Below, piece by piece: positions 1-34,079 of a stretch of DNA of 34,079 bases (positions are counted from its first letter, which is position 1; each line of letters opens with the position of its first letter). The notes beneath the pieces were generated by a model. The model was not told the DNA's origin, did not search any database, and was given only the letters and a program-made list of their open reading frames with translations. This DNA comes from a virus. A program made the position numbers and the translations under genes. The stretch spans positions 1-34,079 of IMG/VR virus record IMGVR_UViG_3300022602_000264; one strand, given 5' to 3'.

Positions 1-349
1 CAATGAGAGCAGCAGCTTTCTGCTCCTTCTTGATGCGGATGGTTTCGCTAAGGATCGTATCCCAAGCGCCTATACCATACTCTCCAATGAAAGTATTCTT
101 GACCTCAGCCATCATCTTTTCGACTTCGGCCTTCGCCATGAAAGCGTCAATCGCGATCTGTTCGGCTGTCTTCTCGCCAAACATGCCCGGATGTGGCGGC
201 TCGGCAGCAATCCGCGTGAGGTGACCGACGCTATCTAGCAAAGACGATACGTCTTGGAACATTCCCTGCATTTCCTTGCCCACGGAAATCCCGGCCTTGA
301 TGGCCTCATATGATCCGCGAGCGAGAGCAAGGATTGTAATGGGGTCCAT
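1..349 (-). CDS. Partial phage protein, cut by the left edge
   Basis: An open frame starts at the ATG at 347-349 and runs off the left edge, giving at least 116 residues. It opens MDPITILALARGSYEAIKAG and continues as a mostly helical, Ala-rich chain with a segment GYGIGAWD-like in style (actual residues EYGIGAWDTIL) before a Lys-rich end. The start overlaps the stop of the upstream gene as TAATG, so the two are translationally coupled and the gene belongs to the late operon. I do not recognise a catalytic motif. Its position after the tail fibre and its resemblance in style to MDPI-starting proteins of marine podoviruses suggest a virion or lysis-region protein, but that is inference. Confidence 0.75.
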   Translation of the reverse strand, partial: MDPITILALARGSYEAIKAGISVGKEMQGMFQDVSSLLDSVGHLTRIAAEPPHPGMFGEKTAEQIAIDAFMAKAEVEKMMAEVKNTFIGEYGIGAWDTILSETIRIKKEQKAAALI

Positions 350-579
350 TACTTGTCCGCCTTGCCGTCCAGTTTGTCGTAGATGCGCTTGAACATGTCT
401 TCAATGTGATCCATGCGCTTGTCCATGTCATCCTTGAGGACATAGGTCTTCGGCATGTCAGCTTCTATCCGATGAAGATCATCTTTTAATGACTTAACAG
501 CCTCCCATAGCTGGCGGGCGAACCAGCCAGCTATGGCGAGGGCGGCGCTAAGGGCCAGATTGATCGTGTTCTGGTCCAT
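349..579 (-). CDS. Small membrane-anchored coiled-coil protein (holin- or spanin-like candidate)
   Basis: A 76-residue protein. Residues 6-25 (INLALSAALAIAGWFARQLW) form one likely membrane segment. The rest is a charged, heptad-like helix ending in KLDGKADK, with many Lys, Asp and Met. This N-anchor plus coiled coil layout is common in small phage proteins located near lysis genes, but no specific family is proved here. A GGAG lies about 10 bases upstream of the ATG. The stop overlaps the next start as TAATG. It could be a holin, a spanin-like part or a tail-associated membrane protein; no endolysin gene is seen beside it in the window. Confidence 0.7.
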   Translation of the reverse strand: MDQNTINLALSAALAIAGWFARQLWEAVKSLKDDLHRIEADMPKTYVLKDDMDKRMDHIEDMFKRIYDKLDGKADK

Positions 580-593
580 AGCGCCATTTCTCC

Positions 594-779
594 TTACTGA
601 GCAGCAGGTTCAGCGGCAGGCGCGTCGGGAGTGGGCGCAGCGGCGGGAGCCACTTGCCCCTCGGCCTGACGCTTGATCTCCGTGATCAACTCGACCACCT
701 CAACAAAGGGGCGGGACCCCAAGGCGGTGAGGATTGAGTTCCAAGCTTGAACCGGAAGCGTGACAGCGATGTTATCCAT
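594..779 (-). CDS. Small conserved phage protein with Ala/Pro-rich tail
   Basis: A 61-residue protein starting MDNIAVTLPVQAWNSILTALG. The first 40 residues form a compact folded unit (strand, then a helix with VVELITEIKRQ). The last 20 are an Ala/Pro linker-like tail. Proteins beginning with a TLPVQ.WN..L..LG pattern recur in phage late regions, but I know of no assigned function. A purine-rich GAGGGGAAAAC precedes the ATG. It lies 14 bases from the gene on either side and is part of the same late operon. Confidence 0.7.
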   Translation of the reverse strand: MDNIAVTLPVQAWNSILTALGSRPFVEVVELITEIKRQAEGQVAPAAAPTPDAPAAEPAAQ

Positions 780-793
780 GTTTTCCCCTCTAG

Positions 794-1060
794 TTAGCCC
801 TTAATGATGTTGACGAGGCAGCTATTGTCCTCAAGGGCGATAAATTCATGCTTCTGATGCGCGGGCCAGTCAACAACATTTCCCGCGAAAAGCGTGATTT
901 CCCAGCCATCGCCGTGCGCCTTGAACGAGCCCTTGTTGACGATGCTGATGTGGTTGTCAGCGTCGCCATGCTCGTGCATGGGCAGGACATCCCCGGTGAC
1001 GGGGAAGTCGTACAGAAAGCCGTTCAGCTTACCGAAGGTCACGGGCGACGGTTGCAACAT
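794..1060 (-). CDS. Cupin-like small protein
   Basis: An 88-residue protein with a cupin pattern: MHEHGDADNHISIVNKG (first motif, with H-x-H and a following Gly at the turn), then GWEITLFAGNVVDWPAHQKHEF (second motif, Pro followed by His). It is short and would be a single jelly-roll barrel; the acidic ligand of the first motif is not in the usual place, so metal binding is uncertain. Small cupins occur downstream of phage tail fibres, where they may be structural rather than enzymatic. The start overlaps the upstream stop as TAATG. The role is unknown. Confidence 0.7.
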   Translation of the reverse strand: MLQPSPVTFGKLNGFLYDFPVTGDVLPMHEHGDADNHISIVNKGSFKAHGDGWEITLFAGNVVDWPAHQKHEFIALEDNSCLVNIIKG

Positions 1061-1314
1061 TAAAGCACCTTTGGCGCTTCAGAGGGATTTGAAGTAGGTG
1101 CGGCAAACGGAACCGGCTTCACATACGGAGCGACTGGACCATAGACCCCAGCCACCAGATTAGCGTAAAGCTGACGGCCATACTCTTCTGGATCATTGGG
1201 GGAGGCCGTGAAGGGCAGCGCCGTTGGAAACTCTTCGAACTTCACCATGCAGTTGATGGCGGTCCCGGCTTCGTTGGCGTAGATCGGATCGGTGACGGTT
1301 TGGATAGTTGGCAT
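1060..1314 (-). CDS. Small phage protein, possible tail-fibre accessory
   Basis: An 84-residue protein with the pattern INCMVKFEEFPTALPFTASP, then DPEEYGRQLYANLVAGVYGPV. A strand with '[VK]F...[LP]PFTAS..D.E..GR.L.......G..G.' is a layout I associate with short proteins encoded after phage tail fibres, sometimes called fibre-assembly-like. I cannot confirm the family. The start is preceded by AGGATAACGACAA. The stop overlaps the cupin-like gene. The C-terminal 20 residues are Pro/Ala/Ser-rich and probably disordered. Confidence 0.65.
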   Translation of the reverse strand: MPTIQTVTDPIYANEAGTAINCMVKFEEFPTALPFTASPNDPEEYGRQLYANLVAGVYGPVAPYVKPVPFAAPTSNPSEAPKVL

Positions 1315-1326
1315 TTGTCGTTATCC

Positions 1327-1743
1327 TTATGCTATGCGAAGCCAAGTTGATATTGCGCCATAGATGCTGCCGGGATCGTAAGCAGCCCCCATTATCTTCC
1401 ATGTACCAGCAGGTGCTGTTCCGCTGGGATAAAGGTAGGCAACGAGAACACTGGTGCAACCTACAAGGATTGAATTTCCGCTAAGTCCGCCATATTGCAA
1501 GCTTGATCCCGCAAGCGTTGCTCCCGGAGTATGATTTCCAGTGCTATACAGCATTGCATAGGTGCCAACCGCACCAAGGGTTGTCACAAGAGCAATGGTT
1601 CCGCTCGTTGTGATGGTGCCGCCAGACAGGCCCGTGCCAGCGGTGATGGAGGTGACGGTTCCGCTGCCACCCGATGTTGCCGCAGTCGTCTGCGTCGTGC
1701 TGTCCGGGAAAGTGATCCCGGTGCTTCCGAGAATTACTGACAT
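1327..1743 (-). CDS. Short tail-fibre-like protein
   Basis: A 138-residue protein, rich in Gly, Ser and Thr. It begins with ILGSTGITFPDSTTQTTAA, a phrase typical of phage fibre and neck-repeat segments (I-x-FPD-[GS]-TTQ-T-AA), followed by GTGLSGGTITTSGTIAL-type beta repeats like those in the large fibre next to it. The C-terminal half is a more ordered beta-rich domain ending WLRIA. The start lies 10 bases inside the large fibre gene, with GGAGAGC upstream, so the two are coupled. It is probably a second fibre tip or fibre-associated subunit. Confidence 0.75.
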   Translation of the reverse strand: MSVILGSTGITFPDSTTQTTAATSGGSGTVTSITAGTGLSGGTITTSGTIALVTTLGAVGTYAMLYSTGNHTPGATLAGSSLQYGGLSGNSILVGCTSVLVAYLYPSGTAPAGTWKIMGAAYDPGSIYGAISTWLRIA

Positions 1744-4700
1744 TGTTTGCTCTCCAGTTCCCTGACTTTAGCTGACAGTTCTTTGATGGCCTCAATGAGG
1801 AGGGGGACCATGCGCTCATAATGGATGGTCAAATACTTCTCATCAATGGGGGCGGGCACAACAACTTCAGGCATGATCGCCTGAACTTCCTGCGCCGACA
1901 CGCCGACTTCCGGCTTCGCCTCGTAGCCCAGCTCCTGCGCGACCTCGTTGGCTTCGTAGTGGAAGCCGTTGAGCGTCTCAACCTTGGCTAGGGCATTCTG
2001 AATGTTGCCCTTGCGGGTTTTGAGACGGTCATCAGAGTAGTAGGCTGTGATAGAGCCAGTGGCGGTGATATTGCCACTTGCAGCCGTTGTTGCAGCAACA
2101 ATGTTTACGGCAGCAAGTGTTGCTTGAGCCGTTCCAGAAGTAGCCAATCCGCGAATTGTAAGCGAATATGTTGAACCATTGCTGCCAGCACTATCAGAAA
2201 GGTTCATGTACATGGTCGAGCTTGACGCAGCCTGCCATGACATTTCTGTTCCATAATAGTTAAAGGATCGGATAGCACCAACACCAGAGCCGAAGTATTG
2301 GTTACTTGTTGAAGTTAACGATGCAAAAGTTGGAGATGCAGTCGTGGCAACAGACTGACCAATGCTAACCGTAACAGCACCAGTTGCCCCAGAAACGCTT
2401 ACGCCAGTTCCGGCCGCAACGGAATTTACAATGGAAGACCATGAAGGCGCAGCAGAAGCGCCGCCCGATACCATAGCTTGACCACTGGTGCCGTAGGTTG
2501 CGCCGCCGATGCCCCATTGGCCAGAAGAGCCTATTTGGAAGCGCGCAGTGCCTGCGTTATTGCGAAATATTTGCGTGTCAAAGTCAATGTATTGCGTCGT
2601 TATCCCACTTCCAACAATCTGGTTGTAGGTTGCAAAAGTTGAATAGTTTACATACGAACTAGCACCAATCTGCGATTGCAAGATTACGGAAGCACTAGCG
2701 CCAGTGTTATTATTTACTGTCTGCAATACTGTTGCAGCGTTCTGGTTTTTTGAAACAACTAATGAGTAGCTTGGCGAAGCCGTACCAATCCCCACGTTGC
2801 CGTTAACAATATACATAGACGGAGAAACAAGGCTTGATGACCCGCTCGTTTGCCCAGTTCCAAACGCTATAGTTGTGCCCCCAGAATAGACATTCAATGT
2901 GTTTGAAGTGATACCCAGACCAGATGCGCCAGACCCATCATCATAAAGATAAATGCCGTTGAGGTTGGCGCTCGTTCCGAACGACAATCTGGCGTTAGGT
3001 GAAGCCGTCCCAATCCCCATGTTCCCATTATTAAGTACAACAACGGCACTCGATGAACCCATAGTGACGATGCCACCATAAGGCTGCAACTGAAGCGTCC
3101 CCTTAACATTGGATTGGTCAGCAGCCTCAAGGTGCATTACGTTTGTAGAAGTTTGACCAATGACGAGGCGCGTGTAGTTCGTGCCGCCTGCGTTGTTGGT
3201 GGTCCTAAACAAAGAAATGTCAGAGTAGCCCGCTGTGTTAGCGGCGTTGATCACATCCAATTTATAACCGGCCGAGATACCGCCAATTCCCACATTCTGC
3301 GACGTATCAATCGTCATCGCAGTTGTCGTACCGTTGGTTTGGAACGTCAGCGATGTTGCACTGTTAAGGGTAGGGGCAGTGATGGATGTGACAGTAGGGG
3401 TGGCCGACCAAGACGGCGCAACGCCGACACCACCAGAAATCAATACGCTGCCCGTAGCAACGTCAGCAAGCTTACCCCAAGTGTTTGAGGCAGAGCCATA
3501 AAGCAGATCACCAGTGGTGACTGTGGTTTGACCAGTGCCACCGTATGTTGCGCCGATCGCAGTACCGTTCCACGCGCCACTTGCATAGGTGGTAGCGTTA
3601 ACAGTCGTAAACGTAGCAGCGGCAGCCGTAGTGCCGCCGATGACCGAGTTGTTGATTGTCACGCTGGTCAACGTGCCGCCAGTGATAGCCACCGAGGACG
3701 CATTCTGGGTGGACATCGTGCCAAGGCCAGTGATGTCCGTGCTGGGGATAGACGACACGGCGGTGAAGGCGCTCGTGCCGTTGCCCTTCAGGTAACCCGT
3801 CAAGGTCGTTGCGCCAGAGCCGCCGTTGGCGACAGGAAGCGTCCCGGTGACGGCGGTGGTCAGGCTGACTTGGCCCCACGAGGGCGCGACGCCCACGCCA
3901 CCAGACAGGAGCACATTGCCCGTGGCAACGTCAGCAAGGCCTGCAAGCGTCGTCGTGCCGGAAGCATAGAGCAATGAACCAGTGGTATAGCTGGTTAAGC
4001 CAGTGCCGCCGCTTGTGACGGGGACTGTGCCAGAAAGAGCTGTGGCGCTGACCTGAGACCATGTAGGCGCTGCGGAAGCACCGCCAGAGGTCAGAACGTA
4101 GCCTGAAGCGCCATAAGTAGCGCCACCGATGCCAAGCTGGCCCGCAGGGCCAAAGCGGAAAACTTCAGCAATCGCATTGCTGCCAGTGGGCGTAGTAAAG
4201 ACGGAAACATAAGTGCCCTGCGCTGTATCGGTAAAGTTTTCAGCGGCAGAAATGGCAAGATAACCCGTCGAAGCCGTTCCGAAACCTGTGGCGCCATAAC
4301 CGCGAGCAGTAAACTGGGCAAGGAAGTCGCCAGACTGGCTGGCGGTCGGCGAGGCTGCAGTGCCGCGAGCAGAGCGCGCAGTGTAAGCGCCATAAGCACC
4401 CGTCCCATAGGCATCCTGTGTGATGCGGGTATTGGCTGCGTTGGCGCCGACGATATAAACGTCAGTACCAGCCGGGAGCGTTCCTGTGGGGGTCGTCGTC
4501 TGAGTATTAGAAACCACCGTCAACTGGGTCTGCGGCAGGGCCGTGTTGATGCCCAGACGGTTGTTGGTGTTGTCCCAGAACAATTTGCTGTTGTTTTGAG
4601 AATAGACACCAGATGCGCCAGCGAAGACCACAGAACCAGTTGTGAAGGCGGTTGCGGTGCCGGTGCCGCCATTGCCGACAGGAAGCGTTCCCGTGACGCC

Positions 4701-6989
4701 AGCCGTTAGGGAAAGTTGCCCAAAGGCCGGATTGGATGATGCGCCAGTTGAAAGTAGAGCATAGCCAGTGGTGCTGGGCGAAGCAAAGGCGACGTTGCCG
4801 GTGCCGTTGCCAAGCATGACGCCATATTGCGTCAGCGTCGTCAGGCCGGTGCCGCCAAGCGTTACAGGAACGGTCCCGAGGCTAATTTGAGATCCGGTCT
4901 TTGTGAGGGGGGACGTAACGGTCACAGAGGCTGCGGAGGCAGTCTGCGTCCACACGAGGGACGTTGACCCCACCGTAATTGTCCCGGTCGTGGTCATCAC
5001 CCAGCTAGAGGCGCCATAGAGAGAGCCATTCGAGACAAAAACGGCGGCGCCAGTCTCAATGAAATTGGGGCCGGTGCCGACCGCGTTGAAGTCAGTGGCG
5101 CGCGTCAAAACCCAATTTGTGGAGCCGGAGCCAAGGGTTGTTACGGTATAAATGCCATTGTAGGCGCCCGTAGTTTCAAACTGAACCAGAACGCGATCAT
5201 TGAGTGACGCAGAATATCCGTCAGAAAAAAACGCAGCCTGCGCGCCGCTATTGGTCAGAGTGGCGCCGACGCCGCCCGTTCCATTGTTATAGGTTGCGGT
5301 CAGATTGCCTGTCGTGGCGACAGCGCACTGCGTGTGAAACGTCTGATTGGAGACCGTGGCGACCTGATTATCGACATACTGCTTGGTCGATGCCTGAAGT
5401 GCAGCGGTCGGATCTTGTGTCAGGGTAAGTGTAGTCAAACCTGAAATCGTCGTCGCAGTGCCGCCCAGAGAGATGCTGGTGCTGCCAATGGTGACAGAGC
5501 TGTTAGTCAGGCCAGCATTGGGAATAGTTGAAACAGCCGTAAAAGCGCCCGTTCCATTGCCAATGAGGTATCCCGTAAGCGTCGTTGCGCCAGTGCCGCC
5601 ACTTGCAACTGGAAGCGTACCGGAAACGTGCGTGGCGAGACCAATCTTGCCCCAAGACGGTGCACCGCCTACGCCCCCAGAGATCAGGGCATTGCCGGTA
5701 GCCACGTCATTCAATCGAGCCAGCGTCGTGCTGGAGGCGGCATAGAGGATGTCACCCGTCGTATAGCTGCCGTAACCAGTGCCGCCCTGCGTCTCGGAAA
5801 GGGGCGTCGTGAGGCCGCTCAGGCTCGTGATGTCGCTATTGGCGCCAGATGCCGCCGCGCCAAGGTTTGCGCGGGCTCCAGATGCAGTTGTCGCGCCGGT
5901 GCCGCCATAGGCTACCGCAATGGGCGTGCCCTGCCATGTGCCACTGGAGATCGTTCCCGGAGCGAAAGATCCGGTCACTGTCAGGTTCGTCACCGTCGCT
6001 GGGCCGGGTGTAGAACCGCCAATTGTCACGCCATTAATCGTGCCGCCCGTGATGGCGACGGACGGGGCGCTTTGGGTAGCCATTGAGCCAAGGCCGGAAA
6101 TGTCGCTGCTAGGAATGCTGGCGACGGCAGTCAGGGCTGCGATGCCGGTTCCTTTGACGTAGCCGGTGAGGGTAGAGGCGCCAGTGCCGCCATATTGCGT
6201 GGGAACCGCAGATCCGTGCCACACGCCGCTCTGAACAGTTCCAAGATTGGAATTTGATGCGGTAAGCGTAGAAAATGCGCCCGTGGCTGGCGTAGTGCTG
6301 CCGATGGCAAGATTGTCTGCTGTGCCGCCGTAAATAGTCACGCTGGTGGCGTTCTGCGTGGCCATTGTCCCCAAGCCAGTGACTTGGGTGTAGGGAATTG
6401 AAATGGACACGTTGGAGGCGGCTGAAAGCTGTCCGCTCGCCAGAACGGTAAATTGAGGAACAGAAGACGCAGTCCCATAGGTTCCTGCTGTCACGCCAGT
6501 AGGCGTAATGGATGACGGAGAAATGGAAAGCGCCTGCCATACAGGGGCGCTAGAAGTTCCGGTCGAAGTGAGAATGTAGCCATTCGTGCCGGGCGTAAGG
6601 GCTTGCCACGTCGATGCGCCTCGATAAAGAAGCGACCCGACAGTTGTGCCGAAAGTGTTCAAAATTGCGCTAGGCGTCACGTCAGAGGGCGACGCAGTGC
6701 CGCCCGTCAGGTTTGCCTTCACGGTGCCCGCAGCCATCTGTCCAAGATAGGTATTGGTGATCGCCGCCGTGGGGAGGTAAATCGTGACGGCGCCTGAAGT
6801 GGTGCTGGATGAAAGCGGAGAGTTTGCGGTGACGGATGAAATGCCCGGCGCAGGATATGTCGAGGCGACATATGTGCCGATTTGAGCGGTCGTAAGCCTG
6901 ACAGAAGACCCCGCCTGAACAGCTTCAAGCTGCTCGCTACCATTGAGCGACGTCGCTGGTGTGAGGTTCGGGATCTGTGAAACGCTCAT
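1734..6989 (-). CDS. Large repetitive tail fibre with S74 intramolecular chaperone domain
   Basis: A 1751-residue host-recognition fibre. The N-terminus (MSVSQIPNLTPATSLNGSEQ) is the short anchor region seen in phage tail fibres. Residues from about 60 to 1640 are Gly/Ser/Thr-rich beta repeats with recurring units GTLPVxxGGTGATTLTGY, ISGGVGxAPSW, SSVAITGGT and GNVGIGTASP. The last 102 residues are a Peptidase_S74 domain: YYSDDRLK at 1650-1657 gives Ser1652 and Lys1657, the serine-lysine dyad spacing known for endosialidase-type self-cleaving chaperones, and the end is a helical bundle with HYERMVPLLIEAIKEL. The domain trimerises the fibre and is normally cleaved off. The start overlaps the upstream gene as ATGA. 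Confidence 0.93.
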   Translation of the reverse strand: MSVSQIPNLTPATSLNGSEQLEAVQAGSSVRLTTAQIGTYVASTYPAPGISSVTANSPLSSSTTSGAVTIYLPTAAITNTYLGQMAAGTVKANLTGGTASPSDVTPSAILNTFGTTVGSLLYRGASTWQALTPGTNGYILTSTGTSSAPVWQALSISPSSITPTGVTAGTYGTASSVPQFTVLASGQLSAASNVSISIPYTQVTGLGTMATQNATSVTIYGGTADNLAIGSTTPATGAFSTLTASNSNLGTVQSGVWHGSAVPTQYGGTGASTLTGYVKGTGIAALTAVASIPSSDISGLGSMATQSAPSVAITGGTINGVTIGGSTPGPATVTNLTVTGSFAPGTISSGTWQGTPIAVAYGGTGATTASGARANLGAAASGANSDITSLSGLTTPLSETQGGTGYGSYTTGDILYAASSTTLARLNDVATGNALISGGVGGAPSWGKIGLATHVSGTLPVASGGTGATTLTGYLIGNGTGAFTAVSTIPNAGLTNSSVTIGSTSISLGGTATTISGLTTLTLTQDPTAALQASTKQYVDNQVATVSNQTFHTQCAVATTGNLTATYNNGTGGVGATLTNSGAQAAFFSDGYSASLNDRVLVQFETTGAYNGIYTVTTLGSGSTNWVLTRATDFNAVGTGPNFIETGAAVFVSNGSLYGASSWVMTTTGTITVGSTSLVWTQTASAASVTVTSPLTKTGSQISLGTVPVTLGGTGLTTLTQYGVMLGNGTGNVAFASPSTTGYALLSTGASSNPAFGQLSLTAGVTGTLPVGNGGTGTATAFTTGSVVFAGASGVYSQNNSKLFWDNTNNRLGINTALPQTQLTVVSNTQTTTPTGTLPAGTDVYIVGANAANTRITQDAYGTGAYGAYTARSARGTAASPTASQSGDFLAQFTARGYGATGFGTASTGYLAISAAENFTDTAQGTYVSVFTTPTGSNAIAEVFRFGPAGQLGIGGATYGASGYVLTSGGASAAPTWSQVSATALSGTVPVTSGGTGLTSYTTGSLLYASGTTTLAGLADVATGNVLLSGGVGVAPSWGQVSLTTAVTGTLPVANGGSGATTLTGYLKGNGTSAFTAVSSIPSTDITGLGTMSTQNASSVAITGGTLTSVTINNSVIGGTTAAAATFTTVNATTYASGAWNGTAIGATYGGTGQTTVTTGDLLYGSASNTWGKLADVATGSVLISGGVGVAPSWSATPTVTSITAPTLNSATSLTFQTNGTTTAMTIDTSQNVGIGGISAGYKLDVINAANTAGYSDISLFRTTNNAGGTNYTRLVIGQTSTNVMHLEAADQSNVKGTLQLQPYGGIVTMGSSSAVVVLNNGNMGIGTASPNARLSFGTSANLNGIYLYDDGSGASGLGITSNTLNVYSGGTTIAFGTGQTSGSSSLVSPSMYIVNGNVGIGTASPSYSLVVSKNQNAATVLQTVNNNTGASASVILQSQIGASSYVNYSTFATYNQIVGSGITTQYIDFDTQIFRNNAGTARFQIGSSGQWGIGGATYGTSGQAMVSGGASAAPSWSSIVNSVAAGTGVSVSGATGAVTVSIGQSVATTASPTFASLTSTSNQYFGSGVGAIRSFNYYGTEMSWQAASSSTMYMNLSDSAGSNGSTYSLTIRGLATSGTAQATLAAVNIVAATTAASGNITATGSITAYYSDDRLKTRKGNIQNALAKVETLNGFHYEANEVAQELGYEAKPEVGVSAQEVQAIMPEVVVPAPIDEKYLTIHYERMVPLLIEAIKELSAKVRELESKQCQ

Positions 6990-7489
6990 GTCAGCGGTCC
7001 TGTCTTCGGCACGGTCACATTGTTATACGGCAAGCCCGGATCAGTGTCACCGGGGGCATTTGGATCAGTGCCGGGCTGGGTGTTTAATCCGCCCGGTGGC
7101 TCACCAGTCTGCTGCGTGACGCGCGTGTTATAGGTCTGCGTGATGCGGGTGGAACCCTTGATCACGGGGATGCCGGTGATGGGATCAATCGTATTCTGCC
7201 CCGAGGTCGTGCGCGTATCCTGCTCGGCACCGACAAAGTCCTGCGTGCGCGGGTTCAGGATCGGCACTGGATCTGCGGGAATGGCAATCGAGCGGAGCTG
7301 CTCCTGCGGCGTGTCATAACATGTATTGCAGACAAGCAGGCGAATGTTTTGCAAGGACGCGCCGCGCCAGTCGAACTGCCACTTGAGTTGAACGTGATTG
7401 TAGCGAAATCCACACCGGTCGCATATGGCGTGCGCCTGCGGCGACGTTGCGCTCGTTGATGCACGGCCTGCCTTGGAAGCGTAACCCAT
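6986..7489 (-). CDS. Virion-region protein with two CxxC pairs
   Basis: A 167-residue protein. The N-terminal half contains AICDRCGFRY and LLVCNTCYD, two CxxC knuckles about 30 residues apart, which look like one zinc-ribbon site. The C-terminal half is Pro/Gly/Thr-rich and probably extended (TQPGTDPNAPGDTDPGLPYN). Proteins of this build sit between the head-tail adaptor and the fibre in many short-tailed phages, but their role is not established as far as I know. GGGGGC lies ahead of the ATG. The stop overlaps the start of the fibre gene as ATGA. Confidence 0.75.
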   Translation of the reverse strand: MGYASKAGRASTSATSPQAHAICDRCGFRYNHVQLKWQFDWRGASLQNIRLLVCNTCYDTPQEQLRSIAIPADPVPILNPRTQDFVGAEQDTRTTSGQNTIDPITGIPVIKGSTRITQTYNTRVTQQTGEPPGGLNTQPGTDPNAPGDTDPGLPYNNVTVPKTGPLT

Positions 7490-7501
7490 GTCTGCGCCCC
7501 C

Positions 7502-8203
7502 TTATGGCCTGTAATAGCCCATGACTTGGGGCGAGATGTATTGCTGCGCAGTCTCGATGTTCTGCTCGGCGGCGATGGTGTAGGCCTCGTCGGCGAGGGG
7601 CTTGAGAAGCTGCGCCTTGTCGGGGGCCCAGATGACCGCCAGACGGGCTGCAAGGCCGTAGGCGAAGGCATCCATCCACAAGAATGGAATCTCAACTTGC
7701 GTGCCATTCTGCAGGTTGCTGTCCTGTATCTGACGCACGCGATAATATTTGAGATATTGCGCGCTGTATCCGTCAGGGACTTCCCACAGAGTGACAGTCG
7801 GGTTAGGAGAGATCAGGCGGTCGAACCAGAACGTCGTCGTAAAACCCTGCTGGTCTTTATTCGGATAGTTCGCGTACTCGCTGCGGCTGATCGGCATGAT
7901 GATGCGGTCGATTGGTTGACCGTTACCATTGTCGATCGTGACGTAGGCGTCGAGCATCGTGACCGTGTTCAAGGGCACGTCATAGGTCTTCTGTCCCTGC
8001 ACAAGCGGGACCGTGATCAGGTCCACCGCCCACAAGTTCACGCCCCTGTTGCTCCAGTTCGCGCACAGCATGTTGGCGGCCATGCGGGCCGCCTCCATGT
8101 GCTCTTGAAGCAGGGACGTGTTCCGAAGCCCGCAGAGGTTATACGCATAAAGCGTAAGCTCGCCGAGCGACGGATTGAACGTGTAGGTGCCGCTCGTGGC
8201 CAT
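7502..8203 (-). CDS. Head-tail adaptor, P22 gp4-like
   Basis: A 233-residue protein that matches the P22 gp4/tail accessory pattern. An early helix pair contains EHMEAARMAANMLCANWSN, followed by the strand-rich LITVPLVQGQKTYDVP, then an ordered core with FWFDRL and VTLWEVPDGYSAQYLKYYRV, and late helices with FAYGLAARLAVIWAPDK. In P22 this protein forms the ring that attaches to the portal and starts the tail. AAGGAGCCCAG precedes the ATG. It sits between structural genes as expected. The family call rests on remembered sequence pattern, not on a search. Confidence 0.8.
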   Translation of the reverse strand: MATSGTYTFNPSLGELTLYAYNLCGLRNTSLLQEHMEAARMAANMLCANWSNRGVNLWAVDLITVPLVQGQKTYDVPLNTVTMLDAYVTIDNGNGQPIDRIIMPISRSEYANYPNKDQQGFTTTFWFDRLISPNPTVTLWEVPDGYSAQYLKYYRVRQIQDSNLQNGTQVEIPFLWMDAFAYGLAARLAVIWAPDKAQLLKPLADEAYTIAAEQNIETAQQYISPQVMGYYRP

Positions 8204-8212
8204 CTGGGCTCC

Positions 8213-8995
8213 TTAGAGGCCGGTATCGTTCGCGATCAGGACGCCGCCAATGTTGACGCTGACGACGGCCGCAGTGGCGGCGCTGGAGGCGATCTGCCAC
8301 CGCAGGTCCGTCTTCTCCGCATAAGGGAGCGGGAAGTGGCGCTGCACTTCATAGGTCGTATTGAAGGGTGTCTGCACGATGACCTTTTGAACGCCAGCCG
8401 AAGAGTTGGTGACGGCGCGGTACGTCGTGTAGTTGGCGGTGTTGCCATTGAAGGACGAGTAGGCGCCGTAGCGATAGCCATAGAAAGTGTAACCGGCGGG
8501 CACCGTAAAGATGGCCATCTGGGTCTGCCCGATGCTGGACGTTGTGCCGTTATAGACCGCCGTGTTGATCTGCGCGTAGACGGTGCCGCCATTTGAAAGC
8601 GAAACGACGCCAGTGGGATTGGTCGCACTACCAGCGGAGACAACCATGCTATTGATGCGAAAATATTGCTTAGTCGTCGGGACGTTCGTCGTGCCGTTCA
8701 GAACCAGCGTCTCGGAGATGATCGCATAATTTGCATCGAGGCCGTTGATCGTGATGGAGGCCGTATCTGACACGCCGGTGCTGACGAGCTGCATGGTCAC
8801 GGCGGAGCTGGGAAACACATACTCGGTCGTCGCCATGTTCTCCCAGACAGTGCGGAAGGCGCCAGCAGTCGCGGGCGTCGTGCCGTAAGCGAAGATGTTC
8901 TGCTCGGAATGCCAAGAGATCTGACTGCGCGCGACCTGAAGCTCAAAGGGCTCGAACAGGCCGGACTGCGTGATGGAATATGCGACGCTGCCCAT
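8213..8995 (-). CDS. Virion structural protein, beta-rich
   Basis: A 260-residue protein, Ser/Thr/Asn-rich with many alternating strands and no obvious enzymatic motif. It opens MGSVAYSITQSGLFEPFELQ and contains a middle domain with ISETLVLNGTTNVPTTKQYF and a late PFNTTYEVQRHFPLPYAEK. Similar proteins occur between capsid and adaptor genes in marine short-tailed phages and are found in virions; I cannot give a precise name. The Shine-Dalgarno AAGAGGAGCT spans the stop codon of the upstream 54-aa gene, so translation is linked. Confidence 0.75.
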   Translation of the reverse strand: MGSVAYSITQSGLFEPFELQVARSQISWHSEQNIFAYGTTPATAGAFRTVWENMATTEYVFPSSAVTMQLVSTGVSDTASITINGLDANYAIISETLVLNGTTNVPTTKQYFRINSMVVSAGSATNPTGVVSLSNGGTVYAQINTAVYNGTTSSIGQTQMAIFTVPAGYTFYGYRYGAYSSFNGNTANYTTYRAVTNSSAGVQKVIVQTPFNTTYEVQRHFPLPYAEKTDLRWQIASSAATAAVVSVNIGGVLIANDTGL

Positions 8996-8997
8996 TT

Positions 8998-9162
8998 TTA
9001 GCTCCTCTTACCAGCTCGCGCTGCGGCTGCGTTGTCGATCAAATTAGGATAGGGGCGACCTGCGGCCCGCGCGTGGGCCTTGGCGGACTGGACCTGCTTA
9101 CGGTTCAAATGTTTGACCTTGGCGTCCTTGGGAGCGTCTTTCTCCCAGAAAGGCTTGTCCAT
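8998..9162 (-). CDS. 54-aa basic phage protein
   Basis: A short gene of 54 codons plus stop, starting MDKPFWEKDAPKDAKVKHLN and ending AARAGKRS. The middle has KQVQSAKAHARAAGRPYPNL followed by IDNAAAARA. The KP-W-x-K-APK opening and the AGRPYPNLIDN motif match a small conserved protein that I have seen beside DUF6321 genes in phage structural operons. It is strongly basic. The ATG lies one base after the stop of the DUF6321-like gene and no gene overlaps it on the other strand, so it fills what would otherwise be an empty gap. Confidence 0.8.
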   Translation of the reverse strand: MDKPFWEKDAPKDAKVKHLNRKQVQSAKAHARAAGRPYPNLIDNAAAARAGKRS

Positions 9163-9163
9163 C

Positions 9164-9403
9164 TCAGCAATCCCACTTTCTGAGCGACTTATTGATGCGG
9201 CTGTTCGGATCTGCCGCCTTGGCAGATCCTGTCATCTTTCGCTTGATGCCGGTCATTCTAGCGCAAAAGCTGTCTTTGCGCGAGCCGCCTTCGGGCTGCG
9301 GGCGTTTAATGTCGTGGCCCTCGGCCTTGAGGGATGCTCGCCCCTTGGCGTTCAATCCGCCCTCGGGGTTCTTTCCCTCTTTTCGTGTCCATGCACCAGA
9401 CAT
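9164..9403 (-). CDS. DUF6321-like small structural-region protein
   Basis: A 79-residue protein with the highly typical pattern WTRKEGKNPEGGLNAKGRAS, then PQPEGGSRKDSFCARM, and the end SRINKSLRKWDC. This fits the phage DUF6321 family, which is often encoded within head/tail gene blocks; its function is unknown. It is very basic and low in hydrophobics. GAGGTGACGG precedes the ATG. The next gene starts one base after its stop. Confidence 0.85.
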   Translation of the reverse strand: MSGAWTRKEGKNPEGGLNAKGRASLKAEGHDIKRPQPEGGSRKDSFCARMTGIKRKMTGSAKAADPNSRINKSLRKWDC

Positions 9404-9421
9404 CCGTCACCTCATGGAAAT

Positions 9422-9443
9422 GCGGGGGCACGAAGGCCCCCGC
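9422..9443 (-). terminator. Hairpin after the His-rich gene, weak terminator
   Basis: A perfect 8-bp stem (GCGGGGGC / GCCCCCGC) with a 6-base loop lies 28 bases after the stop of the His-rich gene. On the minus strand it is followed only by ATTTCC, so it is a weak intrinsic terminator or an RNA-processing/stability hairpin. Confidence 0.5.
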
Positions 9444-9470
9444 GTGCTCTACCAAGGCGGGAGGATGCCC

Positions 9471-9947
9471 TTAGTAGTGCGAAGCCTTGCCACGGGGCGT
9501 GCCAGACGCGGCGGAAGACAGGACGCCGCCTCCGCTCTTGCGGGGCTTGCGGCCAGCGTGGTGCGCAGCGTGCTCGCCATGCATGTGCTCGACATGCTTC
9601 TTGGGCTTCATGTGGTGGGCCTCACCGCCATGAGCCTTGTGCATCTCGTGCTCGGCATGCATTCCATGCTCGGCGTGATGCGCCACGCCGCCATGCTTCT
9701 TGTGCTTGGCGTGATGAGCCATGCCGCCATGCTTCTTGTGCATTTCGTGACCCTCATGACCTTCGTGGTGAGCCATTCCGCCATGCTTCTTGTGCTTGGC
9801 GTGATGAGCATGGTGAGCGTGATGCTTCGGCATGCCGCCATGCTTGAAGCCGTCGTCACCCTGTTCGGCTTCCTTATACACGTTGGAGCCCTTGCCGTTG
9901 TATTCTTCGCGGTGAACGCGACCGAGTTTCGGAGCAGTACCCTTCAT
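9471..9947 (-). CDS. Histidine-rich repeat protein
   Basis: A 158-residue protein in which roughly a quarter of the residues are His. Short repeats of the form KHKKHGGMAHH recur from about residue 35 to 115, with variants KHGGVAHH and AHGGEAHH. The C-terminus has HHAGRKPRKSGGG; the core AGRKPRKSGG recurs exactly in the 603-aa KKGG protein (start 16250), so the two genes are related in sequence and probably in role. The N-terminus (MKGTAPKLGRVHREEYNGKG) is not repetitive. Metal binding, DNA binding or pH-sensitive behaviour are possible; none is shown. GGAGGCAATC precedes the ATG. It lies between capsid-type genes, which suggests a virion component. Confidence 0.8.
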   Translation of the reverse strand: MKGTAPKLGRVHREEYNGKGSNVYKEAEQGDDGFKHGGMPKHHAHHAHHAKHKKHGGMAHHEGHEGHEMHKKHGGMAHHAKHKKHGGVAHHAEHGMHAEHEMHKAHGGEAHHMKPKKHVEHMHGEHAAHHAGRKPRKSGGGVLSSAASGTPRGKASHY

Positions 9948-9977
9948 GATTGCCTCCTATGGCAATAGTTCAGTGGA

Positions 9978-10454
9978 TTACGGGACGAGGTTGAGAGCCT
10001 GAACGTAGCGAACCGTCAGGTAGCCGGTGCCCGATCCAGTATTGGTGGACAATACATAGATGCGAACGTCAGTGCCGCCGACATCGACCCAGCTATTGAT
10101 GCGGGTGGCGCTGGTTCCAGAGCTGACAGCGACGCGGCCAATGGCCACGGCGGTATTGTCAGACGCAATCGCCAACTCAGTCGCAGTGGTGCTGGTGCCC
10201 ACGTTGAAAGTGGAAGCTGCGCCGGTCCACGCTACGTTTACCCACAAGTCAATCGAGAGGATCTGGCTTTGGGCCGGGATCACGATCGAAGTGGTGTAAA
10301 GGCCAGCCACAGTGCCGTTGGTCGCCTGCGTGACGGCAACGGTCTGGGCCATCTCAACATAGCCAACGTTGGCCACGTTCTGCCCGAGGGTAGTCCCCGA
10401 GGTATTCAAGATGTCGCCCGCAGTGATCGGGCCGGTGAATGTAGACATCCCCAT
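9978..10454 (-). CDS. Capsid-associated (decoration-like) protein
   Basis: A 158-residue beta-rich protein: FTGPITAGDILNTSGTTLG, then a core with LYTTSIVIPAQSQILSIDLW, GAASTFNVGTSTTATEL and the end YLTVRYVQALNLVP. The regular alternation of short strands suggests a jelly-roll-like fold as in phage head-decoration or head-fibre proteins. It lies directly downstream of the major capsid gene, the usual place for such proteins. AGGAGTACCCGTC precedes the ATG. No family name is certain. Confidence 0.7.
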   Translation of the reverse strand: MGMSTFTGPITAGDILNTSGTTLGQNVANVGYVEMAQTVAVTQATNGTVAGLYTTSIVIPAQSQILSIDLWVNVAWTGAASTFNVGTSTTATELAIASDNTAVAIGRVAVSSGTSATRINSWVDVGGTDVRIYVLSTNTGSGTGYLTVRYVQALNLVP

Positions 10455-10476
10455 GACGGGTACTCCTGCACGATGA

Positions 10477-10521
10477 GATCACGCCGTCTGTGCAGCGTCC
10501 GCTAGGCCGGTCTGCGTGATC
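10477..10521. repeat. 8-bp inverted repeat in the leader of the decoration-like gene
   Basis: The arms GATCACGC (10477-10484) and GCGTGATC (10514-10521) are perfect complements separated by 29 bases. They sit between the capsid terminator and the next gene. They could fold in RNA or serve as a protein site; which is unknown. Confidence 0.4.
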
Positions 10522-10530
10522 AAGTGCCTA

Positions 10531-10560
10531 GAAAGAAGGGCGGGACCGTAGCCCCGCCCC
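10531..10560 (-). terminator. Intrinsic terminator after the major capsid gene
   Basis: On the minus strand a GC-rich stem (GGGCGGG / CCCGCCC, 7 bp, 8-base loop) is followed by TTCTTTCTA. It begins 8 bases after the capsid stop codon. It is the expected place to limit transcription beyond the most highly expressed gene. Confidence 0.75.
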
Positions 10561-10567
10561 AATGGCA

Positions 10568-11473
10568 TCAGGTCGGGAAAGAACCGTAAATCGAGCGCCA
10601 GTTGTAGTAACCGAAGCTGTAACGTTCGTAACCCTTGACAAGAAGGTTATCTGTAGTGAAATCCACTTGCATATCTGTTTCAAACTTGATGCGTTCCATG
10701 TAGGAAAGGCCATCAATGTTAGTCAACAGGAACCACGCACGGGTCGAGGTCAAGTAATCGTTAACCATGTAACCTTCCGGGAGGCCGCCGGCCGTCGAAA
10801 GGATCGCGTTCACGTCATTGTCTGCCGTGCCGGGGCGCAGCTCGGTCTTCGTCAGGCGGATCGCCACCGGTTCAAGAGCGGGCGGGATGACCAGACGACG
10901 GCCGCGAGCGAACACCTTCAGGCCGGCCTGATCGCGGAAGTTCGTGCGGATGGCAATCATGCCAGCCAACAGCGTGCTTTCGTTCAGGTCGTAGGTGGCA
11001 TAGTTCGAGATCGTGCCGCCATCAATCGGATGGCTGGCAGACACGAGAGCAACGCCGTCGCCGCCGACCGCCGAATTATAGGTGGTCGCGGTGTTCAACA
11101 CGTTGGCGCCGTAGATTTCCTTGGTCTGGGCAAAGGACTGCGTCAGGCCGAGGTTGGAAGGAGCGAACTGGCTCTTGTAGAGGTTGTCGTCAATGGCCTT
11201 GCGAGTGATCGCGTAGCCGAGGCCGATCTCAGTGTGCTCCTGATTGTAGACGAAGCGTTCGCCCGCCGAGTTGTCGAAAGCGGTCTGGCCACCTTCAGTC
11301 TTCAACTGGGCATAGCCAAGGAACCGCATCTCAGCGGTGCGCTCCAGAGCCATCTTGGAGTCATGCTTCGTAAAGATCTTGTCGTACTGGACAGGGATCT
11401 GTTCGTACTGACCTTCAACACCCCGGAGGCCGGGAAGGAGGAGGTCTTTAATGGCAGAAAGATTGACAGCCAT
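10568..11473 (-). CDS. Major capsid protein (HK97-fold candidate)
   Basis: A 301-residue protein. It opens with the helix LSAIKDLLLPGLRGVEGQYE and has an extended segment YAQLKTEGGQTAFDNSAGER resembling an E-loop. GYAITRKAIDDNLY leads into the long spine-type helix. The core then has LARGR-like residues (VFARGRRLVIPPALEPVAIR) and the tail GYYNWRSIYGS. The 'ASHP' (SASHPIDGGT) followed by a helix and 'RR.V.P..LE..A' order is the pattern of the Mu gpT/HK97 capsid class. AAGGAG lies upstream. Strong terminators on both sides of the 10.57-12.10 kb pair fit a high-expression unit. Confidence 0.85.
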   Translation of the reverse strand: MAVNLSAIKDLLLPGLRGVEGQYEQIPVQYDKIFTKHDSKMALERTAEMRFLGYAQLKTEGGQTAFDNSAGERFVYNQEHTEIGLGYAITRKAIDDNLYKSQFAPSNLGLTQSFAQTKEIYGANVLNTATTYNSAVGGDGVALVSASHPIDGGTISNYATYDLNESTLLAGMIAIRTNFRDQAGLKVFARGRRLVIPPALEPVAIRLTKTELRPGTADNDVNAILSTAGGLPEGYMVNDYLTSTRAWFLLTNIDGLSYMERIKFETDMQVDFTTDNLLVKGYERYSFGYYNWRSIYGSFPT

Positions 11474-11486
11474 GATACCTTACTCC

Positions 11487-12104
11487 TTACACGCCGGTGA
11501 AGTTGCGGGTAGCAACATTGTTGAGCGACACGATGGCCCAGTCATAGGCCTGCCCGTTGGCATAGGAGCCGGGGAAGGACGAGACGAAGGGCTGGTACAC
11601 GCCGACGATCTTGAAGGGAGCGTTGACGTTGTAGGTCGCGGTGTTGATGGTGGTGGTGTCGAGATACGCGCCCGAGATGCCGTTGGCGGCATTGCCGGTG
11701 CCGATCGCGAAGCCGATGGTGGCATTGATGTCCGTGGGGAACGCAATGCCAGTGCTATCGGACTGGGCGATGAAGCGGGCGTTGGGATCGTTTACGATGT
11801 AGCCGGTGACATAATTGCCAGAGGCGACGTCAGAGCCGGGCCAGTAGTTCGACCACACGGTGCGCTTCTGCGCGACCGAAAGGTACTGACAGCCGACGAA
11901 AACGCCAGCGATGCCGAGGGCGGTGGGGGTGGCGCCGGTGGACGCGGCCTGAGCGACGGAACCGTCAGCCTGCTGCGTTACGGGGTCGCCGAAGTAAATC
12001 GCGGATGCGTTGTAGTCAATAACAACGGCGACCTGCTCATAGGTGGGAGCAGAACCATTGCCCTGATACTGACGGAAACCGAAAGGCGCATTGGTATTCG
12101 CCAT
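11487..12104 (-). CDS. Conserved head structural protein (decoration/vertex candidate)
   Basis: A 205-residue protein beginning MANTNAPFGFRQYQGNGSAP. The 'MAN.NAPFGFR' opening is a recognisable phage head-protein signature, normally encoded just upstream of the capsid gene as here. The chain is beta-rich (AVVIDYNASAIYFGDPV, TALGIAGVFVGCQY) with no catalytic motif, and ends ATRNFTGV. It is likely a capsid-decorating protein. GGAGAACCCGTC precedes the ATG. The gap to the capsid start is 13 bases, so both share one transcript. Confidence 0.75.
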   Translation of the reverse strand: MANTNAPFGFRQYQGNGSAPTYEQVAVVIDYNASAIYFGDPVTQQADGSVAQAASTGATPTALGIAGVFVGCQYLSVAQKRTVWSNYWPGSDVASGNYVTGYIVNDPNARFIAQSDSTGIAFPTDINATIGFAIGTGNAANGISGAYLDTTTINTATYNVNAPFKIVGVYQPFVSSFPGSYANGQAYDWAIVSLNNVATRNFTGV

Positions 12105-12163
12105 GACGGGTTCTCCTTTTTACGGGAAAGCTCGTCACTTCACACCGGGGAAGCTCGGAAGCC

Positions 12164-12183
12164 GGGAGGTAGGCGAACCTCCC
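12164..12183 (-). other. Leader stem-loop upstream of the capsid unit
   Basis: A 7-bp perfect stem (GGGAGGT / ACCTCCC, 6-base loop) lies about 60 bases upstream of the ATG at 12104, between the terminator and the gene. It would form in the 5' leader of capsid mRNA and could stabilise it. No clear sigma70-type promoter was found in 12105-12240. Confidence 0.4.
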
Positions 12184-12239
12184 ACGCCGGGGGGAGGTAA
12201 GGCACAATGTGACCTTGAACATGCAGCATATACATAATT

Positions 12240-12275
12240 GAAACAAAAGAAAAGGGGGCCGGTTAGGCCCCCTTT
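12240..12275 (-). terminator. Strong intrinsic terminator between scaffold and capsid units
   Basis: On the minus strand a 10-bp stem (AAAGGGGGCC / GGCCCCCTTT, loop TAACC) at 12251-12275 is followed by TCTTTTGTTT. It begins 3 bases after the stop of the 181-aa gene. This is the clearest terminator of the late operon. Confidence 0.88.
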
Positions 12276-12278
12276 AGC

Positions 12279-12824
12279 TCAGAGATCCTCGGGGATCGGC
12301 ATGTCGAATTTCTTTGAGATGGTCGGCTTGACGCGGTCCATCGTGCCCTCTGGCGTGCCGGAGAGCTGGGCCTCCTTGATGCGCACCTGATCGCGGGCGC
12401 GCTTCTGCTCAATGCGGCGGACCTCCTCCGAGATCTCGGTGGGACGCTCCATGAGCATCATGCCCTTGCGCTCAATAGTGCCCTTCTCCCAGTTGGAGGG
12501 CATCATTTGCGGGTGGCGGCTGGACGGCACTGGCTCCCAGCCCTCGCGGGCGATCTGGACCGTGTAGGCCGGATCTTCTTGGTTCCAGATCGTGTGGCGC
12601 TTCCACTCATAGGTCCAGCCATCCGGGATGATGTCCTTGGGAATATAGAACTCATCCGTGCCCTCATCCATGCCGCCATTGTCGTCCCGGATCTGGGCCG
12701 CGCGGGCCGCTGCGCGTGCGCGGGGATCAGCCTCGCGAAGCTCGGGGCGCAAGGACGCACGTTCAATGGTGGGGGCGGATTGCGCCACTTTCTCGGCGAT
12801 TGCTCTTTGAAATTTACCGGTCAT
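12279..12824 (-). CDS. Conserved phage head-region protein
   Basis: A 181-residue protein with a charged N-terminus rich in Arg and Ala (ADPRARAAARAAQIRDD), then the hallmark middle YEWKRHTIWNQEDPAYTVQI followed by AREGWEPVPSSRHPQMMP and GMMLMERPTEISEEVRR. That 'W...EDP.Y.....GW.PV...RHP.MMP' pattern is widespread in phages between scaffold and capsid genes; its role is not known to me. The start overlaps the scaffold stop as ATGA. Confidence 0.75.
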   Translation of the reverse strand: MTGKFQRAIAEKVAQSAPTIERASLRPELREADPRARAAARAAQIRDDNGGMDEGTDEFYIPKDIIPDGWTYEWKRHTIWNQEDPAYTVQIAREGWEPVPSSRHPQMMPSNWEKGTIERKGMMLMERPTEISEEVRRIEQKRARDQVRIKEAQLSGTPEGTMDRVKPTISKKFDMPIPEDL

Positions 12825-13696
12825 TGCATGCGTCCTTCTTTCTTGAGAAGCGCCTTGTTGCGGGCATATGCTTCCTCGGTCATGCCGAGATCGCGGGCGG
12901 TTTCTTTCTCTTCGCGGGTCAGGTGGGCGCTATTGCGCGACCCTGTCCCGTTGCCATTGCGGCTGACGGGCGCTGCGGGAGGCGCGCGGCGCTGGGTCAC
13001 CTTGGCGGCGCCAGACGTCGGATCTTCATCATATTCAGCCGCCTGACGGCGGTTGATGCGCAGCGTATCCTCAATGACGCCAAAATAGTCGTCGCTGTCG
13101 GGCTGGTATCCATCAGCGACGGCCAGATTGTGAGCGGCGACCATCTTCTGGTACATGCGGGGATCCGTCACGCACTGAGGATGGCGGCGGACCCAGTCTG
13201 CAGATCGAGGGGAAAGCTGCGAAGCAAGCTCCTCGACGGGGTCAGAGTGGCGCGGAAGCTCGGGCGCCACAACTTTGGGCGCACGCTCCATGTGGGCACG
13301 GCCCCGCTCCAGCTCCATGAGCTTGGCGGCGTTCGTGCCCATCGTTTCTTGGATCTCGGCGGCCTTCGAATAGTCGCCGACCGACATTGCCTCACTATAA
13401 TTGAGCTTGAGGATCTCGTTGTTGCGCTTGACCGTGTCGATTGCGTTGCGAACGAGCTGCAAATTGGTGTCTTGCGTCTCGTTTTTAGCCTCGGCGGCGG
13501 TCTGAAATGCCATTCTGGCATGTTTTTCTGCCTCGATGCGGGCCGCTCTCTCCTGCTCGAGCTTCATTTTCAGCTCTTTTATGCCCTCATCGGGTTCAAG
13601 AGCGTCATTCTGAGGGTTTTCGTCCTCATTTTCGATTTTTGCAGCCTCTGGATCGTCTTTTTTAAGTTTTTCGGCTTCATTTTCGACGTCAGCCAT
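12821..13696 (-). CDS. Putative scaffolding protein
   Basis: A 291-residue, highly charged, mostly helical protein. The first 40 residues are very acidic (Glu/Asp/Asn). Residues 40-125 look like a coiled coil (KELKMKLEQERAARIEAEKH). The tail, after a Gly/Asn/Ser linker, is LTREEKETARDLGMTEEAYA with a basic end (RNKALLKKEGRMQ), like the capsid-binding end of P22-type scaffolds. The position just upstream of capsid genes and downstream of the portal supports the call. AAGGAGATAACCT precedes the ATG. Confidence 0.75.
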   Translation of the reverse strand: MADVENEAEKLKKDDPEAAKIENEDENPQNDALEPDEGIKELKMKLEQERAARIEAEKHARMAFQTAAEAKNETQDTNLQLVRNAIDTVKRNNEILKLNYSEAMSVGDYSKAAEIQETMGTNAAKLMELERGRAHMERAPKVVAPELPRHSDPVEELASQLSPRSADWVRRHPQCVTDPRMYQKMVAAHNLAVADGYQPDSDDYFGVIEDTLRINRRQAAEYDEDPTSGAAKVTQRRAPPAAPVSRNGNGTGSRNSAHLTREEKETARDLGMTEEAYARNKALLKKEGRMQ

Positions 13697-13707
13697 AGGT
13701 TATCTCC

Positions 13708-14118
13708 TTAATAAACATTGTCGGGGTGCGGGATGCGGGCACGCACGGCTGTGTCGTCAAACATGCGGCACAAGACGCCATTGACGGTGATGTTCCATCC
13801 ATCGCTGGGACGAAAAACAATCCAGTCTCCGACATCCAGACCAAGATCGGAAAACCATTTTCCATCTTCATCAACGAATGCGGACGGTCCGGTCTTGATG
13901 ATCAAGCCCACCTTAGACTGATGGCGGTCTTCATCGCGGGCCTTGGTGGTCATGATGATGCCACCCTTGGTTTTTTCGGGGCGGATATATACCGCCACGA
14001 GGACTTGCGTGTTCATCAACTCGATTTCGCTGATGTCACCAAGGTCTTTCAGGAGAGCCTGCTTTGGATCGGCCTCATGATGCATCGCAATATTGTGGTG
14101 TGCTGACACGTTAGACAT
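13708..14118 (-). CDS. Phage GroES/Cpn10-like co-chaperonin
   Basis: A 136-residue protein with the order of GroES elements. VLVAVYIRPEKTKGGIIMT (39-57) contains the GIIM stretch in the place of the mobile-loop hydrophobic triplet that binds GroEL. SKVGLIIKTGPSAF (68-81) is followed by LDVGDWIVFRPSDGW (94-108), the strand pair of the barrel. CRMFDDTAVRARI (117-129) matches the closing 'y....di.a.i' strand. A 35-residue N-terminal extension with several His residues is unusual for cellular GroES. Its place beside scaffold and capsid genes suggests help in capsid folding, as for T4 gp31. The start overlaps the upstream gene by 8 bases. Confidence 0.85.
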   Translation of the reverse strand: MSNVSAHHNIAMHHEADPKQALLKDLGDISEIELMNTQVLVAVYIRPEKTKGGIIMTTKARDEDRHQSKVGLIIKTGPSAFVDEDGKWFSDLGLDVGDWIVFRPSDGWNITVNGVLCRMFDDTAVRARIPHPDNVY

Positions 14119-14335
14119 TATTCCCCCTCACTTGCTGGTCACGGCTACAGATAGCAGTCGCCTCGTCGCAAGCATCAAGAGCCATGCGGAGGCCGCTTAT
14201 TATTCCTACTTGGTGTTTGTAAGTTGGGAAATCAATCGTCGCCAAACCTGTGGAAAGGTTTTCTTTCCGGTCTTCTATGGCGGTGATGATTAATTTCTTC
14301 AGCTCGCGCTCGAAGAGCGTGTTAAACGTAAGCAT
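14111..14335 (-). CDS. Small helical phage protein
   Basis: A 74-residue, mostly helical protein: LFERELKKLIITAIEDRKEN, then TYKHQVGIISGLRMALDACD. The 'Y....G...GLR.AL...' ending is common in small phage proteins beside portals and capsids; function unknown. GAGGGGTCT precedes the ATG. The last codons overlap the co-chaperonin start. Confidence 0.65.
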   Translation of the reverse strand: MLTFNTLFERELKKLIITAIEDRKENLSTGLATIDFPTYKHQVGIISGLRMALDACDEATAICSRDQQVRGNNV

Positions 14336-14366
14336 AGACCCCTCTTTGCTCCCCCTCGATGTAAGC

Positions 14367-14402
14367 GGGACGGCTGGTAGAGGGGGTCAAACCAGCCGTC
14401 CC
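14367..14402 (-). other. Long 12-bp stem-loop between late genes
   Basis: The perfect complementary arms GGGACGGCTGGT (14367-14378) and ACCAGCCGTCCC (14391-14402) enclose a 12-base loop. No T-run follows on either strand, so simple intrinsic termination is unlikely. It sits between the 603-aa gene stop and the start at 14335 and may act in mRNA processing or stability. Confidence 0.6.
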
Positions 14403-14438
14403 TTAATCCGCGAGCTGACCGAACAGCCCGCGAATACT

Positions 14439-16250
14439 TTAGCCGCGACGTTTCTGGATCTCGGTCTTTTCAATGCGACCGAGGCCCGAACCGGCGCCTG
14501 CATCCATGTCCTTGTAGGAACGATATACCTTGCCGCCAGCCTTGCGGGGCATGGGAGGCATGCCGCCAGCCGGAGGCATAGGGGGAGCACCCATCGGAGC
14601 CCCGCCCATAGGCATGCCGCCACCCATCGGGGGCATGCCCATCGGCACGGGAACGCCACCGCCAGCGGGAGGACCACCGGCGGGAGGCATACCCGGCATG
14701 CCCGGGGGCATGCCCGGCATACCAGCATCGGCACTCTTGGGATTGATCATGATGTTGATGTGCGTGCCCTTGCCCTTGCCCTTGCCCTTAGGGGCCTTGC
14801 CCTCAGACAGCGCGCCGCCACCAAACTTGTTGGCGCGGTGCATATGCTTGAGAGTTTCGGCGAGGTGGGCGCGCTTCGCCAGCTTCGGATTGGAGCTGTG
14901 CTCGGCCTTCGCCAGTTTCTTCGCCGGGATCTTCTCGCCCATCGGAACGTGCAGGGACTTGTGGAGCGCGCCCTTGTGCTCAATGGCGCCCTGTATCCAC
15001 TTGCCCGCCTTGCCGCCGCGCTTGAGATCCGTCATGCCATACTCGCGATTATACGCGGCACGGTTACGGGCCTCACTTTCCGCAATGTTGTGGCTGACGC
15101 TATCGTCGCCAAGATCATTGCGGCGCTTGGCCATCAAGTAATCTTCCATTGAATAGCCGCCAGCATCGCCACCGTCAGCTCTTTTAGCGCGACCACCCTT
15201 TTTCAGTCCCTTCATGGACTGCTGCTCGTCATGTTTCTTGTCGAGCGCCGACGCTTCCCATTCCTTCATGGACATGTGGTGCTTCTTGGCAAGCTTGTGA
15301 TCTTCGCGCTCATCCTTTGCGGAGCCTTCCCACTTGCCAACCTTGCCACCCTTCTTGAGGTTGGGAGTGGCTTGCGATCCGGTGAATTTGAGGAATGCCG
15401 GGGAGTTCACGTTGGGCATGGGAGCCTGAGCGGCAGGCACAATGCCACCGTAATCATAATGGCGGGCCTTGGCGCGGCTGGGCTTGGACAGGTTTTGATC
15501 GTGCTTTTCAGTCGCGATCTGCTGCTTGGTCGAGGGCGCCTTTTTGCCAGCCTCGTCCTCCTGCGGACCATAGTGGACGTTGCCACCATCCTTGTGATGC
15601 GCGCGGCCGCCCTTCTTCATGGGGGGCATGCCGGGAGCAGCGGGACGGGGCATGGCCATTGGCGTGGGGGCAGGCATGCCCCGAGCGGGCATCGCGGGCA
15701 TCCCCTTGGCGGATGGCATGCCCTTCGTTGCGGCAGCCTTCGCCTTCAGGATGGCCAGCATGCGAGGATCGGGACCAGCGCCTGCGGCGGGGGGCATGCC
15801 CGGGCCACCGAAAGCGCGCTTGGCGCGGCCACCAGATTTGAGGCCATGCATCATGGCGTCCATGTATGGCTTGATCATGCCGCCAGTCATTCCGCCACCC
15901 ATGTCGCGGTGAGCGCGCCCGCCGGTCTTCAGGGCGCCAACGTGCTTCTTGCCGGGGCGCTCGGCGTTGGCTTCCTTCTGGTCGCGGTTCATAAGGCTAT
16001 CGGCGGTCAGGGCGCGGCCACCGGACTTGCGGGGCTTGCGACCAGCGTGGACGTGGGCCTTGGCGCCCGTAACCTTGCCGCCCTTCTTGAACTGGCGCTG
16101 GGAGATGGGACGCATGCCCGTCTGCGCGTCGGCGTTCAGGGGCTCGTCGGGCGTCCAGTTTGAGCTGTCCACCTTCTGATCTGTTTCACCGGCGAGGCGC
16201 TTGGCCTTGCCCTTCATGGCCTCGCGGGCCTTGTGCGCCATGCTGTACAT
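14439..16250 (-). CDS. KKGG-repeat, Gly/Met/Pro-rich virion-region protein
   Basis: A 603-residue basic protein. The start at 16250 (MYSMAHKAREAMKGKAKRLA) is chosen because GAGGAGAAAAGC precedes it; an in-frame start 52 codons upstream would overlap the previous gene and has no such site. About nine copies of a short motif K-[KRSTA]-GG-[RK]-[AV] are scattered along the chain (FKKGGKV, LKTGGRA, LKSGGRA, MKKGGRA, LKKGGKV, LKKGGRA, LKRGGKA, RKAGGKV and RKSGGRA). AGRKPRKSGG is shared with the His-rich protein. Near the C-terminus, GKWIQGAIEHKGALHKSLHV plus EKIPAKKLAKAEHSSNPK is an ordered helical block, then a Gly/Met/Pro tract. No enzyme motif is visible. Possibly an internal, DNA-binding or ejected virion protein. 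Confidence 0.75.
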   Translation of the reverse strand: MYSMAHKAREAMKGKAKRLAGETDQKVDSSNWTPDEPLNADAQTGMRPISQRQFKKGGKVTGAKAHVHAGRKPRKSGGRALTADSLMNRDQKEANAERPGKKHVGALKTGGRAHRDMGGGMTGGMIKPYMDAMMHGLKSGGRAKRAFGGPGMPPAAGAGPDPRMLAILKAKAAATKGMPSAKGMPAMPARGMPAPTPMAMPRPAAPGMPPMKKGGRAHHKDGGNVHYGPQEDEAGKKAPSTKQQIATEKHDQNLSKPSRAKARHYDYGGIVPAAQAPMPNVNSPAFLKFTGSQATPNLKKGGKVGKWEGSAKDEREDHKLAKKHHMSMKEWEASALDKKHDEQQSMKGLKKGGRAKRADGGDAGGYSMEDYLMAKRRNDLGDDSVSHNIAESEARNRAAYNREYGMTDLKRGGKAGKWIQGAIEHKGALHKSLHVPMGEKIPAKKLAKAEHSSNPKLAKRAHLAETLKHMHRANKFGGGALSEGKAPKGKGKGKGTHINIMINPKSADAGMPGMPPGMPGMPPAGGPPAGGGVPVPMGMPPMGGGMPMGGAPMGAPPMPPAGGMPPMPRKAGGKVYRSYKDMDAGAGSGLGRIEKTEIQKRRG

Positions 16251-16311
16251 GCTTTTCTCCTCGGAGTTCCGGGCGTCCCCGGTGCTGCCTAATGGGTTGG
16301 CTTGGACAGCA

Positions 16312-19300
16312 TCAAGCCCGTCGCGATAGTAACATAAGGGCGTGATCGACAATAGAGCCGCCACGCTTGAGCCCATCGACGTCAGTTGGTTGCTCAGGTT
16401 GTTCACCCATCAACTCGGGCGCCACAGCACCAGCAGCCGTTGCGCCTGCGGCTCCGTAAAGCGGGATTTCACCGCGCACGAGACCACGACGCACAATCTC
16501 TTCTCTCGGCATGCCTGTGACTTGATGCGTCCGTTCAATGGCTTCATTGACGACGCCAATCATTGGCTGCGCTGTAAAACCGCCCTTTGTATCGGCATCT
16601 TTTTTTCCCGCCCACGCAACTTCTTGAAAGTATCGAGGATCAACGCCAGCAGCAGCAGCTTGATCGGCAAGAGCCTTTTCAAAATGACCGTAAGTTCCGG
16701 CGGGCGGCATGTTCATCTTGGGGTTAAACAATTGGGACATCTGCTCATCAATCGTTGCGCCCTGCGATGTGCCAGTGAAGTTGTTGGAGAAGTTGTAACG
16801 CTTTGGATTGTCAGGAGTGACGCCAGCGCCCTGCATAATCATTTTTTCGTACTGGTCCATGTTGCCTTGAGCATACCGGCCACCAACAGGAAAAGGAAAC
16901 TCATACGAGTTCTGCGGAACAGGTAGGCCCTGATTGCTTAGGACGTTACCATACTGCGCCATCATCAAGTTTGATGTCGGATCTGCGCCGCCCGTTGTCG
17001 CCGCCATTGCATCGGCAAACCGACGCTTAAACATTTGCGGGCCAAGCTCAGGCCCGTATTCTTTGATGAACTCAGCTTCAAGCTGGCCCATGTGATACCA
17101 ATTTCCAGCGTTTTCTTTCTGCTGCAAACCGCGTTGATATGCAGCATTGAGGCGTTCAGTAGCTTCTGGCGCAGTGGCGGCCGCATTGTATTTTTCCTGC
17201 GTCGCAGGTTTCTTCATCAAGATTGATGTTGTCGGATCATAAGCAGGGTAATTGGCCGCATTGGCATCAAACCGCTGCTCAGGCGGAAAAAAGGGTGTGT
17301 AATTGCCAGCATTGATGTTGGCTTGCGCCGCCTTGCGCGCCTTTTGAACCGCCAATGCCTCGGGGCTAAGATCTTTAGCCAGATAGGTTTCGCCGCTCAA
17401 ACGGTCGATAGCGGGAACTGGAGGCGCAGTGAGCGGATACCGCTCGGCGACAGCGGGGATCTTTTCAATAGGCGCTTTGCTTCGAGCCGATGAGCTAATG
17501 ATCTTTTTAATAGCTGATCCGACAATGTCTCCGCTGGCATGATGTTCGCGCATTTCAGTGCCTTTCATTAATTTTGAGAGTTTTTCTGCCTCTGCATCAT
17601 CAGGCGTTAATGCAGCAGCAGTTCCTGCCATAGCCGCAATTGGCGTCGCATGACGCGCAATCTTTTCGCCCGCATATGAAAGGCCTTTGCCAATAGGTCC
17701 AGCGAATTTTTGTGCAGCGGTTATGGCGACGGGGAGCGCAACATTTGCGCCTGCGTTGGCGTAATCGCCCTCGCTCAGATCATGCGCGATGTCGGTGGCC
17801 CCGAGGGCCAGACTGGCGCCCGGCACGAAGTCGAGCGCGCCCATGCCGCTAGTCAAACCAGATGATCCTACCAGCGCCTCACCGGCGCGGCGGCGAAGTT
17901 CGCTACCGTAGTCGCGGCCGCCACCCTCACCAGCGATTGCGGCGCCAATTTCCTGACGGACTGACGGGTTAAATTGACTGGCGACAGCTTCGCCCTCCTG
18001 AATGGGGAAGTTCTGGTAATTGCGGCGGGCGCGGTCCCACGCCTCGCCCATCGTCGCGGGGTCCATGACCGGCTGATCTTGGCTGCGCTCAGGGTCAATA
18101 TTGGCGATGGCGTCGCGCATCGCCTGATTGCTATCGACAAAACTGCCGTCACTGCCGTCGAAGTGCCTGCGCACCATGTGAAGGGCATGATCGACGTGGC
18201 CGCCAGCAGCATATCCGTCGCCAGCGTCTTGCGTGGCTGCGGCGCTATCATCCGGCATAGCCGCAGCGCCAGCCGCACCGGCTCCGGTGCCAGCCAGCAT
18301 ATTGCGGATCGTTAGCATGTCGTAGACCGGATGCTCGCGGCCACGCACGTCAATCGAACCAACTTGCTCGCCGGGGTAGACGTTGCCCTGTGTCGTAGGG
18401 CGAAGGCGGGGCTCAGACGTAGCGTTCGCGTACCGTTCCAGATCAACGCCCTTGGGAAAGTCTGCGCCGAGGCCGTAGTAATGTTGCCCACGATTTTCTG
18501 CGCTCATGATTGTGGGCACGTTTTCGTAACCCTCGGGGGCTTGGTTCCATTTCCAACCAGCCTGCTGCTTAAAAAGGTTGGTCTTAGTCTTCGTGCTTCC
18601 GGGGCCGGGCGACCCAGTGGCCTCAACTTGCTCGGGGTCAGCAAGAAATACCGGTTTGCCCTCTGGGGTCACGCCAATGACAGCGCGGGCAGGCTTCTGG
18701 CCGGTCATGGTCTCGCCAGTTGCAGCATTAAGGTATTCGCCGCCCGGAGGCCGAGCACCTTCAGGAAACATGCGCTGAGGCTTGGGGAACACTTTAGTTC
18801 CACTGCGCAAGGCTTCAAGCGCCTTGGCGATGACATCGCCACCATTAGCCCGCCCTTCGCGGTGAAAGCGCGTCGCGCCGATGTCGGTGTAGTCGGGAAA
18901 TTTATTTGCCCAACTGGGGGTGTTGCGCCCCAGCGCATACTGCGAGCCCGGCCCCCAGAAATAGGTAGCGCCGCCCGTGTTATCTTCGCCCTGTAAGGCA
19001 GCATCGAGCGCCCCTGCAGCGGCCTGATAACGATCAGAGTCAGGCTTGATCTTGAGCGGATAGTTCGCCAGAGACTTGTTGCTCCACGGCTCAAACTGGT
19101 TCTTGCTGAACAAGACGTGCTCGGGCGTCGGCCCAAAGCGGCCCGAGTTAATCCGGTTCATGATTACATTGGCGATACCCTGAGACTCCTCGGGATTGCC
19201 GCTGCTCTCGGCCGCAATCGTGCGGATGATGTAATCTGTCTGCTGAGGCGTCAGGTCCGTCATGCCGGGCTGCGGCGCGGCGCGGCCAGTCAGCTTAGGA

Positions 19301-20367
19301 GCAGCGGTCATGGCAGTGTCGATGGCGGTCTGAGCGGGCGCGGGCGTGGGGGCGGCCGTGTATTGAAGCGATTGAGCCGTTGGACTGGAAATGGGCTCCC
19401 CGCTCAAAGACAATACCTGCGTGCGGAACGCAGGCTTTGGTGCAGACGCCCGCGCGGAAGCTGCGGTCGAGGCAGGCGCCATTGGCGTCACGTCCTGCGC
19501 GACAGGCGTCAGGGCGGGCAAGAATGGGCGTGGAGCGCCGTCGGCGCCGGGCATGGCGTAGGCCTTGTCAGGCTGCGTAAACGGGACGCTGACCGCCTCT
19601 GGCTGTGGCGCGGGCGCTGGGGTAGCGGCGGCGATCTGCTGGCGCTGGGCGGGCTCCGCAGGCGCGCGGCGTGAGGGCTGCGGGATCGAGCCCGTCACGT
19701 CCTCATCCCTTGCCTGCGCCTGCTGCGCCAGACGCATGGCTTTGTCGGCCTTGAAGAAGTCAGACGCTACGTCGGGGTTGCCCCAGTCGCCGGGCGATGG
19801 CGCGTTGCCGGTGGACATGATGTCGGGGCCGGAGAACAGGTTACTCAAGCTGTCGAGGAAGCCGCCCTCGTCAAAATGTTGACGAAGCAAATGAAGGGCG
19901 GCCGCAACATGGCCGCCGTCTGCGAAATTGAACCGCGCTCCACCGCGAATATGTTTTTCAGGCGTGCCGGGCGTCATGCCCGCTTCCGCAAACCAATTCC
20001 CTGTGGGGTGCCCGGTGGGACCAATGGGGCTGGAGTATTGGGCGCCATAAGACGGCAGGCCCTTGTCGCCCATGCGGCTGGCGCTAAGTGCGATTTGACT
20101 GTTGTCATCAAGTTGTTTGGCAAGCCGAATGGCGTTCATGGCGTGTTCGGCCGTGTCGCCCGCTTGCCCAGTGTGGGACAGCGTCGCACTTAATTTGTCA
20201 GGAAGCTGCGCTGTAAAGCGCCCACCGGCAGTGGGGATGCCCTCATCCTGACCCCCGAGGATAGCACCAGCACTGAACGGGCCAAGCGAACTATTAGTCG
20301 AATAAGATGCCGAGCGTTCTTCAGGAATAACCTCGCCACTGCCAGTCAGAAAGCTGTCGTCATCCAT
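16312..20367 (-). CDS. Large internal/ejection virion protein with SleB-type cell-wall hydrolase domain
   Basis: A 1351-residue protein. Residues about 373-503 match the SleB/CwlJ hydrolase fold (Hydrolase_2): QQTDYIIRTIAAESSGNPEE, with Glu387 as the likely catalytic acid, then GIANVIMNRINSG, NQFEPWS and a late AALQGEDNTGGATYFWGPG. Residues 220-365 are an Ala/Pro linker. Four copies of a [AD/AN/AA/KR]-GG-x-[VI]-x-x-AL motif occur: FADGGHVAAALHLLRQHFDE near 148, ANGGDVIAKALEAL near 507, YAAGGHVDHALHMVRRHFDG near 719, and the extreme C-terminus LKRGGSIVDHALMLLSRRA. An Ala/Gly hydrophobic stretch lies near the middle. The size, position after the portal and muralytic domain suggest a protein that opens the cell wall during DNA entry. 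The start follows the portal stop as TGA-G-ATG. Confidence 0.82.
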   Translation of the reverse strand: MDDDSFLTGSGEVIPEERSASYSTNSSLGPFSAGAILGGQDEGIPTAGGRFTAQLPDKLSATLSHTGQAGDTAEHAMNAIRLAKQLDDNSQIALSASRMGDKGLPSYGAQYSSPIGPTGHPTGNWFAEAGMTPGTPEKHIRGGARFNFADGGHVAAALHLLRQHFDEGGFLDSLSNLFSGPDIMSTGNAPSPGDWGNPDVASDFFKADKAMRLAQQAQARDEDVTGSIPQPSRRAPAEPAQRQQIAAATPAPAPQPEAVSVPFTQPDKAYAMPGADGAPRPFLPALTPVAQDVTPMAPASTAASARASAPKPAFRTQVLSLSGEPISSPTAQSLQYTAAPTPAPAQTAIDTAMTAAPKLTGRAAPQPGMTDLTPQQTDYIIRTIAAESSGNPEESQGIANVIMNRINSGRFGPTPEHVLFSKNQFEPWSNKSLANYPLKIKPDSDRYQAAAGALDAALQGEDNTGGATYFWGPGSQYALGRNTPSWANKFPDYTDIGATRFHREGRANGGDVIAKALEALRSGTKVFPKPQRMFPEGARPPGGEYLNAATGETMTGQKPARAVIGVTPEGKPVFLADPEQVEATGSPGPGSTKTKTNLFKQQAGWKWNQAPEGYENVPTIMSAENRGQHYYGLGADFPKGVDLERYANATSEPRLRPTTQGNVYPGEQVGSIDVRGREHPVYDMLTIRNMLAGTGAGAAGAAAMPDDSAAATQDAGDGYAAGGHVDHALHMVRRHFDGSDGSFVDSNQAMRDAIANIDPERSQDQPVMDPATMGEAWDRARRNYQNFPIQEGEAVASQFNPSVRQEIGAAIAGEGGGRDYGSELRRRAGEALVGSSGLTSGMGALDFVPGASLALGATDIAHDLSEGDYANAGANVALPVAITAAQKFAGPIGKGLSYAGEKIARHATPIAAMAGTAAALTPDDAEAEKLSKLMKGTEMREHHASGDIVGSAIKKIISSSARSKAPIEKIPAVAERYPLTAPPVPAIDRLSGETYLAKDLSPEALAVQKARKAAQANINAGNYTPFFPPEQRFDANAANYPAYDPTTSILMKKPATQEKYNAAATAPEATERLNAAYQRGLQQKENAGNWYHMGQLEAEFIKEYGPELGPQMFKRRFADAMAATTGGADPTSNLMMAQYGNVLSNQGLPVPQNSYEFPFPVGGRYAQGNMDQYEKMIMQGAGVTPDNPKRYNFSNNFTGTSQGATIDEQMSQLFNPKMNMPPAGTYGHFEKALADQAAAAGVDPRYFQEVAWAGKKDADTKGGFTAQPMIGVVNEAIERTHQVTGMPREEIVRRGLVRGEIPLYGAAGATAAGAVAPELMGEQPEQPTDVDGLKRGGSIVDHALMLLSRRA

Positions 20368-20368
20368 C

Positions 20369-22666
20369 TCACTGCTCCGTCAAGGGCTGCTCGTTCGCCT
20401 CAAGGCGCTGGATCATGCCGGGGTCGAGGATGCTGTTGGCAATCGGCACGCCCTGCGGATTGGCGGCAAGATCCTCGGCCAGCTTCACAGCCGCCAGACG
20501 CTCGCGGCTCTCGCGATCGCGCTTGCGGTTGATGGCGTCCATCATGTTGTCCTGCTGCTTGTCACGCAGCTCTTGCTGCTTGAGTTGCAAGTCAGTCATC
20601 TTGATCTGGTCTTCAATGGTCGGCGCCTGTGGGCCTGCCGGCGCCTTGCCATCCGCCTGCACTTGAGCGCCAACCTGCTGGACCTTGGCCTGCGCCACCA
20701 TTGTCTTGGCGTCGGCCTCCTGCTTCTTCACCTGCACCATTGCCTTGGCATACTCGACCTCTGGCGGGGGTTTCTGCTGCAGGGATGCGGGCGGCACCAT
20801 GAATTGCTGCGGGTTGCTCCAACCCATCGCCTGCAGGGCGGCAGTGTCAATGGCGATCGGATCGTAAAGGCTGGGGTTGCCCTGCTGGAGCTGCTTCAGG
20901 CCCATGATCTTCATCACGCGCTGCGTCTGGCTGGCAGTGTTCGGATCGGCCTGCGGGACGAGATCGCAGTTGTTGATGGCGTTGAGGAACGTCGCCTCAT
21001 CCCACTGATAGGCGGGCTTCTTGTTGCGCTGCCAGAAGCTGTCGGGGTTCTCGCGGAAGCAGCGCACCAGAAGTTGAAATTCCTCGGCCTGCGCCGCGTG
21101 CATGCGCTTGTGGACGGCATTCAGCACCTTGGTGGCCTGATCAATCATGGCCAGCGTCGTGCCCACCGGCGCGTCTGCCCTGCCCTCGCCCACCTGCTGC
21201 TCGGACGTGCCACCAATGCGCATGCCGGTCGTCGCCATGTTCTCGACGAGCGCCATGAGCGCCTGACCCGGCTCCTTGTATGGCAGGGGCATAATGGCGT
21301 CGCGGATGGGCATCCCGCCCGTCTTGATCAAGGCCCCGCCGCCCGGGGGCACTCGGAACATATTGGTGTTCTGGCGGGCGCCGCTGTCGGCATAGAGGAA
21401 GCCGGGGAAGTTGGCGTACATGCCGGCGTCGAGCATCTCGCGCCATGCGGCCGTGATGGCGTTGGTGGTATTGCCAAGGATATGTAGCAGCCCAATGTCG
21501 TAGAAGCCGAGGCCGGGCACGAAGGTGTACTTGACGAAGTTTGTGCGCGCCTCGGGCAGCTCCTGATCGTCCTCGTCGTAATTGCGGACGATGGATAGGA
21601 TCTCGCGGGACGACAAGTCGATGGTCACGCGATATGGGATCTCAAGGCCGCTTTCCTTGCCCTTGTACTTGTGCTCGAACCCGGCGATGTCCAGTTCGCA
21701 GTAGCACTCGTAGATCTCGCGGTCGCGGTCCTCGGGCCGGAACGTGCCCGCCGAGATGCCCTGCACCGAACGCTCCTCGCGCTGCGCCGAGTCCAGCTCC
21801 TGCTCTTTGGCCATCGGCAAGTCGATGTCGCGGTAGACCCCGAGGATCTGCAGGCGCTTGACGGTCGATGCCCGCATCATGGAGCGGTGCGTGATGCGCT
21901 TGGCGTTGCGCAAGTCGGTCGCCGCGTTGTTGACGATCAGGTCGTCGGCGTCCACGCTCTCGGACACCGGGCGGCCACGGAGCGGGCAGAAGTAAACCTT
22001 CTTGAAGCTGGTGCCACCAAAGCCGAGCATGAGCAGCATGCGATCGGTGTCAGGATAATATTCAGTGGCGGTCGAAGTCAGGTAGTGATTGAGATCAAGC
22101 TCCAGCGCATCGGCGAGCCGGTCTTCGGACAGCGAGCCATTGTTGTTGTCATCGCGGATCTTCACCGGCCCATCGGTCGGGAGCAGCTCGGAGCGGGCAT
22201 TGGCCTGAAAGCGGAGGACGGCCTCAAGCAGCAGCGGGTGGCGGACACGGCTCATGCCCTCGATCGGGGCGCCGTCCGTCGAGCCACCAAGGCCGGGGAT
22301 CTCGATCTTGAGGCCGAGCAGCTTGATGCCCGTGGCCCGTCCCTCAATCCATTCCTTGCGGCTCTCAAGGTCGTCGCTGATGCCGCGCAGCAGCTCGTCG
22401 GCCACCTGACCTAGCGTGCCTTGGTCGATGTCCTCGACGAGGTTGTCAAACCAACCGCCCTTCTTCTTGTCGGGCTGATCGACGAGGCTCTTGCCATCAA
22501 GGCTGATCGTGACCGAGCCGTCGTCGTGCTCAATGCGCAAGATGGCGTCGTCGTCATTGGCGGGCTGGATGTCTGGGCCGTTTTCCTCGATGACGACGTC
22601 AGGCGCCCGCGTCTCCAAGCCGGGGAGGCGGATGTTCGGGTTCACTAGGCCGGGCATCGGAGGCAT
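20369..22666 (-). CDS. Portal protein, P22-like
   Basis: A 765-residue protein, the length of the large P22-type portal class. Landmarks: an acidic N-terminus (IEENGPDIQPANDDDAI), MSRVRHPLLLEAVLRFQANA (wing/clip region), LLMLGFGGTSFKKVYF, and AGMYANFPGFLYADSGARQN plus PPGGGALIKTGG in the stem/crown region. The C-terminal 130 residues (about 636-765) are a long charged coiled coil (AKAMVQVKKQEADAKT, LQLKQQELRDKQQDNMM) like the P22 barrel. It forms the dodecamer through which DNA is packaged and lies two genes after the large terminase. AGGGCTGAAT precedes the ATG. Confidence 0.9.
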   Translation of the reverse strand: MPPMPGLVNPNIRLPGLETRAPDVVIEENGPDIQPANDDDAILRIEHDDGSVTISLDGKSLVDQPDKKKGGWFDNLVEDIDQGTLGQVADELLRGISDDLESRKEWIEGRATGIKLLGLKIEIPGLGGSTDGAPIEGMSRVRHPLLLEAVLRFQANARSELLPTDGPVKIRDDNNNGSLSEDRLADALELDLNHYLTSTATEYYPDTDRMLLMLGFGGTSFKKVYFCPLRGRPVSESVDADDLIVNNAATDLRNAKRITHRSMMRASTVKRLQILGVYRDIDLPMAKEQELDSAQREERSVQGISAGTFRPEDRDREIYECYCELDIAGFEHKYKGKESGLEIPYRVTIDLSSREILSIVRNYDEDDQELPEARTNFVKYTFVPGLGFYDIGLLHILGNTTNAITAAWREMLDAGMYANFPGFLYADSGARQNTNMFRVPPGGGALIKTGGMPIRDAIMPLPYKEPGQALMALVENMATTGMRIGGTSEQQVGEGRADAPVGTTLAMIDQATKVLNAVHKRMHAAQAEEFQLLVRCFRENPDSFWQRNKKPAYQWDEATFLNAINNCDLVPQADPNTASQTQRVMKIMGLKQLQQGNPSLYDPIAIDTAALQAMGWSNPQQFMVPPASLQQKPPPEVEYAKAMVQVKKQEADAKTMVAQAKVQQVGAQVQADGKAPAGPQAPTIEDQIKMTDLQLKQQELRDKQQDNMMDAINRKRDRESRERLAAVKLAEDLAANPQGVPIANSILDPGMIQRLEANEQPLTEQ

Positions 22667-22668
22667 AT

Positions 22669-22875
22669 TCAGCCCTCTTTCGACAACAACAGAGAGATCT
22701 CCTCGTCAAATCGACGGAGGCCTTCTTGAGCCGCCAATGTATCAGACATGGCGTTGATCGTATAGACGCGGACGTAGTCGTTGGGCTCGCGGCCCCAGAC
22801 CTCGACCTTGAAGGATCCCATGCCCACCGGTGTGGCGGGGCGGATGACGTCTACGGTGGCGCTGCAGGGGATCAT
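22669..22875 (-). CDS. Small conserved protein before the portal
   Basis: A 68-residue protein starting MIPCSATVDVIRPATPVGMG. The start at 22875 is chosen because it overlaps the upstream stop as ATGA; a longer frame begins 27 bases earlier inside the neighbour. The core SFKVEVWGREPNDYVRVYTI and AQEGLRRFDEEI looks like a small alpha/beta fold. Function unknown. Confidence 0.65.
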   Translation of the reverse strand: MIPCSATVDVIRPATPVGMGSFKVEVWGREPNDYVRVYTINAMSDTLAAQEGLRRFDEEISLLLSKEG

Positions 22876-23303
22876 TTCGGTTCTCCAAACTGGGCAATCC
22901 ACTCATTCACCTGATCATGCAGGCGCTTGTGGTCTTCATAGGCTCGCTTGAGCTTGTCTTCGACCTGAGCCTTTTCCCGGCGGAGCTTGTCGAAAGCCGC
23001 CATGCGGGCGATATGCTGCTCGGGCGTCTTGCCGATCTTTTCGCGCAGCAGCTCGTTCTCGTCATAGAGTTGGAGGCCGATGCGCCCGGCGTCCTCGCAG
23101 GCCTTGGTGGCCTCAAGCAGCTTGACCCGCAGGCGCCGGTTCTCGGCCTGCAAGTCAAACAGGGCGCTCAAACCCTCGGGCCAGAACCACTTCGCCAGCC
23201 GGTCGCGCCACGTCGGCGCCAGCTCGGCGCGGTCATAAACGTCATAATAACGGCTCTCACCCTTCAACTCGGCGAAGCCCATGATTTTCAACGGTTCAAC
23301 CAT
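22872..23303 (-). CDS. Coiled-coil protein between terminase and portal
   Basis: A 143-residue protein starting MVEPLKIMGFAELKGESRYY. The start at 23303 has GAGGGGGATCAT upstream; an earlier in-frame start would lie inside the terminase gene. Residues 30-45 hold WRDRLAKWFWPEGLSAL, a possible amphipathic anchor. From about residue 50 onward it is a continuous heptad-rich helix (LQAENRRLRVKLLEATKA, DKLRREKAQVEDKLKRAYED). I see no catalytic motif. Its place in the packaging cluster could mean a packaging or head-assembly accessory, by inference only. Confidence 0.7.
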   Translation of the reverse strand: MVEPLKIMGFAELKGESRYYDVYDRAELAPTWRDRLAKWFWPEGLSALFDLQAENRRLRVKLLEATKACEDAGRIGLQLYDENELLREKIGKTPEQHIARMAAFDKLRREKAQVEDKLKRAYEDHKRLHDQVNEWIAQFGEPK

Positions 23304-23313
23304 ATGATCCCCC

Positions 23314-25002
23314 TCAGATCGGATAAAGTGGCGCGTGGGCCTTGCTGACGTGCTTACGCCCGGCGTCGATCTCGGCAATACGCTCAGGCGCCCGGACAAG
23401 CAAGCCCGTCTCGCGCAGGTGGCGCAGGGCCTGACTGACGGTGTCCACGAGGTCGTCATGCTTGCCCTTCGGGAACACCTCGCACTGGCGAATGACCATG
23501 TCAGCCCACCGCCTGTCGGGCGCGAAGATCATGCCCTCGGAAAACAGGTGCTGGACCGAATAGACACGCGCCAGCTTGTCGAGGCTCTTGGGGTTGATGA
23601 TCTCGACCGCCCACTCCTCGTTGCCATACAGGCGCCGGATCTCTTGCGCCACGCTCAGGCCCGAGGCCTTGCCCTCGACCAGCAGCTTGTCCACCTTCCG
23701 GTCCTTGCAAGTCTGGGCGACCTTGGCGACGAGGTCGGACAGCTCCAGCCGCTCCTGCCATGCGTCGATCAGCATGACGCGCGGCACGCTCTCCGGGTTG
23801 TAGTCCAGCATGTCGCGGATGCGGATGCCCTCGTCAAAGCGGGCGGCCTCGTCGGCGGTGTTCTTGCGGCGCCCCCGATCCGGGCTGATGAAGTTCTCGG
23901 TGCGAATGTTGGACATGTCGCTCGAGAACACGCCCCAGACCGTGCAGGCGCTGAAGTCGTTCTCCTGCTTGACGGTGTAGGCCGTGTCGATGCTGGCCAC
24001 GATGTAGTCAAAGGGCGGGTAGCCCTGCTCGCCCCACGTCTCCCACCAGTCGGGCCGAATGACGCCCTTGCCTCGGGGCGTCGGCTCCTGCTGGAACTGG
24101 CCAGCGACCGCATACGGCCCCATGACATTCTCGTCGCGCTCGACGACCTCGATGGGGAACCGGGCGGGGAACAGCAGCTCGCCATCGACCTGACGCGGGT
24201 CTTCGATCCCCAGCATCGTGGGCGCCGCCCGGACGGGGTCGTAGCGCATGGGCAGCATGACGTGATCGTAGCCGAGCCGCTTGTCGAGGATGACGCCCGA
24301 GATGTCGTTCTGATGCAGGCGCTGCATGATGACGATGATGGCCGAGCGCACGGGGCTCGTGAGGCGGGACGGGATCGCTTCGAGGAAGGTCTGCACCTCG
24401 TGCTCGCGCATGGTTTCAGAGCCCGCGCTGTCCACGCTGTGGGGGTCGTCGATAATGACCCTGTCGCCGCGAATACCTGTCAGGCTCGTGATCGCGGTCG
24501 CGATCCTGAAGCCCGAGGCGCTGTTCACGAAGTTGAGCTTTTCGTTCTGGTCGGCGGCCAGCTTGACCCGGTCGCCCCACCGTTTCTGATACCAGTCGGA
24601 CGTGATGAGCTGGCGCATGCGGCGGCTGTCGCGGGCCGAGAGGTTCTCGATCTTGTGGGCGGCGCAGACGTAGCGCAGGTGGGGCATGTTGCGCGGCCCC
24701 CACTCCCACGCGGGCCAGAAGACGTTGGTCATGAGGCTCTTCATCGTGCCCGGCGGCACGTTGACGAGCAGGCGGTTGTATGGCGTGCCCTCGCTGATCT
24801 CGACGCCGTCCGTGATCGCCTCAAGGTGGGCGGCGATGAAATCAACGTGCCAACCGTGGACGTAGGGTTCACCGGGCTCAATGGTGTGCCAGCTCTGCTT
24901 GATGAAATCGACGAGGTTCTCCTCGCAGTCCGCCTTCGAGATCTCGAAGAGCTGGGCGTCCACGTCGATGCGCTGGCCATTGAACTCGATGAAGCGGGCC
25001 AT
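23314..25002 (-). CDS. terL: Terminase large subunit (packaging ATPase and nuclease)
   Basis: A 562-residue terminase. The ATPase half has Walker A VNVPPGTMKS (80-89), and Walker B RVIIDDP (181-187) with its acidic pair. An arginine-rich segment and the coupling region ITSLTGIRGD precede it. The RNase H-like nuclease half has IVASIDTAYTVKQENDFSAC with its first Asp, a middle LLVEGKASGLSVAQEI, and the last acidic motif GKHDDLVDTVSQALRHL. These residues are those expected of an active enzyme. It starts as TGATG over the stop of the preceding gene. Together with the small subunit it cuts and pumps DNA into the prohead through the portal. Confidence 0.96.
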   Translation of the reverse strand: MARFIEFNGQRIDVDAQLFEISKADCEENLVDFIKQSWHTIEPGEPYVHGWHVDFIAAHLEAITDGVEISEGTPYNRLLVNVPPGTMKSLMTNVFWPAWEWGPRNMPHLRYVCAAHKIENLSARDSRRMRQLITSDWYQKRWGDRVKLAADQNEKLNFVNSASGFRIATAITSLTGIRGDRVIIDDPHSVDSAGSETMREHEVQTFLEAIPSRLTSPVRSAIIVIMQRLHQNDISGVILDKRLGYDHVMLPMRYDPVRAAPTMLGIEDPRQVDGELLFPARFPIEVVERDENVMGPYAVAGQFQQEPTPRGKGVIRPDWWETWGEQGYPPFDYIVASIDTAYTVKQENDFSACTVWGVFSSDMSNIRTENFISPDRGRRKNTADEAARFDEGIRIRDMLDYNPESVPRVMLIDAWQERLELSDLVAKVAQTCKDRKVDKLLVEGKASGLSVAQEIRRLYGNEEWAVEIINPKSLDKLARVYSVQHLFSEGMIFAPDRRWADMVIRQCEVFPKGKHDDLVDTVSQALRHLRETGLLVRAPERIAEIDAGRKHVSKAHAPLYPI

Positions 25003-25226
25003 CAGTACGGCGTCCCCACGGTGTCCACGAGGTAGTGCTCGCCGGTGTCGGTGTCCACCAGCTCATAGAGCAGCATCTCTTTCTCGTGCCACTTCATGGC
25101 GCTGAAGATCAGGTCGCCGTCCGGCGCCTCGTAGGCGTAGCCGTCACGGTTGTCCAGCTCCGGGCGCCGGAGCCACCCGAAGGTGTGGTGGAAGCCCACC
25201 CGCACGATCCTCGGGATGGCGGTCAT
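25002..25226 (-). CDS. Small protein in the terminase operon
   Basis: A 74-residue protein if started at the ATG at 25226 (MTAIPRIVRVGFHHTFGWLR), which overlaps the upstream stop as ATGA. A second candidate start at 25283 adds 19 residues, has GGGGAGATCTGGTC ahead of it, and would overlap the neighbour by 61 bases; which is used is not settled. The core YAYEAPDGDLIFSAMKW followed by EHYLVDTVGTPY looks like a small beta-fold. The stop is shared with the terL start. Function unknown. Confidence 0.6.
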   Translation of the reverse strand: MTAIPRIVRVGFHHTFGWLRRPELDNRDGYAYEAPDGDLIFSAMKWHEKEMLLYELVDTDTGEHYLVDTVGTPY

Positions 25227-25411
25227 GCCGAGGGCCTTTTGAAGGTTAAGTTGGGCTGCGCGCGGGTATCTTGGTTTTGCCATGACCAGATCTCCCCAGT
25301 GTCCTGAAAGACCACCCAGACGATGTCCACCTCGGGGCCGTAGTCAATCACCATGTGCGCCAGACCGCGCCCCTTGGGCGTCGTGACGGGCAGTGGCGGG
25401 TTAAGCTGCAT
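25223..25411 (-). CDS. Small protein after the small terminase subunit
   Basis: A 62-residue protein MQLNPPLPVTTPKGRGLAHM followed by VIDYGPEVDIVWVVFQDTGE and a basic end TFKRPSA. The phrase 'NPPLP..TPKG.G.AH..ID' followed by 'W.VF.D.TGE.W' is a recurrent small phage protein of unknown role. Four tandem Met codons (MMMM) precede it, in the +1 frame of an Asp-Asp-Asp-Asp run of the small terminase gene, so the exact start among them is ambiguous and no clear Shine-Dalgarno is seen. It overlaps terS by about 11 bases. Confidence 0.65.
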   Translation of the reverse strand: MQLNPPLPVTTPKGRGLAHMVIDYGPEVDIVWVVFQDTGEIWSWQNQDTRAQPNLTFKRPSA

Positions 25412-25931
25412 CATCATCATCGTTATCATAACTTTCATTGGGATCGTGCTCGATGACGCGCGAGGCGCTCAGGAGGGCCTGCTTGAAGGCCTCTCGACTT
25501 CCTGCGTCAAGTCGCCGCACGTCGATCGTCTGGGGCTTCACGCTGACTTGGCCAGTGACTTCGACGGCCGCGTTGTTGCCATAGATCCTCGGCGCCATCT
25601 TCATCGCACGCCATTGAGCCGTCGAGATCTTGAGCTTCATAACCTCGACGTTTTCCTTCGTCGTTTCTTCCGCCATCGCCTCGATGCGATCAAGCAGGAA
25701 GTCGGCGAGCCCTTCACGCGCGTGCGCGCACCGGGTGCGAAAATCGGGCCGATGTTCGAACCACGAATACACCGTAAACCGGCTCGGCATGCCGGCATCC
25801 GAGCAGATCTTGGTCAGGTTCTCGCCCTCGATCATCCTGCGGCAGATCTCGTCGGCGACGTCCTGCGAATAGGTCGAGGGGCGCCCGACGCGGCGCTTGG
25901 GCGCTTCTATTAGCCGGGCTTTCTTGGCCAT
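25401..25931 (-). CDS. terS: Terminase small subunit (DNA recognition)
   Basis: A 176-residue protein. A typical HTH opens it: RRVGRPSTYSQDVADEICRR followed by GENLTKICSDAGMPSRFTV and YSWFEHRPDFR (about residues 12-66), the layout of Sf6-type small terminases. The middle is helical (GLADFLLDRIEAMAEETTKE), and KISTAQWRAMKMAPRIYGN is the usual oligomerisation-side motif. The tail is acidic (NESYDNDDDDAA). Its order before terL fits. I chose ATG at 25931, which overlaps the upstream stop as TGATG; a TTG one codon earlier is possible. Confidence 0.88.
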   Translation of the reverse strand: MAKKARLIEAPKRRVGRPSTYSQDVADEICRRMIEGENLTKICSDAGMPSRFTVYSWFEHRPDFRTRCAHAREGLADFLLDRIEAMAEETTKENVEVMKLKISTAQWRAMKMAPRIYGNNAAVEVTGQVSVKPQTIDVRRLDAGSREAFKQALLSASRVIEHDPNESYDNDDDDAA

Positions 25932-26074
25932 CAATCAGTGTCCCAGTTGATGTTTGCCTCTTCGAGCGCGATCTCATCCCAGATCTCGCGATTGATCTCG
26001 TCACTGTAAATTTCCCAGCCGACGACGTCATCGACGTCGGGCACGGGATTAGTGAAATCGAAGACGATGGTCAT
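25931..26074 (-). CDS. 47-aa acidic protein ahead of terS
   Basis: A short gene of 47 codons. The protein begins MTIVFDFTNPVPDVDDVVGW and continues EIYSDEINREIWDEIALEEA, ending NINWDTD. It is strongly acidic and has no Cys. The ATG overlaps the stop of the GapR-like gene as ATGA, with GGAG about 9 bases upstream, and its own stop overlaps terS as TGATG. Both overlaps and the lack of any alternative gene there support it. Function unknown. Confidence 0.75.
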   Translation of the reverse strand: MTIVFDFTNPVPDVDDVVGWEIYSDEINREIWDEIALEEANINWDTD

Positions 26075-26349
26075 AACTTGATCTCCACAGTGTCTGCGAA
26101 CTTGCCCAAGGGCGTCTCCTCGAAGCCCTCGACGGCGCTCATGTACAGGTCGAAGATGGTCTGGTTCTGCTCACGCTGGTGTTGGGGCTTCTTGCGCTCG
26201 GCGACGACCTTCTTGAGGATCTTGACGTCGTATCCGTTGCCCTTAGCCTCCTTGTAAATCTCTGATATGTCGAGCGAAATGGCTGTCTTCTCGTCTTCCA
26301 TTTTCTCGATGCGCTGGACGATGCTGGCGATCTGGTTATTGCTAATCAT
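26071..26349 (-). CDS. GapR-like DNA-binding protein (DUF2312)
   Basis: A 92-residue protein with the DUF2312/GapR pattern: IASIVQRIEKMEDEKTAISL followed by DISEIYKEAKGNGYDVKIL and KKVVAERKK, then a second helix with IFDLYMSAVEG. The '[IL]..RIE..E.EK......I...Y.EAKGNG.D.K.L.K....RK' run is very characteristic. GapR is an alphaproteobacterial protein that grips overtwisted DNA near replication forks. Here it heads the packaging operon, suggesting a phage-borne copy acting on phage DNA topology or on regulation. GAGGGGAACTAGTC precedes the ATG. Confidence 0.88.
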   Translation of the reverse strand: MISNNQIASIVQRIEKMEDEKTAISLDISEIYKEAKGNGYDVKILKKVVAERKKPQHQREQNQTIFDLYMSAVEGFEETPLGKFADTVEIKL

Positions 26350-26382
26350 GACTAGTTCCCCTCGCTATTGTGCGACCAAGGC

Positions 26383-26411
26383 AGTGTGCTTGAATTTCCG
26401 CACAGCGTCAA
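26383..26411 (-). promoter_or_regulatory. Putative promoter for the GapR-terminase operon
   Basis: On the minus strand TTGACG (26411-26406) and CACACT (26388-26383) are separated by 17 bases. The -35 is good, the -10 poor. A TGTGC...GCACA inverted repeat (10-base gap) covers the spacer and -10, as an operator might. The start of transcription would be near 26376, about 27 bases before the ATG. Confidence 0.45.
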
Positions 26412-26461
26412 TCGGGCCGAATTTGCGGGAGATTGCGGCCCACCGAAATTATTTTTCAAAA

Positions 26462-26540
26462 AAGTTATCCACAGGGATCCAACGCTATAGACAGGCGAAA
26501 TTTCTTCGCCTATAAGAGGGACATGGTTGCTTCTAACCAC
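26462..26540 (+). promoter_or_regulatory. Promoter module P1 (DnaA box, operator, 5' stem-loop)
   Basis: A perfect DnaA box TTATCCACA lies at 26465-26473. The -35 TAGACA (26488-26493) and -10 TATAAG (26511-26516) are 17 bases apart. The spacer is exactly the palindrome GGCGAAATTTCTTCGCC (6-5-6). At the predicted transcript start, TGGTT (26524-26528) and AACCA (26535-26539) form a 5-bp stem with a 6-base loop. Unlike P2 and P3 there is no upstream second copy of the palindrome. It drives the two genes starting at 26553 and 26780. Confidence 0.75.
26465..26473 (+). promoter_or_regulatory. DnaA box 1
   Basis: TTATCCACA, identical to the strong consensus box. It begins 23 bases before the -35 of P1 and follows an AT-rich stretch (26447-26464). 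Confidence 0.7.
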
Positions 26541-26552
26541 ATGGAGATTGAC

Positions 26553-26753
26553 ATGACCGACCTGACCGCCGCCCGCGCCGCCTTCGAAGTTGCCAGCCTG
26601 AACTTCACCGACGGTTTCGATTACGATCAGCGCGCTGCTTACGAAGCCGCCCGTGACGACCTCTACGCCGCTGAATGCTACGCCGAGCGCGAAGCCACTG
26701 AGGCCGCCGAGATCGCCGCCGACAAGAAATTCTGGAAGAACCGCGCTTTTTAA
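26553..26753 (+). CDS. Small early acidic helical protein
   Basis: A 66-residue protein starting MTDLTAARAAFEVASLNFTD and ending FWKNRAF. It is Ala-rich, acidic and helical (DQRAAYEAARDDLYAAECYA, EREATEAAEIAADKKF). The start is the second ATG of ATGGAGATTGACATG: GGAG lies 6 bases before it, and the first ATG has no ribosome site of its own. It is the first gene behind P1. Codon use is like its neighbours. No family recognised. Confidence 0.75.
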   Translation: MTDLTAARAAFEVASLNFTDGFDYDQRAAYEAARDDLYAAECYAEREATEAAEIAADKKFWKNRAF

Positions 26754-26779
26754 TTAACCCCAACCGAATGGAGATTGAT

Positions 26780-27043
26780 ATGATCAAGCAAGTTAAGACC
26801 AAGCAAGCGGGCATCCTCGGCATCATGCGCAGGGCCCCCTTCGTGACGGGATTCAAGGAGGCCCAGACAGGCAAGCCCCTGCGTTATGACGCCTATGAGC
26901 ACGACATCAATGGCCAGTGGGACTATGAGCGCGGGCGCCTGCTGGGCCTGATGTTTGACGGCCCCCTAAAGGTGGGAAAGGCCGTCAATCGTGGCGCTGC
27001 AGTGCAGCTCGCGCGCGCCTTCCAGCAAAAAGAGATCCTGTAA
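26780..27043 (+). CDS. Small early basic phage protein
   Basis: An 87-residue protein, MIKQVKTKQAGILGIMRRAP at the start. The middle YDAYEHDINGQWDYERGRLL resembles the 'W.YERGR.....' motif of many small phage proteins of unknown role. The end is a helix (VNRGAAVQLARAFQQKEIL). The start is the second ATG of the ATGGAGATTGATATG cassette. It follows the 66-aa gene by 26 bases with no hairpin between, so both share the P1 transcript. Confidence 0.75.
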   Translation: MIKQVKTKQAGILGIMRRAPFVTGFKEAQTGKPLRYDAYEHDINGQWDYERGRLLGLMFDGPLKVGKAVNRGAAVQLARAFQQKEIL

Positions 27044-27048
27044 AAAAG

Positions 27049-27057
27049 TTATCCACA
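27049..27057 (+). promoter_or_regulatory. DnaA box 2
   Basis: TTATCCACA, a perfect consensus box five bases after the stop codon at 27043 and 25 bases before the -35 of P2. Confidence 0.7.
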
Positions 27058-27080
27058 GGGTGCGAAAATGCTTCGCACCC
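27058..27080 (+). terminator. Hairpin with operator core upstream of P2
   Basis: A perfect 9-bp stem with a 5-base loop, starting 15 bases after the stop of the 87-aa gene. The following CTCTTTAC is only a weak U-run. It can act as a partial terminator for P1 transcripts and, because its core GCGAAAATGCTTCGC matches the spacer operator, as an upstream operator. Confidence 0.5.
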
Positions 27081-27153
27081 TCTTTACATGCGAAATTTAT
27101 TCGTGCTAAGGTTCAATCACGGTCGCTGATGACCGCAGTCTCTGGAGCCCACC

Positions 27154-27429
27154 ATGTCCTTCGCCCCCTACTACAACACCGCCGACATGACCCAGCCCCG
27201 CCTGCTTGGGCAGTTCGATGTCGGCAGCATCTGCTTCGAGTTCAGCGCCCGTCCCGAGGATGATCGTGGCGGCGCCTTCCCCGGCTATCCCCACCGGATC
27301 TTCACCCTCGACGGGGATCGCTCCGCCTTGGTCCTCAAGACCGTCGCCTACGTTGTGATTGACGAGCGCGAGGATGGATCGCCGATTCACGAGAAGTGGG
27401 AAATCAAGCGCCACAAGGCCTACGCCTAA
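27154..27429 (+). CDS. Small early protein of unknown function
   Basis: A 91-residue protein, MSFAPYYNTADMTQPRLLGQ then FDVGSICFEFSARPEDD. A strand-rich core (HRIFTLDGDRSALVLKTVAY, VVIDEREDG) suggests a small beta-fold. The Shine-Dalgarno TGGAG lies 6 bases before the ATG; unlike most of its neighbours it lacks the ATGGAGATTGACATG cassette. First gene behind P2. No family recognised. Confidence 0.75.
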   Translation: MSFAPYYNTADMTQPRLLGQFDVGSICFEFSARPEDDRGGAFPGYPHRIFTLDGDRSALVLKTVAYVVIDEREDGSPIHEKWEIKRHKAYA

Positions 27430-27433
27430 AAAC

Positions 27434-27449
27434 GGGGGCTCCGGCCCCT
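27434..27449 (+). other. Intercistronic GC hairpin 1
   Basis: GGGGC / GCCCC stem with a TCCG loop (plus a G-T pair outside), 4 bases after the stop of the 91-aa gene and before the next start cassette. No T-run follows. A very similar hairpin occurs at 28172-28187. Likely an RNA-processing or stability element. Confidence 0.5.
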
Positions 27450-27475
27450 CCCACCCCAATTCAATGGAGATTGAC

Positions 27476-27754
27476 ATGAAATTCCGCTTTTACACCCTCG
27501 GCGACACCCTCCCCTCCCTCGCCTTCACCGCCACCGGCGTCGATCTGTATGACCACATGTGCGAGGCCATCGTGGACCACGTCCTCGGCGCCGACCCTTA
27601 CTCCGAGGCTGCGGCCCGCGACCTCATGGAGATCGTAGCGATGGAGACCCCTGACGAGGCCGAGTACATCGAGGCCGTGTTCGTACAGGGAACGCTTGTC
27701 GGCTCAATGGACGCCCCATTCGCCCTCGACCCCAGTGAGTATGTAAAAATTTAA
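27476..27754 (+). CDS. Small early acidic protein
   Basis: A 92-residue acidic protein, MKFRFYTLGDTLPSLAFTAT then GVDLYDHMCEAIVDHVLGAD, a helical middle with DLMEIVAMETPDEAEYIEAV, and the end DAPFALDPSEYVKI. Two clusters of acidic residues surround the middle helix. The start is the second ATG of the ATGGAGATTGACATG cassette. It shares the P2 transcript with the 91-aa gene. Its stop codon is followed within a few bases by DnaA box 3. No family recognised. Confidence 0.75.
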   Translation: MKFRFYTLGDTLPSLAFTATGVDLYDHMCEAIVDHVLGADPYSEAAARDLMEIVAMETPDEAEYIEAVFVQGTLVGSMDAPFALDPSEYVKI

Positions 27755-27755
27755 G

Positions 27756-27764
27756 TTATTCACA
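27756..27764 (+). promoter_or_regulatory. DnaA box 3
   Basis: TTATTCACA fits the TTATNCACA consensus. It overlaps the last three bases of the box with the start of the P3 hairpin, so DnaA binding and hairpin or operator use may exclude each other. Confidence 0.6.
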
Positions 27765-27790
27765 GGGTGCGAAAATCCTTCGCACCCTGT
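27762..27790 (+). terminator. Hairpin with operator core upstream of P3
   Basis: A perfect 12-bp stem and 5-base loop that starts 8 bases after the stop at 27754. It is followed by TGACAG rather than a T-run, so termination would be weak; the core GCGAAAATCCTTCGC matches the spacer operator. Confidence 0.5.
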
Positions 27791-27863
27791 TGACAGGCGA
27801 AAATGTTTCGCAGTAAGATCAAACCACGGTCGAGATAGAGACCGCAACCTGATGGAGATTGAT

Positions 27864-28163
27864 ATGACCGCTTCCAACACCGTCGCCGCCGTCGAAGTTT
27901 ACCTCGCCGCCAAGGCGCAGTCCGACGCCGCCGAGACCGTCCTCAAGGCCGCCAAGGCGGACGTCGTCGCCATCGTGGGCGGCTACGGCTTCCTCGAGGG
28001 CGAGACAGCCGACCTTGACGTCGCCGTTCAGTCCCGGGCCTCGATCAACGAAAAGCTCCTGCTCCAGTTTCTGACGCAGGAACAGATCGACGCCTGCAAG
28101 GTCGAGGGCGCCGCCTTCCCGGTCGTGCGCATCAAGGCCAAGAAGGTCCGTAAGGCGGCCTGA
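27864..28163 (+). CDS. Conserved small phage protein, helical plus basic tail
   Basis: A 99-residue protein, MTASNTVAAVEVYLAAKAQS at the start. An Ala/Lys-rich helix (DAAETVLKAAKADVVAIVGG) leads to EGETADLDVAVQSRASINEK, then LLLQFLTQEQIDACKVEG and the basic end RIKAKKVRKAA. The 'L.AAK.[ED]V.A.....G...G......V....R.S......L......E....C...G....V..K' plan recurs in phage early regions and is of unknown function. The start is the second ATG of the ATGGAGATTGATATG cassette, first gene behind P3. Confidence 0.75.
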   Translation: MTASNTVAAVEVYLAAKAQSDAAETVLKAAKADVVAIVGGYGFLEGETADLDVAVQSRASINEKLLLQFLTQEQIDACKVEGAAFPVVRIKAKKVRKAA

Positions 28164-28171
28164 TCATCAAC

Positions 28172-28187
28172 GGGGGCCTCGGCCCCC
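28172..28187 (+). other. Intercistronic GC hairpin 2
   Basis: GGGGGC / GCCCCC stem with a CTCG loop, 8 bases after the stop of the 99-aa gene and 14 before the next start cassette. No T-run. It shares sequence with the hairpin at 27434-27449 (both begin AACGGGGGC). Confidence 0.5.
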
Positions 28188-28213
28188 ACCACCTCACGCT
28201 AATGGAGATCGAC

Positions 28214-28396
28214 ATGCTCAAGTTCATTATCGCCTACCGCAAGAACCCCTCAGACCTGAATGCTCTCAAGCTCATGCGCTACGTCAAGAAACACCCGATG
28301 GGCGTCTGCATGCTCTGCCTCGAAGAGATCTCCATTCTCGAACAGGCTCGGGCGCAACTTGCCCCGCACGCCGAGATGCTGAAGGAGTTCGTGTGA
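28214..28396 (+). CDS. Small early helical protein
   Basis: A 60-residue protein starting MLKFIIAYRKNPSDLNALKL, with MRYVKKHPMGVCMLCLEEIS including a C-x-x-C pair, and a helical end (ILEQARAQLAPHAEMLKEFV). The start is the second ATG of ATGGAGATCGACATG. Its stop overlaps the next ATG as TGATG. The lone CxxC is unlikely to make a metal site unless it pairs with another chain. No family recognised. Confidence 0.72.
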   Translation: MLKFIIAYRKNPSDLNALKLMRYVKKHPMGVCMLCLEEISILEQARAQLAPHAEMLKEFV

Positions 28397-28602
28397 TGAT
28401 CCACCCAATCCACACCTCCCGCCGCAAGCCCGATGGATGCTATGAAATCTACTACTTTAACAAGCTCGTGGGCTGGGCCCGCGAGAGCACCATGAAGAGC
28501 GGGCGCCACAAGATCTGGCGTGCCCTGTCAATCCACGGCGACCTCCGCCACACCCATTCCCTCAACGCCGCGCGCAGCGCCCTACTGGAGATGCACCATT
28601 GA
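28396..28602 (+). CDS. Small early basic protein
   Basis: A 68-residue protein, MIHPIHTSRRKPDGCYEIYY then FNKLVGWARESTMKSGRHKI, ending SALLEMHH. It has many Arg and His. AAGGAG lies 8 bases before the ATG; the ATG overlaps the previous stop. A GTG one codon earlier is a less likely start. No family recognised. Confidence 0.7.
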   Translation: MIHPIHTSRRKPDGCYEIYYFNKLVGWARESTMKSGRHKIWRALSIHGDLRHTHSLNAARSALLEMHH

Positions 28603-28820
28603 GCCCCGACAGCTTCAAGACAACGATGGACAGCCTCGACTTCACCACCGCCGACGTGGCCCTGATCATGGGCGTCACTCGGCGAGCAGTCCAGCTCTGG
28701 GTCTCTGGCGCCTCTCCCGTGCCCCAGTCCTGCGCAATGGTCCTGCAGGGGATCCATGAGGGCCTGCTCACGATGGAATGGGTCGAGAACCAGATCATCG
28801 CCGCCATGCAGATCGCCTGA
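28599..28820 (+). CDS. Helix-turn-helix protein, candidate early regulator
   Basis: A 73-residue protein. Residues 16-47 (FTTADVALIMGVTRRAVQLW followed by VSGASPVPQSCAMVL) fit a Cro/YdaS-type helix-turn-helix: an entry helix, the GVTRRAVQLW recognition helix and a wing or next helix. The start is probably TTG at 28599, overlapping the previous stop as TTGA, with GGAG 9 bases upstream; ATG at residue 10 is an alternative. It is the last gene of the P3 operon and the only plain HTH protein here, so it is a natural candidate for binding the GCGAAA...TTTCGC operators. That link is inference. Confidence 0.75.
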   Translation: MSPDSFKTTMDSLDFTTADVALIMGVTRRAVQLWVSGASPVPQSCAMVLQGIHEGLLTMEWVENQIIAAMQIA

Positions 28821-28848
28821 CGCCCGAGGGGGTGCAGTCAGGCATAGG

Positions 28849-28892
28849 GGGCCGGAGGGACAGGTTCTGCGTCCCCTCCGGCCCTTTCCTTT
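28849..28892 (+). terminator. Strong terminator of the early operon
   Basis: A long stem (GGGCCGGAGGGAC / GTCCCCTCCGGCCC, one bulged base, 9-base loop) is followed by TTTCCTTT. It lies 28 bases after the HTH gene stop and faces the stop of the convergent minus-strand gene. Confidence 0.88.
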
Positions 28893-29151
28893 AGTGGCGC
28901 TGATCGGGGAAGTTCCAGATCGGATTGAGGCGGCGCCCAGCGGGCGTGAAGAAGGCGCGGCCTTCCTCCTCAAGCTGATCGACAGCGTCCCAGACAGCCT
29001 CCTCATCCTCAGAGAAGTGCATGGTTAGCCAGTCCGTCCTGAAGCCCTTCTCACGCCACAGGAGGTTCCAGATCTTGTCCGCGAGGCAAGTCTCGGTCAT
29101 CTGGAACGCAGGAGCGTCGGGGTCGATAATGTCGTATTCGTGCGGGTTCAT
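28891..29151 (-). CDS. Small acidic protein, possible winged-helix
   Basis: An 86-residue protein starting MNPHEYDIIDPDAPAFQMTE. LADKIWNLLWREKGFRTDWL followed by TMHFSEDEEAVWDAVDQLEE and EGRAFFTPAGR looks like three helices and a beta wing, the plan of a small winged-helix protein, but the match is by eye only. The ATG overlaps the HNH stop as ATGA, with AAAGGAGAGAACCC upstream, so it is translated after the HNH gene. Function unknown. Confidence 0.7.
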   Translation of the reverse strand: MNPHEYDIIDPDAPAFQMTETCLADKIWNLLWREKGFRTDWLTMHFSEDEEAVWDAVDQLEEEGRAFFTPAGRRLNPIWNFPDQRH

Positions 29152-29597
29152 GGGTTCTCTCCTTTTGCAGATTTTTTAACCTTTCCCTTTGCTCCGGGGC
29201 TATTTTCTCCCGTTCTTGCCTTGCAATAGGCGATAAATCCGGGCGCGTTCAGGTTCTCCTTCTGCGTTCCCCAGCGCAAATTCTCCGCCCGATTGTTGGT
29301 CGCATCCTCATCTAAATGAATGACAACAGCGCGCCGAAACGGAGCAGGCCCATGAAAAGCTTCGCAAACGGCTCGATGAACTTTGATGTTCCCAAATCTG
29401 TAGGAACAGACGTTCATGTACTCATGCCGAGCAGTCTTGGAAGATCGCGTCTTGTTTCCAAATGTAGGCTTCGGATCATAAACGCGAGTTCCCCCATGAG
29501 GCATCTGCCCAATCTTCGCTGGAAGTTTAATGCGGCCCAGCGAAGACGCTATGAACCCCGGCCTTGATGGAACCGGCAACCAGATTTCACCCTCCAT
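29148..29597 (-). CDS. HNH endonuclease (NUMOD4/HNH_3 homing type)
   Basis: A 149-residue protein. EIWLPVPSRPGFIASSLGRI (4-23) is the NUMOD4-like DNA-reading start. GNIKVHRAVCEAFHGP leads to AVVIHLDEDATNNRAENLRW and GTQKENLNAPGF, the HNH_3 core with the His-Leu-Asp, the paired Asn residues of the second motif and the Trp-Gly-Thr ending. These residues are those of an active nuclease. The tail is short and basic. AAAGGAGTTACC precedes the ATG. Free-standing HNH genes are mobile and often sit between phage genes without disturbing them. See the palindrome that covers its start. Confidence 0.9.
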   Translation of the reverse strand: MEGEIWLPVPSRPGFIASSLGRIKLPAKIGQMPHGGTRVYDPKPTFGNKTRSSKTARHEYMNVCSYRFGNIKVHRAVCEAFHGPAPFRRAVVIHLDEDATNNRAENLRWGTQKENLNAPGFIAYCKARTGENSPGAKGKVKKSAKGENP

Positions 29598-29653
29598 GGT
29601 AACTCCTTTAGAGATGATTACATATCAAGTCTAAAGGATGTCTCATGGAGGGT
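29589..29653. repeat. 65-bp symmetric palindrome over the HNH start
   Basis: Centred on 29621: arms ACCCTCCATG (29589-29598) / CATGGAGGGT (29644-29653), then CCTTTAGA (29605-29612) / TCTAAAGG (29630-29637), then TGAT / ATCA around the centre. The gaps are the same length on each side. In minus-strand mRNA the arms pair with the Shine-Dalgarno and the start codon of the HNH gene, hiding them. Confidence 0.85.
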
Positions 29654-29656
29654 CAA
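29628..29656 (-). promoter_or_regulatory. Putative promoter of the HNH gene
   Basis: On the minus strand TTGACC (29656-29651) and TAGACT (29633-29628) are 17 bases apart. Transcription would start near 29621, the centre of the palindrome, so this message would lack the blocking arms. The -10 is only a moderate match. Confidence 0.5.
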
Positions 29657-30300
29657 TCAAAAGGGAGCGGGTCGTCTATGTGCGCCTTGCTATCAGGAAT
29701 GGCGTCCAGCGGATCGCGGGGAGGCCCCGAGACATAAGTCACCTGCGCGCCCGGGAAGGATGCCTTGGCCTTCGCCACCTCTGGATAGTTAGCTAACAGC
29801 CTGCCTATCTCTAACAGTGTGTAGACCTCGACATGCCTGCCATCCGCCACGACCTTGGACAGGTCCGCATCGTTCTTGACGAGGGCCACCACAGTCCCGT
29901 GAGGCGTGACGCACTCCCATACCTCGGGCGCCAACAGACCCCTGCCAGCGGCCTCCGCAGCCCGATCCAGAGCCCTCCACGCCTTGATCATCCGCTCGGC
30001 CTCAGTCTTCACGTCCTGAAGGTTGCCGTGCCAGATCGCCCGATTGGTCTTGTAGCGTTGCCGGTCGAACTTTTCCCGCAGATCCCGATCGACAAGCAGA
30101 CGCAATCGATCGCGGCCCCACTTTTCCTCCATCTGGATGGCCAGCATGTCGAGGTCGTCGAGATGCTCCCGGCCGGCAATATAGGTGCCGGGGGTCTCGT
30201 GCCAGTCCGGGAAATCCCGGTCAGTCGTGGGCACGCCAAAGTGCGTGCGGGTGCCCTTGGGCCACTTCGAAGGCGTGTAGGGCTTTGATGCCTTAGCCAT
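29653..30300 (-). CDS. Conserved phage protein of unknown function
   Basis: A 215-residue protein. It begins MAKASKPYTPSKWPKGTRTH and has a charged middle (LDMLAIQMEEKWGRDRLRLL, REKFDRQRYKTNRAIWHGN) that is mostly helical, then WECVTPHGTVVALVKNDADL and EVYTLLEIGRLLANYPEVAK. The end is IDDPLPFD. I do not see a known active site. AAGGAG lies 7 bases before the ATG. It overlaps the upstream gene by 8 bases. Its stop lies at the edge of the HNH palindrome. Confidence 0.75.
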   Translation of the reverse strand: MAKASKPYTPSKWPKGTRTHFGVPTTDRDFPDWHETPGTYIAGREHLDDLDMLAIQMEEKWGRDRLRLLVDRDLREKFDRQRYKTNRAIWHGNLQDVKTEAERMIKAWRALDRAAEAAGRGLLAPEVWECVTPHGTVVALVKNDADLSKVVADGRHVEVYTLLEIGRLLANYPEVAKAKASFPGAQVTYVSGPPRDPLDAIPDSKAHIDDPLPFD

Positions 30301-30889
30301 TGGAGAACTCCTTCTTCACGAGGCGCAGGCCGCTGATCCTCTTGTGCGTGTCGATCATGGCGAACTCAATGGCGCCGCAGTCAATCAGAGCCGTGACGTA
30401 TGACTTCGCCTTGGCGGGCGACATCTTGAACTCCTCTGCGATCATATCGACGATGTAGCGCCCCAGCTTCTTGGTTTGAGACTTGTGCGAGAGTGGGAGC
30501 ATCCCGGACAGCTTGCGCTCCAAAATGCTTTCAATAACAAACTCCCTGACCTTTGGGGGAATATATATCGGCCCCGGCGCCGCCCCATCATATTCAGGGA
30601 GCGTCACGTCCCTGCCATTGGCCTGCGCCACGACCCACTCCCGCATCTTGGGGTAGAACTCGACAAGCAGGGCGCTGTCGCTCGTCCCCGCCATGTATTC
30701 GCCCTTCACGCCGAAGCGCCACACGTTCTTCTTCGCAGGGCGGTCGAGATACAGCTTGAGGCTCTTCCAGCCATCCTTCGAGTAGGCCGTACACTCGACC
30801 AGCCGCCAGTCACCCGCCTGCCTGATCGTCACCTCATGCGCGTGGACCTTCAACGTCGCGCCACCCACCTTCACAAGCTCATAATCCAT
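30293..30889 (-). CDS. Unknown protein with C-terminal winged-helix-like region
   Basis: A 198-residue protein if started at the ATG at 30889 (MDYELVKVGGATLKVHAHEV), which has GGGGGTC upstream; an ATG six codons earlier (30907) lacks any ribosome site. The first half is beta-rich (WRLVECTAYSKDGWKSLKLY, KKNVWRFGVKGEYM). The second half is helical and ends KSYVTALIDCGAIEFAMIDT then HKRISGLRLVKKEF, like a winged-helix. It could be a replication or regulatory protein, but no family is established. It is the first gene after the iteron-bearing spacer. Confidence 0.7.
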   Translation of the reverse strand: MDYELVKVGGATLKVHAHEVTIRQAGDWRLVECTAYSKDGWKSLKLYLDRPAKKNVWRFGVKGEYMAGTSDSALLVEFYPKMREWVVAQANGRDVTLPEYDGAAPGPIYIPPKVREFVIESILERKLSGMLPLSHKSQTKKLGRYIVDMIAEEFKMSPAKAKSYVTALIDCGAIEFAMIDTHKRISGLRLVKKEFSNG

Positions 30890-31085
30890 TCTGACCCCCA
30901 TCGTCATTGCTAAGGTTAAAACGCTAACTCACTATCTTCAGCAGGTCAATCCGCATCAATTGTCTCAACGCGGGCGAGGCCCGGAGCGGCAGCGCAGGGC
31001 CGACCCCGCCCCCTCCACAATGTCCGGTCCCTTAGAGGGGGTCGCGAAGCGCACCCCTAGACCCTCCATTGACCCTTGCGGAACT

Positions 31086-31131
31086 CACACCCCGCCGAAG
31101 CGGGGGGTGTTAATGTAATACATTACACCCC
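31086..31131. repeat. Paired palindromes in the spacer
   Basis: A hairpin ACACCCCGC-CGAA-GCGGGG (31086-31110, with two extra G before TGT) is followed by AATGTAATACATT (31112-31124), a perfect 6-1-6 palindrome flanked by complementary GGGGTGT and ACACCCC. The AT palindrome is the most operator-like. Confidence 0.6.
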
Positions 31132-31145
31132 AACTCCACGCACAA

Positions 31146-31251
31146 CCTCCGCAAGATTTTTTCAGTTTGCGGAGGTCTTGCGGAAGATGTGCGGAGGATG
31201 TTCATTTTCTCCCAGTTTTCTGGGCTTTTTAACCTCCGCATGTCCTCCGCA
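31146..31251. repeat. TGCGGAGG iteron array
   Basis: Six copies of TGCGGAGG or its complement: CCTCCGCA 31146-31153, TGCGGAGG 31168-31175, TGCGGAAG 31179-31186, TGCGGAGG 31190-31197, CCTCCGCA 31233-31240 and CCTCCGCA 31244-31251, plus TGCGGAA at 31077-31083. Adjacent copies are 11 bases apart, one helix turn. The first two form a 9-bp stem around an AT-rich 12-base loop. Confidence 0.75.
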
Positions 31252-31473
31252 TCATTCCCACGCCCTCTTCGTGTCGTCGGGGTGGTAGTCGGGGGTAAAA
31301 TGCTTCATCCAGACAGGAACTTTCTTCACGAAATCCTCAGTCGGGTGCCAGACCAATTTGTCGCCCTCTGGGGCGGTCAGTGAGTGGCCTTCGATGGCCA
31401 TGCGGGGTATCCACCGCCCCATCCGCAGGCGGGCCTTCCAGCGGCGCTTGGAGGGCTGTTTGCGGTGCGTCAT
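31252..31473 (-). CDS. Small basic protein next to the iterons
   Basis: A 73-residue protein starting MTHRKQPSKRRWKARLRMGR, extremely Arg/Lys-rich in its first 27 residues, then EGHSLTAPEGDKLVWHPTED and FVKKVPVWMKHFTP. The start overlaps the upstream stop as ATGA. The last iteron touches its stop codon. A DNA- or RNA-binding role is plausible from the charge; nothing more can be shown. Confidence 0.65.
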   Translation of the reverse strand: MTHRKQPSKRRWKARLRMGRWIPRMAIEGHSLTAPEGDKLVWHPTEDFVKKVPVWMKHFTPDYHPDDTKRAWE

Positions 31474-31958
31474 GCTTCCTTCCGGGGCTTCGCATAGTAG
31501 CCAAAGTTGTCCGGGGGCTCCGCCATGTAGACGATCTCATCCGGCCCGTAGACGCGATTGTCGGCGCCCCTGCCGACCGTCTGGACGGCGAAGGGCTTCG
31601 CCTCGTGGTGCAGGCGGAAGGCCTCGGGCTCTGAGTGGTGGTAGAACCGCATGGCCTTCTCATCCGCCCGGCTCTCGATGGCCGCAGTCTGGAGGCCAGA
31701 CATGGACATGCCGTTGGTGGCCTTCCCGAGGCGGGTATAGAAGGCGTCGTTCAAGAAGGCGAAGGGGTCGCCCGCCGTCTCATAGAGTTTTGTCTCAATG
31801 ATCGCATTCGTGAAGATGTCGCGCCCCCTGACCAGCATGTAGGGGTCGAACGGGATGACCTTGATGGGCATCAGGTTCTGGGCGCTGACGATGGCGGGCG
31901 CCGCAAACAGGGACGCCATGCCTATGAGAAACCCTCTGCGTGATGATGTTAAGCTCAT
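31470..31958 (-). CDS. Protein with a Tat-signal-like N-terminus
   Basis: A 162-residue protein started at 31958 (MSLTSSRRGFLIGMASLFAA), where GGAGGGGAAATAAC gives a Shine-Dalgarno; a longer frame upstream has no good site. SRRGFLIGMASLFAAPAIVS (6-25) has the twin-arginine pattern followed by a hydrophobic stretch and an AXA-like end (VSA). Then comes LMPIKVIPFDPYMLVRGRDI and a mixed alpha/beta body with HHSEPEAFRLHHEAKPFAVQ. The same leader type occurs in the gene at 33069-33332. Whether the leader directs export in the host is not known; such leaders recur in phages. Function unknown. Confidence 0.7.
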   Translation of the reverse strand: MSLTSSRRGFLIGMASLFAAPAIVSAQNLMPIKVIPFDPYMLVRGRDIFTNAIIETKLYETAGDPFAFLNDAFYTRLGKATNGMSMSGLQTAAIESRADEKAMRFYHHSEPEAFRLHHEAKPFAVQTVGRGADNRVYGPDEIVYMAEPPDNFGYYAKPRKEA

Positions 31959-31959
31959 G

Positions 31960-32280
31960 TTATTTCCCCTCCAGTGCTTTGCGGGCGTAATCTTCAATGC
32001 AGCACCCGCAGTCCTCATAAAACGATTGACCGTGTTCGCAACGGTCATTTTTGGATGGTTGCCCATCATCGCGGAACGCGATCTTGACTGTGCGGGATAT
32101 GTCTCCTTCGGCGATATTCCGCAGCGCCGCCTCCAACTTCTCGATGCGGTCGGCGGCTGGCTTCAATGCTCTACGCCATGCGTCACGGTGTCCTTCGGAA
32201 TACCATTTACCATCACGCCATTCGCCGCCGTTGATAAGCTCTGCGGCTTCCTGTGCCAGTTTTTCGTTTAAGTCAGTCAT
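31960..32280 (-). CDS. IEKLEAAL-family small phage protein, copy 1
   Basis: A 106-residue protein starting MTDLNEKLAQEAAELINGGE, with DRIEKLEAALRNIAEGD in the middle, a Cys-rich NDRCEHGQSFYEDCGCC segment, and the end YARKALEGK. The central helix and the ARKALEGK end are shared with the next two genes upstream. The Cys-x(10)-Cys-x-Cys-Cys cluster is unique to this copy and could bind metal. It starts in an ATGACTGA overlap and is preceded by GGAGGGGAAAG. Function unknown. Confidence 0.72.
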   Translation of the reverse strand: MTDLNEKLAQEAAELINGGEWRDGKWYSEGHRDAWRRALKPAADRIEKLEAALRNIAEGDISRTVKIAFRDDGQPSKNDRCEHGQSFYEDCGCCIEDYARKALEGK

Positions 32281-32497
32281 CTTTCCCCTCCAGTGCTTTG
32301 CGGGCGATGCTCATCGCGCTGTCGCCGTCCCAGTAACCAAGCGCAGCAATCTCCCGCAGCGCCGCCTCCAGCTTCTCGATGCGGTCGGAAGCTTTTTGAC
32401 GTTCGTATTCATATTCAGTAAGGCAAGTTTGCGGGTACTCATGTTTCATATCAATGGAGAAGTCTTTCCTCAGCATTGTTACAAGATCGTCAGTCAT
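32273..32497 (-). CDS. IEKLEAAL-family small phage protein, copy 2
   Basis: A 74-residue protein MTDDLVTMLRKDFSIDMKHE then KASDRIEKLEAALREIAALG and the end SIARKALEGKDD. The start at 32497 (GGAGGGGAAAG upstream) is preferred to the longer frame, which has no ribosome site. The middle helix and tail repeat those of its neighbours. Shortest of the three copies. Function unknown. Confidence 0.72.
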   Translation of the reverse strand: MTDDLVTMLRKDFSIDMKHEYPQTCLTEYEYERQKASDRIEKLEAALREIAALGYWDGDSAMSIARKALEGKDD

Positions 32498-32828
32498 CTT
32501 TCCCCTCCAGTGCTTTGCGGGCAATTTCCCGCATTTCAGAATCATTTTGTGCAGGTAACGTGCAGCAATCAGCTATTTCCCGCAACGCCGCCTCCAACAT
32601 CTCGATGCGGGACAGGCACCAAGTACCAAGGTCAGCGTGGTCAGGCCACGTCCTTGGCTGATTAGGGTGGGCGCTTTGCCACAGCCTTATGGCTCGCATA
32701 TCAGCAGCCCAACGCAAATCAAAAAGATGTTCTAGCTCCTCAATGCGGTAGGCAGCTTCTTCCATAACAACCATGTCAACTTCGTAGCTTCCGCCTTTTC
32801 GCAAACGTGTCACAAGATCGTCAGTCAT
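32490..32828 (-). CDS. IEKLEAAL-family small phage protein, copy 3
   Basis: A 112-residue protein MTDDLVTRLRKGGSYEVDMV, with a unique helical middle (AAYRIEELEHLFDLRWAADM), then RIEMLEAALREIADCCTLPA and the tail EIARKALEGKDD. It begins MTDDLVT as copy 2 does, which suggests duplication. The start at 32828 lies in an ATGACTGA overlap with the upstream stop. Function unknown. Confidence 0.72.
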   Translation of the reverse strand: MTDDLVTRLRKGGSYEVDMVVMEEAAYRIEELEHLFDLRWAADMRAIRLWQSAHPNQPRTWPDHADLGTWCLSRIEMLEAALREIADCCTLPAQNDSEMREIARKALEGKDD

Positions 32829-33072
32829 CGACACCCTCCCCTTCCGTATATTCGACCTCAACCGTCAAACGCGCAGCAGGCTTCTGAACTCGAAAGTTTG
32901 CCCAATAGTCTGCCGCCTTCTTGATCGTGAACGCCTCAACATAAACGTCATCCTTGCCTATGTTGATGTAGATGGTCTTCTTGACGCGCTTAGGTTGGGT
33001 CTTTGAAAATCCGCTCATCGTAGGTTCCTTATGACCATTACGAGTGCGGTATTTTTTGTTGATGTCAATCAT
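32821..33072 (-). CDS. Small basic protein with MIDINKKYRTR start
   Basis: An 83-residue protein, MIDINKKYRTRNGHKEPTMS. The first 13 residues look like the start of a common phage 'KKYRTRDG' family, but the remainder (KKTIYINIGKDDVYVEAFTI, KPAARLTVEVEYTEG) is different, so it may be a fused or truncated member. GGAGCGTGTC precedes the ATG, which overlaps the upstream stop as ATGA. Confidence 0.68.
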   Translation of the reverse strand: MIDINKKYRTRNGHKEPTMSGFSKTQPKRVKKTIYINIGKDDVYVEAFTIKKAADYWANFRVQKPAARLTVEVEYTEGEGVDD

Positions 33073-33332
33073 GACACGCTCCTGAATACGTTATCCCATT
33101 GTTCTGAGCGATCTTCGTACATGTCATCGAACAACCTTTGCAGGCCCGGCTCAAATAGTTTGCGATAATCAACAAGCGTTAACCTCCTGAAACCGGGAGG
33201 GGGAGGTGGAAGATCAACCGCAACAAACGACTTCACCGGCATCAGACTGCTTGCCCTCACCACCGCTGGCGCGGCGACAAGACCCATGAGGCCGGTAAGG
33301 AACTTACGGCGTGGCATGATGATGTCAGTCAT
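33069..33332 (-). CDS. Second protein with a Tat-signal-like N-terminus
   Basis: An 87-residue protein MTDIIMPRRKFLTGLMGLVA, then APAVVRASSLMPVKSFVAVD. Residues 6-30 carry PRRKFLTG plus a hydrophobic run and an A-x-A-like end, as in the 162-aa protein (both continue [SN]LMP[VI]K). The body after a Pro5 run is short and charged (DYRKLFEPGLQRLFDDMYED). GGGAGATTTCCC precedes the ATG. Function unknown. Confidence 0.7.
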   Translation of the reverse strand: MTDIIMPRRKFLTGLMGLVAAPAVVRASSLMPVKSFVAVDLPPPPPGFRRLTLVDYRKLFEPGLQRLFDDMYEDRSEQWDNVFRSVS

Positions 33333-33454
33333 GGGAAATCTCCCTTGTAGATTGATCTAAGGACATCCCAAACCATGTAGGTGGCTATGATGCAGACACC
33401 TACAGTCATGAAAAGAAGCCAAAGAACCAAGAGCAAGTTGAGCAGTTCTTCCAT
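33329..33454 (-). CDS. 41-aa single-membrane-span protein
   Basis: A short gene of 41 codons, MEELLNLLLVLWLLFMTVGV then CIIATYMVWDVLRSIYKGDF-P. Residues 4-28 form one strongly hydrophobic span; the ends are charged. It is a holin-like or membrane-accessory candidate. The ATG overlaps the upstream stop as TGATG and its stop overlaps the next ATG as ATGA, which supports it. Confidence 0.72.
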   Translation of the reverse strand: MEELLNLLLVLWLLFMTVGVCIIATYMVWDVLRSIYKGDFP

Positions 33455-33648
33455 CACTTCTTTTCCTTTCGCGCTTCAAGCATGGCGTCGGCAAGCTCAT
33501 ATGCCCGAATGCAAGCACGGCTATCTACCCATCCATTTGCCAAAAGACCCGTCAATGCTGCTGCCGCAAATTGATCGCGCACGATTTTAGTATCCCAAGC
33601 ATCTTCAACTTCTTTGCCAGTGAATTTCATGCTGTTGATGTCAATCAT
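33454..33648 (-). CDS. Small conserved phage protein
   Basis: A 64-residue protein with VRDQFAAAALTGLLANGWVD then SRACIRAYELADAMLEARKE. The 'RD.FAAAALTGLLAN......AYELADAMLEAR' pattern is common in phages of many hosts and of unknown role. It begins MIDIN like the 83-aa gene. The start lies in an ATGATTGA overlap. Function unknown. Confidence 0.78.
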   Translation of the reverse strand: MIDINSMKFTGKEVEDAWDTKIVRDQFAAAALTGLLANGWVDSRACIRAYELADAMLEARKEKK

Positions 33649-33955
33649 CTTTCTTCTCCATTTTCTTCGCTACGATTGTTTTTAGCTTCTCAACATACCA
33701 ATCCCAGCGAAACGATGCGCGATCCTTCAGCTTGTCTATTTTGTCAGCAATGAACAGTTCATTCCCATCAAGCAGGCGCTTATTCATCGCCATGTTAGCG
33801 ATAATTTCCCAGCCAGCTTGATCTTCTCGTGCCTGCTTCGCAGCAATACGCAGCCCATCTGTTATGCCCTTTATGGCCCACTCAATTGCTTCTGGGTCTT
33901 GTTCAATTGCATGAGACACTTGAAGATATAGTTGAAGTTTTTCTTGCTCAGTCAT
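33641..33955 (-). CDS. Small helical phage protein
   Basis: A 104-residue protein, MTEQEKLQLYLQVSHAIEQD then PEAIEWAIKGITDGLRIAAK and QAREDQAGWEIIANMAMNKR; the end is KMEKKDD. It is almost entirely helical and charged. The C-terminal KKDD and the following overlap match those of the tandem genes nearby. Function unknown. Confidence 0.72.
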   Translation of the reverse strand: MTEQEKLQLYLQVSHAIEQDPEAIEWAIKGITDGLRIAAKQAREDQAGWEIIANMAMNKRLLDGNELFIADKIDKLKDRASFRWDWYVEKLKTIVAKKMEKKDD

Positions 33956-34079
33956 CTTTCTTCTCCATCAATGCTTTGCCATCGACAATCCTCAAATCAC
34001 CAACAAAGCAATATTTGCCGTTTTTATCTATTGCCCCCACAAGACAAGCCTTAGCGATCATTGCAACGATCAAATCCAA
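33948..34079 (-). CDS. Partial gene cut by the right edge
   Basis: The last 43 residues of a gene that continues beyond the window: LDLIVAMIAKACLVGAIDKN then GKYCFVGDLRIVDGKALMEK and KDD. The C-terminus repeats the ALMEKKDD ending type of its neighbours, and its stop overlaps the next ATG as ATGACTGA. Function unknown. Confidence 0.65.
   Translation of the reverse strand: MDLIVAMIAKACLVGAIDKNGKYCFVGDLRIVDGKALMEKKDD

Follow-up and report, generated by a model that had tools for sequence, protein, structure and literature searches.

Consensus DnaA boxes at the early promoters of a phage family as candidate activator sites for a DnaA-type protein

Why would the early promoters of a phage be led by binding words for DnaA, the replication initiator of bacteria? 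The question is raised by three promoters (P1, P2 and P3) of the virus record IMGVR_UViG_3300022602_000264, which was analyzed over its entire length (34,079 bases; hereafter, the window). The late genes (terminase, portal, capsid and tail fibre) lie on the minus strand up to about 25.9 kb of the window, and an array of small genes runs on the plus strand from 26.5 kb. Based on the gene size, the direction and the presence of a helix-turn-helix gene, this array is predicted to contain the early genes. No Rfam family or tRNA was detected in the window. Divergent from P1, we observed a GapR-like DNA-binding gene (26071-26349, minus strand; PF10073; E = 4.2e-24) that is kept in 28 related loci. 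Given the distribution of GapR, this gene would point to an alphaproteobacterial host; two Opitutae MAG contigs (possibly misbinned) are among the closest TerL matches in genome assemblies.

DnaA boxes and promoter modules of the window

All three 9-mers match the DnaA-box pattern TTATNCACA. Their positions 14, 25 and 25 bases upstream of the -35 elements of P1, P2 and P3 (starting at 26488, 27083 and 27790) are as described by an earlier sequence-only reading, which had also noted that the boxes of P2 and P3 nearly touch the preceding stop codons; these stops end at 27043 and 27754, leaving 5 bases to the box in P2 and 1 base in P3 (Table 1). Scanning both strands of the record for TTATNCACA yielded exactly three matches, all on the plus strand and every one at P1-P3, relative to a mean of 0.41 expected from dinucleotide shuffles (three or more matches in 0 of 100 shuffles). 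The same reading had argued that chance alone should not place three such words at equivalent sites. Within the window this argument fails, because the modules are copies and the three placements are not independent: P2 and P3 present 81% identity across 80 nt, and P1 and P2 have an exact 19-nt repeat in common (AAAAAAGTTATCCACAGGG).

Table 1. Predicted promoter elements and early genes of the window
Feature	Position	Strand	Remark
DnaA box of P1, TTATCCACA	26465-26473	+	ends 14 bases before -35
DnaA box of P2, TTATCCACA	27049-27057	+	ends 25 bases before -35
DnaA box of P3, TTATTCACA	27756-27764	+	ends 25 bases before -35
-35 of P1, TAGACA	26488-26493	+	weak
-35 of P2, TTTACA	27083-27088	+	weak
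-35 of P3, TTGACA	27790-27795	+	-10 TAAGAT at 27814-27819
P1 spacer palindrome, GGCGAAATTTCTTCGCC	26494-26510	+	between -35 and -10
P2 spacer palindrome	27089-27105	+	
P3 spacer palindrome	27796-27812	+	
P2 inverted repeat, between box and -35	27057-27081	+	10-bp stem, -16.5 kcal/mol
P3 inverted repeat, between box and -35	27764-27788	+	10-bp stem, -17.1 kcal/mol
P1 leader hairpin, GGTT/AACC	26523-26539	+	expected transcript start
P2 leader hairpin, GGTC/GACC	27120-27135	+	
P3 leader hairpin, GGTC/GACC	27827-27844	+	
First early ORF, 66 aa	26553-26753	+	no family match
Early ORF, 87 aa	26780-27043	+	conserved in 23 related loci
Early ORF after P2, 91 aa	27154-27429	+	
Early ORF after P2, 92 aa	27476-27754	+	conserved in 23 related loci
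Early ORF after P3, 99 aa	27864-28163	+	conserved in 33 related loci
Helix-turn-helix protein, 73 aa	28599-28820	+	weak matches to Cro/repressor; conserved in 32 related loci

The box is accompanied by further elements in each module. The palindrome in the spacer of P1 is likely an operator or a loading site for a second protein, and the 73-aa helix-turn-helix protein is possibly the one that binds the spacer palindrome. The inverted repeat between the box and the -35 of P2 is a candidate terminator of the preceding gene or a candidate second copy of an operator. A tight pattern of the full module found no match within the window. Separately, a start-site motif (ATGGAGATTGAYATG) is repeated before several of the early genes (26530-28222).

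Conservation of the box and strength of the -35 element in relatives

Relatives were collected using a pattern composed of the box, the gap and the spacer motif (32 viral stretches) and using a terminase search; the module pattern without the box, when used as a sequence search, retrieved only four stretches. The loci of these relatives were scanned with a signature blind to the box, defined by the -35 and the spacer palindrome only. Across the phage family, this signature identified 64 distinct promoters, most of which are preceded by an exact box, part of the underlying loci having been fetched with the box pattern. Among the loci obtained through TerL only, 31 distinct signatures were found: 18 with a forward exact box, two with a reversed box, one with a box containing one mismatch and 10 without box, one of the latter (L284) being a stray bacterial match. 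The two reversed boxes (L137 and L127) retain CCTGTGGATAA. The box is absent from some promoters of the family.

The complete relative G001 (61,712 bp, with a 99-nt terminal repeat) contains five matches to TTATNCACA, four of which are located at early promoters and one within the PrimPol gene; the pattern read backwards has zero matches in this genome. The word TTATCCACA inside the PrimPol gene (L309, 3666-3674) is conserved and also present in other relatives.

The other elements of the module were also compared across relatives. A hairpin with GGTC/GACC, GGTT/AACC or GGTT/GACC is found at the expected transcript start of 60 of the 64 family promoters at a near-fixed distance, and only the fourth pair of this hairpin is informative because GGT and ACC were already set in the search pattern. 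More distant relatives retain the spacer palindrome in varied form and have no box, an indication that the palindrome is older than the box in the module and that the box was added in this lineage.

The distance separating the box from the -35 varies in the family: 14 bp (26 promoters), 18 bp, 25 bp and 28-35 bp. We observed that the promoters with a box at most 18 bp from the -35 almost all present TTTACA or TAGACA (26 of 27) with a single occurrence of TTGACA, whereas TTGACA is found in 12 of the 17 promoters without a forward box and in 10 of the 19 promoters with a gap of at least 25 bp. Fisher tests returned P = 3e-6 for close boxes relative to no forward box and P = 2e-4 for a second comparison of the -35 elements, both values being nominal since related sequences were treated as independent. 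A weak -35 next to a close box and a TTGACA in the absence of a box is the pattern expected of dependence on an activator, and the modules of the window show the arrangement of DnaA-activated promoters, i.e., a box upstream of a weak core kept as a pair, with P3 and its TTGACA as an exception. Several observations stand against the boxes being activator sites: some promoters of the family are devoid of box, P3 combines a box with TTGACA, and helical phasing between the box and the -35 does not hold, as the gaps (7, 14, 18, 25, 28-32 and 35) and the reversed boxes do not place the two elements on one face. In addition, the correlation with the -35 may come from shared descent, most of the modules with a gap of 14 bp standing first in the array.

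The conservation of the box in relatives and its association with weakened promoters suggest that the phage probably switches on its early genes through DnaA or through a DnaA-like protein of its own. The sequence-only reading had proposed that early transcription is linked to DnaA and, through it, to the replication state of the host. The link to a DnaA-type protein has gained ground: the box is conserved while it moves and flips, it accompanies weak -35 elements and a gene encoding domain IV of DnaA is found in relatives. That early expression would be tied to the replication state of the host is possible. More specifically, we see about equal chances for and against the boxes being upstream activator sites of the early promoters, where a DnaA-type domain IV protein would help sigma-70 RNA polymerase to use a weak -35. 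Host DnaA would most likely read the box at entry, since only host proteins are present then, and the domain IV protein of the phage would later join host DnaA, take over from it or displace it on the same boxes. The spacer palindrome would be a site distinct from the box and would be bound by another protein, possibly the helix-turn-helix protein of 73 aa. We infer each of these steps (binding to the box, activation, identity of the reader and timing) from sequence comparisons.

Candidate readers and alternative roles of the box

Several relatives encode a stand-alone DnaA domain IV (PF08299), which was detected in G001 (33041-33238; E = 3.5e-18) and in G007, G012, G015, G016, G008, G009, G010 and other relatives, while the AAA+ part of DnaA (PF00308) was not found in any of 11 phage records examined. 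The recognition helix is mostly intact in these proteins: the RDHTTV signature is retained in most members, matching the helix of E. coli DnaA (RDHTTVLHA). The AlphaFold model of the G001 protein (mean pLDDT of 73, near 90 in the domain region) superimposes on E. coli DnaA domain IV bound to a DnaA box (1j1v) with an rmsd of 1.2 over 77 columns.

These proteins open the alternative that the box is read mainly by a domain IV protein of the phage itself, acting as an activator or repressor similar to GafY, and that host DnaA is not involved. The intact recognition helix favors this explanation, as does the co-occurrence of the domain IV gene with boxes at early promoters in six genomes (G001, G007, G012, G015, G016 and G009), and there is a precedent in Caulobacter, where a domain IV protein activates phage-like genes (PMC9632790, PMC11150451). 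However, the gene is also found in the box-free G010 and G029, and the recognition helix has diverged (RCHTAC) in the box-bearing G015; with boxes next to a diverged helix in G015 and the gene without boxes in G010, gene and boxes do not form a simple pair. The gene is located approximately 18 kb away, adjoining a lytic transglycosylase-like gene, and the protein is therefore probably not made first. Judging from the gene order shared with G001, the window record would end before the place of this gene. In addition, a domain IV gene was found in only one of 36 records of other phages with box-led promoters among the matches listed, and phages outside the family that carry the domain IV gene present no excess of boxes (two boxes relative to four control words). 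We regard a reading mainly by the phage protein, without host DnaA, as rather unlikely.

Three further alternatives were considered. Firstly, the boxes could be decoys that titrate host DnaA off the chromosome origin, as many phage copies with three or four boxes each could hold much DnaA; this is highly improbable, since only few boxes are present per genome, and their placement at promoters and the weak -35 elements would be left unexplained. Secondly, the duplication of P2 and P3 and the repeat common to P1 and P2 would fit a box word that is a functionless passenger of module duplication and recombination. This is very unlikely too: the word persists although the DNA separating the box from the -35 varies in sequence and length, and L137 and L127 have retained it in reversed orientation. 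Finally, although DnaA boxes are elements of replication origins, the dispersed origin also proposed by the sequence-only reading is unsupported and the least probable explanation of all, because the window contains lone boxes 584 and 707 bp apart rather than a cluster of strong and weaker boxes, the boxes of relatives are placed at promoters, the GC-skew minimum of G001 (confounded by the coding strand) is near 30 kb and away from the early region, and the phage encodes its own PrimPol/helicase.

Comparison with known systems and with other viruses

DnaA is known both to activate and to repress transcription, and it activates nrdAB by stabilising the polymerase (PMC8203912). The host genes regulated by DnaA (nrdAB, dnaA and the cell-cycle genes of Caulobacter; PMC8203912) use the same 9-mer as the phage boxes, but the phage early promoters add a spacer palindrome and a leader hairpin. 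The closest likeness is to GafY (earlier HdaB), a domain IV homologue that contacts RpoD and activates the promoters of the Caulobacter gene transfer agent (PMC9632790, PMC11150451). GafY acts together with GafZ, which has as its site a palindrome located between the -35 and the -10 (PMC9632790, PMC11150451), and the GafY-activated promoter has a poor -35, a better -35 rendering it independent of GafYZ (PMC11150451). As in that system, a domain IV homologue would act from an upstream site on a sigma-70 promoter whose -35 is poor, relatives of the window phage encode such a protein on the element itself and the window modules carry a palindrome between the -35 and the -10. In contrast, the GafY site of Caulobacter contains ACTATG and is located at about -123 to -113 with an IHF site between, whereas the phage box, by inspection, has the consensus DnaA-box sequence and is separated from the -35 by 14-35 bp. 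Because both the word and the distance differ, we do not assign the phage to the GafY/GafZ system.

Phage lambda offers a second comparison: its DnaA boxes lie downstream of pR, whereas in the window phage several promoters are each preceded by a single consensus box. The likeness to lambda pR and ori-lambda resides in the stimulation of phage transcription by host DnaA, as cited in PMC8203912. Stand-alone phage domain IV proteins are also represented by PHROG 27829 (DnaA-like replication initiation protein), which matches L479; this group is named for replication, while the domain IV gene is found here in phages with boxes at promoters. Our search of the open-licence literature retrieved no description of phage early promoters that are led by DnaA boxes.

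We further searched viral contigs for the box followed by a consensus promoter (TTATCCACA-N6-36-TTGACA-N17-TATAAT). At least 120 stretches were found, relative to 35 for a control with the box reversed. Among the matches listed, and with near-duplicates removed, the gap was 8-11 bp in 40 of 97 stretches (3 of 21 for the control), an enrichment with a binomial P = 4e-12 relative to a flat spread for a gap range chosen after the counts were seen. The box-led pattern and its control were both absent from 398 Pseudomonadota genomes, and this comparison says little because both counts are zero. The viral contigs with boxes clustering 8-11 bp before consensus promoters (L317-L435) are unrelated to the phage family. 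Two other unrelated records were also observed: a 132.9-kb record (L471; G020, 95-105 kb) presents DnaA boxes in repeated groups of three at promoters as well as one group of five, and an 89.4-kb record (L472 and L473; G019) presents five box-led TTGACA promoters with gaps of 9-10 bp.

We tentatively raise the possibility, which we hold to be less than probable, that box-led promoters are a general device by which many unrelated phages read host DnaA, with the box placed 8-11 bp upstream of strong sigma-70 promoters, and that this family would have added a domain IV protein of its own that competes with host DnaA or replaces it on the same boxes. The promoters described here provide a cis-element that can be tested and a candidate protein of the phage, together with relatives that form a natural series with and without boxes. 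If the boxes do act in this manner, phages would sense or exploit the replication initiator of their host directly at their first promoters, and infection would be tied to the host cell cycle.
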